Source: Massilia sp. Root335 (GTDB taxonomy: Bacteria > Pseudomonadota > Gammaproteobacteria > Burkholderiales > Burkholderiaceae_D). From it: a stretch of 64,000 nt of DNA. The notes below the pieces were generated by a model. It was not told the origin of the DNA. It saw nothing but the letters and a program-made list of their open reading frames with translations, and did not search any database. Of this stretch, positions 1 to 64,000 are shown in pieces. Location of the stretch: NCBI RefSeq assembly GCF_001425685.1, contig NZ_LMCY01000026.1:215590-279589 (forward strand). The letters are read 5' to 3'. The position numbers and the translations under genes were made by a program. Within the stretch, counting starts at the first letter, position 1. Each line of letters starts with the position of its first letter.

Positions 1-275
1 CGAGCGGCAAGAGCAAGACCGCCGACGGGGACAAGCCGTCGCACGAGGACGTGTCGGCCGCCGTCGACAAGATGAACGAGGCGATGCTGGGCTCGTCGCA
101 GAGCCTGCAGTTCTCGATCGATGAAGACAGCAAGGACATCGTCGTCAAGGTCATCGACCAGAGCACCAAGGAAGTCGTACGGCAGATTCCTTCCAAGGAA
201 GCGCTGCAGATCGCCAAATCGCTCGACAAGTCGATCGACAAGATGCAAGGCCTGCTCATCAATCAGACGGCCTGA
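1..275 (+). CDS. flaG: FlaG family flagellar protein, 5' end cut by window edge
   Basis: C-terminal part of FlaG, a small protein encoded next to fliD in many bacteria and linked to filament length control. The reading frame is open to the left edge of the window, so the GTG at 51 is probably internal and the true start lies outside. The visible part has the family's typical end: an amphipathic stretch, then VIDQSTKEVVRQIPSKEALQ and a Lys/Asp-rich helix, ending in LINQTA. It lies 188 bases upstream of fliD on the same strand. A strong hairpin follows the stop codon, and fliD has its own sigma-28 promoter, so flaG probably ends a separate transcript, most likely with flagellin upstream. That last point is inference. 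Confidence 0.85.
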   Translation, partial: SGKSKTADGDKPSHEDVSAAVDKMNEAMLGSSQSLQFSIDEDSKDIVVKVIDQSTKEVVRQIPSKEALQIAKSLDKSIDKMQGLLINQTA

Positions 276-297
276 CCGTCCGATGTTTGCTTTTTCG

Positions 298-326
298 TCA
301 AGCGCGGGTCGATGACCTGCGCTTGA
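298..326 (+). terminator. Hairpin after flaG
   Basis: A 13-bp stem (one G-U pair) closes on a 3-base GAT loop; arms 298-310 and 314-326. It sits 22 bases after the flaG stop and ahead of the fliD promoter. No T-run follows on the plus strand; a short T-run lies before it. It fits transcript separation or mRNA end protection better than a textbook intrinsic terminator. Confidence 0.5.
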
Positions 327-403
327 TGCCCCGTTTCGCCTCCCTCACCCGCGTTTTTCCCGCCCATAAGGCTGGGAGCGGAAATAACGCACATTTCCTG
401 CTC

Positions 404-430
404 TCAAGTACGGTTTGCTTCTGTCGATAA
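404..430 (+). promoter_or_regulatory. Sigma-28 (FliA) promoter of the fliD operon
   Basis: TCAAGTAC (404-411), 11-nt spacer, GTCGATAA (423-430). The consensus is TAAAGTTT-N11-GCCGATAA, so the -10 matches 7 of 8 and the -35 matches 5 of 8 including the AAGT core. It lies 33 bases before the fliD start. The flgM and flgK promoters in this window have the same spacing. Confidence 0.75.
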
Positions 431-463
431 TGACTTACATTATCGCTTTCACGGGAGAAACAA

Positions 464-3109
464 GTGGGAATCAGCTCACCTGGTATTGGATCCGGTCTCG
501 ACGTCAACGGTCTCGTCAGCAAGCTGATGGCGGCCGAGTCGCAGCCGCTTTCCAACTACGACATGAAGACCGGGGTGTACCAGGGCAAGCTGACGGCATA
601 CGGCCAGGTCAGCTCGGCCGTCGGCGCATTCCAGAGTGCCCTCACGTCCCTGAACTCGACCAATACGTTCAGCGCGCTGACCGCCAAGTCCAGCAACGCG
701 GATCTCATGACCGCCAGCGCCGGCTCGAGCGCGGTGGCCGGCAAGTACAAGATCAACGTGACCCAGCTGGCCCAGGCGCAGAGCCTGATGACGGGCGGCC
801 AGGCCAGCACCAGCACGCAGATCGGCGACGGCAGCAAGACCACGCTGACGTTCCAGTTCGGCAACGTCAGCGGCGGCACGTTCGGCACGGCCGGCAACGC
901 ACTGGGCGCCGGTACGGCCGCGTCCGGCATCGCGAGCGGCTCGCTGACCATCAACGGCACCGCGATCAGCACCAACGGCACGACGCGCAGCGCGCGCGAC
1001 CTGGCGCAGGTGATCAATGACGAAACCGACACCACCGGCGTCACCGCCAAGGCCGGCACGACGACGACGTCGGCCACCTTGTTCAGCGGCTTCGGCGACG
1101 TCACCGTCGCGAGCGGCGGCAGCTATGCCCTGTCGGTGGGCGGCGTCAGCCTGGCGTCGTCGGACGGCACCACGACCGTGACGGCCGCGTCGCTCGATAC
1201 CGCGCTCGGCACCACCGGCGTCAAGGACGCGCTGGCGGCCGCCAACATCACCACGACCGGCTCGGCCGCGGGCGGCGACCTGCAGTTCTTCGCGGCGGAC
1301 GGCTCCAACATCAACGTCAAGGAAGCGGTCAGCGGCACCGTCACCGGCGGCATCGGCCTGGCGAGCACCGCCGCCAACACGGGGTCGGACACCACCGTGA
1401 CGGCCGGCGTGACGCTCAGCTCGGCGGACGGCAGCCAGATCGTCATCGGCGGCAACAGCCCGGCCGCGGCCGGCCTGACGGCGGGCAGCGCCGGCAGCTA
1501 CCTCGGCGCCGGCTTCGTGCAGGACGGCAGCCAGGCCAGCGGCACCGTCACGCTCGATACCAAGGACCAGACCCTGCAGGGCATCCGCGACGCCATCAAC
1601 AAGGCCAATATCGGCGTCACGGCCACCATCGTGTCGGACGGCAGCGACAGTCCGTACCACCTCGTCGTCACGTCGAACAAGACCGGCGCCAAGTCGTCGA
1701 TGAAGATCAGCGCCGACGGTGCCGACGGCGGCCCCGTCAACGCCGGCATCGCCAGCCTGCTGGGCTACGACCCGAACGGCACGCAAAACCTCACGCAGAC
1801 GAGCGGCGCGCAGGATACCAAGCTGACCATGAACGGCATCGCCGTCACCAGCGCCGACACGACGGTGGACGACGTCGTGCAGGGCGTCACCATGGACCTG
1901 AACACGACGGGCAGCACGACCTTGACGGTCGCCCAGGACACGAGCACCGTGTCGACCGCGATCAATGGTTTCGTGAAGGCCTACAACGACCTGAACTCGA
2001 CGATCTCGAAACTGACCGCGTACGACGCCACGACCAAGACGGGCGGCGTGCTGCAGGGCGACTCGGCCGTGCGCGCGGTCCAGACCCAGCTGCGGCGCGC
2101 GCTCAGCACGTCGGTCGCGGGCCTGGACAGCAATATGACGAACCTGACCCAGGTCGGCATCACGTTCGCGCAGGATGGCAGCCTGACGGTCGATTCGACC
2201 AAGCTGGGCACGGCGATCTCCAGCAACTTCAACGACATCGCCGGCCTGTTCGCGGCGGCCGGCTCGGCCAGCGACGGCGGCGTCACGTACAACAAGTCGG
2301 GCACCGCCACCCAGCCGGGCGAATACGCCATCAACATCTCGCACATGGCGACGCAGGGCACGCTGACGAGCGCCAACGCGCTGTCCGGCTCGACGACGAT
2401 CGCGTCGAACACGACCTGGACCTTCACGCTGAACCAGACCGATCCGGTCACCGACAGCAAGGTCCAGAACATCCAGATCCCGGCCGGCACGTACACGAAC
2501 GACCAGCTGTCGTCGATGCTGCGCGCCGCCATCAACGGCAACAGCACGTTTTCCTCGGCGGGCGACAGCGTCGAAACATCGCTCGACGCGACCGGGCACC
2601 TGTCGATCTCGTCGAGCAAGTTCGGGGCGGCGTCGAACATCGCGATCGCCAGCGTCACCGGCACCCAGGTCAGCGACATCTTCGGCGGCGCCGCGCCGGC
2701 CGTGGGCACCGACGTCGAAGGCACCATCGGCGGCGTCGCGGCGACCGGCAACGGCCAGGTGCTGACCGCGGCCGACGGTTCGAAGGCCGCCGGCATCCAG
2801 CTGACGATCAAGAGCGGCGTCGCGGGCGACCGCGGCACCGTGTCGTTCTCGCAAGGCTATGCCTATGCGCTCACGAACCTGGCCACGAGCTTTACCGGCA
2901 AGGACAGCCTGCTGGCCAGCAAGACCGACGGCCTGAACGCCAGCATCAAGAACGTGGCCGACCAGCGCGACCGGTTCAGCCAGCACCTGACCCAGGTGGA
3001 AGCCATGTACCGCGCCCAATTTACCTCGCTCGACACGATGATTTCGTCGATGCAAAGCACCCAAAGTTACCTGACCCAGCAGCTGGCCGCCATCGCGGCC
3101 AACCGATAA
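464..3109 (+). CDS. fliD: Flagellar hook-associated protein 2 (filament cap) FliD, unusually long
   Basis: Forms the cap at the filament tip under which exported flagellin folds. Starts with GTG, 7 bases after GGGAG. The N-terminal cap domain (residues 5-105, from GIGSGLDVNGLVSKLM) and the C-terminal coiled-coil domain (ending DTMISSMQSTQSYLTQQL) are both clear. At 881 residues it is almost twice the roughly 470 of enterobacterial FliD. The extra length is Gly/Thr/Ser/Ala-rich, flagellin-like sequence with two hook-IN-like motifs near residues 159-196 and 359-390, plus a further domain after about residue 600. First gene of the late operon with fliS and fliT. Cap identity is certain; the role of the inserts is unknown. 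Confidence 0.95.
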   Translation: MGISSPGIGSGLDVNGLVSKLMAAESQPLSNYDMKTGVYQGKLTAYGQVSSAVGAFQSALTSLNSTNTFSALTAKSSNADLMTASAGSSAVAGKYKINVTQLAQAQSLMTGGQASTSTQIGDGSKTTLTFQFGNVSGGTFGTAGNALGAGTAASGIASGSLTINGTAISTNGTTRSARDLAQVINDETDTTGVTAKAGTTTTSATLFSGFGDVTVASGGSYALSVGGVSLASSDGTTTVTAASLDTALGTTGVKDALAAANITTTGSAAGGDLQFFAADGSNINVKEAVSGTVTGGIGLASTAANTGSDTTVTAGVTLSSADGSQIVIGGNSPAAAGLTAGSAGSYLGAGFVQDGSQASGTVTLDTKDQTLQGIRDAINKANIGVTATIVSDGSDSPYHLVVTSNKTGAKSSMKISADGADGGPVNAGIASLLGYDPNGTQNLTQTSGAQDTKLTMNGIAVTSADTTVDDVVQGVTMDLNTTGSTTLTVAQDTSTVSTAINGFVKAYNDLNSTISKLTAYDATTKTGGVLQGDSAVRAVQTQLRRALSTSVAGLDSNMTNLTQVGITFAQDGSLTVDSTKLGTAISSNFNDIAGLFAAAGSASDGGVTYNKSGTATQPGEYAINISHMATQGTLTSANALSGSTTIASNTTWTFTLNQTDPVTDSKVQNIQIPAGTYTNDQLSSMLRAAINGNSTFSSAGDSVETSLDATGHLSISSSKFGAASNIAIASVTGTQVSDIFGGAAPAVGTDVEGTIGGVAATGNGQVLTAADGSKAAGIQLTIKSGVAGDRGTVSFSQGYAYALTNLATSFTGKDSLLASKTDGLNASIKNVADQRDRFSQHLTQVEAMYRAQFTSLDTMISSMQSTQSYLTQQLAAIAANR

Positions 3110-3131
3110 CTGGATTTATTGGAGAAACAAG

Positions 3132-3587
3132 ATGTTTGGAACCATGAAACGCGGCGTCAACGCTTACGCCAACGTGGGCCTCGAAACCGGCATCGCCTCG
3201 GCCTCGCCGCACACGCTGATCGTGATGCTGTACGACGGCGCCCTCGTCGCGCTGCTGAGCGCCAAGACGAACATCGCCGCCGGCAATATCGCCGCCAAGG
3301 GATCGGCCATCTCGAAGGCCATCTCGATCATCGACAACGGCCTGCGCGCCTCGCTCGACAAGAGCGCCGGGGGCGAGATCGCCGCCAACCTGGACGCCCT
3401 GTACGACTACATGAGCCGCCGCCTGCTGCACGCGAACGTCAAGAACGACGTCGCCATCGTCGACGAGGTGCACCGCCTGCTGGCCGACCTGCGCGAAGCC
3501 TGGGTGGCGATCGGCGAGAAGGTCCAGCAGCAGCCGGTCCCGGCGCCCACGGCCATGCCGAAGGCCGCGACGCTGGTGAGCGCATAA
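3132..3587 (+). CDS. fliS: Flagellin export chaperone FliS
   Basis: Cytoplasmic chaperone that binds the C-terminal helix of flagellin and delivers it to FlhA. The 151-residue protein has the family's N-terminal pattern: an alternating helix, then SASPHTLIVMLYDGALVAL near residues 25-45, followed by a helical bundle with RRLLHANVKND. The last 20 residues are an Ala/Pro-rich tail (QQQPVPAPTAMPKAATLVSA). The start has a good GGAG site 8 bases upstream. It lies 22 bases after fliD and 15 before fliT, in the usual fliDST order. Confidence 0.95.
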   Translation: MFGTMKRGVNAYANVGLETGIASASPHTLIVMLYDGALVALLSAKTNIAAGNIAAKGSAISKAISIIDNGLRASLDKSAGGEIAANLDALYDYMSRRLLHANVKNDVAIVDEVHRLLADLREAWVAIGEKVQQQPVPAPTAMPKAATLVSA

Positions 3588-3602
3588 ACGGGGAACGCGA
3601 CC

Positions 3603-3926
3603 ATGATGACCAATTCCGAAATCGCGTCCCTGTACGAAGCCATGGTGGGCATCACCGACCAGATGCTGGCCGCCGCCACCGCGAGCGACTGGGATCGCCT
3701 GCTCCAGCTCGAGCATCAGTGCGCCGCCTGCGTGCGCCAGCTCAAGGCCAACGGCGACAGCCCGCTGGCCGGCCAGGAACGCATGCGCAAGGTGAACGCC
3801 ATCCGCAAGATGCTCGATTCCGACCGCAAGATCCGCGACCTGACCCAGCCGTGGATGGCGAAGCTGCAGGCCATGATCGGCAACAAGACCGTCGAACGCC
3901 GCGTCGCGCGCGCCTACGGCATCTGA
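3603..3926 (+). CDS. fliT: Flagellar export chaperone FliT
   Basis: A 107-residue, all-helical protein in the fliT position after fliS. FliT is the FliD chaperone, and in enterobacteria it also restrains FlhDC. The N-terminal helix (SLYEAMVGITDQMLAAA), the WDRLLQLEHQC segment and the C-terminal helix with DLTQPWMAKLQ fit the family, which is weakly conserved. The call therefore rests on position, size and helix pattern together. Two Cys lie close together (ECAAC-like spacing, HQCAACV). Thirty bases separate it from the next gene. Confidence 0.8.
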   Translation: MMTNSEIASLYEAMVGITDQMLAAATASDWDRLLQLEHQCAACVRQLKANGDSPLAGQERMRKVNAIRKMLDSDRKIRDLTQPWMAKLQAMIGNKTVERRVARAYGI

Positions 3927-3955
3927 GCGGGACGATCGTCCCGCCGACCTGAACG

Positions 3956-5083
3956 ATGCTGCCGCGCGATACCGTCTCGCTGACCCCGGTCGCGCCTGCC
4001 CGTCCCACCCTTCCGGTCGGCGACCCGCGCCAGCAAGCCTTTACGCGCGCCCTCGCCGGCCTCGTCGGGCAATCCCTGGCGGCCGACGTGATGACGAAAC
4101 TGCCCGACGGCAGCTTCGTCGTACGCATCAACGACATGGCGGCGCGCATGCCGCTGCCCGCCGGCGCCGAGGTCGGCACGCAAGTGCCCCTGACCCTCGT
4201 GGCGCTCACGCCCCGCCCCACCTTCCAGCTCCAGACGGGCCAGGGCGCCCCGGCCTTCGCCGAGGCCGGCCCGCCGCCGGAAGGCGCCAGCCTGCAATCC
4301 GCACCGCTCGCTTATCTGGAAGGCAAGGATGCCGCCGCACTGACGCGCACGGCCGCTCTGCTGGCCGGCGCGCGCGGCCTCGCGCAACTCCCCGGCGGCG
4401 CGTTCGATACCGCCAACGCGTCGATCAGCCCGGCCGGCAAGGCGCTGGGCGACGTCATCGCGGCCGCCCAGAAAGCCGATGCGCAGGCGAGCGCCGCCGT
4501 CGGCCGCACGCCGCTGCTGGGTGCGCCGTCGGGCGACGCGGACGCCATCGCCAGGGCGCTGCAGGATGGGCTCGCTAAAAGCGGCCTGTTCTACGAATCG
4601 CACGTGGCCGAATGGGCCGAAGGCGCCCGCCCCCGCACCGACCTGGCGGCGGAGCCGCAGGCGCGCGGCATGCCGCCGCCGACCGACCCGAACACGGCCC
4701 AGTTCATCAACCTGCAGCTGAACGCACACGAACAGGGACGCGTCGCGTGGCAGGGTCAGCTATGGCCGGGCCGCGACATGCACTGGGACGTCGAGCGTGA
4801 GGCCGCCGGCCGCCAGGACCGCGGCGATGGCGAAGGGGCCGCCACATGGCAGAGCAACCTGCGCCTGCGCTTCGGCGCGCTGGGCGAGGTGGGCGCGCGC
4901 GTCGTGCTGTCCGGCGACCAGTTGCACATCCGCCTCGACGCGCCGGACGCCGCTACCAAGGGCCTGCTGGACGCGTACCAGGCGCGCCTGGCGCAGGCGC
5001 TGGACGCGGCCGGGACGCCGCTGTCCACGCTGGCGATCCACGACGCCGCACCGAAAGGCGAACCGGGCGATGGACAAGGATAA
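3956..5083 (+). CDS. Second FliK-type hook-length/substrate-switch protein
   Basis: A 375-residue protein whose C-terminal third (about 240-360) looks like the FliK C-terminal (Flg_hook) domain: LRLRFGALGEVGARVVLSGDQLHIRLDAP, quoted here as LRLRFGALGEVGARVVLSGD onward. The N-terminal part is Ala/Pro-rich and poorly structured, with a conserved-looking block near residues 25-70. A canonical FliK is encoded at 13932, so this is an extra copy. Its stop codon overlaps the start of an FhlB-like gene by 14 bases, pairing a FliK-type protein with an FlhB-C-terminal-type protein. It may modulate the export specificity switch. That function is inferred from domain and context only. Confidence 0.75.
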   Translation: MLPRDTVSLTPVAPARPTLPVGDPRQQAFTRALAGLVGQSLAADVMTKLPDGSFVVRINDMAARMPLPAGAEVGTQVPLTLVALTPRPTFQLQTGQGAPAFAEAGPPPEGASLQSAPLAYLEGKDAAALTRTAALLAGARGLAQLPGGAFDTANASISPAGKALGDVIAAAQKADAQASAAVGRTPLLGAPSGDADAIARALQDGLAKSGLFYESHVAEWAEGARPRTDLAAEPQARGMPPPTDPNTAQFINLQLNAHEQGRVAWQGQLWPGRDMHWDVEREAAGRQDRGDGEGAATWQSNLRLRFGALGEVGARVVLSGDQLHIRLDAPDAATKGLLDAYQARLAQALDAAGTPLSTLAIHDAAPKGEPGDGQG

Positions 5084-5450
5084 GGACGCGAATACCAACG
5101 CACGGCGGCGCCAGAGCGCCGTCGCGCTGGCCTATGGCGCCGGCGACCCGGCGCCGAAAGTCGTCGCCAAGGGAATGGGACTCGTCGCCGAGCAGATCAT
5201 CGGCCGCGCGAAAGAGGCCGGCGTGTTCGTGCACGAGTCGAAAGAACTGGTGGCGTTGCTGATGGAAGTCGATCTCGACCGCCAAATTCCGCCCGCCCTG
5301 TACCGCGCCATTGCCGAACTATTGGCCTGGCTCTATTATATTGAATCCGCGCAAGTTTCCGGCCAAACACCACCGCCGGCACCGGACACGATATCGCTCC
5401 TCCCACCCCAAGAAAGCACTCCGGTTGACACAGATGCAAGCAATCACTGA
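5070..5450 (+). CDS. FhlB-like protein (FlhB cytoplasmic domain homologue)
   Basis: A 126-residue protein matching the cytoplasmic domain of FlhB without the membrane part. AVALAYGAGDPAPKVVAKG corresponds to AVALKYGEG...GAPRVVAKG of the FlhB at 46672, and GVFVHESKELVALLMEVDLD and IPPALYRAIAELLAWLY follow in the same order. The NPTH autocleavage site is absent, because the protein begins just after it. Such soluble homologues can stand in for the FlhB C-terminal fragment in other bacteria. The tail after residue 95 is Pro/Ser/Thr-rich. It overlaps the upstream FliK-type gene by 14 bases and the next gene by 17, indicating translational coupling. Confidence 0.85.
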   Translation: MDKDKDANTNARRRQSAVALAYGAGDPAPKVVAKGMGLVAEQIIGRAKEAGVFVHESKELVALLMEVDLDRQIPPALYRAIAELLAWLYYIESAQVSGQTPPPAPDTISLLPPQESTPVDTDASNH

Positions 5451-6192
5451 CGCCGAATTAGAAGCCTGGCACGACTACGAAGTCGAGTCGTCCAGGGAAA
5501 TCGTGGCCCTGCTGCGCCAGATCGCCGAAAAGAACCAGCTGATCCGGATGCTGATCAAGGGCGAGGCCGACGTCTGCGTCACGTCGCTGCTGCACGTCGA
5601 TCCGGACGCCGGCACCCTCATCATCGACCGCTCGGTCAGCCCCGAGCAGAACAAGCGCATCGTGGCCGCCGGCACGGTGCGCTGCGACACGTCGCTGGAC
5701 AAGATCCGCATCGTGTTCGGCCTGGACAACCTCAGCGAAGTGGAATTCGAAGGGGGCTCGGCGCTGCGCTGCGCCATCCCGGCCAGCCTGATCCGCCTGC
5801 AGCGGCGCGAGTTCTACCGCATGCCGACGCCGGTGACGAACCCGGTGCGGGCGACGATTCCCCTGCCGGCCGAGCTGGGCGGCGACGCCGCCGTGTTCCC
5901 GCTGGCCGACATCAGCTGCGGCGGCATCGCGATCTACGACAACAAGATGCAGCTCGGCACGACCATCGGCGAAACCTACGCCAACTGCCGCATCGACCTG
6001 CCGGAAATCGGCCCCGTCACCTGCTCGCTGCAAGTCCGCAATTCGATGGACATGACGCTGCTGAACAACAAGACGAGCCGCCGCCTCGGCTGCCAGTTCG
6101 TCGACATCTCGCGCGCCAACCTGGCCGCCGTGCAGCGCTACATCACCAAGCTCGAACGCGAGCGCAACGCGCGCCTGTCCGGCCTGGCGTGA
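5434..6192 (+). CDS. YcgR-type flagellar brake protein (PilZ domain)
   Basis: A 252-residue two-domain protein. The N-terminal YcgR domain (about 1-115) precedes a C-terminal PilZ domain (about 120-245) that binds cyclic di-GMP. The PilZ signatures are visible: RLQRREFYRMP (RxxxR) and ADISCGGIAIYD (D/NxSxxG). In E. coli, c-di-GMP-bound YcgR acts on the motor and slows swimming. The frame extends 41 codons further upstream, but the ATG at 5434 gives a normal family N-terminus and couples the gene to the preceding one; the extra residues would be Arg/His-rich and unlike the family. It links this late operon to the EAL protein at 33210. Confidence 0.88.
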   Translation: MQAITDAELEAWHDYEVESSREIVALLRQIAEKNQLIRMLIKGEADVCVTSLLHVDPDAGTLIIDRSVSPEQNKRIVAAGTVRCDTSLDKIRIVFGLDNLSEVEFEGGSALRCAIPASLIRLQRREFYRMPTPVTNPVRATIPLPAELGGDAAVFPLADISCGGIAIYDNKMQLGTTIGETYANCRIDLPEIGPVTCSLQVRNSMDMTLLNNKTSRRLGCQFVDISRANLAAVQRYITKLERERNARLSGLA

Positions 6193-6220
6193 CGGAGCGG
6201 CCTGACGTATCCTGACGGCG

Positions 6221-6250
6221 GGAACGCCGGGCCGCGGCCCTGCATCCAAT
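6221..6250 (+). promoter_or_regulatory. ECF-type promoter before the sigma factor gene
   Basis: GGAACGC (6221-6227), 14 nt, then GCATCCAAT (6242-6250), 28 bases before the ATG at 6279. The same two boxes with the same spacing precede the DUF4142 gene. GGAAC is a classic ECF -35 core, so self-regulation by this sigma factor is likely. Confidence 0.7.
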
Positions 6251-6278
6251 CGTCAGGCATACGACACGAAGGACTCCC

Positions 6279-6980
6279 ATGCAGGCCGCCACACCGAACT
6301 CCTCTTCCCTCGACGACGACGCGCTGCTGCGCCGCATCCGCGCCGGCGACCGCGACGCGTTTTCCCTCCTCATGCGGCGCTACAACCGCCGGCTGTACCG
6401 CGTGGCGCGCAGCGTCCTGCGCGACGATGCGGAAGCCGAGGACGCGCTCCAGGATGCCTACCTGCAAGCGTTTCGCGCGCTGCCGGCATTCCGCGGCGAG
6501 GCCGCGCTCGGCACCTGGCTGACGCGGATCGTCGTCAACGCCGCCCTGATGCGCCAGCGCAAGACCGGGCGGCTGGCCGAGGTCATCGAACTGGGCGCGG
6601 ATTTCGGCGCGGACGATGCCGCCGGACCGCACTACGCCGACGCCAGCCAGGGCGAACGCGAGCAGCCGGAACTGGCCGCGCTGCGCGCCCAGACACGGCG
6701 CCTGATCGAAACGGGCATCGACAAGCTGCCCGCCGTCTTCCGCACGGTGTTCGTGCTGCGCGCGGTGGAAGAGCTGAGCGTCGAGGAAACGGCGGCCACG
6801 CTGGACATTCCCGAGGCCACCGTGCGCAGCCGTTATTTCCGGGCCCGCGCCATGCTGCGCGAGGCGCTCGCGCGCGAGATCGATTTCGCGATCGAGGACG
6901 CATTCGGCTTCGACGGCGCGCGCTGCGACCGGATCGTCGACGCCGTGCGGCGCCGGCTGGACGCGGAATGGGGCTGCTGA
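6279..6980 (+). CDS. ECF-type RNA polymerase sigma factor
   Basis: A 233-residue sigma-70 family factor of ECF architecture. Region 2 (about 25-95) includes ALLRRIRAGDRDAFSLLMRR, the DDAEAEDALQDAYLQAFRAL helix and the TWLTRIVVNAALMRQRK segment. Region 4 (about 145-195) has FRTVFVLRAVEELSVEETAA and IPEATVRSRYFRARAML. The C-terminal tail is about 35 residues longer than usual. RBS AAGGA lies 6-7 bases before the ATG. No anti-sigma gene is adjacent. The gene lies between flagellar operons and has the same promoter motif as the DUF4142 gene behind it, pointing to an autoregulated stress module rather than a flagellar role. Confidence 0.92.
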   Translation: MQAATPNSSSLDDDALLRRIRAGDRDAFSLLMRRYNRRLYRVARSVLRDDAEAEDALQDAYLQAFRALPAFRGEAALGTWLTRIVVNAALMRQRKTGRLAEVIELGADFGADDAAGPHYADASQGEREQPELAALRAQTRRLIETGIDKLPAVFRTVFVLRAVEELSVEETAATLDIPEATVRSRYFRARAMLREALAREIDFAIEDAFGFDGARCDRIVDAVRRRLDAEWGC

Positions 6981-6989
6981 CGGATGGCG

Positions 6990-7019
6990 GGAACGCGGGG
7001 GCAATGACGTGCATCCAAT
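6990..7019 (+). promoter_or_regulatory. ECF-type promoter before the DUF4142 gene
   Basis: GGAACGC (6990-6996), 14 nt, GCATCCAAT (7011-7019), 40 bases before the ATG at 7060. Both boxes and the spacing are identical to the motif before the sigma gene. Confidence 0.7.
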
Positions 7020-7059
7020 GGGTTGTTCCACCTTTCCAACCCAATCCAAGGATGCTGCC

Positions 7060-7581
7060 ATGAACAAATCCACCCCGCTGCTGCTGTCTTCGCTGTTCGC
7101 CCTTGCCCTGGCCGCGCCCGCCCACGCCGCCGGGCCGAACGATGCGCAGATCGCCGCGATCGTCGTCGCCGCCAATGCGGTCGACATCGACGCCGGCAAG
7201 CAGGCCGAGACGAAAACGAAGAACAAGGACGTGCGCGCCTTTGCCGAGCGCATGGTGGCCGACCATTCGGGCGTCAACCAGCAGGCCACGGCGCTGGTGC
7301 AGAAGCTGCACGTGACGCCCGAGGACAACGACACCAGCAAGAGCCTGACGTCGGGCGGCGCGGCGACGCGCACCCGTCTCGCGGGCCTGTCCGGCAAGGC
7401 CTTCGACAAGGCCTATGTCGACAACGAGGTGACGTATCACCAGACCGTGCTCGACGCCCTCGACAAGACGCTGATCCCGAACGCTTCCAATGCCGAGCTG
7501 AAAGCCCTGCTCGTCAAGGTCCGCCCGGCCTTCGTGGCGCACCTGGAGCACGCGAAGCACATCCAGGCTGAACTCAAGTGA
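7060..7581 (+). CDS. DUF4142 family exported protein
   Basis: A 173-residue protein with a Sec signal peptide (MNKSTPLLLSSLFALALAAP, cut after AHA) and a helical DUF4142 domain: IAAIVVAANAVDIDAGKQAE, NKDVRAFAERMVADHSGVN, VTYHQTVLDALDKTLIP, and FVAHLEHAKHIQ at the end. Its His residues recall ferritin-like four-helix proteins. The function is unknown; related proteins are often linked to stress. The start at 7060 is chosen because it begins the signal peptide; the frame runs 17 codons further upstream through the -10 box. The stop overlaps the start of the cupredoxin gene. Confidence 0.88.
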   Translation: MNKSTPLLLSSLFALALAAPAHAAGPNDAQIAAIVVAANAVDIDAGKQAETKTKNKDVRAFAERMVADHSGVNQQATALVQKLHVTPEDNDTSKSLTSGGAATRTRLAGLSGKAFDKAYVDNEVTYHQTVLDALDKTLIPNASNAELKALLVKVRPAFVAHLEHAKHIQAELK

Positions 7582-7910
7582 AATTCAGGCAACGCCTCGC
7601 CGCCGCATTGTGCTGGCTGCCGATCGCTGCCGGCGCGGCGGAACACCATGTCGTCATCGACGGCATGAAGTTTTCGCCGCAGGTCGTCCAGGTCAAGGCG
7701 GGAGATACGATCGTCTGGGAAAACCACGACATGTTCGTCCACAACGTGACGGCGGCCGCGGCCAGGGTGAGCTCGGGCGACCTGGCGCCCGGCAAGTCGT
7801 GGCGCTGGGTGGTGCCGGCGGGAACGTCGTTCGACTATCTCTGCACCTTGCACCCGGTGATGAAGGGACGGGTGGACGTGACCGGGCCGCCGCGGCGTGC
7901 GGCGCACTGA
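7578..7910 (+). CDS. Cupredoxin (plastocyanin-like copper protein), periplasmic
   Basis: A 110-residue protein with a short signal peptide ending near AAG-AAEHH, then a single cupredoxin fold. The four type-1 copper ligands are in the expected order: His of DMFVHNV, then Cys, His and Met of CTLHPVMKG. The ENHDMFVHNVT segment is typical of small blue-copper proteins such as amicyanin and plastocyanin. It starts with GTG inside the stop of the DUF4142 gene, so the two are translationally coupled. A periplasmic electron-transfer role under control of the upstream ECF factor is plausible. Convergent with fliE, with a repeat hairpin between them. Confidence 0.9.
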   Translation: MKFRQRLAAALCWLPIAAGAAEHHVVIDGMKFSPQVVQVKAGDTIVWENHDMFVHNVTAAAARVSSGDLAPGKSWRWVVPAGTSFDYLCTLHPVMKGRVDVTGPPRRAAH

Positions 7911-7975
7911 GTCGCCGCCGTATCCCGCGCAATAACCGGCTTTCGCGCGCGATATCCGTCGTCTCTGCGCAATCA

Positions 7976-8046
7976 CCGTCGTTCCCGCCTGCGCGGGAAC
8001 GACGGGTCAAGCATTCATCCACGCCTGCGCGGGGGGCGACGAGCCA
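7976..8046. repeat. Family-A palindromic repeat (REP-like), one good and one degenerate copy
   Basis: A perfect 13-bp stem with loop CTGC at 7976-8005; the inner arms are GTTCCCGC and GCGGGAAC. A degraded second copy lies at about 8019-8046 (GCCTGCGCGGGG, GCGACGAG). It occupies the convergent junction between the cupredoxin gene and fliE and could end both transcripts. Related copies lie in flgH, between flgE and flgF, and inside flhG. Confidence 0.85.
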
Positions 8047-8056
8047 AGGGTTAGGC

Positions 8057-8452
8057 TTACACCTGCATATTCATGATGTCGTGATAAGCCGACACCAGCT
8101 TGTTGCGCACCTGTACGGTGGACTGGAAGCTGATGTTGGCTTTCTGCATCGCGATCATCGTATCGGACAGGCTGACGGAATCGTCGCCCGCGGCGAAGCG
8201 CTTGCCCATGTCGTCGGCCTGGTTCTGGGTGTCGCTGACGTTTTGCAGCGCCCCCTTCAATGCATCGGAGAAGCTGACCTTCGACGATGACTCGGCCGCA
8301 TCCGTGCCCGAGGTCTTGCCGAGGCCGCCGATGCCGAGGCCGCCGCCCAGCGCGTCCGCGGCGGACGTGGACGCGGCCGGCTTCTGCGCCGCCGCCTTCA
8401 GCTGCGCCATCATCGCTTCGATCCGGCTGCTGTCGATGCCGCCGATGTTCAT
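8057..8452 (-). CDS. fliE: Flagellar hook-basal body complex protein FliE
   Basis: Joins the MS ring to the proximal rod and is exported early. The 131-residue protein has a C-terminal FliE domain with VSFSDALKGALQNVSDTQNQ, DSVSLSDTMIAMQKANISFQ and VQVRNKLVSAYHDIMNMQV. The N-terminal 60 residues are Ala/Gly-rich and variable. The ATG at 8452 is chosen because AGGAG lies 8 bases upstream; an upstream in-frame start would add only six residues. Divergent from fliF, as in enterobacteria, sharing a 159-bp promoter region. Confidence 0.95.
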   Translation of the reverse strand: MNIGGIDSSRIEAMMAQLKAAAQKPAASTSAADALGGGLGIGGLGKTSGTDAAESSSKVSFSDALKGALQNVSDTQNQADDMGKRFAAGDDSVSLSDTMIAMQKANISFQSTVQVRNKLVSAYHDIMNMQV

Positions 8453-8611
8453 GTCCGTTCTCCTGCGCATGTCGATTCAGGCTGTCAGAATATCAGCGCG
8501 GCGACAACTATTGCCTTCGAGCAGCGCCGTAAACATGGCCTTATTCCGGGGTTTGAGTGTTGCCCCACGGCTTCATAATGGCGTTCATAAACCCAATCCC
8601 TCACCCCCACC

Positions 8612-10297
8612 ATGGCAACGACAGCGGAAGAACTCCTCGACAGCGATATCGCCCCACCGGCCGAACAACAGCCCAAGTTCTGGCAGACGACGATCGGCAA
8701 ACGCGTCGTCATCGGTGGCGTCATCGCCGGCGTGCTGGCCGTCGTCGCCGCGCTGTGGCTGTGGACGTCGGCGCCGGACTACCGCGTGCTGTTCTCCAAC
8801 TACACCGACAAGGACGGCGGCGCGATCACCGCCGCGCTCGACCAGATGGGGGTCAAGTACAAGTTCTCGGACAGCGGCAGCGCGATCCTCGTGCCGGCCG
8901 ACCGCATCCACGACCTGCGCCTGAAGCTGGCGGCGCAAGGCCTGCCGCGCGCCGGCAACGTCGGCTTCGAGCTGCTCGAGAACCAGAAGCTGGGCACGTC
9001 GCAATTCGTCGAACAGGTCAACTACCAGCGCTCGCTGGAAGGCGAACTGGCCAATTCGATCCAGTCGCTGGCCGCCGTCAGCACGGCGCGCGTGCACCTG
9101 GCGCTGCCGAAACCGTCCGTGTTCGTGCGCGACCAGCAGAAGCCGACGGCATCCGTGCTGCTGAACCTGCAGCCGGGCCGCTCGCTCGATCCGGCCCAGG
9201 TCAGCGCCATCGTGCACCTGGTCGCATCGTCGATCCCGGAACTGACGCCGGCGAACGTGACCGTCGTCGACCAGAACGGCACCCTGCTGTCGGACAGCGC
9301 CGGCAAGAACGGCAAGCAGCTCGATCCGAACCAGTTGAAATACGTCGAAGCGCTGCAGCAGAACATCGTCAAGCAGGTCGAGTCGATCATCGCCCCGCTC
9401 GTCGGCCCGACCAATGTGCGCGCCGAGGCGACGGCCGACGTCGACTTTTCCCAGACCGACACCGCGGCCGAGCTGTACAAGCCGAACTCGCCGCCGGAAC
9501 CGCAGGCGATCCGCAGCCAGCAGACGTCCGAGCAGACCGGGCCGGGCAGCACCAACCCGTCCGGCATCCCGGGCGCGCTGTCGAACCAGCCGCCGGGCGT
9601 GGCCACGGCCCCGATCGACGGCAACGCGCCGGCCCAGGCGCAAACGACGACGACCGGTCCGAGCCGCAAGGATTCGACGACGAATTACGAAGTCGACAAG
9701 ACCTTGCGCTACGAGCAGAAGCCGATGGGCGGCATCAAGCGCCTGACCGTGGGCGTGGTGGTGAACTACCGCCGCACCATCGACCCGAAGACGGGCAAGG
9801 TGGTCGTCAAGCCGCTGTCCGCCGCCGAAGTCGCGCAGATCAACGAACTGGTCAAGCAGGCCATGGGCTACAGCCAGGCGCGCGGCGACACGCTGAACGT
9901 GACCAACGCCCCGTTCGAGGGCGTCGACAAGCCGGACGAGCAGGCGCCGGAATGGTACAAGGACCCGGCCAACCTGCCGCTGGCGAAGGACATCGCGCGT
10001 TACGCCTTCATCGCCATGGTGCTGGCCTTCCTGTGGTTCCGCTTCGTGCGGCCGCTGCTCAAGCCGGCGATCAAGAAGTTCGACGAAGCCGTGGCGATCC
10101 CGCCCGAGCCGGAACCGGAAGAGCCGGAACCGGAACCGGATCCGGATCCGGACGAGGAAGCCCGCATCATGCGTGAAGCGGAAGAACACCAGAAGGTCCA
10201 GGTCTACAAGACCAACCTGGAAATGGCAAAAGACCTGGCGCAGCACGATCCGCGCATCGTGGCCAACGTGATCAAAGAATGGCTGGGAACTGAATAA
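8612..10297 (+). CDS. fliF: Flagellar MS-ring protein FliF
   Basis: Inner-membrane ring that anchors the basal body and houses the export gate. The 561-residue protein has a first membrane segment (VVIGGVIAGVLAVVAALWLW, about 31-50), ring-building motifs (APDYRVLFSNYTDKDGGAI; ARVHLALPKPSVFVRDQQKP), a Pro/Gln-rich variable loop (about 290-350), a second membrane segment (about 465-485) and a cytoplasmic tail ending IVANVIKEWLGTE that binds FliG. The tail contains an acidic PEPEPEEPEPEPDPDPDEE stretch. The stop overlaps the fliG start by one base. First gene of fliFGHIJK. Confidence 0.97.
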   Translation: MATTAEELLDSDIAPPAEQQPKFWQTTIGKRVVIGGVIAGVLAVVAALWLWTSAPDYRVLFSNYTDKDGGAITAALDQMGVKYKFSDSGSAILVPADRIHDLRLKLAAQGLPRAGNVGFELLENQKLGTSQFVEQVNYQRSLEGELANSIQSLAAVSTARVHLALPKPSVFVRDQQKPTASVLLNLQPGRSLDPAQVSAIVHLVASSIPELTPANVTVVDQNGTLLSDSAGKNGKQLDPNQLKYVEALQQNIVKQVESIIAPLVGPTNVRAEATADVDFSQTDTAAELYKPNSPPEPQAIRSQQTSEQTGPGSTNPSGIPGALSNQPPGVATAPIDGNAPAQAQTTTTGPSRKDSTTNYEVDKTLRYEQKPMGGIKRLTVGVVVNYRRTIDPKTGKVVVKPLSAAEVAQINELVKQAMGYSQARGDTLNVTNAPFEGVDKPDEQAPEWYKDPANLPLAKDIARYAFIAMVLAFLWFRFVRPLLKPAIKKFDEAVAIPPEPEPEEPEPEPDPDPDEEARIMREAEEHQKVQVYKTNLEMAKDLAQHDPRIVANVIKEWLGTE

Positions 10298-11301
10298 TGA
10301 GCGACAAGGACAAGGAAAGCACGACCAAGGCGGCCATCCTGATGCTGGCCCTCGGCGAATCGGAAGCGGCCGAGGTGATGAAGTACCTCGGCCCGCGCGA
10401 AGTGCTCAAGCTGGGTGCCGCGATGGCGCAGATGAAGGCCGTCCAGCACGAGGAAGTCCTGTCGGTACTGGGCGAATTCCGCGAGCGCGTCGACCTGCAG
10501 TCGACCGTCGGCCTCGACTCCGACGAATACATCCGCCAGGTCTTGACCAAGGCGCTGGGCGACGACAAGGCGGCCGTGCTGCTGAACCGCATCCTGGGCG
10601 GCAAGGACGCGTCCGGCATCGAAAGCCTGAAGTGGATGGACTCGCCGTCCGTCGCCGAACTGATCCGCAACGAACACCCGCAGATCATCGCCACGATCCT
10701 CGTCCACCTCGAGCGCGACCAGGCCTGCGAGGTGCTGGCGCACTTCACGGACCGCCTGCGCAACGACGTCGTGCTGCGTATCGCCACCCTGGACGGCGTG
10801 CAGCCGGCCGCCCTGCGCGAACTGAACGACGTGCTGACCAAGCTCCTGTCGGGCAACGAGAACATCAAGAAGTCGTCGCTGGGCGGCGTGCGCACGGCGG
10901 CCGAGATCCTGAACTTCATGAGCGGCGAGCAGGAAAGCTCGGTCATGGAAAACATCAAGAACTACGACAACGACATGGCGCAGAAGATCATGGACGAGAT
11001 GTTCGTGTTCGACAACATCATCGACATCGACGACCGCGGCATCCAGTTGCTGTTGCGCGAAGTGCAGTCGGAAATGCTGATCATCGCGCTGAAAGGCGCG
11101 TCGCAGGATTTGCGCGATAAAATCTTCAAGAACATGTCGCAGCGTGCGGCGGAAATGATGCGCGAAGACCTGGAATCGAAAGGTCCCGTGCGCCTGTCGG
11201 AAGTGGAAACCCAGCAGAAGCAGATCCTGCAAATCGTCCGGCGCCTCGCCGACGAAGGCCAGATCGTACTGGGTGGCAAAGGTGAGGACTCGTTCGTCTG
11301 A
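10297..11301 (+). CDS. fliG: Flagellar motor switch protein FliG
   Basis: C-ring protein that binds FliF and transmits stator torque. The 334-residue protein is normal length: an N-terminal domain beginning TKAAILMLALGESEAAEVMK, the middle domain with EHPQIIATILVHLERDQA, and a C-terminal domain with MDEMFVFDNIIDIDDRGIQL, LREVQSEMLIIALKGASQDL and IFKNMSQRAAEMMREDLE, which carries the charged torque helix. One base overlap with both fliF and fliH, so the products are probably made in coupled amounts. Confidence 0.97.
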   Translation: MSDKDKESTTKAAILMLALGESEAAEVMKYLGPREVLKLGAAMAQMKAVQHEEVLSVLGEFRERVDLQSTVGLDSDEYIRQVLTKALGDDKAAVLLNRILGGKDASGIESLKWMDSPSVAELIRNEHPQIIATILVHLERDQACEVLAHFTDRLRNDVVLRIATLDGVQPAALRELNDVLTKLLSGNENIKKSSLGGVRTAAEILNFMSGEQESSVMENIKNYDNDMAQKIMDEMFVFDNIIDIDDRGIQLLLREVQSEMLIIALKGASQDLRDKIFKNMSQRAAEMMREDLESKGPVRLSEVETQQKQILQIVRRLADEGQIVLGGKGEDSFV

Positions 11302-12029
11302 TGGCAATCTCGAAAGAATTCCAGTCGGCATATCAACGCTGGGAAATGACGTCGTTCGGCGACGAGCGGCCCAGCACCCTGGCGCAGCGCGCCGCCGAAG
11401 CGGAAAAGGTCGCCGCGGCGGCCGCTGCCGCGCGCGCGTACGAACCGCCGCCGCAACCGGCCGTCCCGATGCCGACCGTGGAAGAGATCGAGGCGATCCG
11501 CGCCGCCGCACGTGACGAAGGCTATGCCGAGGGCCTCGACGCGGGCCAGGCCGAAGGCCATGCGGCCGGCTACGAAGAAGGCCTGGCGCTGGGCCGTGCC
11601 GAGGCGGCCGAGGAACTCGAACACCTGCGCCAGCTGGCGACGACGTTCGGCGACGCCGTCACGCAGGCCGACGACGCCATCTCGAACGACGTGCTGGAAC
11701 TCGCGCTGCACCTGGCGCGCGGCATGGTGCGCACGGCGTTCGACGTCAAGCCGGACCTGATTCTCCCGGTCGTGCGCGAAGCCATCGACTACCTGCCGAA
11801 CCTGCAGCAGCCGGCCCTCCTGATGCTGCATCCGGAAGACGCGCTGATCGTCAAGAGCGGCATCGGCCAGGACCTGGACAAGAGCGGCTGGCGCATCGTC
11901 GAGGACGACGGCATCGCGCGCGGCGGCTGCCGCGTGGACACGGCCAGCAACCAGATCGACGCCCAGATCGGGGCGCGCTGGCAGCGCCTGACGCACGCGC
12001 TCGGCAAGAACCTGGACTGGCTGGCGTAA
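11301..12029 (+). CDS. fliH: Flagellar export ATPase regulator FliH
   Basis: Binds and regulates the FliI ATPase and docks it to the C-ring. The 242-residue protein has a glycine-repeat region typical of FliH ([20 protein letters not shown] and [10 protein letters not shown], about 73-105), where GxxxG helices pair. The C-terminal domain includes [34 protein letters not shown] and a tail ending GKNLDWLA. Overlaps the fliG stop and the fliI start by one base on each side. Confidence 0.95.
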
Positions 12030-13423
12030 TGGCCACGAACGCGCACACGGGCCGCTGGAAGTCCTACCTGAAGGATTGCGGCAGCGTGCTCGATTTCGTC
12101 GAGCCGATGCAGGTCTCGGGCCGCGTCACGCGCGTGGCCGGCCTCGTGATGGAGTGCGTCGGCCTGAAGCTGGCGGTCGGCAGCGCGTGCATGATCCCGG
12201 TCGCGTCGGGCGCGCGCATCGAAGCGGAGGTCGTCGGCTTCGAAGGCGACCGCCTGTTCCTGATGCCGCAGTCGGACGTCGAAGGCGTCGTACCCGGTTC
12301 GCGCGTGTTCCCGGTCGAAGCCAGCGTGCCGAAGCCCGGCAGCGTGCCGCATCCGCGCCGCCGTCCGATGGACCGCGCGCGCCACCTGCCCGTCGGCTGG
12401 GGTTTGCTGGGCCGCGTCGTCGACGGCGCCGGCCGCCCGCTGGACGGCAAGGGCCCCGTCGTGACCGAAGACATGGGCCCGCTGAACGCGCGCCCCATCA
12501 ACCCGCTCGACCGCGCGCCGATCTCGGACACGCTGGACGTGGGCGTGCGCGCCATCAACTCGATGCTGACCGTGGGCCGCGGCCAGCGTCTCGGCCTGTT
12601 CGCCGGCACCGGCGTCGGCAAGTCCGTGCTGCTGGGGATGATCGCGCGCTACACGACGGCCGACGTGATCGTCGTGGGCCTGATCGGCGAACGGGGCCGC
12701 GAAGTCAAGGAGTTCATCGAACAGATCCTCGGCGAAGAAGGCCTGGCCCGCTCGGCCGTCGTGGCCGCGCCGGCCGATTCGCCGCCGCTGATGCGCCTGC
12801 AGGGCGCCGCCTACGCCACCGCCATCGCCGAGCACTTCCGCGACGAGGGCCGCAACGTCCTCCTGATCATGGATTCGCTCACGCGTTACGCGATGGCCCA
12901 GCGCGAGATCGCCCTCGCCATCGGCGAACCGCCCGCGACCAAGGGCTATCCGCCGTCCGTGTTCGCAAAACTGCCGGTGCTGGTGGAGCGCGCCGGCAAC
13001 GGCCAGGCCGGCGGCGGCTCGATCACGGCGTTCTACACCGTGCTGTCCGAGGGCGACGACCAGCAGGACCCGATCGCCGACGCGGCGCGCGGTATCCTGG
13101 ACGGCCACATCGTGCTGAACCGCAAACTGGCCGAGGCGGGCCACTATCCGGCGATCGACATCGAGCAGTCGATCTCGCGTGCCATGCACGGCATCACGTC
13201 GCGCGAGCACCAGCAGGCCGCGCGCACCCTGAAGCAGCTGTATTCGCGCTACGAGCGCTCGCGCGACCTGATCAGCGTGGGCGCCTATGCGCCGGGCACG
13301 GACCCGGTGCTGGACAAGGCCATCGCCTTGCACGAACGGATCGAAGCCTTCCTGTGCCAGGAAATCCACGACAACGTCGGCATGCTGCAGAGCTTGGGGG
13401 AATTGACCTCGCTGTTCGGCTGA
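12029..13423 (+). CDS. fliI: Flagellum-specific ATPase FliI
   Basis: F1-beta-like ATPase of the flagellar type III export machine. The 464-residue protein has Walker A GTGVGKS at 193-199, Walker B in [20 protein letters not shown], and the family stretch [20 protein letters not shown]. The export-ATPase hallmark [20 protein letters not shown] and the [20 protein letters not shown] segment are intact. The C-terminal domain ends [10 protein letters not shown]. It follows fliH with a one-base overlap and precedes fliJ by 35 bases. Confidence 0.98.
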
Positions 13424-13458
13424 TTGGCCGGGCGGCCCATCGGTATACTTGACGTACC

Positions 13459-13899
13459 ATGGCCAATGCATCCGCACTCGACACCCTGATCGACCTCGCC
13501 CAGCGCGAGTCCGACGCCTGCGCAAAGCGCCTCGGCGCCGCGCTGAAGGCCGTCGAGGACGGGGAGCAGAAGCTGCAGATGCTGCACGGCTACCGCGACG
13601 ACTACGCGAACAAGCTCGACGCGGCGCAGATGGCGGGCATCACACCGTTCGCGTACCAGAATTTCGTCGCCTTCCTCGGCAAGCTGGAACAGGCGATCGA
13701 CGGCCAGCGCGAAGTGCTCAAGCACGCGCGCGTCAAGGCCGACATGGAAAAGAAGGGATGGCAGGAAAGCGAGCGCAAGCGCCTGTCCTATCGGACCCTG
13801 AACGAGCGCGCGGCTCTTGAAGCCCTTGCGCTGGAAAGCAAGCGCGACCAGAAGATGATGGACGACCACGCGGCCCGGACGGCCCGCCACAAGCGCTGA
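13459..13899 (+). CDS. fliJ: Flagellar export protein FliJ
   Basis: A 146-residue coiled-coil protein in the fliJ position. FliJ is the gamma-like stalk of the FliI ring and a chaperone escort. The protein starts with a helix containing LIDLAQRESDACAKRLGAAL and continues as two long charged helices (EQKLQMLHGYRDDYANKLDA; ELEQAIDGQREVLKHARVKA-like region). It ends with a basic segment ARTARHKR. FliJ sequences are weakly conserved, so position and helix pattern support the name. RBS is weak; fliI ends 35 bases before. Confidence 0.88.
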   Translation: MANASALDTLIDLAQRESDACAKRLGAALKAVEDGEQKLQMLHGYRDDYANKLDAAQMAGITPFAYQNFVAFLGKLEQAIDGQREVLKHARVKADMEKKGWQESERKRLSYRTLNERAALEALALESKRDQKMMDDHAARTARHKR

Positions 13900-13931
13900 C
13901 CGGCGCCACACCAACCGAAGCGACAAGCGAC

Positions 13932-15251
13932 ATGACCACGACCTCCATGACCCAACAGCTCAACTCGACCAATGGCGTCAACAGCGTCAACACCGTCAAC
14001 CAGCGCAACGGCAGCTCGGGCGGCAGCGACGGCAGCCAGTTCAGCGCCATGCTGTCCGGCGAGATGGAACGCAACAGCGCCGCGCTCGCGTTCATGCCGG
14101 CTCCGGCGCCTGCTCCGGCCCCGAAACAGGACGCGGCCAAGCCGGCCGAGGCCGACAAGCCCGCGGAGCACGACCCCGCGCCGCAGGCAGCCGCCAAGCC
14201 GGCGGACAAGGCCGGCGCGAGCGATGCGAACGACGATGTCGCCGACAAGTCCGACGACAACAAGGACGACAAGGATGACAACGGCGCCAAGGCCGGCGAC
14301 CCGGCCAGCGCCATGCTCGCGCTGATGGCCAGCCTGCACAAGCCGGGCGTGGACACCGGCAAGACGACCACCGCCCAGGCCTTCGACGCGCTCACCGGCA
14401 AGGGCAAGCGCACGGACGCCGGCCAGCTGGCCGCGCTGCAGGCCGCGATGAAGTCGGTGGCGAAAGAGGCCGGCACGGACGCGGCCGGCGTCAAGACGTT
14501 CTCGGCCACGTCGATCAAGAACCCGGCCCTGGCCGCCGCCGGCGCCGACCTCGGCACCGACAAGGCCGCGACGGCCGCGGCCGACCTGCGCGGCACGGCG
14601 GTCAGCGCCAAGCCGGATGCCAAGCCGCAGCTGGACGCCGCCGACTTCACCCTGCAGCAGGCGCGCGACGCCGCCCTGCTCGCGCAAAAGGAACAGGTCC
14701 CGACGGCCACCGCCGCCGCGGCCGCGCAGTTGCAGCCGGCCACGCTGGAAGCCGCCGAAGCCGCGGCCGCCGCCAGCGACCACCTGACGGCGCACGTGGG
14801 CACGGATGCGTGGAACGACCAGGTCGGCCAGAAAGTCGTCTACATGCTGGACGGCGAAGACCAGACCGCGTCACTCACGCTGAACCCGCCGGACCTGGGC
14901 CCGCTGCAGGTCGTGCTGTCCGTCTCCAACGGCCAGGCCGACGTGACGTTCTCGTCGAACCAGCTGGAAGTGCGCCAGGCGCTGGAAAACGCCCTCCCCC
15001 GCCTGCAGGAGATGATGGGCGAGAGCGGCATCGCGCTGGGCAATGCCACCGTCAACGCGGGCATGTCGGACGGCGGCCAGGCGCAGCAGCAGGCGATGGC
15101 GTCGAGCGGCTTCGGACGCGGCAACGGCAGCGGCAATGGCCGCCGCAACGGCGCCGACGATACGGGCACGGTCGTGGGCGAAGCCACGGTCCGGCCGGCC
15201 ACGCGCACGGCGATGCTCGGCGACCGCGGCGTGGTCGATACGTTCGCGTAA
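13932..15251 (+). CDS. fliK: Flagellar hook-length control protein FliK
   Basis: Molecular ruler that measures the hook and triggers the FlhB specificity switch. The 439-residue protein has a long Ala/Asp/Lys/Pro-rich N-terminal ruler region (1-290) and a C-terminal Flg_hook domain (about 290-385) with GEDQTASLTLNPPDLGPLQV, the conserved LxPxxLGxxxV pattern, and SNQLEVRQALENALPRLQEM. The tail is Gly/Asn-rich. Last gene of the fliFGHIJK run; a family-B repeat lies after its stop. A second FliK-type protein is encoded at 3956. Confidence 0.94.
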   Translation: MTTTSMTQQLNSTNGVNSVNTVNQRNGSSGGSDGSQFSAMLSGEMERNSAALAFMPAPAPAPAPKQDAAKPAEADKPAEHDPAPQAAAKPADKAGASDANDDVADKSDDNKDDKDDNGAKAGDPASAMLALMASLHKPGVDTGKTTTAQAFDALTGKGKRTDAGQLAALQAAMKSVAKEAGTDAAGVKTFSATSIKNPALAAAGADLGTDKAATAAADLRGTAVSAKPDAKPQLDAADFTLQQARDAALLAQKEQVPTATAAAAAQLQPATLEAAEAAAAASDHLTAHVGTDAWNDQVGQKVVYMLDGEDQTASLTLNPPDLGPLQVVLSVSNGQADVTFSSNQLEVRQALENALPRLQEMMGESGIALGNATVNAGMSDGGQAQQQAMASSGFGRGNGSGNGRRNGADDTGTVVGEATVRPATRTAMLGDRGVVDTFA

Positions 15252-15282
15252 ACGATTCCGGCAGCATCGGCGACAGGACAAT

Positions 15283-15354
15283 GGGGTGGGCACTCGTGCC
15301 CACGCGGACGTTCGAATCATGCATACGTCACGCGTGGGCACGGGGTGCCCACCC
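15283..15354. repeat. Family-B inverted repeat pair
   Basis: First half GGGGTGGGC...GCCCACGCGGACG (15283-15310); inverted second half at 15325-15354 (ACGTCACGCGTGGGC...GTGCCCACCC). Each half forms its own hairpin and the halves can also pair with each other. It fills most of the fliK-fliL gap. Similar copies lie at 20281-20398 and 46621-46650. Confidence 0.8.
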
Positions 15355-15477
15355 AACAATCCGTCAAGAAACAACGAGATAGCCCAGGTTCCTCCTTCTT
15401 TTCGACCGTTGCCGCTGCTCAATTTTTCCCGATAATGACATAATGACGGCACGATCCAACAGCGGGACCGAATACCC

Positions 15478-16014
15478 TTGAAAGCGAATCCAAAAATCAA
15501 AGCCGATCCGAAAGCGGATGCGGCCATACCGGCGGCCAGCGGCAAAGGCAAGCTGTTCATCATGATCGGCGCGGCCGTGCTCGTGCTGGCGCTTGGCGCC
15601 GGCGCCGGCTGGTACTTCCTGCACGGCAGCAGCAGCGAAGCGGCAACCGGGACGGCCAAGAAAGACCATGCGGACAGCAAGAAAAAGAAGGATGAAGCAC
15701 CGCCGGAATACGTCGCCATCGAGCCCTTCACGGTGAATCTGCAGCCGGAGCACGGCGACCAGTACCTGCAGGTGGCGTTCACCCTGCAGGTCAACAGCCC
15801 GGAGCAGGTCGAGCTCATCAAGGCCAACATGGCCAAGGTGCGCAGCCGCGTGCTGCTGCTGTTGTCGGGCAAGAAGGCGTCCGAGATCAGCACGGTGGAA
15901 GGCAAGCAGCAGTTGGCCGGCGAGATCCTCGCGGCGGTCAACGCACCGTTCGTCGAACATGGCGACGAACAGGAAGTGTCCGACGTTTTGTTCACTTCCT
16001 TTATCATCCAGTAA
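15478..16014 (+). CDS. fliL: Flagellar basal body-associated protein FliL
   Basis: Single-pass inner-membrane protein around the stator. The 178-residue protein has a basic cytoplasmic N-terminus, one membrane helix (LFIMIGAAVLVLALGAGAGW, about 24-44), a Lys/Asp-rich linker, and the periplasmic FliL domain with YVAIEPFTVNLQPEHGDQYL and VRSRVLLLLSGKKASEIST. It ends in DVLFTSFIIQ, as FliL proteins do. The start is a TTG at 15478; no in-frame ATG lies between it and the membrane helix, so a rare start is needed. First gene of fliLMNOPQR, 226 bases after fliK. Confidence 0.93.
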   Translation: MKANPKIKADPKADAAIPAASGKGKLFIMIGAAVLVLALGAGAGWYFLHGSSSEAATGTAKKDHADSKKKKDEAPPEYVAIEPFTVNLQPEHGDQYLQVAFTLQVNSPEQVELIKANMAKVRSRVLLLLSGKKASEISTVEGKQQLAGEILAAVNAPFVEHGDEQEVSDVLFTSFIIQ

Positions 16015-16043
16015 AGCAGAAGTCATTACGGTAAAGCCGCATC

Positions 16044-17027
16044 ATGGCCGATAATTTTCTCTCACAGGAAGAAGTCGATGCCCTCCTAAAAGGGGTCAAC
16101 GGCGATCAGGACGACGTCGCGGCGCCTGAAGACACCTCGGGAGTCCGCACGTACAACCTGGCAACGCAGGAGCGGATCGTCCGCGGCCGCATGCCGACGC
16201 TCGAGATCATCAACGAGCGTTTCGCCAGGTATCTGCGGGTCGGCCTGTTCAACTTCCTGCGCCGGTCCGCCGAGGTGTCGGTGGGGTCCGTGCGCGTGTC
16301 GAAGTACAGCGAGTTCATCCGCAACCTCGTCGTGCCGACGAACCTGAACCTGATCCACATGAAGCCGCTGCGCGGCACGGCGCTGATGGTGTTCGATCCG
16401 GGCCTCGTGTTCCTGCTCGTGGACAACCTCTTCGGCGGCGACGGCCGCTTCCACACGCGCGTGGAAGGCCGCGACTTCACGCAGACCGAGCAGCGTATCA
16501 TCATGCGCATCCTCGACATCGTGTTCGAGGCATACGCCAAGTCGTGGGAACCGGTGTATCCGATCGAATTCGAATACATCCGCTCGGAGATGAACACGCA
16601 GTTCGCGAACATCGCCACCCCGAACGAAGTCGTGGTATCGTCCACGTTCACCATCGAGCTCGGTTCGGTGTCGGGCCAGATCCACTTCTGCATGCCCTAT
16701 TCGATGATCGAACCGATCCGCGACGCGCTGACGTCGAGCATCCAGGGCGAAGCGCTGGAAGTCGACAAGCGCTGGATCCGCCTGCTGACGCAGCAGATCC
16801 AGGTGGCGGAAGTGGAACTGGTGGCCGTGCTGGGCCACGGCAAGGCGAATTTCGACGAAATCCTGAACATGAAGGTCGGCGACGTGATCCCGATCTCGGT
16901 CCCGGAAACGATCCAGGCTACCGTGGACGGCGTGCCCGTCATGGACTGCAGCTATGGCGTGTACAACGGACAATATTCGCTGAAGGTCGAAAAACTGCTG
17001 GCGAACAGCGAAACCTTCAACAAGTAA
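16044..17027 (+). CDS. fliM: Flagellar motor switch protein FliM
   Basis: C-ring protein that binds phosphorylated CheY and sets rotation direction. The 327-residue protein starts with the conserved CheY-binding peptide (NFLSQEEVDALLKGV), then the middle domain (RGRMPTLEIINERFARYLRV; LIHMKPLRGTALMVFDPGLV; DNLFGGDGRF), and a C-terminal SpoA domain (ILNMKVGDVIPISVPETIQA and VYNGQYSLKVEKLL). It starts 29 bases after fliL. All parts are full length. Confidence 0.98.
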   Translation: MADNFLSQEEVDALLKGVNGDQDDVAAPEDTSGVRTYNLATQERIVRGRMPTLEIINERFARYLRVGLFNFLRRSAEVSVGSVRVSKYSEFIRNLVVPTNLNLIHMKPLRGTALMVFDPGLVFLLVDNLFGGDGRFHTRVEGRDFTQTEQRIIMRILDIVFEAYAKSWEPVYPIEFEYIRSEMNTQFANIATPNEVVVSSTFTIELGSVSGQIHFCMPYSMIEPIRDALTSSIQGEALEVDKRWIRLLTQQIQVAEVELVAVLGHGKANFDEILNMKVGDVIPISVPETIQATVDGVPVMDCSYGVYNGQYSLKVEKLLANSETFNK

Positions 17028-17087
17028 ACCACCTCATACGATACGCCGGCGGATCAACCGCGGCACCAGGCAACACAGGAGAGAAAC

Positions 17088-17513
17088 ATGTCCGACACCC
17101 AAGACGACCAAGACAGCCTCGACGACGATTGGGGCGCCGCGATTGCCGAGCAGGCCGCCGCGGAAGCTGCTGCGCTGGCCAACCAGCAGCAGGCGGCCTC
17201 GGCCGCCGTGTTCAAGGATTTCTCGAACAAGGGCCCGCGTCCGGAGACGCCGAACGACATCGACTTCATCCTCGACATCCCCGTCCAGCTGACGGTGGAA
17301 CTGGGCCGCACCAAGATCGCCATCAAGAACCTGCTGCAACTGGCGCAGGGGTCGGTGGTCGAACTGGACGGCCTGGCGGGCGAACCGATGGACGTGCTCG
17401 TCAATGGCTGCCTGATCGCCCAGGGCGAGGTGGTGGTCGTGAACGACAAGTTCGGTATCCGCCTCACCGACATCATCACCCCGTCCGAGCGCATCCGCAA
17501 GCTCAACAAATGA
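17088..17513 (+). CDS. fliN: Flagellar motor switch protein FliN
   Basis: Lower C-ring protein that also docks FliH. The 141-residue protein has an acidic, Ala-rich N-terminal tail (1-45) and the SpoA domain with IDFILDIPVQLTVELGRTKI, LAQGSVVELDGLAGEPMDVL and VNGCLIAQGEVVVVNDKFGI. It ends RIRKLNK. RBS GGAGAGA precedes the ATG. The TGA stop overlaps the fliO ATG in the sequence ATGA. Confidence 0.97.
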   Translation: MSDTQDDQDSLDDDWGAAIAEQAAAEAAALANQQQAASAAVFKDFSNKGPRPETPNDIDFILDIPVQLTVELGRTKIAIKNLLQLAQGSVVELDGLAGEPMDVLVNGCLIAQGEVVVVNDKFGIRLTDIITPSERIRKLNK

Positions 17514-18394
17514 CGGCGCGCCTGCTGACCCTCCTGGCCCTCGCCCTCCCGCTGACCGCCTGCGCGGCCCAGCCGGGGCAGGCGTCCGGTTCGTCGGCGG
17601 TGGCGGCCACGGCGGCCGGACAGGAGACGCGCGCGGCGGACGACGCCAGCGCGGCCGCGGCAACCGCCGCACCCACCGCACACACCGCATCCGCCGCATC
17701 CGCCGCACCGGCGCATCAGGCCGGCCAGCAAGGCGCCGCTTCCGCAGCGCCCGCCACGACGCACCCACGGGCCGTGGCCGGCACCGGCGCACCGTCGGCC
17801 GCCCCGCAGCCGCCCGCCGTCCAATCCAACACCGCCACGCCGCAGCCGTCCGCCGTCCAACCCGATACCGCGGCCGCACCCGCCAGCCCGGCCGCACCGG
17901 CCGTCGCCGCGCCCGACGTTGCCGCACCCCGCCCAGCCACGCCGGGCGTCGCCACGCCGGGCGTCGCTACGCCGGGCGTCGCTACGCCGGGCGTCGCCGT
18001 CCCCCCCGTCACGATGCCCTCCGGCTCGTCCACGGGCAGCCTGCTGCAGACGCTGTTCGCGCTGATCCTCGTGCTGGCCGTGCTGGGCGCCCTCGCCTGG
18101 TTCCTCAAGCGCTACGGCCCCAAGGTCGGCGGCGGCAACGCCAACCTGCGGGTCGTCGGGTCGCTGAACCTCGGCGGCCGCGAGCGCATCATGGTGGTCG
18201 AAGTCGGCAATGAATGGATCGTGGTGGGCGCATCGCCCGGCCGCATCAACGCGCTGGCGACGATGCCGCGCCAGGACGGGCAGAATGGCGATACCGGCTC
18301 CGCCAACGCCACGCTCGCCCGGCACGCAACTGAGGCTCCCGCGGCGCACAGCTTCGCCGACTGGCTCAAACAGACGATCGACAAACGCAAGTGA
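17510..18394 (+). CDS. fliO: Flagellar biosynthesis protein FliO with long repetitive linker
   Basis: FliO helps assemble the FliP ring of the export gate. This 294-residue version is about twice the usual size. It has a signal-like start ([14 protein letters not shown]) with a lipobox-like LTAC at residues 15-18, then about 150 residues rich in Ala, Pro and Thr, including four TPGVA repeats. The membrane helix ([20 protein letters not shown], about 180-199) and the FliO domain ([33 protein letters not shown]) follow. The start at 17510 overlaps the fliN stop; the much longer open frame upstream runs antiparallel-frame through fliM and is not real. The stop overlaps the GTG of fliP. Confidence 0.9.
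17939..17998 (+). repeat. Four tandem 15-bp repeats inside fliO
   Basis: Unit ACGCCGGGCGTCGC(C/T), four copies at 17939, 17954, 17969 and 17984, coding TPGVA each time. Copies differ only at the last base, so recent slippage is likely and copy number may vary between strains. Confidence 0.95.
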
Positions 18395-19137
18395 CACACA
18401 CTCAACGACTCCTGCTGGCGACGGGTCTGCTGGCCCTGCCGCTGGCGGCGGCGGTCGCCGCGCCCGCCATCCCCGCTTTCACGACGAGCCCGGCCCCGGG
18501 CGGCGGCACCGCGTATTCCCTGCCGGTGCAGACGCTGCTCCTGATGACGGCGCTGACCTTCATCCCGGCCGCCCTCCTGATGATGACGAGTTTTACGCGC
18601 ATCATCATCGTCCTCTCCCTGCTGCGCCAGGCGCTCGGCACGCAGACGGCGCCGCCGAACCAGGTGATGGTCGGCCTCGCGCTGTTCATGACCCTGTTCG
18701 TGATGGGCCCGACGTTCGACCGCATCTACACGGAAGCGTACGTGCCGCTGCAGGAAAACCGCATCCAGATGGGCGAGGCGATGGACAAGGCGGCGGCGCC
18801 GATCAAGGGCTTCATGCTCAAGCAGACGCGCCAGTCCGACCTCGCCCTGTTCGTCAAGATCTCGCGCACGCCCGCGCTGCAGGGCCCGGAAGACGTGCCG
18901 CTGCGCGTGCTGATCCCCGCCTTCATCACGAGCGAACTCAAGACCGCGTTCCAGATCGGCTTCGCCATCTTCATCCCGTTCCTCATCATCGACATGGTCG
19001 TCGCGTCCGTGCTGATGTCGATGGGGATGATGATGATGTCGCCGGCCGTGATCTCGCTGCCGTTCAAGCTGATGCTGTTCGTGCTCGTCGACGGCTGGCA
19101 GTTGCTGCTGGGCTCCTTGTCCCAGAGTTTTTACTAG
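18391..19137 (+). CDS. fliP: Flagellar export gate protein FliP
   Basis: Core pore subunit of the type III export gate. The 248-residue protein begins with a cleavable signal peptide ([20 protein letters not shown]), as FliP does, followed by [40 protein letters not shown] and the conserved [20 protein letters not shown]. The C-terminal part has [20 protein letters not shown] and [20 protein letters not shown]. Starts with GTG overlapping the fliO stop. It is followed by fliQ after 11 bases with a GGAGGAGA site. Confidence 0.98.
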
Positions 19138-19148
19138 GAGGAGAAGAC

Positions 19149-19418
19149 ATGACCCCGGAAAGCGTCATCGCGATGGGCCGCACGGCCATGGAAGTCACGC
19201 TGATGGTGTCGGCGCCGCTGCTGCTCGTGGCGCTCGTCATCGGCCTCGTCGTCAGCATCTTCCAGGCCGCCACGCAGATCAACGAGCAGACCCTGTCCTT
19301 CATCCCCAAGCTGATCGGCGTGTTCGTCGCGCTCGTGCTGGCCGGGCCGTGGATGATCACGGTCATGACCGACTACATGCGCAACCTGTTCAGCGGGATT
19401 CCGCAGATGATCGGGTGA
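19149..19418 (+). CDS. fliQ: Flagellar export gate protein FliQ
   Basis: Small two-helix export gate subunit. The 89-residue protein is standard length: MTPESVIAMGRTAMEVTLMV at the start, first membrane helix about 15-40, the conserved VSIFQAATQINEQTLSFIPK loop, second helix (LIGVFVALVLAGPWMITVMT), and the end NLFSGIPQMIG. A strong AGGAGGAG site lies 7 bases before the ATG. FliP, FliQ and FliR together make the gate. Confidence 0.98.
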   Translation: MTPESVIAMGRTAMEVTLMVSAPLLLVALVIGLVVSIFQAATQINEQTLSFIPKLIGVFVALVLAGPWMITVMTDYMRNLFSGIPQMIG

Positions 19419-19446
19419 TGGCGCCAGTGCGCGTCCCGCATCCCCG

Positions 19447-20268
19447 ATGATTTCGTTCACCACGACCCAACTCTATGCGTGGATCGGCGGCCTCCTGTGG
19501 CCGCTGACGCGCATCCTCGGGCTGGTCGCGGTGGCGCCCGTGTTCGGCAACACGGCCGTGCCGATCATCATCAAGACGACGCTCGGCGTGCTGCTGGCGG
19601 CGATCATCGCGCCCACCCTGCCGGCCGTGCCGGCCGTCGATCCGGGGTCGTGGGCGGGCCTCTTGATCGTCGCGCAGGAACTCCTGATCGGCCTGGCGAT
19701 GGGCTTTGCCATGCGCCTCGTGTTCGCCGCCGTCGAATTCGCCGGCGAGGTCGCCAGCTCGTCGATGGGCTTTTCGTTCGCGACCTTCTTCGATCCCAGC
19801 TCGGCCGGCCGCTCGTCGGCCATCAGCCAGTTCCTCGCGCTCGTCGCGACGATGGCCTTCCTCGCCATGAACGCCCACCTCGCGCTGATCGAGGCGCTGG
19901 CGGAAAGCTTTTTCACGCTGCCGATCTCGGCCACCCCGATGTCGCTGTCCGCGCCGCTGGAAATGGTGCGCTGGGGCAGCCGCGTGTTCTCGGCCGGCCT
20001 GCAGATCGCGATGCCGATCATCGCCGCCATGCTCATCACCAACATCGCGCTGGCGATCCTGACGCGCGCGGCGCCGCAACTGAACCTGTTCGGCATCGGC
20101 TTCCCGATCACCCTGGGCGCCGGGTTCCTCGTCATCAGCCTGACCTTGCCCTACCTCGGCACGCCGTTGCAGAACCTGTTCAACCAGGGGATCGAGGCGG
20201 GCCGCAAGATTCCGCGCGTCGGCGCGCAGCGGCCGGGCTCACAGCAGATACCGACACCACCGCGGTAA
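19447..20268 (+). CDS. fliR: Flagellar export gate protein FliR
   Basis: Third export gate subunit, with several membrane helices. The 273-residue protein shows the family pattern: LWPLTRILGLVAVAPVFGNT near the start, LLIGLAMGFAMRLVFAAVEF, GEVASSSMGFSFATFFDPSS, the AFLAMNAHLALIEALAESFF segment, and IGFPITLGAGFLVISLTLPY near the end. Last gene of fliLMNOPQR. It converges with flgL; the 140-bp gap is filled by family-B repeats. Confidence 0.97.
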   Translation: MISFTTTQLYAWIGGLLWPLTRILGLVAVAPVFGNTAVPIIIKTTLGVLLAAIIAPTLPAVPAVDPGSWAGLLIVAQELLIGLAMGFAMRLVFAAVEFAGEVASSSMGFSFATFFDPSSAGRSSAISQFLALVATMAFLAMNAHLALIEALAESFFTLPISATPMSLSAPLEMVRWGSRVFSAGLQIAMPIIAAMLITNIALAILTRAAPQLNLFGIGFPITLGAGFLVISLTLPYLGTPLQNLFNQGIEAGRKIPRVGAQRPGSQQIPTPPR

Positions 20269-20280
20269 TGCGTGCGCCTG

Positions 20281-20398
20281 GCGGGCACGGGGTGCCCACC
20301 CTACGGCATCCGGGACGTTCGTAGGGTGGGCTCCCCGAGCCCACGCGGCGGCAGGCGGCGCGCAAACGTCCGCGTGGGCGGACGCCGCCCACCCGACG
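20281..20398. repeat. Family-B repeats, three copies, fliR-flgL junction
   Basis: Copies at about 20281-20305 (inverted), 20320-20347 (forward, GTAGGGTGGGC...GCCCACGCGG) and 20367-20398 (inverted, CGTCCGCGTGGGC...GCCCACCCG). Each forms a GC-rich hairpin. They sit exactly in the gap between convergent transcripts and may act as a two-way terminator. Confidence 0.82.
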
Positions 20399-20408
20399 AC
20401 CGCGCGGA

Positions 20409-21632
20409 TCAGGAGATGTAGTTGAACAGCGACAGCCCCGACATCGTCTTGAACGACACCTGGGCCGCCTGCAACGTCTGCTGCTGCTGGGTGTACAGCG
20501 AAATCGCCTTGACCATGTCCAGGTCCTGCAACCCGCTCAGCGAGGTCTGGTACTGGATGTCGAGGTCGCTGCCCGTGCTGTCCAGCGAATCCACTTCCTT
20601 CATGCGCGAACCCACCGACGCCTGCACGGTCAGCACGTTGTCCAGCGCGTTCTTCATGTTCAGGCTGGCCGTGTTCAGGTTGTTGGTCAGCGCGGCCTTG
20701 CCCGCGTCGCCGCTGGCGGGGGAACGCAGGGTCTGGATCAGGTTCGTGATCGTCGTGAACACCGACTGCTTCTGGCTCGGCTGGACGCCGAACGAGTCGC
20801 CGTCGGCCGGGGCGCCCTTGATGTCGAACGAGATGCCGTCGAAGGCGATCGCGGCACCCGCCGTGTACGGCTGGTCGCTCTGCAGGGCGGTGCCCGTCGT
20901 GTTGTCGGTCACCGTGTACGTCGTCGCGGCCGGCGAGCCCGTGACCGTGAAGGCGATCGAATAGTCGTGGCCCGTCAGCTGGCCGGTGTCCGTCACGGCG
21001 CCGGGGGCGATGATGCCCGAGCCGGTGTTGCCGGTCGTGGCCTGGGTGACGAACGTGCCGTTGCCGGTGAGATTGGCTTCGAAGACGGCGCTGCCGCTTT
21101 CGCTGATGGCCATCTTGCGCGCCGATCCCACCTGCAGGGTGCGCTGGCCCTGGTCGCCCTGGTAGGTGGCGCCGGTCGGGGTTTGCGTGAACGGCTGCGT
21201 GGTGGTCTTGTAGCCGGAAAACAGATAGGTGCCGGTGCCGTCCGTCGTGTTCGCCGAGCCGAGCAGGTCGGCCATGCGTCCTTCCAGCTCGGTGGCCAGC
21301 GCGGCGCGGTCGCTGTCCGAATAACCGGCGTTGCCGGCGGTGATGATCAGGGACTGGATGTCCGTGATCTGGCCCGTGACGTCCTGCAGCGTCTTGTCGA
21401 CCATCGACAGCGACGAACTGGCGTTCGTGCGGTTGGTGCCGAACTGCGTGTTCATCGATTGCGACTGGGTCAGTTCCAGCGCCTTGGCCGAACCGATCGG
21501 ATCGTCGGCGGCCGTCAGCATGCGCTTGTTCGTCGACAGCTGCATCTGCGTCTTCGCCATCTGGCTCTGCAGCGTGTTGATCTGCGTGGTCCCGGCCTGG
21601 AAGATCGCGTTGGTGCTGATACGTAGGGTCAT
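20409..21632 (-). CDS. flgL: Flagellar hook-associated protein 3 FlgL
   Basis: Junction protein between hook and filament, flagellin-like. The 407-residue protein has the flagellin N-domain (MTLRISTNAIFQAGTTQINT; KTQMQLSTNKRMLTAADDPI) and C-domain (NMKNALDNVLTVQASVGSRM; DLDMVKAISLYTQQQQTLQA, ending SGLSLFNYIS). Between them lies a Gly/Thr-rich region (about 165-290) longer than in E. coli FlgL (317 residues). Downstream of flgK by 14 bases and transcribed with it from a sigma-28 promoter. Confidence 0.95.
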   Translation of the reverse strand: MTLRISTNAIFQAGTTQINTLQSQMAKTQMQLSTNKRMLTAADDPIGSAKALELTQSQSMNTQFGTNRTNASSSLSMVDKTLQDVTGQITDIQSLIITAGNAGYSDSDRAALATELEGRMADLLGSANTTDGTGTYLFSGYKTTTQPFTQTPTGATYQGDQGQRTLQVGSARKMAISESGSAVFEANLTGNGTFVTQATTGNTGSGIIAPGAVTDTGQLTGHDYSIAFTVTGSPAATTYTVTDNTTGTALQSDQPYTAGAAIAFDGISFDIKGAPADGDSFGVQPSQKQSVFTTITNLIQTLRSPASGDAGKAALTNNLNTASLNMKNALDNVLTVQASVGSRMKEVDSLDSTGSDLDIQYQTSLSGLQDLDMVKAISLYTQQQQTLQAAQVSFKTMSGLSLFNYIS

Positions 21633-21646
21633 GGCGTGGCTCCGCT

Positions 21647-23590
21647 TCAGCTGCCGATTTGCAGCAAGGCATTGAAAATCGTGTCGGCGATCTGCATCAC
21701 CTTGCCCGATGCCTGGTAGGCCTGCTGGTATTTGAGGAGGTTGGCCGCCTCCTCGTCCAGGTTGACGCCCGAGACGTTGTTGGCGGCCGATTGCGCCTGC
21801 GTCAGCTGGGCCGCCGCGGCTTCGGCGTTGGCCTGCACTTCGCGCGTCTTGTTGCCGATGGTGCTGACCAGCGTGGCATAGGCCGACTGGAACGTCGCCT
21901 TGCCGCCGTCCATGACGTTGGTCGACTGCAGGTCGCCCATCAGGCTGGCGTTGCGGGTGTCGCCCAGGCCCGTGTTGGGCGCGATCGTGAAGGTGTCGCC
22001 GTCGGCCGGGGCGCCGTTCAGCGTGAAGCTCATCCCCGCCACCGTGTAGCTGGCGCCGTCCTGGAACGGCGGGTTGGTGCCGGCCGGGTACGTCGTCGTC
22101 GCGCCGTTCACCGTCACGTCGACGTCGGCCGGAAAGCCGGTCAGCGTGCCCGATGCCTTGTCGAAGGCGATCGAGACGGACGCGCCCAGCGGCGCGGCCA
22201 GGTAGTTCTTGTCGACCGACCCCGCGCTGATCTTGCCCGAGCCGCTGTTGGTCAGCGGGACGCTCGTCGCGATCGGCGCGGCGGCCGCGATCTGCGCGCC
22301 GTCCGTCAGCGCCAGCTTGAAGTTGGCGGCGGCGTTCAGGGTCGGGCGCACGAGGAAGTTGTCGCCGGTATCGGCTGCGCCCGAGACGTCGAACGCGAGG
22401 CCGTCGATGACCTGCGGCTGGCTCTGCGGGAACGGCGAGATCACCGTCTTCTTGTTGTCCGACAGGCGGTACACGTTGAAGTTGGTGCCGTCGAAGTCGA
22501 CCTTGTAGTCGCTCGTCGTGAGCTGCGTGGCGTCGACGACCGTGGCCGCGATGGCCGTGGTGCTCGTCTGGTTGTTGTTGACGTTCTTGGTCACCTCGGC
22601 CGGCGCGACGGTGAAGATGTCGCCGCCCGGGTTGCCGTTGCCGTCCAGGCCGAGATGGTTCTGGTCGTTGATCGTCGTGGCCAGCGCGATCGCGACGCGG
22701 CCCATCGAGTTCTGCGCCAGGTCCAGCGACTGGGTGCGGAACTGCAGCGCGGCGCCCAGTTCGCCGCCCGTGAGCGCGCTCTCGGCCATCGGCGTGATCT
22801 TGCCCTGGGTGATGTAGCCCACCGTGGTACGGGTCTGGTCGGTCGGCGAATTCGTCGCCGCCAGCTGGAAGGAGTTCGTGCCGACGACGAGCGGCTGGCC
22901 GTTGCCGATCGAGACGGTCAGGCTGTTGTTATCGCCCGGCACGACAGTCGCCTTGATCTGCTTGTTCAGGTCCATGATCAGCTGGTCGCGCTTGTCCAGC
23001 AGGTCGTTCGGCGGATTCAGGCCGGCGGCATCCGTCAGCTTGCCGATCTGGTCGTTCAGCTGGGCGATCTGCTTGGCGTAGGTGTTGATCGACGTGACGC
23101 TGGCCGTGATCTGGGTATTGACGCCCTTGCGGATCTCGTCCATGCGGCCGGTCATGCTCTGGAACCGGGCGGCCAGCGTGTCGGCCGACGACAGGAACGA
23201 ACCGCGCGACGATACGCCGGCGCCGTCGCCGGTCAGGTTCTGCACGGACGAAAAGAAATCCTGCAGCGCCGGCGACAGGCCGGACGTGGTGTCGGCCAGC
23301 AGGTTGTCGATCTGCTGGACCTGGGCCTGGTAGGCGTCCAGTCCGCTGCTCGACGCCTGGGCCGTGCGCACCTGCGCGTTCAGGAAGTCGTCCGAATAGC
23401 GCTTGACCTGGGCGACCTGCGTGCCCGTGCCGATATAGCCGTTGGCGCCCCCCATCGAGATCGACGTCGACTGCACCACCACCTCGCGGCTGTAGCCCGC
23501 GACGTTGGCGTTGGTGATGTTGTTGCCGGCCGTTGCAAGGGCCGCCTGGGCCGCGTACAAACCGGTTTTGCCGATGCTGAGGAGGGACAT
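21647..23590 (-). CDS. flgK: Flagellar hook-associated protein 1 FlgK
   Basis: First hook-filament junction protein. The 647-residue protein has the rod/hook N-terminal motif (LYAAQAALATAGNNITNANV, GYSREVVVQ), the FlgK core (QVKRYSDDFLNAQVRTAQAS; VQNLTGDGAGVSSRGSFLSS), and a C-terminal D0 helix (VSGVNLDEEAANLLKYQQAY; AYQASGKVMQIADTIFNALL). The middle is somewhat expanded compared with E. coli FlgK (547). RBS is weak; a near-perfect sigma-28 promoter lies just upstream. Confidence 0.97.
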   Translation of the reverse strand: MSLLSIGKTGLYAAQAALATAGNNITNANVAGYSREVVVQSTSISMGGANGYIGTGTQVAQVKRYSDDFLNAQVRTAQASSSGLDAYQAQVQQIDNLLADTTSGLSPALQDFFSSVQNLTGDGAGVSSRGSFLSSADTLAARFQSMTGRMDEIRKGVNTQITASVTSINTYAKQIAQLNDQIGKLTDAAGLNPPNDLLDKRDQLIMDLNKQIKATVVPGDNNSLTVSIGNGQPLVVGTNSFQLAATNSPTDQTRTTVGYITQGKITPMAESALTGGELGAALQFRTQSLDLAQNSMGRVAIALATTINDQNHLGLDGNGNPGGDIFTVAPAEVTKNVNNNQTSTTAIAATVVDATQLTTSDYKVDFDGTNFNVYRLSDNKKTVISPFPQSQPQVIDGLAFDVSGAADTGDNFLVRPTLNAAANFKLALTDGAQIAAAAPIATSVPLTNSGSGKISAGSVDKNYLAAPLGASVSIAFDKASGTLTGFPADVDVTVNGATTTYPAGTNPPFQDGASYTVAGMSFTLNGAPADGDTFTIAPNTGLGDTRNASLMGDLQSTNVMDGGKATFQSAYATLVSTIGNKTREVQANAEAAAAQLTQAQSAANNVSGVNLDEEAANLLKYQQAYQASGKVMQIADTIFNALLQIGS

Positions 23591-23614
23591 GATGGTTTTC
23601 TTTCTGCTATGTCA

Positions 23615-23641
23615 TTGACGGCAAGTTCCGCCAAAACTTTA
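23615..23641 (-). promoter_or_regulatory. Sigma-28 promoter of flgKL
   Basis: Read on the minus strand: TAAAGTTT (perfect -35, 23641-23634), 11 nt, GCCGTCAA (-10, 6 of 8, 23622-23615). The flgK ATG is 24 bases further. It puts flgKL under FliA, separate from the flgB-flgJ transcript. Confidence 0.85.
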
Positions 23642-23666
23642 TTCTTGTTGTCCTGTCAATACCCCA

Positions 23667-24626
23667 TCACGCCAGCGAATGCTTGATGATGCGCGACAGC
23701 TTGGCGGCGTACTGCGGGTCGGTCGCATAGCCGGCGCGCTGCAGGCCGTGCGCGAACGCGGACGCGTCGCCGCCGTGCGCCAGCACTTTTTCGTAGCGCG
23801 GGTTATTGCTCAGCAACTTCGCGTAGTCCTTGAACGCGTCGGCGCAGGAATCGTAGGCGCGGAACTTCTCGACCCGGCTGTGCGCCTTGCCGTGGATATA
23901 TTCCGTCGTGACGGCCGTCGCGACCTTGCCCTTCCAGCCCGGGCCGGCCTTGATGCCGAACAGGTTGTTGCTCGACGTGCCGTCGCCGTTGCGGATCACA
24001 CGCTTGCCCCAGCCAGTCTCGAGCGCGGCCTGGCCCAGCATGAACTTGGCGGGCACGCCCGTCGTCTGTTCCGCTTCCTCGGCGGCATCGGCCAGCTTTT
24101 CCTGGAACGCGCGCACGTGCGCCGGCTTGTTCGCGTTGTCCGTGCCGCGCGCGCTGCCGGTGACGCCGGAAGCGCTCGTGGCGGCCGCGCCGTCGGTCGG
24201 CATCGTGTCGAGGTCGCCGTGCATGCGCAGTGCCGCGCTGCTTGCCGCGCTGCCCGTCTGCTGCTCGCCGCCGATGCCCAGCGCCTGCTTGTTCATGTCC
24301 TGCATCAGCTGCTGGCCCTTCTGCTGCACGGTCAGCTGGCGCACGAGCACGTCGGCCAGGCCGATGCCGCGCTTGGCCAGCTTCTGGCTCATCTGCTGGT
24401 CCAGCATGCCCGTGAACGTCTTCGACTCCTGGCTGTCCATCATGCCGTCCTGCGGCGTGGCGTCGCGCATGCTCTTCATCATCATGCCGATGAACATCGA
24501 TTCGAACTGCGTGGCCGCGCCCTTGAGCGCCTCCGGCGAACCGGCTTTCGCCGACTGCTTGAGGTCGCCGAGGCTGTTGGTGTCGAGCGCGAACTTGCCG
24601 GACAGGTCAGAAGTGGAACCGAGCAT
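23667..24626 (-). CDS. flgJ: Rod cap protein and peptidoglycan hydrolase FlgJ
   Basis: Builds the rod and opens the cell wall for it. The 319-residue, two-domain protein has an N-terminal rod-capping domain (AATQFESMFIGMMMKSMRDA; MLDQQMSQKLAKRGIGLADV, about 35-110), a Ser/Thr/Ala linker, and a C-terminal glucosaminidase domain (about 165-319) with AKFMLGQAALETGWGKRVIR, where Glu is the expected catalytic residue, and SNNLFGIKAGPGWKGKVATA. It ends just after LSRIIKHSLA. Transcribed after flgI with a 21-base gap. Confidence 0.96.
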   Translation of the reverse strand: MLGSTSDLSGKFALDTNSLGDLKQSAKAGSPEALKGAATQFESMFIGMMMKSMRDATPQDGMMDSQESKTFTGMLDQQMSQKLAKRGIGLADVLVRQLTVQQKGQQLMQDMNKQALGIGGEQQTGSAASSAALRMHGDLDTMPTDGAAATSASGVTGSARGTDNANKPAHVRAFQEKLADAAEEAEQTTGVPAKFMLGQAALETGWGKRVIRNGDGTSSNNLFGIKAGPGWKGKVATAVTTEYIHGKAHSRVEKFRAYDSCADAFKDYAKLLSNNPRYEKVLAHGGDASAFAHGLQRAGYATDPQYAAKLSRIIKHSLA

Positions 24627-24647
24627 GGTGGCCTCGCTGTTTATCGG

Positions 24648-25754
24648 TTAGATGATCTCGAGCTCGGCGCGCAGCGAACCGGCCGCCTTGAGCGCCTGCA
24701 GGATCGCGAGCAGGTCCTGCGGCGTGGCGCCGATCGCGTTCATGGCCTTGACGACTTCGGCCAGCGACACGCCGCCGTTCAGCATGATGACCTTGCCGGT
24801 ATCCTTCTTGACGGACACCTGCGGATTCTTCGTGACGACGGTGCTGCCGAGCGAACCCGCGGGCGGCTGGCTGACCTGCATGTCGGCACCGATGCTGACG
24901 GACAGGTTGCCGTGCGCGATCGCGCAGGGCTCGAGCGTGACGGCGCGGTTCATGACGACGGAACCCGTGCGCGCGTTGAGGATGATTTTCGCGGCGGCCT
25001 CGGCCGGCCTGACGTCCAGGCCTTCCAGGATGCCGAGGAAGCTGACGCGCTGGTCGCTCGACGACGGCACGCGCACGCGGATCACGCGGCCGTCCAGCGC
25101 CGTGGCGATGCCCGGGCCGAACTTGTCGTTGACGGCTTCCACGACGCGGCTGGCGGTGGCGAAATCCGTCGTGTTGAGTTCCAGCTTGACCTGGTTGTCG
25201 GCGCCGAGATTCGACGCGACGGCCCGTTCGACCGTGCCGCCCGACGAGATGCGACCGACGGACAATTGATTCACCTGCACCTGCGCACCGCCGCCCGACG
25301 CACCCGCGCCGCCGACGAGCACATTACCCTGGGCCATCGCATACACCTGGCCGTCCGCGCCCTGCAGCGGCGTCATCAGCAAGGTGCCGCCGCGCAGGCT
25401 CTTCGCGTTGCCCATCGACGAGACGGTCACGTCGATCGTCTGGCCCGGCTGCGCGAACGCCGGCAGCGAGCTCGTGACCATCACGGCCGCCACGTTCTTC
25501 AGCTGCAGCTGGGTGCCGGCCGGCAGGCTGACGCCCTTCTGCTGCAGCATCGCCATGATCGACTGCACGGTGAACGGCGTCTGCGTGGTCTGGTCGCCCG
25601 TGCCGTCGAGACCGACGACGAGACCGTAGCCGGACAACTGGTTCTGGCGGACGCCGCCGATGCTGGCGAGGTCTTTCAGGCGCTCGGCATGGGCGGTCGT
25701 GGCCATCAGGGGACCGAGCAGTGCTGCGCAGAGTGCGATGGTTTTCAGGTTCAT
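24648..25754 (-). CDS. flgI: Flagellar P-ring protein FlgI
   Basis: Periplasmic ring protein around the rod. The 368-residue protein has a Sec signal peptide (LKTIALCAALLGPLMATTAH, cut before ERLKDLASI), the conserved RLKDLASIGGVRQNQLSGYG and GLVVGLDGTGDQTTQTPFTV, KNVAAVMVTSSLPAFAQPGQ, and a C-terminal LAEVVKAMNAIGATPQDLLA. All features are family-typical and full length. Between flgH (27 bases upstream) and flgJ. Confidence 0.98.
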   Translation of the reverse strand: MNLKTIALCAALLGPLMATTAHAERLKDLASIGGVRQNQLSGYGLVVGLDGTGDQTTQTPFTVQSIMAMLQQKGVSLPAGTQLQLKNVAAVMVTSSLPAFAQPGQTIDVTVSSMGNAKSLRGGTLLMTPLQGADGQVYAMAQGNVLVGGAGASGGGAQVQVNQLSVGRISSGGTVERAVASNLGADNQVKLELNTTDFATASRVVEAVNDKFGPGIATALDGRVIRVRVPSSSDQRVSFLGILEGLDVRPAEAAAKIILNARTGSVVMNRAVTLEPCAIAHGNLSVSIGADMQVSQPPAGSLGSTVVTKNPQVSVKKDTGKVIMLNGGVSLAEVVKAMNAIGATPQDLLAILQALKAAGSLRAELEII

Positions 25755-25781
25755 GTTTAACCGGGCTCTGACCCCGAGTCC

Positions 25782-26489
25782 TTAAAATGGCAGCAATGAC
25801 TGGAAGAAGCGCGACATCATCGAGGTCATCTCGGCGCGGTCGATCTGGCTGTTGGTGCGGTACTCGACGCGGGCGTCGGCGACCAGGGTCGACTGCACGA
25901 TGTTGCCCGGCTGGATCGTGTCAGGATTCACCATGCCCGAGAAGCGGATGAACTCGACGCCCTTGTCCATGGCGATCTGCTTTTCGCCGACGACGATCAG
26001 GTTCCCGTTCTGCAGGACTTCCGACACCGTCACGCCGATCGTGCCCGTGAAGGCATTCGACGCGGTCTGCGTGTCGCCATCGGCGTACTTGGTGCCGCTG
26101 CTCGTGGCGAGGCTGGCGCCCAGGCGGCCCTGCAGCGGACCCGGCACGCCGAGGTTGACGCTGCCCGACTTGTTGCCCGTGCTGGCGCCGCTCTTGTTGG
26201 CGGCCGTCTTCTCGACGATGCTGATCGTGAGGATGTCGCCGATGTGGCGCGCGCGCCGGTCCTCGAACATGGGACGGAACGTGTTCGCGTTGTAGATCGC
26301 GCCTTCCGTCGGCGTGCCGGCGTCGGCCAGCATCGGCCGCACCGTGGTCGGCCCCTTGACGATCGACGTCGGCGTGGATGCGCAACCGGCCAGCGCCAGC
26401 AGAATCGTCATCCCCGCGCAGGCGGAAATCCTAGCGGCGAACGTCGTCCCCGCGCAGGCGGGGACCCAAGTTTTACTTACCATTTTCAT
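25782..26489 (-). CDS. flgH: Flagellar L-ring lipoprotein FlgH, signal peptide built partly from repeat DNA
   Basis: Outer-membrane ring lipoprotein. The 235-residue protein has the FlgH body: [60 protein letters not shown] and [20 protein letters not shown]. The lipobox is LAGC with Cys36, inside [14 protein letters not shown]. The ATG at 26489 overlaps the flgG stop (ATGA), the ancestral-looking start. Residues 5-27 ([12 protein letters not shown] and ISACAGMT) are encoded by two family-A repeats, so the signal peptide's n-region and early h-region come from repeat DNA. The next ATG leaves only nine residues before the Cys, too short for export. Confidence 0.93.
26406..26472. repeat. Two family-A repeats inside the flgH 5' end
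   Basis: Copies at 26406-26431 and 26442-26472 (CGTCGTCCCCGC...GCGGGGACCCAAGTTTT), same orientation on the plus strand. They lie within the flgH signal-peptide codons, so the flgH mRNA begins with two GC-rich hairpins at its translation start. Confidence 0.9.
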
Positions 26490-27268
26490 AACTGGGAAAT
26501 CTTCTGCAGCATCTGGTCGGACGTGGTGATGGCCTTGCTGTTGATCTCGTACGCGCGCTGCGTCTGGATCATGTTGACCATCTCTTCGACGACGTTCACG
26601 TTGGACGTCTCGACATAGCCCTGCATCAGCACGCCGGCGCCGTTCGTGCCCGGCGTGGTGGCCTGCGCGGTGCCGGACGCGCCCGTCTCGGCATACAGGT
26701 TCTCGCCGAGCGATTCCAGGCCGGCCGGGTTGACGAAGTTCGACACCTGGATCGAGCCGATCTGCGTGGGCGCGACGGTGCCCGGCGTCGTGACGGAGAC
26801 GGTGCCGTCGCGGCCGACGGTCATCGACAGCGCATTGCTGGGCACGGTGATGGGCGGCTGCAGCACATAGCCGCTGGAGGTGACGAGCTGGCCGTTGGAA
26901 TCGGTCTGGAACGAACCGTCACGCGTGTAGGCCGTCGTACCGTCCGGCATCAGGACCTGGAAGAAGCCCGAGCCGTTGATCATCACGTCCTTCGAGTTGC
27001 CGGTCTGCTGGGGATTGCCCTGCGTGTGGATGCGCTCGGTGGCGACGGTGCGCACACCGGTACCGATCTGCAGGCCCGACGGCAGCTGGGTCTGCTGCGA
27101 GGATTGCGCGCCGGGCTGGCGCACGTTTTGATACAACAAGTCCTCGAACACCGCACGCGACTTCTTGAAGCCGTTCGTGCTGACGTTGGCGAGGTTGTTG
27201 GTGATGACGTCGAGGTTGGTCTGCTGGGCTTCGAGGCCGGTCTTGGCGATGTACAGCGAGCGGATCAT
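26486..27268 (-). CDS. flgG: Flagellar distal rod protein FlgG
   Basis: Distal rod subunit. The 260-residue protein is exactly the usual length: [40 protein letters not shown], the [20 protein letters not shown] motif and the C-terminal [37 protein letters not shown]. It overlaps the flgH start by four bases. Located 61 bases after flgF, with a small GGCGACGG/CCGTCGCC hairpin in the gap. Confidence 0.98.
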
Positions 27269-27329
27269 GGTGTTCTCCTATGGCGACGGCAAACCCGTCG
27301 CCCACCATGAAATTATGTCCCAGGAGAAA

Positions 27330-28070
27330 TCAAGTCAAAGCGAGGATCTGCGTCGCTTTCGCCGCGTTATTCTCCGCGTTCTTCAACAGGCTCATTTGGG
27401 TCTCGAGAGAACGTGCCAAAGAGATCATGTTCACCATCGAGTCGACGGCCGAGACGTTGCTGCCTTCCAGCGTGCCGCTCGTCACCGTCAAGGCCGGGTC
27501 GGCCTGGGCACTGGAACCGTCCTGCATCCGGAAGAAGCCGTCGTCGCCGCGCACGAGCTGTTTCTGGTCCGGATTGACGAGCTTGAGACGGCCGACGACG
27601 GTGGACGTGGCGGGCACGGTGTCCGTCGTCAGCGACGAGATGGAGCCGTCCTTGCCGACGGACACGGTCGTGTTCGGCGGAATCGCGATCGGACCGCCCT
27701 CGCCCATCACCGTCTGGCCGTTGGCCGTCTGCAGGATGCCGTTCGGGCTGATCTGCAGCGAGCCGTTGCGCGTATAGGCTTCGGTGCCGTCCTGCATCTG
27801 CACGGCGATCCAGCCCGGGCCCTTGATGGCCACGTCGAGATCGCGCCCCGTCACCTGCATCGGACCGGCCGTGAAGTCCGCGCCGATGGTGTTGTCGACA
27901 ACGAACGCGCGCGTCGGCAAGCCTTCGCTCACGACGGGCACGGCGCGGAACGTATCCAGCTGCGCGCGGAAACCCGTCGTGCTCAGGTTGGCCAGGTTGT
28001 TCGACGTGGTGGCCTGCTGCTCCAGGATGTGCTTGGCGCCGGTGGCGGCCGTGTAGATCAGGCGGTCCAT
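27330..28070 (-). CDS. flgF: Flagellar proximal rod protein FlgF
   Basis: Proximal rod subunit. The 246-residue protein starts MDRLIYTAATGAKHILEQQA and has TSNNLANLSTTGFRAQLDTF, the IKGPGWIAVQMQDGTEAYTR motif and the C-terminal GSNVSAVDSMVNMISLARSL with FETQM-like SLETQMSLLKNAE. Normal length for the family. A 178-bp gap holding family-A repeats separates it from flgE upstream. Confidence 0.97.
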   Translation of the reverse strand: MDRLIYTAATGAKHILEQQATTSNNLANLSTTGFRAQLDTFRAVPVVSEGLPTRAFVVDNTIGADFTAGPMQVTGRDLDVAIKGPGWIAVQMQDGTEAYTRNGSLQISPNGILQTANGQTVMGEGGPIAIPPNTTVSVGKDGSISSLTTDTVPATSTVVGRLKLVNPDQKQLVRGDDGFFRMQDGSSAQADPALTVTSGTLEGSNVSAVDSMVNMISLARSLETQMSLLKNAENNAAKATQILALT

Positions 28071-28101
28071 TTACTTTTTCCCGACAACGAATATCAAGAT
28101 T

Positions 28102-28243
28102 CCGTCGTTCCCGCGTACGCGGGAACCCAATTTCTGCACGCGTGCACGCGAACTTGGGCCCCTGCCTGCGCAGGGGCGACGTGCATGCTTTTGCTCTCCA
28201 ACATGCGCCGTCGTTCCCGCGAAGGCGGGAACCCGAGTTTTGC
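28102..28243. repeat. Family-A repeats, three copies, flgE-flgF gap
   Basis: Forward copy about 28102-28136 (CGTCGTTCCCGC...GCGGGAACCCAA), inverted copy about 28151-28180 (AACTTGGGCCCC...GGGGCGACG), forward copy about 28207-28243. The first two form the same head-to-tail inverted doublet seen inside flhG. The block splits the flg operon between flgE and flgF and could cause processing or partial termination of the transcript. Confidence 0.9.
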
Positions 28244-28248
28244 GTGCA

Positions 28249-29775
28249 TCAGCGCAGGTTCACCAGCGTCTGCAGCACCGAGTCCTGCGTCTTGATGGTC
28301 TGGGCGTTGGCCTGGTAGACGCGCTGGGCCGTGATCATGTTGACCAGCTCGGCCGTCAGGTCGACGTTCGAACTTTCCGTCGCGGACGCCTGCAGCACGC
28401 CGAAGCTGCCCGTGCCCGCCGTGCCCAGCAGCGGCGTGCCCGAGGCCGACGTTTCGACCCAGGAGTTGTTGCCGATCGGTTCCAGGCCGCCCGAGTTCGT
28501 GAAGTTGGCGAGCACGATCTGGCCCAGCGGCTTGGTCTGGCCGTTGCTGTACTGGCCCAGCAGCGTGCCGTCGGCCGCGGCCGAGAAGCGCTGCAGGTGG
28601 CCGGCCGTGTAGCCGTCCTGGGTGGTCAGTTTTTCGCTCGTGTCGGCGCCGTACTGCGTGCTGCCGTTGAAGCCGACCTTGATCGACAGCGTTTCCTTGG
28701 CGCCCGTCGCCGGGTAGACGGGGAACGACACGTTCAGCGGCAAGGTCTGCGGCGACATCAGCGCGGCCGACAACGCGCCGTTCGAGTCGAACTTGAGCGT
28801 GCCGACCGGGATCGACGGCACCGACACGGCGGCGGCGACGTCCTTGTCGACCTCGTCCGGGGTATAGCCGACCGTGTTGCCCGCATCGGTGGCGGCCGTC
28901 TGGATGGCGGTGACGGTGGCCGCGGTGGCGCCGGCCGTGCCGGCGGCGGTGCCGACGGCGGCGGAGACCGCGGCGGCGTAGTCGGACAGCGCCTTGGCGA
29001 CGGCGGCCGGGTCCTGCGGCGACGCCTTCGTGGCGGCGGTCCAGTCGTCGCGCGCGGTCATCGCCGTCGGATCGCTGGCGCCGGCCTTGGCCACGTTGAC
29101 GTTGGTGATCTCGGTGCCGTCGGCGCCGGCGTACACGTCCCACGTGCCCGAGCCGGTCTTCACGTAGTACATCGACATCGTGTGCTCGTTGCCCAGGGTG
29201 TCGTAGACGCTGACCGGGACCTGCTTGTTGTACGTGGTCGCGTCGTTGGCGTTGAACGGGAAGTTGGTCGGGATGGTCTCGCGCGAGTCGAGGTTGATCG
29301 ACGTGTCGACCTTGGTCGTGGCGACCGGCTTCATGTCGGCCGTGCTGATCTTCAGCGGGGTCGGCGTGCTGGCCAGGATCTGGCCGTTCGCGGCGACGCC
29401 GTAGCCCGTCACGTTGGCGCCCTGCGGCGTCACGACGTAGCCGTTCTTGTCGAGCGAAAACTGGCCGTTGCGGGTGTACTGGACGGCGCCGCCGATCTCG
29501 GTACGGAAGAAGCCGCCGCCGTTGATGGCGATGTCGAGCGGGTTGGCGGTCGTCTCGATATTACCCTGGGTGAACTGCTGGGCGATGCCCGCCACGCTCA
29601 CGCCGATACCCGCCTGGGTGGCGCCGGCGCCGTTCAGCGAGCGCGCATACACGTCGGCGAATTCCGTGGTCGAACCCTTGAAGCCCACGGTGCTCGAGTT
29701 GGCGATGTTGTTGCCGATGACGTCCAGCGATTTCGCCGCGCTGTTCAAGCCGCTCAGGCCTTGTTGGAAGGACAT
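28249..29775 (-). CDS. flgE: Flagellar hook protein FlgE
   Basis: Hook subunit. The 508-residue protein has the N-terminal D0 helix (SFQQGLSGLNSAAKSLDVIG; NNIANSSTVGFKGSTTEFAD), the INGGGFFRTEIGGAVQYTRN motif, the hook domain (TSINLDSRETIPTNFPFNAN; VSVYDTLGNEHTMSMYYVKT), and the C-terminal ESSNVDLTAELVNMITAQRV, YQANAQTIKTQDSVLQTLVN. It is about 100 residues longer than E. coli FlgE; an Ala-rich insert lies around residues 225-310. RBS AGGAG. It follows flgD by 42 bases. Confidence 0.97.
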   Translation of the reverse strand: MSFQQGLSGLNSAAKSLDVIGNNIANSSTVGFKGSTTEFADVYARSLNGAGATQAGIGVSVAGIAQQFTQGNIETTANPLDIAINGGGFFRTEIGGAVQYTRNGQFSLDKNGYVVTPQGANVTGYGVAANGQILASTPTPLKISTADMKPVATTKVDTSINLDSRETIPTNFPFNANDATTYNKQVPVSVYDTLGNEHTMSMYYVKTGSGTWDVYAGADGTEITNVNVAKAGASDPTAMTARDDWTAATKASPQDPAAVAKALSDYAAAVSAAVGTAAGTAGATAATVTAIQTAATDAGNTVGYTPDEVDKDVAAAVSVPSIPVGTLKFDSNGALSAALMSPQTLPLNVSFPVYPATGAKETLSIKVGFNGSTQYGADTSEKLTTQDGYTAGHLQRFSAAADGTLLGQYSNGQTKPLGQIVLANFTNSGGLEPIGNNSWVETSASGTPLLGTAGTGSFGVLQASATESSNVDLTAELVNMITAQRVYQANAQTIKTQDSVLQTLVNLR

Positions 29776-29817
29776 GTTGTGCTCCTGTTATTCGTTCGAT
29801 CGTTGTGTAAGCGGCGC

Positions 29818-30525
29818 TTACAGGACTTGCCTGATGTCGGCCAGCGTGAGCGCGCCCTTGCCGGACAGGTTCACCTTGACGCCATCGGTACTGTTGGTGG
29901 TGACGCTGGCGACGCTGTCGAGCGACAGGCCGCCGGCGTCGGTCAGGGCGGCGCCGCCGCGCATCGCCACGACCTTGAACGTGTAATTGCCGTCGGCCAG
30001 CGTGATCGGCTTGCCGCTGCTGTCCAGCTTGGTCGCATCGGGCACGCCGTCCCACGCGAGCGGCGTGACGCCGGCCTTCTGCGCGCCCAGGTCCATCGTC
30101 TCGACCTCGTTGCCCTTCGCGTCGCTGATGACGACCTTGACGTCGTCGGCGTCGCTGGCCAGGTTCACGCCGAGAACGCCCTTGCTGCCCGCCAGGGTGA
30201 CGTTGTTGCCGTCGACGAGCACGCCGCGGCCGATGAGGTTCGTCGCCTGCATGGATTCCGTGCTCTTGTAGCTGGACTGCAGCGATTCCAGGGTCGTGTT
30301 CAGCTTGTTCACGCCGGTCACGGTCTGCAGCTGCGCGAGCTGGCTCGTCATCTGGGCGTTGTCCATCGGGTTCAGCGGGTCCTGGTTCTGCAGCTGGGTC
30401 ACCAGCAGGGTCATGAACTTGTCGGTGTCGGCGGAAACGCCGTCCGTGCTGGTCGGCTTTTTCGCGTTCATCGTCGACATCAGGTCGGTGATGGGCGTGC
30501 TGGTGGTGTCGGTTACGGTCGCCAT
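29818..30525 (-). CDS. flgD: Flagellar hook cap (hook assembly) protein FlgD
   Basis: Cap on which the hook is assembled. The 235-residue protein contains the conserved FlgD N-domain (DTDKFMTLLVTQLQNQDPLN, PMDNAQMTSQLAQLQTVTGV), then a FLIG-like/Tudor region with LIGRGVLVDGNNVTLAGSKG, VKVVISDAKGNEVETMDLGA and WDGVPDATKLDSSGKPITLA (WDG..D..G motif). Usual length. Between flgC (38 bases upstream) and flgE. Confidence 0.97.
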   Translation of the reverse strand: MATVTDTTSTPITDLMSTMNAKKPTSTDGVSADTDKFMTLLVTQLQNQDPLNPMDNAQMTSQLAQLQTVTGVNKLNTTLESLQSSYKSTESMQATNLIGRGVLVDGNNVTLAGSKGVLGVNLASDADDVKVVISDAKGNEVETMDLGAQKAGVTPLAWDGVPDATKLDSSGKPITLADGNYTFKVVAMRGGAALTDAGGLSLDSVASVTTNSTDGVKVNLSGKGALTLADIRQVL

Positions 30526-30563
30526 GGGAGCGTGTCAGTGTGAGTAGAGGGTGATAGTCCGGA

Positions 30564-30962
30564 TTACTGGCCGAGGGTCAGTGTCTTGAGCAGCATGGTC
30601 TTGGCCGCGTTCATGGTCTCGACATTCGTCTGGTAGGAGCGCGAGGCCGACAGCATGTTGACCATTTCGTCGACTACGTTCACGTTGGGCATCGAGACAT
30701 AGCCCTTGTCGTCGGCGAGGGGATTCTTGGGGTCGTACACCTGCTTCAGCGGGGATGCGTCCTCGACCACTTCGCGCACCTTGACGCCCGTGCCCTGGTC
30801 CATCGGGACGGCTTCGAACACGACCTGCTTGGCGCGGTAGGCCTCGCCCGTGGCGCTCGTCGCGCTGTCGGCGTTGGCGAGGTTGCTGGCCGTCGTGTTC
30901 AGGCGCTGGGCCTGGGCGCTCATGGCCGAGCCGGCCACGTTGAAGACATTAAATAAGGACAT
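30564..30962 (-). CDS. flgC: Flagellar proximal rod protein FlgC
   Basis: Proximal rod subunit of 132 residues, the usual length. N-terminal [31 protein letters not shown], the [20 protein letters not shown] segment and the family end [40 protein letters not shown]. It starts two bases after the flgB stop. Confidence 0.97.
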
Positions 30963-30964
30963 GA

Positions 30965-31393
30965 TTACTGGCCTCCCTGGATGGCCGCGAGCATGTTGCG
31001 GATCTGCTGGTTGAGCATCGTGATGCCGGCTTCGTAGCGCAGCGCGTTGTCGGCGAACTGGGTGCGTTCCGTGTCCATGTCGACCGTGTTGCCGTCGACG
31101 GCACCCTGCGTCACGGTGCGGTACAGCACGGGCGTGGCGCCGTCCCCCAGCGTCTTGCCGTCGGCCGCTGCCCTGGCGTTCGGATAATGCGCGCCGGACG
31201 TCGTCGCCAGCGGCGCGTTGTTCGTCGCACGCGCCAGCGCGCCCTGCAGGGCGCTGGAAAAATCGATGTCGCGCGCCTTGAAATTCGGCGTGTCCGCGTT
31301 GGCGATGTTCGACGCGAGCAATTCCTGGCGCTGCGAGCGCAGGCTGAGCGCGGTTTCATTGAAACGCAGGTAATCGTCGAGTTTGCCGATCAT
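30965..31393 (-). CDS. flgB: Flagellar proximal rod protein FlgB
   Basis: First rod subunit, 142 residues. The core [40 protein letters not shown] and the tail [20 protein letters not shown] are typical. The ATG at 31393 is preceded by GGAG at 6 bases and gives a normal N-terminus ([16 protein letters not shown]). The frame extends 50 codons upstream into the flgA promoter region, but that part resembles no rod protein. First gene of flgBCDEFGHIJ, divergent from flgA. Confidence 0.96.
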
Positions 31394-31563
31394 GGTGGCT
31401 CCGTTTTTTCCAGGTATCTGGTGGTGGACAGCATGGATCATACGGACCGGTGGACTCTTCCAATCGGGCAATAAAGAGACCCAAAACCCGGCTATTCGGC
31501 GGTTCGACGGCGGCGCGCCGGACCTAAGATGGCAGCGTCGCAAAAACCCGTACCGCTCAATCC

Positions 31564-32262
31564 ATGAAACGCACGCTCCTTACCGCCCTGCTCGTCGGCG
31601 CCGCCTCACTGGCCTCCGCGCAGACGACGCCCGCCGGCCGCCAGAACATCAATGCCCTGCGCACCGTCGTCGAGCAATTCCTGCACACCCAGACGGCGGG
31701 CCTGCCCGGCACCGTGACGGTGAAGGTGGGCGCGATCGACGCCCGTACCGCCCTCGCCGCCTGCCCGGCGCCGGAAGCCTTCCTGCAGCCGGGCGCACGC
31801 GCCTGGGGCAAGACGACGGTGGGCGTGCGCTGCACGGCGCCGTCGAACTGGACGCTCTTCGTGCAGGCGCAGGTGAACGTGCAGGCGGACTATGTCGCCG
31901 CGGCGCTGCCGCTGGCGCAGGGCCAGCCGATCGAGCAAAGCCAGCTGGTGTTGGTGAAAGGCGACATCGCCTCCATGCCGAACGGCATCATCACGGACAT
32001 GGCGCAGGCGCTCGGCCGCACGCCGACGGTGTCGCTGGCGGCCGGCACGCCGCTGCGCCTGGACACGCTGCGCAGCAGGCCCGTCGTGCAGCAGGGACAG
32101 GCCGTACGCCTGGTCTCTAACGGCAATGGATTTTCAGTATCGGCCGAAGGCAAGGCCATCGGCAACGCCGGCGACGGCCAGATCGTGCAGGTGCGCACGC
32201 CGGGCGGCGCGGTCGTCAGCGGCACGGCGCGGGCCGGCGGCATGGTCGAGGTGGCGTTTTAA
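31564..32262 (+). CDS. flgA: Flagella basal body P-ring chaperone FlgA
   Basis: Periplasmic chaperone for P-ring assembly. The 232-residue protein has a signal peptide (LLTALLVGAASLASAQ), then the N-terminal domain with LRTVVEQFLHTQTAGLPGTV and the SAF domain (about 105-230): AALPLAQGQPIEQSQLVLVK, AAGTPLRLDTLRSRPVVQQG and VVSGTARAGGMVEVAF at the end. Divergent from flgB across 170 bases that must hold both early promoters; no clear box could be assigned there. Confidence 0.96.
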   Translation: MKRTLLTALLVGAASLASAQTTPAGRQNINALRTVVEQFLHTQTAGLPGTVTVKVGAIDARTALAACPAPEAFLQPGARAWGKTTVGVRCTAPSNWTLFVQAQVNVQADYVAAALPLAQGQPIEQSQLVLVKGDIASMPNGIITDMAQALGRTPTVSLAAGTPLRLDTLRSRPVVQQGQAVRLVSNGNGFSVSAEGKAIGNAGDGQIVQVRTPGGAVVSGTARAGGMVEVAF

Positions 32263-32347
32263 GGCAGCACGGGAGACACTGACATCACGGATCGTCGAGG
32301 GGACTTTGAAAAGTGTGGCATGCGCCCGCACTTTGTTTGATGTCCCC

Positions 32348-32374
32348 TAAAGTTTTCGGCAACAGCGCCGTTAC
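32348..32374 (+). promoter_or_regulatory. Sigma-28 promoter of flgMN
   Basis: Perfect TAAAGTTT (32348-32355), 11 nt, GCCGTTAC (32367-32374, 6 of 8). It lies 47 bases before the flgM start. FliA-driven flgM gives the negative feedback loop known from enterobacteria. Confidence 0.88.
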
Positions 32375-32421
32375 TTAGGCAGATCCCGGGCTTTCGGCTC
32401 CGACCTGAGAAGGATGATGCT

Positions 32422-32724
32422 GTGAAAATCAACGATACACTCAAGAACAACGCGGGCGTGCAGGCCAACAACACGGCCACGACCGCGAAGAGCAGCGACG
32501 CGGCCGCCGCGAAGACGGTCTCGCCCGCAGCGACCGACACCGTACGCCTGTCCTCGCAAGGCCAGGCGCTCGCGGCCGGCGGCACCAATCAAGTGTTCGA
32601 CAGCAAGAAGGTTGAACGCATCAAGGCGGCCATCGCGGATGGCCATTTTCAAGTGAATTCGGAGAAAGTGGCGGACGGCCTGTTGGATACAGTGCGCGAT
32701 CTGCTGCATTCCCGCAAACAGTAG
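32422..32724 (+). CDS. flgM: Anti-sigma-28 factor FlgM
   Basis: Binds FliA until the hook is finished, then is exported. The 100-residue protein has an unfolded, Ala/Thr/Asn-rich N-terminal half and a C-terminal sigma-binding half: TDTVRLSSQGQALA, FDSKKVERIKAAIADGHFQV, NSEKVADGLLDTVRDLL. It starts with GTG, 11 bases after GAGAAGG. Its sigma partner is encoded at 39034 in this window. Directly upstream of flgN (7 bases). Confidence 0.95.
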   Translation: MKINDTLKNNAGVQANNTATTAKSSDAAAAKTVSPAATDTVRLSSQGQALAAGGTNQVFDSKKVERIKAAIADGHFQVNSEKVADGLLDTVRDLLHSRKQ

Positions 32725-32731
32725 ATAACCC

Positions 32732-33202
32732 ATGGCCATTGCATCCCCTGGCGCAACCCTGCGCGACGAACAGCAAGTGATCGGTTCCATCGTGGAACTG
32801 ATGAAGACGGAGCAACAGCTCCTGATCAGTGCGGATGCGGATGGCCTCTCGACCATCACCCCCAACAAGCTGCAACTGGCGCAGCGCGCCGCGACCCTGT
32901 CGCGCGTACGCCACAAGGCCCTCGCCGCCGCCGGCTTTCCAGCGGGCGAAGCCGGGATGGAGCCCTGGCTGGCCGTGGGCGGCAACGACGAGCAGCGCGC
33001 CGAGTGGAACCGCCTGCTGGACCTGACCCGCGCAGCGAAGGAACTCAACCGCGTCAACGGCATGCTCGTCAACCGCCAGCTGGGCCAGGCCCAGGCGGCG
33101 CTGAACGAATTGCGCGGCCCCGCCGGCAATGCGGCCGGCGTCTACGGGCCGGGCGGCCAGACCATGTCGACGGGGCCGTCGCGGCGGTTTGCGGTCGGCT
33201 GA
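32732..33202 (+). CDS. flgN: Flagellar export chaperone FlgN
   Basis: Chaperone for FlgK and FlgL. The 156-residue helical protein has the FlgN pattern EQQVIGSIVELMKTEQQLLI, SADADGLSTITPNKLQLAQR and EWNRLLDLTRAAKELNRVNG, MLVNRQLGQAQAALNELRG, and a Gly/Pro tail. The sequence family is weakly conserved, but position behind flgM and the helix pattern agree. Converges with the EAL gene, only 7 bases apart, with no terminator visible. Confidence 0.9.
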   Translation: MAIASPGATLRDEQQVIGSIVELMKTEQQLLISADADGLSTITPNKLQLAQRAATLSRVRHKALAAAGFPAGEAGMEPWLAVGGNDEQRAEWNRLLDLTRAAKELNRVNGMLVNRQLGQAQAALNELRGPAGNAAGVYGPGGQTMSTGPSRRFAVG

Positions 33203-33209
33203 TTCCGCC

Positions 33210-35669
33210 CTACGTCGATACGGGCAGGTCCAACGTCCGTTCGGTCAACATCTGCTCGATCTGCTCCGGCCACACGGGCGGGCTGAAATAATAGCCCTGG
33301 ATTTCGTCGCACCCGTTCTCGCGTAAAAAGGCCACCTGCTCGGCCGTCTCGACACCTTCCGCCACCGCCTCCAGGTTCAGCGTATGCGCCAGCGCGATGA
33401 TGGCGCGCGCGATTGCGGCGTCGTTCGGGTCGGCCGTCACGTCGCTCACGAACGAACGGTCGATCTTGAGCACGTCGATCGGAAAGCGCTTGAGATAGCT
33501 GAGCGACGAATAGCCGGTGCCGAAGTCGTCGATCGACAGCGCCACGCCGAGCGCCTTCAGCGAGCGCAGCACGCTCGTCGCTTCGCCGGTGTCGCGCATC
33601 ACCGTGCTTTCCGTGATCTCGATCTCCAGGCAGGCCGGCGGCAGGTTGCTGCGTTCCAGCGCGGCCCGGACCCGCTGGGCCAGGCCGGCCTGCTGGAACT
33701 GGCGCGCCGACAGGTTGACGGACACCTGCAGCGGCGGCAACCCTTGCGCGCGCCACGCGGCCGCGCGCGCGCAGGCCTCGTCCAGCACCCACATGTCGAG
33801 GTCGTCGATCAGGCCCGTCTCCTCGGCCAGCGGAATGAAGCGCGCCGGCGCCACGAGGCCGAGCACCGGATGGCGCCAGCGCACGAGGGCCTCCACGCCG
33901 AGCACGGCGCCGCTGGCCAGGTCGACGCGCGGCTGGTATTGCAGCGCGAACTGGTTGCGCTCGATGGCATGGCGCAGCAGCGCTTCCAGGTCGACCCGCT
34001 CGCGGATCGCCTGCGCCATCGCGTCCGTGTGGAAGCAGTGGCGCGCCGGACCGTCGGCGCGCGCGGCGGCCATCGCCACCTGCGCCATCTGCAGCAGTTC
34101 GTGCGCGCCGCAGCCCCCATCCGGCAGCAGTGCGATGCCGACGCTGGCGGCCAGGAACACGTGCTGCCCGCCGATCGGGAACGGTTCGCGCATGGCGTCC
34201 AGCAGCCGTCCGGCCAGCGCCGCGGCGGCCTCCGGGCCCGATTGCTTCTGCACGACGATGAATTCGTTGCCGCCCTGGCGCGCCAGCATGTCGCCGCCCG
34301 CCAGCAGGCCCGACAGGCGGACGACGCATTCGCGCAGCACGTCGTCGCCGCCGCCGTAGCCGTAGCCGCTGTTGATCTTGCGGAATTCGTGCAGGTCGAA
34401 CACGAGCACGGCCAGGATACGGCCGTCCTGGCGCGCGCCGGCGATCGCCTCGTCCAGCGTCTCGAGGATCCGGTTGCGGTTCGGCAGGCCCGTCAGGGCG
34501 TCGTGGGTGAGCTGTTCGACGAGGGCACGTTCGAGCCGGCGCCGCTCCGACACGTCGCGCACGATGGCCACCTGCTGGCCGCTCGGCATGCCGGCGCGGC
34601 GCACCTCGGCCGGGAAGGCGGCGCCGGCGCGGCTGCGGCAATCCACCTCGGCGTCGCCGGCGGCGGCCGGCACCAGGATGTCCAGCGGCAGGCCGGCGGC
34701 CGCCTCGCGCGCCACCCCGAACAGGTTTTCCGCGCGCGCATTCATCATCGTGATGCGCCCTTCCGCGCCGACCAGCAGGATGGCGTCCGGCGCGCATTCC
34801 ATCAGGCTGCGGAAGCTGGCCTCGCTCTCGGCCAGCGAACGTTCCGAACGCTGCAGGCGCAGGTAGGGCGCCTGCACGGCGGCCACCCAGATCGCGCGGT
34901 GCAGGCACAGGTAGGCGATCACCTTGTACACGTGGCCGGCCATGTTCATGACGTCGTCCGGACGCGCGTACAGCGTGAAGCTGACGCCGCCCAGCGCCAT
35001 CACGGCCGCCGTCGCGGCCAGGTAGCGGTCGGTGCGCAGGCGGGTGAGCAGCGCGCGCCGCAGCAGGAACAGCGCGGCGACGGCATTCAGGGCGATCAGC
35101 ACGACTTCGACATCGATCTTGAACGGCGTCAGGCCCTGCCCCGGCACGAAGGTCGGCGGCAGCGCCAGCGGATTGTCCACGGCCACCCAGAATCCGAGCG
35201 CGGCAATGCCCAGCGCCGCCGCCAGCGCCCAGCCGCGCACGCGGCGCCCGACGACCCGCTCGCGCGGGGCAAACGCGGCGATGAGCAGCGCGCACGCACT
35301 GACGGTGCGCGCCAGCAGCCAGAATTCGATGCCGCGTCCGACGCTGCCCGGCCCCGCGACGCCGGGCATGCCCTGCACCGACATCAGGTGGCCGAAGTCG
35401 AGCAGGCCGACCACCAGCGCGGTCGGCGACAGCAGCGCCACGCGGATCGGCATCTCGCGCCCGATGCCGTGCCAGCCCGTGGAAAACACGAGCATCGCCA
35501 CGACCACCGAAAACACTTCCATTGCCGTGTGCGCCGTCAGGTACCAGCGCGGATCCCACGGCAGCAGCGCGCCATGGCCCAGCGCGAGCCAGGCCATGAA
35601 CACGGCCAGCAGCGCCGTGAGGACGGACAGCCGCACGGCGGACGGCATCCTGCGCGCGCGCCGCCTCAT
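33210..35669 (-). CDS. Membrane MASE3-PAS-GGDEF-EAL protein (cyclic di-GMP phosphodiesterase)
   Basis: An 819-residue protein. N-terminal MASE3-like sensor with about seven membrane helices (1-265; HTAMEVFSVVVAMLVFSTGW, LLDFGHLMSVQGMPG), a PAS domain (about 285-400; FRSLMECAPDAILLVGAEGR), a GGDEF domain with degenerate GGNEF (RQGGNEFIVV), and an EAL domain (about 575-815) with EALVRW, SVNLSARQF, EIEITES, DDFGTGYSSLSYLKRF, LKIDRSF, EGVET and QGYYFS. All expected EAL catalytic residues are present, so it should cleave c-di-GMP. The ATG at 35669 is the first plausible start; further upstream the frame is Arg/His-rich. It would oppose the YcgR-type brake. Confidence 0.93.
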   Translation of the reverse strand: MRRRARRMPSAVRLSVLTALLAVFMAWLALGHGALLPWDPRWYLTAHTAMEVFSVVVAMLVFSTGWHGIGREMPIRVALLSPTALVVGLLDFGHLMSVQGMPGVAGPGSVGRGIEFWLLARTVSACALLIAAFAPRERVVGRRVRGWALAAALGIAALGFWVAVDNPLALPPTFVPGQGLTPFKIDVEVVLIALNAVAALFLLRRALLTRLRTDRYLAATAAVMALGGVSFTLYARPDDVMNMAGHVYKVIAYLCLHRAIWVAAVQAPYLRLQRSERSLAESEASFRSLMECAPDAILLVGAEGRITMMNARAENLFGVAREAAAGLPLDILVPAAAGDAEVDCRSRAGAAFPAEVRRAGMPSGQQVAIVRDVSERRRLERALVEQLTHDALTGLPNRNRILETLDEAIAGARQDGRILAVLVFDLHEFRKINSGYGYGGGDDVLRECVVRLSGLLAGGDMLARQGGNEFIVVQKQSGPEAAAALAGRLLDAMREPFPIGGQHVFLAASVGIALLPDGGCGAHELLQMAQVAMAAARADGPARHCFHTDAMAQAIRERVDLEALLRHAIERNQFALQYQPRVDLASGAVLGVEALVRWRHPVLGLVAPARFIPLAEETGLIDDLDMWVLDEACARAAAWRAQGLPPLQVSVNLSARQFQQAGLAQRVRAALERSNLPPACLEIEITESTVMRDTGEATSVLRSLKALGVALSIDDFGTGYSSLSYLKRFPIDVLKIDRSFVSDVTADPNDAAIARAIIALAHTLNLEAVAEGVETAEQVAFLRENGCDEIQGYYFSPPVWPEQIEQMLTERTLDLPVST

Positions 35670-36018
35670 GCCGCCATGGCGGCGCCGGTGCCGGTCGTGC
35701 GAAGTCCGCTCATGCAGGAGGCGTGGCTGTCGTGCTCGATATTCATGTGATGAAGCGAATGGCGCCGTCGGCAATGCCGTGTCGGCGTGAATGGAAGAGA
35801 TTCCCTATGGCAACTTATATATCCCGGGAATCAATATATGATAACAAGTTATTAAATATTGATCGAGCAATACTTACGTTGCTCATCGAAATGTTGCGTC
35901 AATGTAGCAACTTGACCGTCATCACGAAGGTATCGCAACGACAAATATTGCGTCATAGCAATACCAACGACCGGAAGCCGCGCTACAACGAGGGTTTGCA
36001 CCGCCTCTGGAGGCACAT
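35670..36018. promoter_or_regulatory. Divergent region with clustered TTGC/GCAA half-sites
   Basis: A 349-bp region without a gene, AT-rich in its right two thirds. It holds repeated TTGC/GCAA half-sites, including GTTGC-N9-GCAAC (35893-35911) and TTGC-N6-GCAA (35948-35961), with further halves at 35879 and 35935. They look like regulator-binding dyads before the peptidase gene. AGG at 36009-36011 (in CTGGAGGCAC) serves as its ribosome site. Confidence 0.35.
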
Positions 36019-37092
36019 ATGAACGGTAACGCGCGCTGGACCGGCGGCACGCTCGCCGCCCTGCTGCTGATGGCGGACTGCCAGGCGGCGGCGCCGGGCG
36101 GCATCGCCGTCGACGTCACGCCGGTGCGGCAAAGCCTGACGCACGGCGACGACGTCGTCGTGACGGTGACGCTCCGCAATACGTCGACCACGACGCTCTA
36201 CGTGCCGACCTGGCAGACGCCGTTCGCCGGCGTGCAGGCGCCGCTGTTCGACGTCACGCGCGACGGCTTGCCCGTCACCTACCTGGGCATCCAGGCGAAG
36301 CGCGCGGCGCCGGCGCCCGCCGATCTCGTCGCGCTCAGGCCGGGCGCGGCGCGCAGCGTGCGCGTGGAACTGTCCGCGCTGTACCGCATGGACATCACGG
36401 GCGCGTACAGCGTGCGCTACCGCGCCGAGCGCCTGCAGGTGGCCAGCCGGCCGGACGCGTTGCGGCCGCAAGGCCGTGCCGAGGCGTCGCCGCAGGCGGC
36501 CGCCGTCTGGATCGATGGCCGCCTGCCGCGCGGGATGCCGGAACCGCCACCCGCGGTTGTTCCTGCCGGCAGCGGCCTCGCCTATTCACACTGTTCGAAC
36601 GCGCAACAGGACGGCATCGCCGGCGCCGTCCAGGCCGGCCTGGCGATGGCGCAGGATGCCGACGCCTACCTGCAGGGCCAGGCGCTGGCGGTGCGCTACA
36701 CGAACTGGTTCGGCCCGGTGGACAATGCCCGCGCGACGACCGTCGCCCGCCACGTCGCGGCCATCCGCGACGCCTTCGCCACCCGTTTGACCACGGTCGA
36801 CTGCGCGTGCACCCAGCCGTGGTACGCCTATGTCTATCCGAACGAGCCGTACACGATCCACGTCTGCAAGGCCTTCTGGACGGCGCCGCTGACGGGCACC
36901 GATTCCAGGGGCGGCACGCTGGTGCACGAGATGAGCCATTTCACCGTCGTGGCCGGAACCGGCGACTGGGTGTATGGCCAGGCCGCGGCGGCCGCGCTGG
37001 CGGGCAGCAATCCCGACCGTGCCATCGACAACGCCGATTCGCACGAATACTTCAGCGAAAACAATCCCTACCGGACCGTGCGGCGCAATTAA
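36019..37092 (+). CDS. Secreted M35-family (aspzincin) metallopeptidase
   Basis: A 357-residue exported zinc protease of the deuterolysin/peptidyl-Lys type. Signal peptide about 1-24, an N-terminal beta-rich domain (about 28-140; VVVTVTLRNTSTTTLYVP, APLFDVTRDGLPVTYLG), then the catalytic domain (about 180-357). The zinc site HEMSH is at 303-307 and the aspzincin GTGDWVYG, with Asp316 as third ligand, at 313-320. Cys192, 262, 264 and 283 could form disulfides. It ends SHEYFSENNPYRTVRRN, close to other M35 enzymes. It converges with the next gene, overlapping it by four bases. Confidence 0.92.
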   Translation: MNGNARWTGGTLAALLLMADCQAAAPGGIAVDVTPVRQSLTHGDDVVVTVTLRNTSTTTLYVPTWQTPFAGVQAPLFDVTRDGLPVTYLGIQAKRAAPAPADLVALRPGAARSVRVELSALYRMDITGAYSVRYRAERLQVASRPDALRPQGRAEASPQAAAVWIDGRLPRGMPEPPPAVVPAGSGLAYSHCSNAQQDGIAGAVQAGLAMAQDADAYLQGQALAVRYTNWFGPVDNARATTVARHVAAIRDAFATRLTTVDCACTQPWYAYVYPNEPYTIHVCKAFWTAPLTGTDSRGGTLVHEMSHFTVVAGTGDWVYGQAAAAALAGSNPDRAIDNADSHEYFSENNPYRTVRRN

Positions 37093-37490
37093 GGCGCGAC
37101 GTGGCGGAACATCACGGGCTCGGTGACGAGCGGCGTCGTGGCGTCGGGCTGGTGGATGTCGGCCAGTGCCAGGCCGGCGTAGCGCAGCTCGTAGGTGTGG
37201 TCGCCCGGACGGAAGGCGTAGTCGGCCGTGATGTCGATGGTGTGCGTGTGGGCGGAGTGCGGCGGCAGTTCGAACCACCCGGATGCCCCCTGCGCGGCGC
37301 CGGCGCCGACATAGGCGACGACCGCGCCGCCCGGATGCGCGCGCACGTCGAACAGGCGGCCGGCGGGCCGCACGTCGGCATCCAGCGCGCGCGGCAGCCA
37401 CACCCGGCGCTCGCCGCGGTTCTCCGCCCTGAAGGTGATCCATACCTTGTCATGCCTCGCGTCGACGCTCAGGCTCGCATGCAAATTCAT
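37089..37490 (-). CDS. Free-standing homologue of the M35 peptidase N-terminal domain
   Basis: A 133-residue protein without signal peptide or membrane segment. Read beside residues 47-140 of the adjacent peptidase, it shares a spaced pattern: VWITFRAENRGERRVWLP with VVVTVTLRNTSTTTLYVP, GRLFDVRAHPGGAVVAYVG with APLFDVTRDGLPVTYLG, then a hydrophobic/Tyr stretch ending YELRYAGLAL with YSVRYRAERL. The ATG at 37490 is chosen because GAGGAGA lies 5 bases before it; an earlier in-frame start lacks such a site. Its stop overlaps the peptidase stop by four bases on the opposite strand. Function unknown; a cytoplasmic partner or inhibitor of the peptidase is one possibility. Confidence 0.7.
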   Translation of the reverse strand: MNLHASLSVDARHDKVWITFRAENRGERRVWLPRALDADVRPAGRLFDVRAHPGGAVVAYVGAGAAQGASGWFELPPHSAHTHTIDITADYAFRPGDHTYELRYAGLALADIHQPDATTPLVTEPVMFRHVAP

Positions 37491-37554
37491 CCGGTCTCCT
37501 CGTTCGTTCGACATTGCTGTCGGGCGGGAACGATTGTACCGCGCGGGCGCGGCG

Positions 37555-38289
37555 TCAGGCGCCGGCGCCGGAGAGAATGGTGACGGCCACGCGCCGGTTG
37601 CGCGCCCGCCCGATGGGGTCGAGGTTCGATGCGATCGGCCGGTTGGCGCCGCGCCCCACGGCCGCCAGCCGTTCCTCGGCCACGCCGTTCGCCGCGAACA
37701 GGCGCACGACGGTGGTGGCGCGCACCGCGGACAATTCCCAGTTCGACGCGAACGCCGGGTTGCCGATCGGCGTATTGTCCGTGAAGCCTTCGACTTCGAT
37801 CCCGTGCGGATCGTCCTTGAGCAGGTCGGCGACGGTGCGCAGGGTCTCCTGGGCCGGGGGCGTCAGCGCGGCGTCGCCTTCGTCGAACAGCACGCTGGCA
37901 TTGATCTCCAGCGTGACGCCGCGCGCGGTCTGCGTCACGCGCACCTTGCCGCTGTTGACGAGGGGTTTCAGGATGCTGTCCAGCTTCTTCGCCAGCAGGT
38001 CGAGGCGTGCGCGGTCGCGCTTGGCCTCTTCCGCCCGCTTGTGCGCGAGGATGTTGGACAGGGGCAGCGCGTCGACCTCGACCATGGTATTCGTCCGGTT
38101 CGCGGCGCCGCGGCCGCCGAACGCATCGCCCAGCGCTTCCGACAACACCGTGTACTTGCCGATATTGACCACGGACACCGCATACATGACGACGAAGAAC
38201 GCGAACAGCAGGGTGATGAAGTCGGCGTAGGAAATCAGCCAGCGCTCGTGGTTCTCGGTGTCCTGTTCGTACCGTTTGCGGCGCGCCAT
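37555..38289 (-). CDS. motD: Flagellar motor stator protein MotD (MotB-like, OmpA domain)
   Basis: Peptidoglycan-anchored stator half. The 244-residue protein has a short basic N-terminus, one membrane helix with the proton-carrying Asp (LISYADFITLLFAFFVVMYA, about 18-37), and a C-terminal OmpA-like domain with INASVLFDEGDAALTPPAQE, VEGFTDNTPIGNPAFASNWE and the RARNRRV end. MotC/MotD is the second stator pair known from pseudomonads and also found in betaproteobacteria. Ten bases follow motC. Confidence 0.95.
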   Translation of the reverse strand: MARRKRYEQDTENHERWLISYADFITLLFAFFVVMYAVSVVNIGKYTVLSEALGDAFGGRGAANRTNTMVEVDALPLSNILAHKRAEEAKRDRARLDLLAKKLDSILKPLVNSGKVRVTQTARGVTLEINASVLFDEGDAALTPPAQETLRTVADLLKDDPHGIEVEGFTDNTPIGNPAFASNWELSAVRATTVVRLFAANGVAEERLAAVGRGANRPIASNLDPIGRARNRRVAVTILSGAGA

Positions 38290-38299
38290 GGCAGCGAAG

Positions 38300-39043
38300 T
38301 CAGTGCTGCGCCAGCAGGCACGCCACGCGCTCTTCGATCACACGCGTGTAGTCGCCGGTGGCGATGTCGTGGAAGACGTCGGTCAGGATTTCGTACTGGG
38401 CCACGCGCTCGGCGACGATGCCCTTGATCTTGTTGCCGACCGGGTAAAAGAACAGGTTCGCGAGGCCGACGCCGTACACGGTCGAGACGAACGCGACGGC
38501 GATACCGGCGCCAAGGCGCGACGGGTCGGACAGGTTTTCCATCACGTGGATCAGGCCCAGCACGGCGCCGAGGATGCCGACCGTCGGCGCATAGCCGGCC
38601 GCCGATTCCCAGATGCGCGCGGCCTGGCGTTCGCGGAATTCGTAGGTGTTGATTTCCGTGTCGAGCAGGCTGCGCAGCTTGTCCGGCTGGATGCCGTCGA
38701 CGACGAGGCGCAGGCCCTTCTGGATGAACGGATCGGCCTTCGCGACGTACTGTTCGAGCGACAGCAGCCCGTCGCGCCGTGCCGACAGGCTCCACAGGTT
38801 GATCTCGCGTGCGAGCGCCTGGCGGCGGTCGGGCGGCGTGATGAACACCCAGCGCAGCATGCGCACGCCGCGCACGAACGCCTGCGATTTGGTCTGCAGC
38901 AGCACGGCGCCGAACGTGCCGACCACGACGATGGCGAACGCGGCCGGCTGGATCAGCGAGGAGAATTTGCCGCCGTCGAGCGTGTGCCCGATGAAGACCC
39001 CGGCGAGCGCCAGTGCGAGGCCTAGCAGGCTGGTCAGGTCCAC
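38300..39043 (-). CDS. motC: Flagellar motor stator protein MotC (MotA-like)
   Basis: Membrane stator half that pushes on FliG. The 247-residue protein has four membrane helices, two near the start (LLGLALALAGVFIGHTL; PAAFAIVVVGTFGAVLLQT) and two later (YAPTVGILGAVLGLIHVMEN; GAGIAVAFVSTVYGVGLANL). The cytoplasmic loop carries LSLEQYVAKADPFIQKGLRL with the charged residues expected. It starts with GTG and overlaps the fliA end by 10 bases. A MotAB pair is not in the window. Confidence 0.96.
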   Translation of the reverse strand: MDLTSLLGLALALAGVFIGHTLDGGKFSSLIQPAAFAIVVVGTFGAVLLQTKSQAFVRGVRMLRWVFITPPDRRQALAREINLWSLSARRDGLLSLEQYVAKADPFIQKGLRLVVDGIQPDKLRSLLDTEINTYEFRERQAARIWESAAGYAPTVGILGAVLGLIHVMENLSDPSRLGAGIAVAFVSTVYGVGLANLFFYPVGNKIKGIVAERVAQYEILTDVFHDIATGDYTRVIEERVACLLAQH

Positions 39044-39753
39044 GAACGCTCCCGCAGATAGGTACGCAGGCGCGCCACGGCCTGGGTGTGCAGCTGCGAC
39101 ACGCGCGATTCCGACACGCCCATCACGGCGCCGATTTCCTTGAGGTTGAGTTCTTCTTCGTAGTACAGGCCCATCAGCATCTTCTCGCGCGGCGGCAGCG
39201 CGTCGATGGCGTCGATGACGGTCTGGCGGAAGTCCGTGTCGAGCAGGCTCTTGAGCGGGTCGTCGTCGTCCACGGCATAGCGGTCGAGGAAACTGTCGCT
39301 GCCCTCTTCGTCATGGAAATCCTCGTAGTACACGAGCTGGTGGCCGCCGGAATCGCCCAGCAGGTCCTGATAATCGGCCAGCGACAGCTTGAGCGACTTC
39401 GCCACCTCGGATTCGCTGGGCGGACGGCCCAGCTGCTGCTGCAGCGTAGCCATGGCCTGCTCGACCTTGCGCATATTGGCGCGCGTGGAGCGCGGCATCC
39501 AGTCGCTGCTGCGCAGCTCGTCCAGCATGGCGCCGCGGATGCGCAGCACCGCATAGGTCTCGAACTGCGCGCCGTGGTTCTCCTCGTAGCGGTTGATCGC
39601 ATCGAGCAGGCCGATCATGCCTGCCTGTACCAGGTCATCGACTTCGACGGACGGCGGGAGCTTGGCCTTCATCTGGTGGGCGAGACGCTTCACCAGCGGC
39701 ATGTGCTCCGTCAGCAAGGAGTTCTTGTCCGCTTTCCCTTTGACCGTGTACAT
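39034..39753 (-). CDS. fliA: RNA polymerase sigma-28 factor FliA
   Basis: Sigma factor for late flagellar genes; recognises the three promoters found in this window. The 239-residue protein has region 2 (LVKRLAHQMKAKLPPSVEVD, DLVQAGMIGLLDAINRYEEN, YAVLRIRGAMLDELRSSDWM), region 3 (LGRPPSESEVAKSLKLSLAD) and region 4 (LPPREKMLMGLYYEEELNLK, EIGAVMGVSESRVSQLHTQA). In the minus-strand run flhF-flhG-fliA-motC-motD, 29 bases after flhG. Confidence 0.98.
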   Translation of the reverse strand: MYTVKGKADKNSLLTEHMPLVKRLAHQMKAKLPPSVEVDDLVQAGMIGLLDAINRYEENHGAQFETYAVLRIRGAMLDELRSSDWMPRSTRANMRKVEQAMATLQQQLGRPPSESEVAKSLKLSLADYQDLLGDSGGHQLVYYEDFHDEEGSDSFLDRYAVDDDDPLKSLLDTDFRQTVIDAIDALPPREKMLMGLYYEEELNLKEIGAVMGVSESRVSQLHTQAVARLRTYLRERSWT

Positions 39754-39782
39754 GGTTCCAGTAATTAATTATTCTTCGCCGC

Positions 39783-40679
39783 TCAGGCGGCCCGTCCCTG
39801 CTGCATGCCGGTGCGCGCGAAGCGCCCCGCCAGGCGGCGGAAAGCCACCGAAGCGCCGGCCAGCGGGAATGCGTCGACCACGGCGCGCCCGAGGCGCGCG
39901 GCGCGGTGCAGGTACTCGTCCGCCGGCACGGAGCCCATGGAGCTCAGCGTTACCGCCAAGTAACGAGTTGCCGCAGATGACATATTATCGTATACCACCT
40001 TCGCCTCGGCTTCGGTAGCGCCGGTGACAAGAATACCGAACGGACGGCGGCCGAGCTGCTGCGACAGTCGCTTGATCAGCGCATACGCGTTCGTGATCGA
40101 CGCCGCGCTCGTCGACACCTGCACGACGATCTCGGACGTGGCCATGATCGGCACGGGGAACATGCCGTCTTCGGAAAGCTCGCCGTCGACCATGATGATG
40201 CTGCCGGACGATTGCTGGACGAGGACGTCGAAGGTTTTGGCGAGGCGCCGCATCTCGTCAGCCGCACCTCCCGTCGCTCCCGCGAAGGCGGGAGCCCAAT
40301 CTTGCTGGCGTACCCGGCTGTTCGAAGACACCTGGGTCACCGCCTGCGCGGTGACGACGTTTTTATACGCCATCTTGACTACCGAAAACCCCTGCGGCAC
40401 CGCATGGATCACCTGGTTCAGCGCGCATTCCTGGCGTGCCACGTGCAGCAGGCTGGGGCCGCGGTCGACGCCGAGGCGCTGGGCCACGCCGTAGTCGCGC
40501 GTGCAGGCGTCCACGATCATCACGTCGTTGCCGGACTGGGCCAGCGAGGCGCCCAGGTTGACGAGCATGGCGCCCTTGTCGTCCTCGGGCGTGGCGGAAA
40601 GAAAGGTCACGATGCGCGGCTTGGGGCCCGCCAGCATCCGGCGCAGGCCCTCCGCCTGGTCGAAGTCGAAACTAGCCAA
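39783..40679 (-). CDS. flhG: FlhG (FleN/MinD-like) flagellar number regulator, degenerate P-loop, repeat insertion
   Basis: MinD-type protein that limits flagellar number with FlhF. The 298-residue protein keeps the N-terminal DQAEGLR motif (7-13; DQAxxLR in the family activates FlhF GTPase). Where family members have KGGVGKT it reads SATPEDDKGAML (28-39), so no P-loop is visible; VMIVDACTRDYG follows normally. Residues about 107-137 (NVVTAQAVTQVSS...DWAPAFAGATG) are encoded by an 89-bp inverted family-A repeat pair. The remainder fits FlhG/MinD, though the sequence is diverged. Starts with TTG overlapping the flhF stop (TTGGCTAG). Confidence 0.85.
   Translation of the reverse strand: MASFDFDQAEGLRRMLAGPKPRIVTFLSATPEDDKGAMLVNLGASLAQSGNDVMIVDACTRDYGVAQRLGVDRGPSLLHVARQECALNQVIHAVPQGFSVVKMAYKNVVTAQAVTQVSSNSRVRQQDWAPAFAGATGGAADEMRRLAKTFDVLVQQSSGSIIMVDGELSEDGMFPVPIMATSEIVVQVSTSAASITNAYALIKRLSQQLGRRPFGILVTGATEAEAKVVYDNMSSAATRYLAVTLSSMGSVPADEYLHRAARLGRAVVDAFPLAGASVAFRRLAGRFARTGMQQGRAA
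40271..40359. repeat. Family-A inverted doublet inside flhG
   Basis: Forward copy with stem GCTCCCGC/GCGGGAGC and loop GAAG; inverted copy with stem GTCACCGC/GCGGTGAC (40336-40355) and loop CTGC. Elsewhere in the window the stems read GTTCCCGC/GCGGGAAC or GTCCCCGC/GCGGGGAC. Both stems differ at paired positions and still pair, so the hairpins look maintained although the DNA is also translated. Confidence 0.88.
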
Positions 40680-42144
40680 CGTACACCTCGCGCAGCGAAC
40701 GGTCGTTGTTCAGGTTGCCGAGGCCGGCCATCATCAGCGGCAGGTCGGCGTCAAGCAATTGCGCGGCGGCGTCGCGCTTGTTGCGGAAGGCGCGGTCGAC
40801 GAGCATCGCGCGGTCGGCCAGGTGCAGGTCTTCCGGCACGCGCTGGCCGGTGGAGATGTAATACAGGTTCAGCTTCTGGCGCACGAGCACGTCCAGCACG
40901 TTGCCGATCGACGCGGCCTCGTCCAGCTTGGTCATGATGCAGCCGGCCAGGCCGGTGCCCTGGTAGGCGCGCACGACTTCGTTGAGGGTCTCGTTGGTCG
41001 ACGTCGCGTTCAGGCACAGCAGGCGCTTCACGTCGGCGCCGGACTCCGTCAGCATGGCGACCTGTTCGGTGACCATCTGGTCGCGCTGCGACATGCCGAT
41101 CGTGTCGATCAGCACGGTGTGCTTGTTGCGCAGTTCCTTGAGGGCGATGCGCAGGTCGGCCTCGTCCTTCACCGAGTGCACCATCACGCCCAGGATCTTG
41201 CCGTAGATGCGCAGTTGTTCGTGGCCGCCGATACGGTAGGCGTCCGTCGTGATCAGCGCCAGCTTTTCCGGACCGTGGCGCATCACGCAGCGGGCCGCCA
41301 GCTTGGCGGTGGTGGTCGTCTTGCCGACGCCGGTCGGGCCGACCAGCGCGAACACGCCGCCGCGGTCGAGGATGGCATCCTCGTCGGCCATCGTCGTGAT
41401 GTTGCGCGACAGGACAGTCTTGATCCAGCGCAGCGACTCGGCAGCATCCTTGCCGGCCGGCAGCTTGTCGATCAGGTAGCGTGACAGGCTCGCCGAAAAA
41501 CCGGCGGCCAGCATCTCGCGCAGCACGGCGGCCTTCTGCGGCTCGCGCTGCTGGGTGCTGCCCCACGACAGTTCGGCCAGTTGCGTTTCCATCATGCCGC
41601 GCATGGCGCGGATTTCGTTCATCATGCCGCTCATTTCGGCGGCGGCGGACTCTTTCGCCTGGGCGATCGCGGCCGACATCATCGCGGTCATCGCAGCCAT
41701 GTCGAAGGCCGGCGTTTCCGGTTGCGGGGCGCGGCGGTTGGCATACGTCGGCGGCACGGCAGGCGCGGCCGGCTCGTCCAGGTCGTACAGCGAATTCAGC
41801 GATTGGCGCGGGGCCGGGGCTTCCTGGAAGGAACGGGCCTGCGGGGCTTCCTGGAAAGCGCGCGCGGGGCGTGCGGCCGGGCGCGGCGCCGGTGCCGGTG
41901 CCGGTGCGGGTTCGAAGTCATCGAACGAGGGTTCCTGCATGTGCAGGTTCGGACGCGGCGCCGCCATCTCGGATTCCGGCGCCGGCGAGGCCAGCGACGC
42001 GACGTCGTCGTTGTCCAGCGCCAGGATCTCGACCACGCCATCGACCGGGCGGTTCGACAGGATGACCGCGTCCGGCCCCAATGCCTCGCGCACTTTGCGC
42101 AGGGCTTCACGGGAAGTCGCCGCTGTAAATTTCTTCACGTTCAT
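40672..42144 (-). CDS. flhF: Flagellar biosynthesis GTPase FlhF
   Basis: SRP-type GTPase that places the flagellum. The 490-residue protein has an N-terminal B domain (MNVKKFTAATSREALRKVRE), an Ala/Pro-rich linker (about 55-145), an N domain (about 185-255) and a G domain with G1 GPTGVGKTT (269-277), ALITTDAYRIGGHEQLRIYG, VLIDTIGMSQRDQ and TKLDEAASIGNVLDVLV. The ATG at 42144 has GGAGA 7 bases upstream; the frame extends 24 codons further without support. Overlaps flhG by 8 bases. flhA, normally next to it, is 2.2 kb upstream. Confidence 0.96.
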   Translation of the reverse strand: MNVKKFTAATSREALRKVREALGPDAVILSNRPVDGVVEILALDNDDVASLASPAPESEMAAPRPNLHMQEPSFDDFEPAPAPAPAPRPAARPARAFQEAPQARSFQEAPAPRQSLNSLYDLDEPAAPAVPPTYANRRAPQPETPAFDMAAMTAMMSAAIAQAKESAAAEMSGMMNEIRAMRGMMETQLAELSWGSTQQREPQKAAVLREMLAAGFSASLSRYLIDKLPAGKDAAESLRWIKTVLSRNITTMADEDAILDRGGVFALVGPTGVGKTTTTAKLAARCVMRHGPEKLALITTDAYRIGGHEQLRIYGKILGVMVHSVKDEADLRIALKELRNKHTVLIDTIGMSQRDQMVTEQVAMLTESGADVKRLLCLNATSTNETLNEVVRAYQGTGLAGCIMTKLDEAASIGNVLDVLVRQKLNLYYISTGQRVPEDLHLADRAMLVDRAFRNKRDAAAQLLDADLPLMMAGLGNLNNDRSLREVYVG

Positions 42145-42574
42145 CGTTGTTCTCCGCTCTTCCTGGCTGTGGCTCAAGGTGGTTCGCTGTCCGGTCATGC
42201 GGGCACAATGGCCCATTCACGGAGAGGATTATTGACGATGCCAGGAGGAAACGATTGGAGGAAAAGGCGGGGGAAAATCCGCCTATTCAATCAAACTCAA
42301 AACGCCGGGACATTATTTCCGAAGAATAATTCTGGTCACAGCCCGCGATCGCTGCCATCCTGTCACATGTACGGCCGAGAATTGCGCGACTGGTTGTCAT
42401 TTCGACATGATCAATGTAGCGAATTGTGCAAACAATGTAAGGAAACGCAAAATTTCTGAAGGCTCTGGTAATTTAAATAACGGCAAATCTATTCAATTGT
42501 AACGACCGGCGTCCACGCTCATGCTAGACTGTATTTAAAAAACGATGAGATGGTCGACATAGAAAGGCCAGCAG
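42145..42574. other. Intergenic region between flhF and a small membrane protein gene
   Basis: 430 bases, increasingly AT-rich to the right. It must contain the promoter for flhF and one for the 78-residue gene at 42575, before which an extended -10-like TGCTAGACT lies at about 42521-42529. No gene or repeat of either family was found. Confidence 0.4.
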
Positions 42575-42811
42575 ATGAAACTGAGACTACCGAAGCGTCA
42601 TTCCGCTGCCAATATGGAAGCCTTGCTCGTGCATTTCTGCGCGTCGCTTGATCGTAGTCTTCCTACTTTGCGGACGTTTTTCATCGTGGCAGGTGTGATT
42701 GCGGCAGCAGCCCGCACAGGCATATGTTCCGACTTCCTGTTTGTCACCGGCCTCTTGCTTCAGTTCGCGATATGGTTCGAACACTGGTGGATGCAAAAAC
42801 GGACCCGCTGA
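42575..42811 (+). CDS. Small membrane protein, unknown function
   Basis: A 78-residue protein not recognised from any family. It has a basic N-terminus (MKLRLPKRHS), a hydrophobic segment (TFFIVAGVIAAAARTGICS, about 34-52), and a second (FLFVTGLLLQFAIWFEHWWM, about 54-73) with a Trp-rich end and basic tail. It is preceded by GGCCAGCAG, a weak site. The stop lies inside the bidirectional terminator that also ends the converging glycosyltransferase gene. It is in the interval that separates flhF from flhA, so it probably arrived with its neighbour. Confidence 0.6.
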   Translation: MKLRLPKRHSAANMEALLVHFCASLDRSLPTLRTFFIVAGVIAAAARTGICSDFLFVTGLLLQFAIWFEHWWMQKRTR

Positions 42812-42825
42812 GGGTCCGTTTTTTT
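42795..42825. terminator. Bidirectional intrinsic terminator
   Basis: Stem ACGGACCC/GGGTCCGT (42799-42806 and 42812-42819), short loop, T-run after it and A-run before it. It serves the 78-residue gene on plus and the glycosyltransferase gene on minus. Confidence 0.93.
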
Positions 42826-42846
42826 ATATCCTGGCTCTGAAACGCT

Positions 42847-44001
42847 TCACCGCAACTTGGCGTTCGCGGTGACATCGGCACCCATCCTGGCCGCCTCGCC
42901 CGCAGTCCAACGTCCACGCACCAGACGTCCATACACTGCGACGTAGATCACTACCTGGGCCAGTACGGTCAGGATGCTCATCGCAATCGAGGTCCCCACC
43001 GCCACGCTCACCGCCACGCAAACAGCGACGACAGGAGGAATGATGCATGCTACCGCGGCATTGCGCTTCCAAGGATTGCTGGAATTTTTGTCAACATATC
43101 TGAACACGATCCGGCGATACACGAGGGTATGCAGGTGCAGCGCGTCCGGCGCGCCCGGGCTGACTTTCTGGATGAAGCGTCGACGATAAATGCTGAACAG
43201 CACTTCGATGACAGGATACGCACAGATGGACAGCACTTGCCATGCATTCACGCTGGCGTTACGTACCAGCAGCAGCACCGCCATTTCGGAGACCCAGAAA
43301 CCGAGGAAATAAGCACCGCCGTCGCCCAGGAAGAGTTTACCGCGCGGATAGTTCAAAGCCATGAAGCCGAGCGTGGCGCCGATGCACAGTACGCCCAGAT
43401 TCGCCACGAGGTTGTCGCCGCACCGCAGTGCAACCGCAGCCAGTCCGGCGGCCATGATGACGATCGTGCTGCTGGACAGGCCATTGAATCCGTCGATGAT
43501 GTTGATCGCATTCGAACCGCCGGCCACGACGACGGCTGTCACGAGGAGCGCGAACGGCACGAAGGCGAGCAGTGCATCCACGCCCCAGAGGTCCAGGTCG
43601 CTCAGGGTCGCACCCAATAAAGCGCTGGCAGCCAGAGCACTCAACGCGGTTGCCGTCAAACGCATCCGTACCGACACCCGCTTCGTGAAGTCTTCGATCA
43701 GGCCGGCCACGAAGGCAGGCAGGCTCGCGACGAGCAACAGCAGCATGTCCGCGCTGATGGACGATGTTTGGCCCGTCTGGTAGAAGCTTCGAAATGCCAT
43801 GCACCCCAGCAGAATGCCGGTGATGACACCCAGCCCTCCGATGCGAGGAACTGCCGTCGTATGCACTTTTTGCACACCATCCAGGTCATGGTCGTGCGAC
43901 AGGCCGCCATGCCATTTTTGCGACAGGACGATGAGCATACTGACCAAGAGACTTGCAGCGAAAGCGATCAACGCGAGCTGAAAGAACTGAATTTCCGACA
44001 T
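42847..44001 (-). CDS. MraY/WecA-family polyprenyl-phosphate sugar phosphotransferase
   Basis: Integral membrane enzyme that loads a sugar-1-phosphate onto undecaprenyl phosphate, starting a glycan repeat unit. The 384-residue protein has about ten membrane helices and the family motifs: HTTAVPRIGGLGVITGILLG, NAINIIDGFNGLSSS (NxxNxxDGxxGL), YPRGKLFLGDGGAYFLGF (the catalytic DGGA/LGDxG) and APDALHLHTLVYRR (HLHxxxxRR). Flanked by flhA and flhF but unrelated to flagellar assembly; probably serves the polysaccharide locus at 48-64 kb, or a glycan for flagellin. RBS GGGAAACAGGA. Confidence 0.93.
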   Translation of the reverse strand: MSEIQFFQLALIAFAASLLVSMLIVLSQKWHGGLSHDHDLDGVQKVHTTAVPRIGGLGVITGILLGCMAFRSFYQTGQTSSISADMLLLLVASLPAFVAGLIEDFTKRVSVRMRLTATALSALAASALLGATLSDLDLWGVDALLAFVPFALLVTAVVVAGGSNAINIIDGFNGLSSSTIVIMAAGLAAVALRCGDNLVANLGVLCIGATLGFMALNYPRGKLFLGDGGAYFLGFWVSEMAVLLLVRNASVNAWQVLSICAYPVIEVLFSIYRRRFIQKVSPGAPDALHLHTLVYRRIVFRYVDKNSSNPWKRNAAVACIIPPVVAVCVAVSVAVGTSIAMSILTVLAQVVIYVAVYGRLVRGRWTAGEAARMGADVTANAKLR

Positions 44002-44373
44002 TGTCCTGTTTCCCTCACGCGCGTACGTACGATCCCGGCGCGTGTTTGCAAATGAAGATGTGTTACCGATTCGACGCCCAAAACGATGGGCGGCGCGGTA
44101 CTATTCAGGGCGAGGCCCTGATTTTCGAACGCATGATGTTATCACGAATCAATATTGCAAATTGACTTTTAGCGTAGAGTGCGTCGGTCCGTTGCGGCGC
44201 AACAACCAGCAGTATGTTGCGTGGGTCAAAAGCTTTGTTTTGCACCTTTCTGATAGGCAATCTCTCCATAACATATGCCAGCGCGATCAAATCGTCACCG
44301 CTGCTTTTCGGCAATTAATTGAACAAGCGTTACCGCAGCTGCCTGTCATCGACCTCATCGCCCGATGACGGTA
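44002..44373. other. Intergenic region between flhA and the WecA-type gene
   Basis: 372 bases, AT-rich. It should hold the promoter of the glycosyltransferase gene. TTGC/GCAA half-sites (about 44190-44222, GTTGC-N3-GCAAC) resemble those before the peptidase gene. No gene, repeat of either family, or terminator was seen. Confidence 0.35.
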
Positions 44374-46500
44374 TCAAGCCGCACCAACGAGGCTCGTCAC
44401 CCGGATCGTCTTCGATTCCGGAATCTCGGAATGCGACAACACCTTCAACTGCGGCAGCGCCCGGCGCAGGAAGCGCGACAGCAAGGTGCGCAGCGGCCCC
44501 GGCACGAGCAGCACGGGTGTCAGCCCCATCGCTTCCTGCTGCTGTGCCGCGTTGGCGGCCTGCTGGACGATGGTGTCGGCCAGGCCGGGCTCGATGCCCG
44601 TGCCGTCGCCGCCGGCGTTCAGGGCCTGCACGAGCAGGCGTTCGAGACGGTTGTCCAGGGTCATCACGGACAGTTCGTTGGTGCCCGGGAACAATTGCTG
44701 CACGATCGCACGGCCCAGTGCGACGCGCACCAGCGACGTCAGGTCGTTCGGATCATTGGTCGCGCCGCCATGCTCGGACAGCGTCTCGATGATCGTGCGC
44801 ATGTCGCGGATGTGCACGCCTTCCTGCAGCAGGTTCTGCAACACTTTCTGCAGGGTCGACAGGGACACGACCTTGGGCACCAGGTCCTCGACCAGCTTGG
44901 GCGCGTCCTTGGCCAGGTGATCGAGCAGCGCCTGCACTTCCATCCGGCCCAGCAGTTCCGACGCATGCGTCGTGATCAGGTGGTTCAGGTGGGTGGCGAT
45001 GACGGTGCCGGCGTCGACGACGGTATAGCCCATGCTCTGCGCATCGTCCTTGAGACCGGCGTCGATCCAGATGGCCGGCAGGCCGAACGCGGGATCGGTC
45101 GTCACGAGGCCCGGCAGCGTGCCGCTCGCCATGCCCGGGTTGATCGCCAGGTACTGGCCGTTCATCGCCTCGCCGCTGCCCACTTCCACGCCCTTGAGGG
45201 TGATGCGGTAGGCCGACGGCTTCAGCTCCAGGTTGTCGCGGATGTGCACGGGCGGCGCCAGGAAACCGACTTCCTGTGCGAATTTCTTGCGGATGCCCTT
45301 GATGCGCTTCAGCAGTTCGCCATTCTGCCCCTTGTCGACGAGCGGGATCAGGCGGTAGCCCACTTCCAGGCCGAGGGTATCGACCGGCAGGACGTCCTGC
45401 CAGCTCGCTTCTTCCTGCTCGGCCGGCGTGGTAGCGGCCCCGGCGCCGCCCGGCGTACCCGCCGGCCCCGCGCCACCGGGTGCGCCCTGCAATTCTTCCT
45501 GGGGCATGTTTTTACGACGCTTTTCGAGCAGGTAGGCGCCGCCGAACAGCGAGCTGCCCAGCAGCAGGAACACGAGGTTCGGCATGCCCGGGATCAGGCC
45601 CATGCCGCCCAGGATGCCGCCCGTGATGTACAGCACTTCCGGTTTCGCGAACAGCTGGCTGACGACCTGGCTGCCGACATCCTTGTCGCTGGCCACGCGC
45701 GAGACGACCATACCGGCCGCGATCGAGATGATCAGCGACGGGATCTGCGCGACGAGGCCGTCACCGATGGCCAGCAGCGTGTAGTTCTTGATGGCGTCCG
45801 CAAACCCCATGTCGTGCTGGACCATGCCCACGATCAGGCCGCCGACGACGTTGATCACGGTGACCAGGATGCCGGCCACCGCGTCGCCGCGCACGTATTT
45901 CGACGCACCGTCCATCGCGCCGTAGAACTCGGCTTCCTGCGCCACTTCGGAACGGCGGGCCTTGGCGTCCTGTTCGCCGATCAGGCCGGCGTTCAGGTCG
46001 GCGTCGATCGCCATCTGCTTGCCCGGCATCGCGTCCAGGGCGAAACGTGCGCCCACCTCGGCAATACGACCCGCGCCCTTGGTGACGACGGTGAAGTTGA
46101 TGATGGTGAGAATGATGAAGACGACGAGACCGACCGTGTAGTTGCCGCCGATCAGGAAGTGGCCAAACGCTTCGATCACCTTGCCCGCCGCGGCGCCGCC
46201 CGTATGGCCCTCGGTCAGCACGACGCGGGTCGACGCCACGTTCAGCGACAGGCGCAGCATCGTGGTCACCAGCAGCACGGCCGGGAAGGCCATGAAATCG
46301 AGCGGCTTGATCGTGTACAGCGCGGTCAGCAGCACGATCACGGACATCGCGATGTTGAAGCTGAAGAACAGGTCGAGCGCGAATGCCGGCAGCGGCAGGA
46401 TCATCATTGCCAGCAGCAGGATGATCAGGATCGGCGCGGCCAGCGCGTTGCCGCGGGAACCGATCTTCTTCAGCCAGGCCGGCAGTTTGAAACCGTTCAT
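44374..46500 (-). CDS. flhA: Flagellar export gate protein FlhA
   Basis: Main export-gate and chaperone-docking protein. The 708-residue protein has an N-terminal part of about eight membrane helices (first ~330 residues; LIILLLAMMILPLPAFALDL), the FHIPEP-type conserved region (ALDAMPGKQMAIDADLNAGL, AEFYGAMDGASKYVRGDAVA), and the cytoplasmic domain ending in SHSEIPESKTIRVTSLVGAA. A Gly/Pro/Ala-rich linker lies near 335-365. It follows flhB by 171 bases. The run stops at flhA because the glycosyltransferase region comes before flhF. Confidence 0.98.
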   Translation of the reverse strand: MNGFKLPAWLKKIGSRGNALAAPILIILLLAMMILPLPAFALDLFFSFNIAMSVIVLLTALYTIKPLDFMAFPAVLLVTTMLRLSLNVASTRVVLTEGHTGGAAAGKVIEAFGHFLIGGNYTVGLVVFIILTIINFTVVTKGAGRIAEVGARFALDAMPGKQMAIDADLNAGLIGEQDAKARRSEVAQEAEFYGAMDGASKYVRGDAVAGILVTVINVVGGLIVGMVQHDMGFADAIKNYTLLAIGDGLVAQIPSLIISIAAGMVVSRVASDKDVGSQVVSQLFAKPEVLYITGGILGGMGLIPGMPNLVFLLLGSSLFGGAYLLEKRRKNMPQEELQGAPGGAGPAGTPGGAGAATTPAEQEEASWQDVLPVDTLGLEVGYRLIPLVDKGQNGELLKRIKGIRKKFAQEVGFLAPPVHIRDNLELKPSAYRITLKGVEVGSGEAMNGQYLAINPGMASGTLPGLVTTDPAFGLPAIWIDAGLKDDAQSMGYTVVDAGTVIATHLNHLITTHASELLGRMEVQALLDHLAKDAPKLVEDLVPKVVSLSTLQKVLQNLLQEGVHIRDMRTIIETLSEHGGATNDPNDLTSLVRVALGRAIVQQLFPGTNELSVMTLDNRLERLLVQALNAGGDGTGIEPGLADTIVQQAANAAQQQEAMGLTPVLLVPGPLRTLLSRFLRRALPQLKVLSHSEIPESKTIRVTSLVGAA

Positions 46501-46620
46501 TGATGCTCCGTCATTCAGTGTCGATGCGTAGGCGCGGCAAGCCGGCCGGGATACGACATTATTGCTGATGCCTGACGGAAACTATGCAGCAAGTAGACGG
46601 GAAAAACCCGCGTATTTCGT

Positions 46621-46650
46621 GGGGTGGGCGCACGCGCCCACGCGAATATC
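46621..46650. repeat. Family-B repeat, single copy, flhB-flhA gap
   Basis: GGGGTGGGC-GCACGC-GCCCACGCG at 46621-46645 and a few bases beyond. One hairpin only; the inverted partner is missing. It lies in the 171-bp flhB-flhA gap. Confidence 0.75.
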
Positions 46651-46671
46651 TGCAATATGCTGGCATTGCGG

Positions 46672-47838
46672 TCAATGCGGCTTGCCGGCTTTTTGCGACG
46701 CCGGGTTGAACGGGTCCATCTCGGGCGGCACCGGCAGCCTGGTCGGACGGTCCGGATACTGGTCGAGGGTACCCTTGGTGTAGGCACGCAGCTGGTAGAC
46801 ATAGGCCAGCACTTCGGCCACGGCCGAGTACAGCGCTTCCGGGATCTCGTCGTCGATATCGGTGTGCTTGTACAACGCACGCGCCAGCGCCGGGGCTTCC
46901 AGCATGGCGACCTTGTTTTCCTTGGCGATCTCGCGGATCCGGGCCGCGACTTCGTCGGTACCCTTGGCGACGACGCGCGGCGCGCCCCGCTGCCCTTCCC
47001 CATACTTCAGCGCGACGGCGAAGTGGGTCGGGTTGGTGACGACGACGTCGGCGGTCGGGACGTTGGCCATCATGCGTTTCTGCGCCATCTGGCGCTGCAA
47101 TTGGCGGATCTTGCCCTTGATCTGGGGATTGCCGTCCGATTCCTTCGATTCCTGGATGACTTCCTGGCGCGTCATCTTGAGCTTGTCGGCGTAATGCCAC
47201 ATCTGGTACGGGCCGTCGAGGATGGCGATGGCGCCAAGTGCGCCGACCATCGTCAGGAACGCCTTGGCGAGCAGGCCGCCCAGGTGAGGCGCGGCCGTGC
47301 CGAACGGTTCGGTGACGAGGCCGATCACCGCATCCTTCTGGCTCAGCACGACGAACCACGCCACCGCGCCGACCAGCAAGGTCTTGGCGACGGCCTTCAG
47401 CAGCTCGACGAGGGCATTCGTCGACACCATATTGCCCAGGCCGCGCATCGGATTGAGCTTGCCGAAATTCGGCGTAAACGCCTTGGCGCTGAAATTCCAG
47501 CCGCCGATCAGCATGGGCGACGCCAGCATCATCAGCATGACGGCGCCCGCCAGCGGCAGGCAGGCCAGCAGCACGCCGCCGACGTCCGCCGCGATGCGCT
47601 CGATGAGGACGTTGGGGTCGTAGATCTGCTCGCGGTCGAGCGACAGCCCGCGCTCCAGCACGGTCGACAGCGTGTTGACGATACCGCCGCCCAGCATCCA
47701 CAGCCCGGCGCCCGCCGTCATCAGCACGGTGAACGTGGCCACTTCGCGCGAGCGGGGAATGTCGCCGTCTTCGCGCGCCTGCCTCAGCCGTTTCTCTGAC
47801 GCTGGTTCGGTCCGTTCTGCGTCGCTGTCTTCTGCCAT
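46672..47838 (-). CDS. flhB: Flagellar export switch protein FlhB
   Basis: Switches export from hook to filament proteins by self-cleavage. The 388-residue protein has a charged N-terminus (SDAERTEPASEKRLRQARED), four membrane helices and the cytoplasmic domain with the NPTH cleavage site in VVVTNPTHFAVALKYGEGQR, followed by GAPRVVAKGTDEVAARIREI and VAEVLAYVYQLRAYT. First gene of flhBA. A soluble relative of the cleaved part, without NPTH, is encoded at 5070. Confidence 0.98.
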   Translation of the reverse strand: MAEDSDAERTEPASEKRLRQAREDGDIPRSREVATFTVLMTAGAGLWMLGGGIVNTLSTVLERGLSLDREQIYDPNVLIERIAADVGGVLLACLPLAGAVMLMMLASPMLIGGWNFSAKAFTPNFGKLNPMRGLGNMVSTNALVELLKAVAKTLLVGAVAWFVVLSQKDAVIGLVTEPFGTAAPHLGGLLAKAFLTMVGALGAIAILDGPYQMWHYADKLKMTRQEVIQESKESDGNPQIKGKIRQLQRQMAQKRMMANVPTADVVVTNPTHFAVALKYGEGQRGAPRVVAKGTDEVAARIREIAKENKVAMLEAPALARALYKHTDIDDEIPEALYSAVAEVLAYVYQLRAYTKGTLDQYPDRPTRLPVPPEMDPFNPASQKAGKPH

Positions 47839-48198
47839 TCCTGCGCTCCGGTGTCCGCCGTCCTGACGACGGCTAGATTGTTCAGGCTGGCATTATTCCA
47901 GATGTTGCCGCGCGGCTAGGAAAGAAGAAGGAGGGGAAACAGGCTGCATATCACTTCCTGACGCATTCTCTCGACGCGATGCATATGTGAACACGCAACA
48001 AAAACCGGTAAAATTGGTAGGAATGTCGTGCGCTATCTGTCAAAATTGCAAATTGCTTATGTCGAAAAAAGATCACATTTTAGGCTGAGCTGAGTTTAAG
48101 TTGGCATTTGATGAATCAGAGCAATGTTTAATTGCTATATAATTGGCTAGGAACATTGCGCTGTGCAGGTGCCCCGTTAATTGAACAAAGGATACGAA
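47839..48198. promoter_or_regulatory. Divergent promoter region flhB / GfcA-like gene
   Basis: 360 bases without a gene. Toward the right, an extended -10 box TTGCTATATAAT (TATAAT at 48138-48143) precedes the GfcA-like gene by about 55 bases; no convincing -35 matches, so it may depend on an activator. The left part must hold the flhB promoter, which could not be assigned. Nothing else seen. Confidence 0.5.
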
Positions 48199-48501
48199 AT
48201 GAAGAAACTCCTCGTCACGACCGCTATTCTGAGCATGCTGTCGGCTCAGGCATTCGCCCAGGAAGCCGGCGCCACCGCAGGCCAAACCGCAGGCACCGCG
48301 ACTAGCACCGGCACCGCCACTGGCACCGCCGCAGGCACTGCGGGCACCGCCGCTGCAGGTACCGGCTTCGCCGCTACCACCGCAATCGCCGGTCTGTCGG
48401 TCGGCACCGTGGTAGCGATCGGCGCAGCAGTTGCCGCCGTGGCTGTCGCCGCTTCGGACAACGGCTCGACCACCGATCACTCGACCACGACGCACCACTG
48501 A
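48199..48501 (+). CDS. GfcA/YjbE-like small exported Thr/Ala-rich protein
   Basis: A 100-residue protein: signal peptide (MKKLLVTTAILSMLSAQAFA), low-complexity Thr/Ala/Gly region (about 22-58), hydrophobic segment (IAGLSVGTVVAIGAAVAAVA, about 64-83), and a polar end (SDNGSTTDHSTTTHH). This layout matches GfcA and YjbE, first genes of the E. coli group 4 capsule and yjbEFGH loci, whose last gene YjbH/GfcD has a homologue at 52095. The ATG at 48199 (AAAGGA before it) begins the signal peptide; a TTG six codons upstream is less likely. Name by pattern, not strict homology. Confidence 0.65.
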   Translation: MKKLLVTTAILSMLSAQAFAQEAGATAGQTAGTATSTGTATGTAAGTAGTAAAGTGFAATTAIAGLSVGTVVAIGAAVAAVAVAASDNGSTTDHSTTTHH

Positions 48502-48544
48502 TCGCGCTCGGAACGCTTGCGCGTTCCGTTGCAGACAGTTGCAA

Positions 48545-48580
48545 AGAAAACGGCCGCATCATCAGCGGCCGTTTTCTTTT
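48545..48580. terminator. Bidirectional intrinsic terminator after the GfcA-like gene
   Basis: 12-bp perfect stem GAAAACGGCCGC/GCGGCCGTTTTC (48546-48557, 48565-48576), 7-base loop, T-run after it and A's before it. Ends the GfcA-like gene on plus and rfbC on minus. A smaller GGAACG/CGTTCC hairpin lies just after the GfcA-like stop. Confidence 0.93.
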
Positions 48581-48598
48581 GTTAATGCGGTCAGGCGA

Positions 48599-49150
48599 TC
48601 AGTCGAACACCTCGGCCTGTGCGAGGAGCTTACCGGCCTGGTCCTTGGCTGCGAGCTGCGGCGGCGCATCGATGGGCCACTCGATGCCGATGGCCGGATC
48701 GTTCCACGACAAGCTGCGCTCATGCTCCGGATACCAGTAATCCGTAGTCTTGTAGAGGAACTCGGCCGATTCGCTCAGCACCACGAATCCATGTGCGAAG
48801 CCGGGCGGAACCCACAGTTGCAGACAATTTTCCGCGCTCAACTCAACCCCCACCCACCGTCCGAAGGTCGGCGACGACTTGCGCAGGTCGACGGCCACAT
48901 CGAATACACTGCCCTGCACCACCCGCACGAGCTTGCCCTGCGCGTGCTGGATCTGGTAATGCAACCCGCGCAAGACGCCCTTGGCCGACTTGCTGTGATT
49001 GTCCTGCACGAACTGGACATCGACGCCGGTGGCTTGCGCAAAATCGCGCGCATTGAAGCTTTCGTAAAAGAAGCCGCGCGCGTCGCCGAAGACTTTTGGT
49101 GCCAGCACCAGCACATCGGGAATAGCGGTCGGGGTAACGGTAAAAGGCAT
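48599..49150 (-). CDS. rfbC: dTDP-4-dehydrorhamnose 3,5-epimerase RfbC
   Basis: Third enzyme of dTDP-L-rhamnose synthesis. The 183-residue cupin protein has DVLVLAPKVFGDARGFFYES, VQFVQDNHSKSAKGVLRGLH (with the catalytic His region RGLHYQ), VVQGSVFDVAVDLRKSSPTF and LWVPPGFAHGFVVLSESAEF. Standard length. Last gene of the minus-strand polysaccharide run, followed by a terminator. Confidence 0.97.
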   Translation of the reverse strand: MPFTVTPTAIPDVLVLAPKVFGDARGFFYESFNARDFAQATGVDVQFVQDNHSKSAKGVLRGLHYQIQHAQGKLVRVVQGSVFDVAVDLRKSSPTFGRWVGVELSAENCLQLWVPPGFAHGFVVLSESAEFLYKTTDYWYPEHERSLSWNDPAIGIEWPIDAPPQLAAKDQAGKLLAQAEVFD

Positions 49151-49160
49151 AGCACTCGGA

Positions 49161-50036
49161 TTATTTCAACAGGTTTAAAAGGTAGCTGCCGTAGCCGTTC
49201 TTGGCCAGCGGCGCCGCAAGTTTCTGCAGGTTGGCCGCATTGATCCAGCCCTGGCGATACGCGATCTCTTCCGGGCACGCCACCTGCAATCCCTGCCGTT
49301 TCTGCAGTGTCGCGATGAAGCTCGCTGCATCGAGCAGGCTGTCGTGCGTGCCGGTGTCGAGCCAGGCGAAGCCGCGGCCCATGATCTCGACGTTCAGCTT
49401 GCCGCGTTCGAGATAGCAGCGGTTGACGTCCGTGATCTCCAGTTCGCCGCGTGCCGACGGCTTGATGTCGGCCGCCACATTGCAGACGTCGTTGTCGTAG
49501 AAATACAGCCCGGTCACTGCGTACGACGATTTGGGCGCTTTTGGCTTTTCTTCGATGCTCAGTGCGCGTTGATTCGCATCGAACTCGACGACGCCATAGC
49601 GTTCCGGATCGTGCACGTGGTAGGCGAAGACGGTGGCGCTGTCCGTGCGCTCGTTGGCGCTATGCAGTTGCCGGACCAGGTCATGGCCGTAAAAAATATT
49701 GTCGCCGAGGACGAGCGCACTCGGATCGTTCCCGACGAAATCCTTGCCGATGATGAAGGCCTGGGCCAGGCCATCGGGCGAGGGCTGGACGGCATACTGG
49801 ATGTTCATGCCCCAGCGGCTGCCGTCGCCAAGCAACTCGGCAAAGCGGGGGGTGTCCTGCGGCGTGCTGATGATGAGCACGTCGCGGATGCCGCTCAGCA
49901 TCAGCGTGCTGAGCGGATAGTAGATCATCGGCTTGTCGTACACCGGCATCAACTGCTTGCTGACGGCCTGGGTGACAGGGTACAACCGGGTTCCCGAGCC
50001 GCCGGCGAGGATGATGCCTTTGCGATTGTTTGCCAT
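49161..50036 (-). CDS. rfbA: Glucose-1-phosphate thymidylyltransferase RfbA
   Basis: Makes dTDP-glucose from dTTP and glucose-1-phosphate. The 291-residue protein has the nucleotidyltransferase signature [58 protein letters not shown] and [20 protein letters not shown]. Full length. Ten bases before rfbC, nine after rfbD. Confidence 0.98.
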
Positions 50037-50045
50037 GGCTGTCTC

Positions 50046-50933
50046 TTAGAAAATTTGCTGGAGCACGTGGCGCACGCCGTCCTGCCAGGGCGGCAGGCGC
50101 AGCCCGAACGTCGTGCGGAAGCGGGCCGTGTCGAGCCGCGAATTGAGGGGCCGCTTGGCAGGGGTCGGATACTGCTCGGTGGCAAGCGGCGCGACCGCAT
50201 CGACGGTCGCCTTCAGGGCCTTGCCGGCCGCCAGCGCTTCGCCGATCACGAATTGCGCATAGCCGTGCCAGCTCGTCTCGCCGCCGGCCGCCACGTGGTA
50301 CGTACCGTAGGGGAAGCCGGGGCCGCCCGCGCGCGCATGCTCGCGCACGAGGTGGGCGCTGACGTCGGCCAGCAGCGCGGCCGGGGTCGGCGCGCCGAAC
50401 TGGTCCGCGACGACCGTGAGCTTCTCGCGTTCGCCGGCCAGGCGCAGCATCGTCTTGGCAAAATTGCCGCCGTGCGCACCCACGACCCAGCTCGTGCGCA
50501 GGATCAGGTGGCGTGGATTGGCGGCCGCCAGACCCTGCTCGCCTTCGAGCTTGGTACGGCCGTAGACGCTCTGCGGCGCCGGCGCGTCGCTTTCCGTGTA
50601 GGCGCCCTGCTTCGTGCCGTCGAACACGTAGTCGGTCGAATAATGGATCATGAGCGCGCCGAGCTTCGCGCCCTCCTCGCCCAGGATGGCGGGAGCGACG
50701 GCGTTGACGGCACGGGCCGTCGCTTCGTCGGACTCGGCCTTGTCGACGGCCGTGTAGGCCGCCGGGTTGACGATCACGTCCGGCGCCACGCGGCGCACGA
50801 GTGCGCGCAGCGCGTCGGCGTCCGCCAGGTTGCAATCCTGCGTGCCGACGGCGACGACCTCGCCGAGCGGCGCCAGCGCGCGCTGCAGTTCGAAGCCGAG
50901 CTGGCCGTTCTTGCCGGTCAGGAGAATCTTCAT
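50046..50933 (-). CDS. rfbD: dTDP-4-dehydrorhamnose reductase RfbD
   Basis: Final enzyme of dTDP-L-rhamnose synthesis. The 295-residue Rossmann protein begins MKILLTGKNGQLGFELQRAL (GxxGQLG), with DVIVNPAAYTAVDKAESDEA, HYSTDYVFDGTK, YGRTKLEGEQGL (YxxxK) and LILRTSWVVGAHGGNFAKTM. Its start abuts the rfbB stop with no gap. Confidence 0.97.
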   Translation of the reverse strand: MKILLTGKNGQLGFELQRALAPLGEVVAVGTQDCNLADADALRALVRRVAPDVIVNPAAYTAVDKAESDEATARAVNAVAPAILGEEGAKLGALMIHYSTDYVFDGTKQGAYTESDAPAPQSVYGRTKLEGEQGLAAANPRHLILRTSWVVGAHGGNFAKTMLRLAGEREKLTVVADQFGAPTPAALLADVSAHLVREHARAGGPGFPYGTYHVAAGGETSWHGYAQFVIGEALAAGKALKATVDAVAPLATEQYPTPAKRPLNSRLDTARFRTTFGLRLPPWQDGVRHVLQQIF

Positions 50934-51992
50934 TCAGGCTCCGTATTGTTGGCCGACCCAGGCGCGGTAGCTGCCACTCGTCACGTGCTGGACCCATTCC
51001 TGGTTGTCGAGATACCACTGCACCGTCTTGCGGATGCCCGTCTCGAAGGTCTCGGCCGGCTTCCAGCCCAATTCACGCTCGAGCTTGCTTGCGTCGATCG
51101 CATAGCGGCGGTCATGGCCGGGACGATCCGTCACGAACGTGATCTGGGTCGCGTACGACTGGCCGTCCGCACGCGGGCTCAATTCGTCGAGGATCGCGCA
51201 CAGGGTGCGCACGACGTCGAGGTTCGCCTTCTCGTTCCAGCCGCCGACGTTGTAGACTTCGCCCAACTGGCCCGCCTCGAGCACGCGGCGGATGGCCGAA
51301 CAATGGTCTTTCACGTACAGCCAGTCGCGGATCTGCTGGCCATCGCCATAGATCGGCAGCGGCTTGCCTGCCAGCGCATTGTGGATGCACAGCGGGATCA
51401 GCTTTTCCGGGAAGTGATACGGACCATAGTTGTTGGAGCAATTGGTGGTCAGCACCGGCAAACCGTACGTGTGATGGTAGGCGCGCACGAGGTGGTCGCT
51501 GGCCGCCTTGCTGGCGGAATACGGGCTGTTCGGCTCGTAGCGGTTCGTTTCGCGGAAAGCGGGGTCGTCCTTGCCGAGGGAGCCGTAGACTTCGTCCGTG
51601 GACACGTGCAGGAAGCGGAACGCGGCCTTGCGATCGTCCGGCAGCGCACCCCAGTATTCGCGCACGGCTTCGAGCAGGTGGAAGGTGCCGACGATGTTCG
51701 TTTCGATGAATTCGCCCGGGCCGTGGATGCTGCGGTCCACATGGCTCTCGGCCGCAAAGTTCACGACGGCGCGCGGCTGGTGTTCACGCAGCAGGCGACG
51801 CACGAGATCGACGTCGCCGATATCGCCGTGCACGAAGACGTGCCTCGGATTGTCGCGCAGGCTCGCCAGGTTCTCGAGGTTGCCGGCATAGGTCAGCTTG
51901 TCGAGGTTGATGACCGGCTCGTCGGCCAGGGCGCACCAGTCCAGCACGAAATTACTGCCGATAAAGCCGGCGCCGCCTGTCGTCAAAATCAT
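50934..51992 (-). CDS. rfbB: dTDP-glucose 4,6-dehydratase RfbB
   Basis: Second step of dTDP-L-rhamnose synthesis. The 352-residue SDR protein has [18 protein letters not shown] (GxxGFIG), [40 protein letters not shown] (catalytic TDE), [20 protein letters not shown] (YxxxK) and the [18 protein letters not shown] block. Full length. rfbBDAC are tightly packed on the minus strand. Confidence 0.98.
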
Positions 51993-52094
51993 CTATTCAT
52001 TCTCCAGTTGACGGGAAACGCACGGACCGGCCGGACCGTGCCTGTCCGGCCGACCCGAGAATCCGGCGGCGCCGCACGATCCCGATTTCAAATA
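51993..52094. other. Gap between the YjbH-PAP2 gene and rfbB
   Basis: 102 bases with a near-palindromic hairpin (GCACGGACCGGCCGGACCGTGC, listed as GCACGG/CCGTGC arms with a GC-rich middle, about 52020-52041). No T-run, so it is not a clear terminator; it may be a processing site. Confidence 0.35.
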
Positions 52095-54932
52095 TCAATA
52101 AGTTCCGAACCAAGCCACGCCGACTGATTTCTCACCCGGCGTCACCGCAAAATTCGAACGCGTATCCGTGCGCTGGGCCTGCCACAACCAGCCGCCGACT
52201 GCCATGCCGAGCACGCCGCCGGCGACGACGTCGGACACCCAGTGCTCGCGCCCTGCGGTACGTCCCAACGAACCGGCGGCGGCCAGGCCATACAGCCACG
52301 GCGCATCGTATTCCTGGGCGAACGGCGTCACCGCAGCGAACGCGACGGTGGCGTGGTTGGACGGGAACGATGCGTTCGAACGATCCGTCGCCCTGCTCCA
52401 CTGTCCCAGCCCTTCATTCGGCCGCGCCCGCCCGACGACATGCTTGGTCGCGATCGACAAGGCCGCGGCACCGGCGATCGATTCCAGCGAGATGATACCA
52501 ATGTTTTGCATGCGCGCATCGCCGAACGCGACCGCGCTCGCGGCCGCACCAGCCAGTACGACGGGCGTCGCCTTGCCGACATTGTTCCAGGCACGCGCGA
52601 CGCTCGATCCCTCATGCTTCTTCATGAAGCGGTCGACCGGCTTGTCGAGCAAGGCACCGGCGAGGATGGCGCCGCCGCCGAGCACGGCACCATTGGCCCA
52701 TTGCGGCAGCGTCGGCGTCGTCTTGACGGACTGCTCGACGCGCATGCGGAACAGAGGCCACGGGTTCGGCATGGCGTCGACGGGCGGATGCACGGCGGGC
52801 AGGTTCTGCTCGTCGCGCCGCTCGGCGAAATTGCCGAGGCCGTCGAACGTGTTCAGGTCGCGGCGCGGCTGCTCGACGAGGTCGTACAGGTCGCCCGGGC
52901 TTGCGACCATCTGGCCGACGTCGCGGGTCCAGGGCGAGAGGCCGATGCTGGCCGAGGCCTGGGAGTCAAGTGGCAGCATGACATTCAGCGGCACCGACAA
53001 GAAGACGCCCTTGTCGTTGTAGGGATTCGACGGTGTGCCTGGATTGGTGATATCGCGACCGTTGGTCCTGGTGTACCAAATACCGATCTCCACACCGGAT
53101 GGGAAGCGACGCTTGAACTCAAGGCGCACACCATTATCCTTTGCAAGGAAGCGACCTGCTCGCGCCGTCGCCGTGACATCGTATGGAAGCTTGTAATGCA
53201 AGGCCGTGAAGCCGGTCACAGTCTGGTAGTCGCGCTTGTCGAACCATCCCTTCACACCACGCTGCTGCAGGGCGTCGATGGACATGTCTGCCGCCCAGCG
53301 GCTGTCCTTGGGCAGGTACAGTATTTGCCCCCCGACACCTCGGTACATTTCCTCGTATAGCCCCCCGGACACGCGTGCATAGACACGCTCAGCTGGCATC
53401 ATGTACTGATTAAGCATGAGACGATTAAGCTTGAAGCGGCCACCACGCTTATAGTCGGCAATGTCAGTGCGCACATGCGGCAACAGACTGTTGGACGGCT
53501 GCGTGACACCCGAGACGTTCTCAAACAAGTCCAGCTTGAGGTCGCTGTTCAGGTACAAGCCCTCCGCCAGGCGTCGGTCATAATTGGCTGCGGCCCACAA
53601 TTCGTAGCGCAACGCTCCGCTCGGATCATTGAAGAAGAATGATACCTTGGGGATGACTTTGAACCGGTTGGCCTCGCGATCCTCCGAGACCAACTGCACC
53701 GTGTTGCCATCCTGACCAACCTGGACATGCAGGCTACCCTCGTCTCCAATTGCTGCCAGTAAGCCTTGCTGTTCTTCGCCGATCTGATCGCTGGGCCGCG
53801 CGTAGCGCACATTAACCGTCTGCAGAAAGTCCTCGCGATTGACCAGTCCGGTGAAGTAATCTGTAAGCCGTTGAAGGTCGATAAACTCATAAGTTACTAC
53901 GGACTGCTCCAGCTTTGTGTATGTCACCTGGATCGCGCGCGTACCTCGCGGCGCAAACGCGAGCGCTGTGCGCACGGCACGGCCCACCGCACGGCCCATG
54001 TTCGAGATGCGGCTATTGGTCAGCGACAGCTTGAGCGTATTATCTTCGAACGTCACGCGGACATTCTTGAAATCCTGCTTGACAAGTGCCTGCACCAATT
54101 CAGCGCCATGGCTGGCATGCAGTTGCCACTCGTCGACGCCGACTTGTGGAGGCGCCTTCTTGGGATCGAACGGGGCCGGCTCATACAGTTTTGGGATGAA
54201 CTCGCGTTGGTCGAACGGAATGCTGAGGTAGGCGTTCGCACTGAAGTGATCGCGTTGGCGGGCGATTTGGGCGCCCAACCAACCCCAACGATATTCCACG
54301 GCGATCGCCGGCCCCTTTTTATGCCTGTCGGCGCCTGACTCACTGGCTCGAAAGTCGTTTTTATAATCGGTGGCGTCATACTCGCCAACAAATGCCCAGC
54401 CAGGTACAGCAACGGGTGCCCAGCGAATGCCCGCAAACGCACCCCTTGGACGATTCTTCCCCAGCCCGATGGTGGCCTCGACATTGCGCGCGGCACCGAA
54501 CGTTTTAGTCGCGACAACGTACTTGCCCGCAAATAATTCCGTTCCAAATATATCAGTTTTACCAACAGCGACCGACGGCAAATACCGGCCTTCCTGCCAA
54601 AGCATCAGTTTGCCATCGATGACCTTATCCTTGTAGCGACCGTAATTACTGCCATAGCCGCCGGCGACATTGGTGAATCCCGCAATATTGCTGATACCAA
54701 CATAGCGGCCCGTTATCTGCAGGTACGGCAAAAGCGTCGCGGTAACCCAAAAGCTGTCGTATGGCTTATCATGACCAAGCCCGACGCTGACGGTACCGTC
54801 AGCCTCGACAAAAGCGCTTGGCATGTTGATATATCCCGACTGTCCCTGCAAAGTTGGGGTGGCACCGAAAGAATTCGCCGCACCCAGGGCAACCCAGCTG
54901 ACTTGCAGAGATTTTTTTAATATCTTAATCAA
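52095..54932 (-). CDS. YjbH/GfcD outer-membrane polysaccharide protein fused to a PAP2 phosphatase
   Basis: A 945-residue protein. Signal peptide near 1-24, then YjbH (DUF940) domain (about 25-700): GQSGYINMPSAFVEADGTVS, LPYLQITGRYVGISNIAGFT, FAGIRWAPVAVPGWAFVGEY and GVEIGIWYTRTNGRDITNPG. The C-terminal part (about 735-930) is a PAP2 phosphatase with all three motifs: KHVVGRARP (830-838), PSNH (857-860) and GRTAGREHWVSD (890-901; R-x5-H-x3-D). YjbH is part of capsule/exopolysaccharide export; PAP2 enzymes can recycle undecaprenyl pyrophosphate. The start is a TTG at 54932; an in-frame TGA lies a few codons upstream. A GC drop occurs toward its 5' end. Confidence 0.88.
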   Translation of the reverse strand: MIKILKKSLQVSWVALGAANSFGATPTLQGQSGYINMPSAFVEADGTVSVGLGHDKPYDSFWVTATLLPYLQITGRYVGISNIAGFTNVAGGYGSNYGRYKDKVIDGKLMLWQEGRYLPSVAVGKTDIFGTELFAGKYVVATKTFGAARNVEATIGLGKNRPRGAFAGIRWAPVAVPGWAFVGEYDATDYKNDFRASESGADRHKKGPAIAVEYRWGWLGAQIARQRDHFSANAYLSIPFDQREFIPKLYEPAPFDPKKAPPQVGVDEWQLHASHGAELVQALVKQDFKNVRVTFEDNTLKLSLTNSRISNMGRAVGRAVRTALAFAPRGTRAIQVTYTKLEQSVVTYEFIDLQRLTDYFTGLVNREDFLQTVNVRYARPSDQIGEEQQGLLAAIGDEGSLHVQVGQDGNTVQLVSEDREANRFKVIPKVSFFFNDPSGALRYELWAAANYDRRLAEGLYLNSDLKLDLFENVSGVTQPSNSLLPHVRTDIADYKRGGRFKLNRLMLNQYMMPAERVYARVSGGLYEEMYRGVGGQILYLPKDSRWAADMSIDALQQRGVKGWFDKRDYQTVTGFTALHYKLPYDVTATARAGRFLAKDNGVRLEFKRRFPSGVEIGIWYTRTNGRDITNPGTPSNPYNDKGVFLSVPLNVMLPLDSQASASIGLSPWTRDVGQMVASPGDLYDLVEQPRRDLNTFDGLGNFAERRDEQNLPAVHPPVDAMPNPWPLFRMRVEQSVKTTPTLPQWANGAVLGGGAILAGALLDKPVDRFMKKHEGSSVARAWNNVGKATPVVLAGAAASAVAFGDARMQNIGIISLESIAGAAALSIATKHVVGRARPNEGLGQWSRATDRSNASFPSNHATVAFAAVTPFAQEYDAPWLYGLAAAGSLGRTAGREHWVSDVVAGGVLGMAVGGWLWQAQRTDTRSNFAVTPGEKSVGVAWFGTY

Positions 54933-55027
54933 ATGTTTAATCGAAGTATTGAAAATTCATCGGTCAAGCGGCCAACACAAGCTGAAATATCAGCGCATAA
55001 TTGCGTATGATATACAAGCCGCAACAA

Positions 55028-55894
55028 TCAAACGGATACGCTTTCGGGGCGTTCAGCGGACGAAGTCTGCTTAGGCGAAAAACAGAGGAATCGAATCGCA
55101 CTAGCCAAGTGCCAACGAAGGTGTCGCAAGCTCTTCCGGCTTGCACGTTGGGCGTCGTGGATTACGGACGTCGCAGGTTGCAAGATCGTTTGCCAACCGT
55201 TCAGCTTCAGGCGTCGGCACACGTCAGCATCTTCCATATACATGAAATAACGGGTATCGAAGCCGCCAACTGCCTCGAATGCTCTGCTGCGAAATACGAC
55301 AAACATTCCAGCAGCCCAGTCAACTTGCAACAGTTGATCCGGAATAGCATAGTCCGCTTCTCGTCGACGCAATACCACGCGCTTCAGTAGCCTGCCAATT
55401 GTCGGATAACGCCTGACGCTGTCCTCCGTGCCGCCACCCGGCGCCAATACCTTCGGCGCCACAGCGCCGACCGTCGGACTTACGAAAGGCGCAAACATGA
55501 GGTCCATCGAAAAGTCCTGCAGCCGAATATCTGGATTGACGATGACGAAGTATGCGCAGTTCACCTTTTCGAAAGCTTGATTATGGTTTTCACCAAAACC
55601 CTTTGCCTGAGAATTCCTAATGGTAACAAGAGACAAATCGGTGAATTCAACAAGACAACTCTCATCCTCGGGAATATTGATCGTAAGAATGATTGTGAGA
55701 TTCAAGAAATTAAGCCTACGGAGATCGCACAGCAGGTTCTTGATCAACCGGAGTTGCCCATGGCTAACGATCGAGAAAACGATATGACGCTCGACGTCGA
55801 TTTGTTTATTTAAATAAGCGGCGCGGTCCACAGGATGAATTTTATAAGGTTGAAATTTCTTAAAAAAACTCGTAAGGGTAGAACACAACACCAC
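55028..55894 (-). CDS. GT2-family glycosyltransferase (WbbL/rhamnosyltransferase-like)
   Basis: A 288-residue glycosyltransferase. A GT-A fold: IVFSIVSHGQLRLIKNLLCD, YFVIVNPDIRL (nucleotide-sugar motif NPD), VGAVAPKVLAPGGGTEDSVR, and VDWAAGMFVVFRSRAFEAVG, GFDTRYFMYMEDADVCRRLK (the ED acceptor motif). This pattern is typical of rhamnosyltransferases, and rfbBDAC makes the donor. It starts within GTG GTG TTG just after GGAGG, so the true start may be up to two codons inside. It overlaps the EpsG-type gene by 35 bases. Codon use is more AT-rich than in the flagellar genes. Confidence 0.9.
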   Translation of the reverse strand: MVLCSTLTSFFKKFQPYKIHPVDRAAYLNKQIDVERHIVFSIVSHGQLRLIKNLLCDLRRLNFLNLTIILTINIPEDESCLVEFTDLSLVTIRNSQAKGFGENHNQAFEKVNCAYFVIVNPDIRLQDFSMDLMFAPFVSPTVGAVAPKVLAPGGGTEDSVRRYPTIGRLLKRVVLRRREADYAIPDQLLQVDWAAGMFVVFRSRAFEAVGGFDTRYFMYMEDADVCRRLKLNGWQTILQPATSVIHDAQRASRKSLRHLRWHLASAIRFLCFSPKQTSSAERPESVSV

Positions 55895-56879
55895 CCTCCG
55901 ATCCGACGAGAAAAACCTGGCGCAGAAAATTGGCGACGCTAAGCAATCCGGTTAATATCAACAACGTCGTAATAGTGCGCTGTCTATACGTTGTCAAATT
56001 TTGTGCGACAAAAATCGTCATGATAAACACACCCAATTGCAGGACGCGCAAGCCGGCATACGATACCGCACTGGTAACGAGGCCGGCGGCGAAAACCAGT
56101 AAGCCAAGTGTTCTCAAATTGACGCCGAGTCGAAAAGGAATGCGGTTGATTCTACTTATCAATAACAGCATCATGAACTGGAACAACGGCATGACGCCCG
56201 AAAAAACACCGGGGCGAGCAAAGTCCGAGTACGATTCGGACTTCCCAGCAAAATACGAAAAGTAGAGCAGGTCCTGAACGTTAAGCAGCAACAAGAAAGG
56301 CAACGCGAAAACGATAACACTGGGTGCGAGAAAAATCAGTACGAGCAGACTGCTGTGCGCTGAAATAGGCGGCAACAAATAGCCCACACGAAATCTTGAG
56401 GAAGAATTTACGAAATAATGCATTGCTACCGTTGCAATTGCAAACGCAAGTCCATAGCGCAAGCCATTGAAGGTGGCGTCGATGAACAGGATTGGCAGTA
56501 GCAGCAATCCGAACAACGGGAGCGTACGATCGATTTTGGACGCACCAAATGAATAAAGTAGCAGACAAAGCGAGGCATGGATAAAAGCGAAACCATTAAA
56601 CCCAAGTCCGATTACTTTGGTAACCGCGAACAGAACGCCAAAAATCGGATCGACCGACAACGGATTATAATCCGTCAAGTTGAATATATCGAACGCCTGA
56701 CGGTAGTTTTCGGTATCAGTTCCTACATTACCGCGCATTGCTGCAAGGATCGCGACAGGTAGATATCCCGAGAGGTAGAAAAGGAACTTGTGCCGCTCCC
56801 AAGCCCAAGGTGCCAGCACGTAAAATGCAAAAGGCAACAACAGGATTACGGGATACAGAATGACCGATACGATTTCCAT
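55860..56879 (-). CDS. EpsG-family polysaccharide polymerase (Wzy-like)
   Basis: Integral membrane protein of 339 residues, about ten helices, in the middle of the polysaccharide genes. The EpsG signature MRGNVGTDTENYRQAF lies at residues 48-63, and FNGLRYGLAFAIATVAMHYF carries the conserved NxxR. It probably joins repeat units in the periplasm. It begins right after the upstream glycosyltransferase (3 bases) and overlaps the next by 35. Polymerases are variable, so the call is by signature and context. Confidence 0.85.
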   Translation of the reverse strand: MEIVSVILYPVILLLPFAFYVLAPWAWERHKFLFYLSGYLPVAILAAMRGNVGTDTENYRQAFDIFNLTDYNPLSVDPIFGVLFAVTKVIGLGFNGFAFIHASLCLLLYSFGASKIDRTLPLFGLLLLPILFIDATFNGLRYGLAFAIATVAMHYFVNSSSRFRVGYLLPPISAHSSLLVLIFLAPSVIVFALPFLLLLNVQDLLYFSYFAGKSESYSDFARPGVFSGVMPLFQFMMLLLISRINRIPFRLGVNLRTLGLLVFAAGLVTSAVSYAGLRVLQLGVFIMTIFVAQNLTTYRQRTITTLLILTGLLSVANFLRQVFLVGSEGGVVFYPYEFF

Positions 56880-56882
56880 GGA

Positions 56883-58076
56883 TCAAACGTTCGAGTCAAC
56901 CGCGGACATACGAGTCACGCTTTCCGCGCCGGCGAATGGGCGCTCCGCAATGATTTTCTCGATCCGATCGGCAGCCTCTTTGGAGTTTTCGAAAGAATCA
57001 TAGCGGAGAAATTGCGAACCCGACATACGCTCGCTGATGCGACGCCAAACGGCCCCGAACACATAGCCCGCTTCTGCTAAAGCCGACTTCGCAACATCGA
57101 CAATCATTCCAAAGTTACGTCGGCGAATATAGGCTTTAAAAGGAACTCTGATGTCTTTTCCGTAGCCCCGTGTATAAAGTGCACATTTAAGATAGAGATT
57201 GAAAAAATTCGCCAGACCGACCTTGTCGGTTCGCTCAAGTGCTTTCAACATAGAGAACGACCAAACCGTCGGAACCGAATAGTATTCCGGAACGCGCTCA
57301 TCCCAGATCAAATTGCGAAACGGAGCAATATGACTGTTTTCTCTCAGCTTTCCGAGATGGGTTCCATTGGAACTTGTGCCGGAAGTACTACCGCCAGACA
57401 GGCCAGGCACAATCACCGGGTAGTCCACATGAATCAACGTTCGGCATTCACACGCCAACAAGGTGGAACTATAGACGTCAGGGCTGACACCACCAAACAG
57501 TGCTCCATATTTATGTTCGATCCTTTCCAGCAGAGAGCGTCTGATCAGACCGGCATAAATACGAGGCATATTTTGCGGCCCAGTACCAAGCTTCGCTGCA
57601 GCCCGCTTCAGTTCGCGCCGCGGATCAAGCTGTTTAATGGCACCGGCAAACGCGCTCGCCCCGATGGTCGCCGCATCGAAGGTGCCACGACGACGGTGCA
57701 CGAAATCGGGCCACCAATAGGTCAAAGGAAACGAGAATGTGACTGCTTCAACACCGGCCTTCAGCGCATAATTCGCGACATCCATGACGGCAGAGGTGAC
57801 GATATCGTCATCGCCGACACAGGTTACAAATTGACCGCTGGCATGACGAATCGCTTCGTTAAAATTATCGACGACGGAAAAATCAGGACTCGTACGAACG
57901 TAGACGATTTTGTCAAAAAGACCACACTCCCGCAAAGTGTTGAGCAGGCTGTCGTCGGCAGCACTATCCGCGACTACGACCTCGCACTGGTCTCCCAGCG
58001 TCACACAAGCGTTGATAGTCCAACGAGCATACTGAGCGCGGTTCTTAGTCGGAATAACAATTGAAACTAAAGCCAT
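56883..58076 (-). CDS. Glycosyltransferase family 2 protein
   Basis: A 397-residue transferase with a GT-A N-terminal domain: LVSIVIPTKNRAQYARWTIN, VVVADSAADDSLLNTLRECG, NFNEAIRHASGQFVTCVGDD with a GDDDIV metal site, then a mostly helical C-terminal half that has no membrane anchor. The ATG at 58076 (MALVSIVIP) begins the domain correctly and avoids overlap with the gene upstream; a longer frame adds 12 residues. It probably adds one sugar of the repeat unit; donor unknown. It is followed by the EpsG-type gene. Confidence 0.88.
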   Translation of the reverse strand: MALVSIVIPTKNRAQYARWTINACVTLGDQCEVVVADSAADDSLLNTLRECGLFDKIVYVRTSPDFSVVDNFNEAIRHASGQFVTCVGDDDIVTSAVMDVANYALKAGVEAVTFSFPLTYWWPDFVHRRRGTFDAATIGASAFAGAIKQLDPRRELKRAAAKLGTGPQNMPRIYAGLIRRSLLERIEHKYGALFGGVSPDVYSSTLLACECRTLIHVDYPVIVPGLSGGSTSGTSSNGTHLGKLRENSHIAPFRNLIWDERVPEYYSVPTVWSFSMLKALERTDKVGLANFFNLYLKCALYTRGYGKDIRVPFKAYIRRRNFGMIVDVAKSALAEAGYVFGAVWRRISERMSGSQFLRYDSFENSKEAADRIEKIIAERPFAGAESVTRMSAVDSNV

Positions 58077-58080
58077 ATCG

Positions 58081-58968
58081 TTACCTGCACGCTGCCTGTA
58101 ATACGTTAACATTTCTCGGAAACTTCGAAATCAGATAACGCAGATTCGAAAATATGACATTACTGCCCCAAAACAAAAGAGACAGGGGACGCACTATCTT
58201 ATAGAAAATACGATCGACACTGCGACAACGCTGGAGTACATCAGGTTCTATATATCCGCCGAATTTGGCAAAACAACGGATCTTCTCGGACAACAACACG
58301 CCATCGATGGGCAAGCTCGAATTCTGATACCAGCCCAAATGCACGGCCTCCACTTCCGGGTCCGTACGACATGTGTAATAGTGCGGACGCGTCAGACTTG
58401 CATGTCCGACACTAAACCTGAACGCTCGCCCGAGGAAGAAGTCGGTGCGATAAATCGCGAGCGTAGTGTCGACCGGAGCGATGATATTGCTGCCAATACG
58501 TGGATTTCCCAGGAAACGCTGCTTTTGGCGGTTGACAGATTCCTTCAACACCGGATTGTCGATATCGTCGGTGCGCAGAGACATACCCAACTTACCTATA
58601 CAGGCATGATGCCCCATCTGCTGAACCAGATAACTCAGCCAACACTCGGCTCCTTTGACTTGCGCAGGAAGTACGATATCGGCGTCCGAAAAAACATAAT
58701 ATGGCGCATCTTTCGGCCAATCCGCATGATGCAACGCCGCGTTGAAGCCCAAAACCCAATTGTTTCTGCGAGACCTGATAAGCGTCAGATGTGGCGTACG
58801 GGAGAGGCGCTGAAAATGCGTCTCACGATCGGCGACACTCGACGCATTGTCCACCACGAAAATCCGATATGGAATTTTTGTCGTCACGTTAATCGAATCG
58901 AGCATCGAAAACAGACTTTTGAACTCGTTTCGATGCAGAATAACGATAGGAATCACGCTTTTATGCAT
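58081..58968 (-). CDS. Glycosyltransferase, GT-A type
   Basis: A 295-residue protein with VIPIVILHRNEFKSLFSMLD, RIFVVDNASSVADRETHFQR, NNWVLGFNAALHHADW and YYVFSDADIVLPAQVKGAEC (DAD metal site). The C-terminal half is Tyr/Arg-rich, with no membrane helix. It resembles small family-2 transferases. The ATG at 58968 gives the proper domain start; a TTG at 59022 would add 18 residues and overlap the fnlA-type stop by 10 bases. Acceptor and donor unknown. Part of the same minus-strand run. Confidence 0.85.
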   Translation of the reverse strand: MHKSVIPIVILHRNEFKSLFSMLDSINVTTKIPYRIFVVDNASSVADRETHFQRLSRTPHLTLIRSRRNNWVLGFNAALHHADWPKDAPYYVFSDADIVLPAQVKGAECWLSYLVQQMGHHACIGKLGMSLRTDDIDNPVLKESVNRQKQRFLGNPRIGSNIIAPVDTTLAIYRTDFFLGRAFRFSVGHASLTRPHYYTCRTDPEVEAVHLGWYQNSSLPIDGVLLSEKIRCFAKFGGYIEPDVLQRCRSVDRIFYKIVRPLSLLFWGSNVIFSNLRYLISKFPRNVNVLQAACR

Positions 58969-59012
58969 ATTTTCGCCAATACTAATAAAGCGACAAATCG
59001 GGCCGCATCGAA

Positions 59013-60029
59013 TCAGGACCAACCTTTTAATTCATCACGAATGTACTGCAGCGTCATTAGAAGTTCGCGAATCTTTGGAATCGAAAGCTGCTCGGTGTTG
59101 TGCGAAGTGTAATCGTCAACATCATTCGCTTCCGGCTGACCTTCGAGAATAAATTTATCGTAGTTCAGATCACGGTTATCGGCGGGGATACGGTAATACT
59201 TACCCATGTCATGAGCCTTCGCCATCTCTTCGCGCGACACGAGCGATTCATAAAGTTTCTCACCATGGCGCGTACCGATAATCTTGAATGGCACGTCGCG
59301 ATCAAAGAGCTCCTTCAAAGCATGTCCAAGGTCGCCGATGGTCGAAGCCGGGGCCTTCTGAACAAAAAGATCTCCCTGCTGACCGTGCTCGAACGCATGC
59401 AACACCAAATCAACGGAGTCCTCCAACGACATCAGGAAGCGCGTCATTTTGGGATCGGTCACCGTCAACGGAGTGCCTCCCTTGATTTTCTCGACAAAAA
59501 GTGGAATTACCGACCCTCGCGAAGCCATAACATTTCCGTAACGGGTCGCGCACAACACGGTGCCGCCCTCGCGGATAGTGCGGGAACGGGCGATCATTAC
59601 CTTTTCGGCCATTGCTTTCGAAATGCCCATTGCATTAATGGGGTACACGGCTTTGTCCGTACTCAGCACGACCACGCGCCTGACATTGTTATCGATCGCG
59701 GCATTAATCACGTTCTCGGTGCCGAGAACATTGGTCCGCACAGCCTCCATCGGATAAAACTCGCACGATGGCACTTGCTTTAATGCCGCTGCATGAAACA
59801 CGAAGTCCACACCTTCCATTGCGCGATTAATGCTGTCGTAATTACGCACATCGCCAATGTAGAATTTGACTTTTGGATTATTTAGCGCGATGCGCATATC
59901 TTCCTGCTTCTTCTCGTCGCGGCTGAATACAATAATTTCCTTCACATCCGTATTCAAGAAACGGTTCAGGACAGTATTGCCAAACGACCCCGTCCCACCG
60001 GTAATCATCAGGACTTTATTGTCAAACAT
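59013..60029 (-). CDS. fnlA: UDP-GlcNAc 4,6-dehydratase/5-epimerase, FnlA/CapE/WbjB type
   Basis: First enzyme in making UDP-2-acetamido-2,6-dideoxy-L-hexoses (towards UDP-L-FucNAc). The 338-residue SDR protein has GGTGSFG (11-17), AAALKQVPSCEFYPMEAVRT, STDKAVYPINAMGISKAMAE, TRYGNVMASRGSVIPLFVEK and IGTRHGEKLYESLVSREEMA. It has Met134 in MGISK where ordinary SDRs have Tyr (YxxxK), a known trait of the CapE/FnlA group. FnlB and FnlC partners are not next to it here, so the final sugar is unclear. Gap of 23 bases after the flippase gene. Confidence 0.9.
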   Translation of the reverse strand: MFDNKVLMITGGTGSFGNTVLNRFLNTDVKEIIVFSRDEKKQEDMRIALNNPKVKFYIGDVRNYDSINRAMEGVDFVFHAAALKQVPSCEFYPMEAVRTNVLGTENVINAAIDNNVRRVVVLSTDKAVYPINAMGISKAMAEKVMIARSRTIREGGTVLCATRYGNVMASRGSVIPLFVEKIKGGTPLTVTDPKMTRFLMSLEDSVDLVLHAFEHGQQGDLFVQKAPASTIGDLGHALKELFDRDVPFKIIGTRHGEKLYESLVSREEMAKAHDMGKYYRIPADNRDLNYDKFILEGQPEANDVDDYTSHNTEQLSIPKIRELLMTLQYIRDELKGWS

Positions 60030-60052
60030 ACTTAATTACCCTTCTAACACTA

Positions 60053-61414
60053 TTACGTAAGCTGATTTATGACGTAACCGCCGATCGCTATTACGACCAG
60101 CACCTTGGCAGCAATTTTCAGTGAAACTTTCGCAGCCGGTCCGACTGTCGATGATATCGCTGCACGTATCCACGATACTGTCGTAGATAACGAATGATAA
60201 GCAGCATATGTCCAACATACCGCCTTAATGTTTCCTTTGCTGGCTGCCAGCGCGGCTACGCAGAGAGTAAGCACAGTAAGCGCGACTGAGGACAATGCTT
60301 GAAATCGATACTCCCTGGCCGCGACTAGCAGCGCATAGGGTACAAATCCCAGCGAACCGATCACATAACCCGGTAAAAGAATCGCAACGTAGTCCGCAAC
60401 CGTTGCAGCGATTGGATCATGACGCAGCCATAATTCAATCAGAGGCAATCGCCAAATCCATAATACAATCGCCGGAGCGATAGTTGCAGTTAGAATTACG
60501 TAAACAAAATGACGAGTTGTTGTCGCTGCCTCGAAATGTTTATTATCGATAACCTCCGCCAATACGCGAGGTTGAAAAAATTGACTAATCGGACTTGCCA
60601 ATAATGAAATCGGCACCATACACACCGTCATCGCCAGAAAATATGGCGCCACATCATTCGCCGAGGCCAATGCCGAGACAATCGGTTTATCGAGTTGTGT
60701 TACAGCGGCACCCGCTGCCGAAAATACAACTAGATCAAGTCCATGACGAATCAGACTTGCCACCTCACTTGGCGCAGGTTTGGTATGGTCCGACATGCCT
60801 GGATGCACCAATACTTTTTTACAGTAATAGCGCGTCAGCATGGCATGCATAATGGCAAAAAAAGCTTGAGTGCACAGAAAAGAGTCAAGCGTGGCTGATA
60901 CAAAAGCAAGTACATAGGCAGAAACGCATGCACGGATCAGTGAGCCGACGATTTGCGTCGAACTTGCGATTGCGTATGAGCGCTTCGCCAGCAGCACCGA
61001 GAAATACAGATTCTGCAACACTAGGGCCCAGAACAGTATCACACTGGCAAAAACACCCTTAGCGTCAATGTTTCCCAAAAGGCCAACTTCTTGTGCTACG
61101 AGGCTGGCAACGGCCAAGCACACATAAAATCCCGTCAGTCCCGTCTCAGCCGACAACACCAATCTGTAGGTGCTTTCCGTCGCAGATGTCGACGCCTCCC
61201 GGCCTACTATGGTCGACATGCCCAGATCCATCATGGTGAGCAGTGCCTGCAGGGACAGCACAACTGCTACGATACCAAACTGCTCGGAGCCCAGGTACCG
61301 ATGATACATAGGTAGAAAAAGCAGTCCAACAAATAAGCCTGCTGACTTCCCCAAAAACAACACTAACATGTTACCGGCAGCTTTTTTATGGCCGGTCAAT
61401 TGACTAACAATCAT
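60053..61414 (-). CDS. Wzx-type lipid-linked oligosaccharide flippase
   Basis: A 453-residue membrane protein of the MATE/Wzx superfamily with about twelve to fourteen helices. N-terminal pattern: NMLVLFLGKSAGLFVGLLFL, YHRYLGSEQFGIVAVVLSLQ, MMDLGMSTIVGREAS, typical of Wzx and oligosaccharide flippases. It should move the undecaprenyl-linked repeat unit to the periplasm before the EpsG-type protein polymerises it. Its start overlaps the end of the DegT gene by four bases. Confidence 0.9.
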   Translation of the reverse strand: MIVSQLTGHKKAAGNMLVLFLGKSAGLFVGLLFLPMYHRYLGSEQFGIVAVVLSLQALLTMMDLGMSTIVGREASTSATESTYRLVLSAETGLTGFYVCLAVASLVAQEVGLLGNIDAKGVFASVILFWALVLQNLYFSVLLAKRSYAIASSTQIVGSLIRACVSAYVLAFVSATLDSFLCTQAFFAIMHAMLTRYYCKKVLVHPGMSDHTKPAPSEVASLIRHGLDLVVFSAAGAAVTQLDKPIVSALASANDVAPYFLAMTVCMVPISLLASPISQFFQPRVLAEVIDNKHFEAATTTRHFVYVILTATIAPAIVLWIWRLPLIELWLRHDPIAATVADYVAILLPGYVIGSLGFVPYALLVAAREYRFQALSSVALTVLTLCVAALAASKGNIKAVCWTYAAYHSLSTTVSWIRAAISSTVGPAAKVSLKIAAKVLVVIAIGGYVINQLT

Positions 61415-62541
61415 TGTAACGTGAGCGCTTTGATCGCTGATTCGAATGCATCTCCAATAAGATCAATATCTTCATTCGTCAGCCACCAGCCACATGGCAA
61501 TGCCAGAATATGCTGTTGCAAACAAGACGTGTTTGGCAATTCAACGAGCTCAGGTACGCCAAAACCTGTATAGATGTCATTTCGTTGGTGCAAGGATGAA
61601 CAAGACACGCCCTGTTTTTTCAATTCCTTGAGCAGAGCGTCACGGTGTTCCACAAATACCAGGAAAACCCAGTACGCAGGAAGCGCATTGGATGCCGGCA
61701 CGACGTGCTGTACACCATTGATATGAGACAGGCGGTCGCGCAATGCGATGGCGTTGACGCGCGCTTTGTCGACACGTGCCTGCACGCTGTCTAGTTGCAC
61801 CGTGCCGATTGCCGCACAAAGGTTGTTCATGGTGACTGCCCAACCTATTTCGGACACGTCAGAAGCTGGGTTAATTTCGCCTGTATCCGTGCGAAAATCA
61901 GCGGCATCAATCCCGAAGCGGCGCAAGCGGCGCGCGCGTTGCGCATCTTCATGGCGTCGACAGGCTAATGCACCGCCTTCGGTACAATTGATCTGACGGT
62001 TAGGATAAAACGAGTAAACCGCGAAATCACCGGCTAGACCGACGTTCTCATCGTCACGTCGGGCGCAAAGAGCGTTGTCACAGTCTTCGATTAATGCGAT
62101 ACCGCGTTCCTTGCAGAGCTTTGACAGCTCCCGCGCCGGTCCCGGGTAACCCGCCAAATGATACAAAATAAGAGCCTTTGTAGCCGGCCCGATCTTACGC
62201 ACAACGTCCTCTATGTCAATTTCGACGCTGTACGGTTTGACGTCAACCCAACGCGGCATGGCGCCACATTGTGCAATGGCGGAATTAGTCGCCAAGCATG
62301 CAAATGCCGTGGTCAATACTTCGTCGCCAGGGCCGACGTCGGCCAAACGAAGGGCGAGCAGCATTGAGCTTGTCATGTCGACAGTCGATACCATATGCGA
62401 ATGCCCGGTCAAGGCAGCCAGCCCCTGTTCGAATTTCGTGACATATTCGCCATTTGCGACCCGCCCTGACCGCAGAACGTCGAGCATGACCGCCTCCATC
62501 TGCTCGGTACGTACGACACCGAAAAGTGGGATCTGTTTCAC
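61411..62541 (-). CDS. DegT/DnrJ/EryC1-family protein with Arg at the PLP-lysine position
   Basis: A 376-residue protein of the sugar aminotransferase family, full length. In SFYPNRQINCTEGG, Arg182 (CGT, 61996-61998) stands where the family's PLP-binding Lys is expected; the neighbouring paralogue has Lys182 in SFQAIKHMTTVDGG. Other pocket motifs are altered too: TVDMTSSMLLAL replaces SSGTAALHAAL, and EDCDNAL replaces EDCAHAL. It should not form the normal Schiff base. It may be a non-aminotransferase partner or a paralogue with another role. It overlaps the flippase by four bases and lies 8 bases after the paralogue. Confidence 0.88.
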   Translation of the reverse strand: MKQIPLFGVVRTEQMEAVMLDVLRSGRVANGEYVTKFEQGLAALTGHSHMVSTVDMTSSMLLALRLADVGPGDEVLTTAFACLATNSAIAQCGAMPRWVDVKPYSVEIDIEDVVRKIGPATKALILYHLAGYPGPARELSKLCKERGIALIEDCDNALCARRDDENVGLAGDFAVYSFYPNRQINCTEGGALACRRHEDAQRARRLRRFGIDAADFRTDTGEINPASDVSEIGWAVTMNNLCAAIGTVQLDSVQARVDKARVNAIALRDRLSHINGVQHVVPASNALPAYWVFLVFVEHRDALLKELKKQGVSCSSLHQRNDIYTGFGVPELVELPNTSCLQQHILALPCGWWLTNEDIDLIGDAFESAIKALTLQ

Positions 62542-62549
62542 AGCTTACC

Positions 62550-63635
62550 TCAACCTTTTTTGATGATCGAAACGATCTGTTCGCGCACGGCGTCGTCGAC
62601 CCACCAGCCGCATGGAATATGCAACAGACGGCTATAGAACTGAGCCAGGCCCGGCAAGGCCACGTGGGACGATTTGAAAATACTATGCAGATTATTAGGC
62701 CGATGCAGCTTTGAAGCGGAAATACCGGCACCAACAAGCGCTTTTTCCAGGTCGGCCGAACTGTCAGTCAACAATGTATATAACCAATAACTGCTTTGGC
62801 CGTGTGCATCGCAAACCGCAAAATCGACTCCCGGAGCGCTGATTAGTTCGTTGTCATAATAGCGACCATTTTCGATGTGACGTTCAATAACACGATCCAC
62901 ATAGTCCAATTGCGTCAAACCGATCGTCGCGCTAACATTATTCATATTATATTTATAACCGACGCTGTCGATATCGACTTCGGTCCGAGGCACTCCTTTG
63001 AGCATGCCGAACCAACGAAATTTTTTTGCAGCGGTCATGTGCTTCTCATCCTTAATGGCGAGCACGCCGCCATCGACCGTAGTCATATGCTTAATGGCCT
63101 GGAAGGAAAAGATCGCGAAATCTCCGACGTTACCGATAGTATTACCGTCGTATGTAGATCCCAATGCATGCGCGCAATCCTCAATGAGCGCAATACCGTA
63201 TTCATCCGCAACGGCTCGCAGTTCCGCGAGGCGCGCCGGATAGCCGGCATAATGAACGCAAATGATGGCCTTAGTTCTTGGAGTGATGCAGTCGCGCACC
63301 GATTGAGGGTCCAGATTGCCGCTTGCAGGATCAACGTCGGCCCACACAACCTTAGCCCCTAGATATAATGGCGAGGTATTAGTCGGCTCTGCGGTCATAG
63401 GTGTACTGATGACTTCCGCGTCAGGGCCGACGCCCGACAACTTCAAGGCGGCATGCAAAGCCGCAGTGCCGCTACTGAGCGCCAGCACGTTTTTCAGTCC
63501 AAAGTGATTGCCGAAGGCCGCTTCAAAACGATAAACGGCTTCTCCTTCAGCGATCATCCCGCTATACAAGATATCTTCCAATGCCGGCATCAAAACGTTT
63601 CTCGGCGGCATGGCAACTTTGACTAATGGAATCAT
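62550..63635 (-). CDS. DegT/DnrJ/EryC1-family sugar aminotransferase
   Basis: A 361-residue PLP-dependent aminotransferase for nucleotide sugars. Family motifs are intact: SSGTAALHAAL (54-64), EDCAHALGS, GDFAIFSFQAIKHMTTVDGG with the PLP Lys182, and KYNMNNVSATIGLTQLDYVD. It likely adds an amino group to a 4-keto sugar. With the FnlA-type enzyme and the Arg182 paralogue it forms an amino-sugar module. Three bases separate it from the cut gene upstream. Confidence 0.93.
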   Translation of the reverse strand: MIPLVKVAMPPRNVLMPALEDILYSGMIAEGEAVYRFEAAFGNHFGLKNVLALSSGTAALHAALKLSGVGPDAEVISTPMTAEPTNTSPLYLGAKVVWADVDPASGNLDPQSVRDCITPRTKAIICVHYAGYPARLAELRAVADEYGIALIEDCAHALGSTYDGNTIGNVGDFAIFSFQAIKHMTTVDGGVLAIKDEKHMTAAKKFRWFGMLKGVPRTEVDIDSVGYKYNMNNVSATIGLTQLDYVDRVIERHIENGRYYDNELISAPGVDFAVCDAHGQSSYWLYTLLTDSSADLEKALVGAGISASKLHRPNNLHSIFKSSHVALPGLAQFYSRLLHIPCGWWVDDAVREQIVSIIKKG

Positions 63636-63638
63636 AAG

Positions 63639-64000
63639 TTATTCAGACAGATTAATAAAACGGGCTTTGTTTCCAGCGAGATTCTTCAGCACAATTGCCT
63701 CGATATCCGATAGTCGTTTCGAATATGTTTTATTTGTGATGTCGCAAACGGTAGCCTGCGGAATCTCTTTCAGCAAGTCCTGTGCGGAATTCTGATCAAT
63801 CGCAAATCCGATGCGCTCGACGTTCATACCGTTCGAGCGACTCAATACCGTCGTAAACTCGTCACGGCGGATATCAAAACCATTTGTTTGCGAAATTTCA
63901 TTTAACCAGCCATTCAACAACGTCCATTTCTCATCTAACGAAATTTCTCGATAGAACGAAAGATTGGACTTGGGCGCTGCGGGTGAGCCCGCTAAAACGG
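63639..64000 (-). CDS. Partial gene, C-terminal part of a possible sugar acyltransferase
   Basis: The frame is open to the right edge; visible C-terminal 120 residues. It starts VLAGSPAAPKS, like the end of hexapeptide (left-handed beta-helix) acyltransferases, whose last strand often reads V(V/L)AG(N/S/V)PA. A helical extension of about 105 residues follows (LSFYREISLDEKWTLLNGWL; IEAIVLKNLAGNKARFINLS), which I do not recognise. An internal TTG at 63920 is not a credible start. It is the most upstream visible gene of the run, 3 bases before the aminotransferase. Acyltransferase is a tentative reading. Confidence 0.5.
   Translation of the reverse strand, partial: VLAGSPAAPKSNLSFYREISLDEKWTLLNGWLNEISQTNGFDIRRDEFTTVLSRSNGMNVERIGFAIDQNSAQDLLKEIPQATVCDITNKTYSKRLSDIEAIVLKNLAGNKARFINLSE

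Follow-up and report, generated by a model that had tools for sequence, protein, structure and literature searches.

The flagellar gene flhG of a soil bacterium very probably harbours a tolerated selfish REP insertion, in which one matched base change may have come about by template switching between the two arms of a stem. The window, i.e. the whole stretch of 64,000 nucleotides analysed, is part of contig C26 of a 7.11-Mb genome (G000), and in the comparison of flhG genes the nearest named relatives of this genome are Massilia. According to the proposed scheme, an 88-bp CGTC-type REP dimer would have entered flhG in the ancestor of a few species of the Massilia group. Its frame would be translated as part of FlhG, and the insert would have been kept since the receiving loop can accommodate some 30 additional residues, with no need for either the peptide or the hairpin. 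With less certainty, an A-T pair in one stem may have arisen during replication by quasipalindrome template switching, in which one arm serves as the template for the other; this would have given a P to T and a G to V substitution without selection for structure. The scheme builds on a defined unit with dispersed relatives in the genome, on relatives without the insert, on an open frame, on the loop position and on the double change at the fourth base pair of that stem (pair 4).

Matched changes in a stem are usually read as proof of a selected structure. The flhG stem lies in a coding loop for which insert-free relatives exist, and its double change helps the 8-bp stem and opposes the longer hairpin. 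Because of the coding loop and these opposed energies, the flhG REPs constitute a small natural test of whether mutation or selection lies behind covariation. The gene is central to motility, FlhG being a flagellar-number protein, and a single tolerant loop of it has received REPs, probably on two occasions. If the proposed scheme is true, arm copying would give correlated amino-acid changes that mimic structural selection. A broader generalization, which we consider possible but doubtful, is that REP hairpins repair themselves by template switching, that a REP within a gene imposes paired amino-acid changes mimicking structural selection, and that REPs land repeatedly in the flhG loop, which records this across Massilia.

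The flhG gene and its product

The insert lies in an open reading frame (ORF) that is arranged with its neighbours as follows:

39783..40679, minus strand: flhG (MinD/FleN-like), 298 codons; the TTG start overlaps the flhF stop
40672..42216, minus strand: flhF, upstream neighbour
39034..39753, minus strand: sigma-70 family gene, downstream of flhG; presumably fliA, judged by its position

Profile searches match the ORF at 39783-40679 to FleN (8p53, E 9.3e-29) and FlhG (4rz3, E 5.3e-16), and the best PDB matches to its structure model include MinD, FleN and FlhG. The Pfam search returned no family for this ORF, and its matches to the NCBIfam MinD models fall under their cut-offs. Both a MinD-like fold and an flhF neighbour, by which FlhG/FleN proteins are recognized, are found, and the ORF is assigned as flhG by neighbourhood and homology.

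The AlphaFold model of FlhG (47 sequences) has a mean pLDDT of 63.8, with values of about 30 in the insert. The pLDDT is below 50 at model residues 108-136 and at the two ends (1-9 and 242-297). The model numbering is one below that of the ORF, as the first residue was left off, and the internal stretch corresponds to ORF residues 109-137. The insert is thus predicted to sit in a length-variable, low-confidence, disordered loop of FlhG, at the place (residues 107-137) where the initial annotation had suggested looking for a surface loop.

The Walker A position is presumably 40566-40598 (flhG residues 28-38), which reads SATPEDDKGAM. A canonical Walker A motif is not present in the FlhG of the window; DDKGA (ORF residues 33-37) is found instead, each letter being at least 90% conserved across 47 aligned relatives. 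Because DDKGA is conserved in the place of Walker A, nucleotide use may differ from that of other FlhG proteins.

The REP dimer in flhG

The element and its parts are the following:

40272..40359, minus strand: 88-bp REP dimer (REPIN-like unit), CGTC tags outside, in frame, flhG residues 107-137
40276..40295, plus strand: REP hairpin 1, GCTCCCGC-GAAG-GCGGGAGC, with the CGTC tag at 40272-40275 and the CCA tail at 40296-40298
40336..40355, minus strand: REP hairpin 2, coding strand GTCACCGC-GCAG-GCGGTGAC, with the CGTC tag at 40356-40359
40299..40332, no strand assigned: inter-REP spacer

The layout of the dimer is a CGTC tag, an 8-base arm, a 4-base loop, the second arm, a CCA tail and a spacer, followed by the inverted repeat of these parts; the flhG dimer accordingly has two 8-bp stems with 4-nt loops and CCA tails on the inside. 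The initial annotation had described an inverted repeat pair of 89 bp at 40271-40359, in frame within flhG at about residues 107-137. The pair is present and the reading frame and residues agree, but the unit is one base shorter. Most full-length genome matches start and stop within a few bases of 40272 and 40359. When the genome was queried with the whole unit and flanks of 7 and 10 bases, 67 matches were obtained (including itself and some places matched on both strands), many of which span the unit at about 70-78% identity. Rfam gave no match in 39600-41200. Five flhG loci recur below: L113 (the window locus, G000), L114 (G026), L115 (G021), L116 (G019) and L117 (G057).

A dispersed and mostly intergenic REP family

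A strict stem pattern gives 248 matches (136 + 112, a few palindromic places being counted twice) in the 7.11-Mb genome and none in a reversed control, which confirms that the repeat family occurs elsewhere in the genome. An open-stem pattern (CGTC-N8-loop-N8-CCA, with one of three loops) finds 385 places, 214 of which were listed; 168 of these were taken as members and 46 were dropped by their stem letters, a filter that leans slightly towards the consensus. Pairing is perfect in 126 of the 168 members (from the 214 of 385 places listed). Furthermore, 1293 of 1344 pair cells are Watson-Crick, compared with a mean of 1107 and a maximum of 1134 after shuffling. The pairing bias proposed for the variation among copies is therefore found, and stem covariation in this REP family is real. 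Pairs 2, 3 and 6 swap as pairs, with swaps at pair 3 being common in G000, and pair 6 shows one complementary double change (G-C). The 13 deviating cells at pairs 4 and 5 comprise 12 one-sided changes and one T.T, and none is complementary. The first stem pair is G-C in 138 members and the second T-A in 110.

Further members in the window are:

28107..28232, no strand assigned: three intergenic REPs of the same family, with unit starts at 28107, 28158 and 28213
26446..26465, plus strand: REP GTCCCCGC/GCGGGGAC, at the start of a called gene
7981..8000, no strand assigned: REP GTTCCCGC/GCGGGAAC, with CGTC tags on both sides

Complete head-head dimers of 79-96 bp number 15 in 823 kb, and since 72 of their 90 frames are open, REP dimers can often be read through. 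Placement was judged with a simple purpose-made gene caller, by which about 78% of the 823 kb is called coding. A single one of 22 REP loci lies well inside a called gene, namely the flhG copy, and two more lie at doubtful gene starts; the family is mostly intergenic, and its REPs avoid genes.

Four REP loci besides flhG were placed in genes by the first gene caller. Three of them, at C26:18162, 108406-108530 and 241999/242035, are near ORF starts. The fourth, in a 725-aa ORF (C26:100415-102590), was rejected as an in-gene REP: in G026 the corresponding frame is interrupted by a stop and carries no insert, and the composition of the ORF resembles that of an antisense frame. A second caller keeps flhG, C26:241999/242035 (residues 8-27) and C3:267541 (residues 17-24), and with it the REP locus at C26:101185/101242 overlaps partially with a gene end. 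The loci at C26:241999/242035 and C3:267541 were rejected as in-gene REPs, as their starts are probably wrong, with negative coding scores upstream of the REP.

At C26:108406-108530, three REPs form a tandem with 62-bp steps, all of them GCCCCCGC/GCGGGGGC. The two Y1_Tnp genes of the genome have no REP of this family within their 1.5-kb flanks. At a Y1_Tnp (RAYT-like) gene on contig C52 (L001), both strands translate the peptide SEPGFWK from nearby frames, which suggests another inverted repeat in its vicinity. In other genomes, one pattern counts 140 REPs in G026, 287 in G021, 292 in G019, 415 in G057, 254 in G056 and 102 in G031. Over 400 kb, G026 and G000 have different REP subtypes at several matching intergenic places.

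Distribution in relatives and insertion history

The REP peptide is found at the flhG loop in 3 of 81 named rows (80 named relatives plus the window); its presence in all relatives, which would count against an insertion, is thus not what is observed. Within the genus, flhG was found in 62 of 62 genomes, and 61 frames are readable. L169 (G037), which has no readable full-length flhG frame and consists of two separate matching pieces, one in a 91-aa frame, was excluded from the counts. When a paired REP stem is defined by the REP core and 7 or more of 8 pairs, 5 of the 61 genes have such stems at the loop and 56 do not, and the search for insert-free strains by aligning flhG to relatives was thereby successful. 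The 88-bp unit is common to G000, G026 and G021, and G019 and G057 have a different dimer without a spacer. The linker measures 18-27 residues in 54 of the 61 genes and 34-49 in 7. L118 and L119 (G028 and G001) have 34-residue linkers with a REP-like core at 9 of 10 letters and 4-5 of 8 pairs, possibly a decayed REP remnant, and were left out of the REP count. A similar weak REP-like core is seen in the short linker of L166. At the family level, flhG was matched in 161 of 215 genomes at E 1e-40; among the rows listed, only the G000 match is broken at the loop and no distant flhG with the same insert peptide was seen.

A tree of 28 loci was calculated with the loop removed and with L134 and L142 left out. 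L113 and L114 are sisters (94/90), as are L116 and L117 (100/97), which adjoin the insert-free L131 (91/78), and L115 falls among insert-free species (100/99). With L118 and L119 counted, the long linker needs at least four changes on this tree. Near the loop, L115 is closer to L113 and L114 and is without the 3-base deletion common to L120-L126. Over most of the flhG locus, L115 is closer, by small margins, to L121, L122 and L124, giving a mosaic. Local recombination is the simplest reading of this pattern. Alternatively, the long form of flhG would be ancestral and lost in relatives, which agrees with L115 carrying the insert though its whole locus groups with insert-free species. However, the insert matches dispersed REPs, G000 alone is broken at the loop among the listed rows of the 161 family genomes, and the L115 pattern is confined to the loop, as from recombination, making an ancestral long form exceedingly improbable.

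The dimer of L116 and L117 starts two codons nearer the conserved Lys-Met than the 88-bp unit. Because of this offset start and the missing spacer, it is probably a second, independent insertion in the flhG loop; a shared origin of both dimers with later losses is less probable. In L116, the loop is expanded further by an 18-base piece of the REP arm that is repeated in tandem and in frame (VVPASSN repeats).

Matched base changes and folding

Of the 87 coding bases of the insert, three are changed in the window alone when L114 and L115 serve as reference. One lies in the spacer, and the other two (C to A and G to T) face each other at pair 4 of hairpin 2 (40339 with 40352). Pair 4 is A-T in the window and C-G in both L114 and L115, and the double change alters the protein, replacing P by T and G by V. 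Three changes placed at random would include a complementary pair with a probability of 0.0043, a value that assumes even rates and concerns one event that the initial annotation had picked beforehand. The double change is known from one assembly. By comparison of these loci, GTCACCGC/GCGGTGAC is a real double change of the window lineage at one base pair. The initial annotation had both stems changing together, which holds for this stem and not for the other: L115 carries GCTCCCGC/GCGGGAGC unbroken, L114 carries it with a single break, and 3 other copies among the 168 members share it (the flhG copy being the fourth), so that it is ancestral, with no local change. L114 differs from the others by one tag change and two one-sided stem changes, so that one of its stems has a mispair and the other a T.G pair, and L115 has three changes in the spacer and one in the loop. 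L116 and L117 differ at four sites of their dimer, which form two complementary pairs (3.5e-5 if random), namely pair 3 (C-G/T-A) and pair 1 (G-C/A-T).

Folding separates the short stem from the long hairpin. In the RNA short stem, the energy is -18.2 kcal/mol with C-G, -11.1 and -11.0 with the single changes and -15.9 with A-T. For the full RNA hairpin, it is -55.5 with C-G, -53.3 and -52.2 with the single changes and -50.0 with A-T, and DNA parameters give the same direction. The A-T double change thus restores the short stem only and weakens the long hairpin, and since each step makes the full hairpin less stable, the long fold is unlikely to be under selection. Folding of the region gives z-scores of -4.13 (RNA) and -2.66 (DNA). 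The claim that the hairpin is kept stands for the short stem of the window but not for the full hairpin, nor for the damaged stems of G026.

Selection could keep the hairpin if REP RNA or DNA structure tuned flhG translation or decay, damage to one arm then calling for a compensating change. In 4 of the 5 genomes whose flhG loop has REP stems, both stems pair perfectly, and the z-scores and the complementary L116/L117 differences point the same way. However, both G026 stems are damaged, the window double change weakens the long hairpin more than either single change does, and 56 of 61 genus genes have no paired REP stem, so that this explanation appears unlikely.

Both arms might also have changed at once, through conversion from, or replacement by, other REP copies of the genome. 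The L116/L117 variants are both common in G019 (the variant listing covered G019), and conversion is therefore possible there; the swaps at pair 3 in G000 and the subtypes differing between G000 and G026 at matching places fit as well. For the window this route is already disfavoured: a search of the whole genome by a pattern that leaves the loop and the outer pairs free finds A-T at pair 4 in the flhG copy only, which lends no support to copying from another REP, and the remainder of the insert was not replaced. Overall, such an exchange is a possibility of the minor kind. The pair-4 change is compatible with arm copying in the short hairpin and also with two chance changes. Arm copying cannot be frequent, as pairs 4 and 5 of the 168 copies have no complementary double change.

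Among the three species with the 88-bp unit (7-8 changes a pair), dN/dS is 0.45-0.58 in the insert and 0.06-0.10 outside; for L116/L117 it is 0.36 and 0.09. A value below 1 in the insert allows for weak constraint. The insert might accordingly be a useful part of FlhG, such as a partner-binding segment, kept for its peptide, with which the frame kept in three species and the probable double arrival of REPs at this loop agree. This is nonetheless highly unlikely, considering that the two insert types differ in sequence, that the insert is predicted to be disordered and that its dN exceeds the value outside by a factor of about 3 to 5.5. Tolerated insertion of a selfish REP dimer remains the preferred reading.

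Comparison with known systems

The CGTC-1 REPs, in the available portion of their description (Di Nocera, De Gregorio and Rocco 2013, PMC3733652), share with the flhG unit the CGTC tag, 8-bp stem, 4-nt loop, CCA tail and head-head dimers, and with the Massilia family the mostly intergenic location and the lack of a transposase alongside. Their in-gene copies encode 20-30 residues, and the REP in flhG likewise stands in an open frame that is presumably translated. In contrast, the same portion describes the first two positions of the stem as nearly always A-T, whereas the first pair is mostly G-C here, although the stem numbering may differ. CGTC and GTAG REPs are already reported there inside genes of several bacteria, protein loops are suggested to tolerate them, and two Xanthomonas recB genes have REPs at about the same site (PMC3733652). 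The in-gene kind of REP is therefore already known; the available main text names neither Massilia nor flhG, fleN or flagella. The Rickettsia elements RPE-4 and RPE-6, assigned to CGTC-4 and CGTC-1 in that portion, are also palindromic repeats in frame within genes (PMC3733652), in another host and other genes, and are likened here by description.

REPINs, according to the accessible part of their description (Bertels and Rainey 2011, PMC3116915), resemble the flhG unit as inverted REP doublets that can fold as one hairpin and are dispersed as one unit. REPINs have been linked with RAYT transposases, whereas neither Y1_Tnp gene of this genome has such a REP within 1.5 kb; because neither of the two is thus flanked by the same REP, the flhG unit is named REPIN-like only. 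Template switching at inverted repeats in yeast, as outlined in the part of PMC8604942 available, parallels the flhG case in arm homogenisation, nonsynonymous changes and arms of 7-16 bp, but concerns yeast coding genes, not REPs. Template switching has also been proposed for RNA stems, by the available text of PMC8794818. A literature search on REP and Massilia gave nothing on an flhG-type insertion, judged by title, and one on REPIN, in-frame insertion and coding sequence found none. As far as searched, the flhG case adds to these systems a new gene and genus, a probable second insertion in one loop and a lineage-specific double change.
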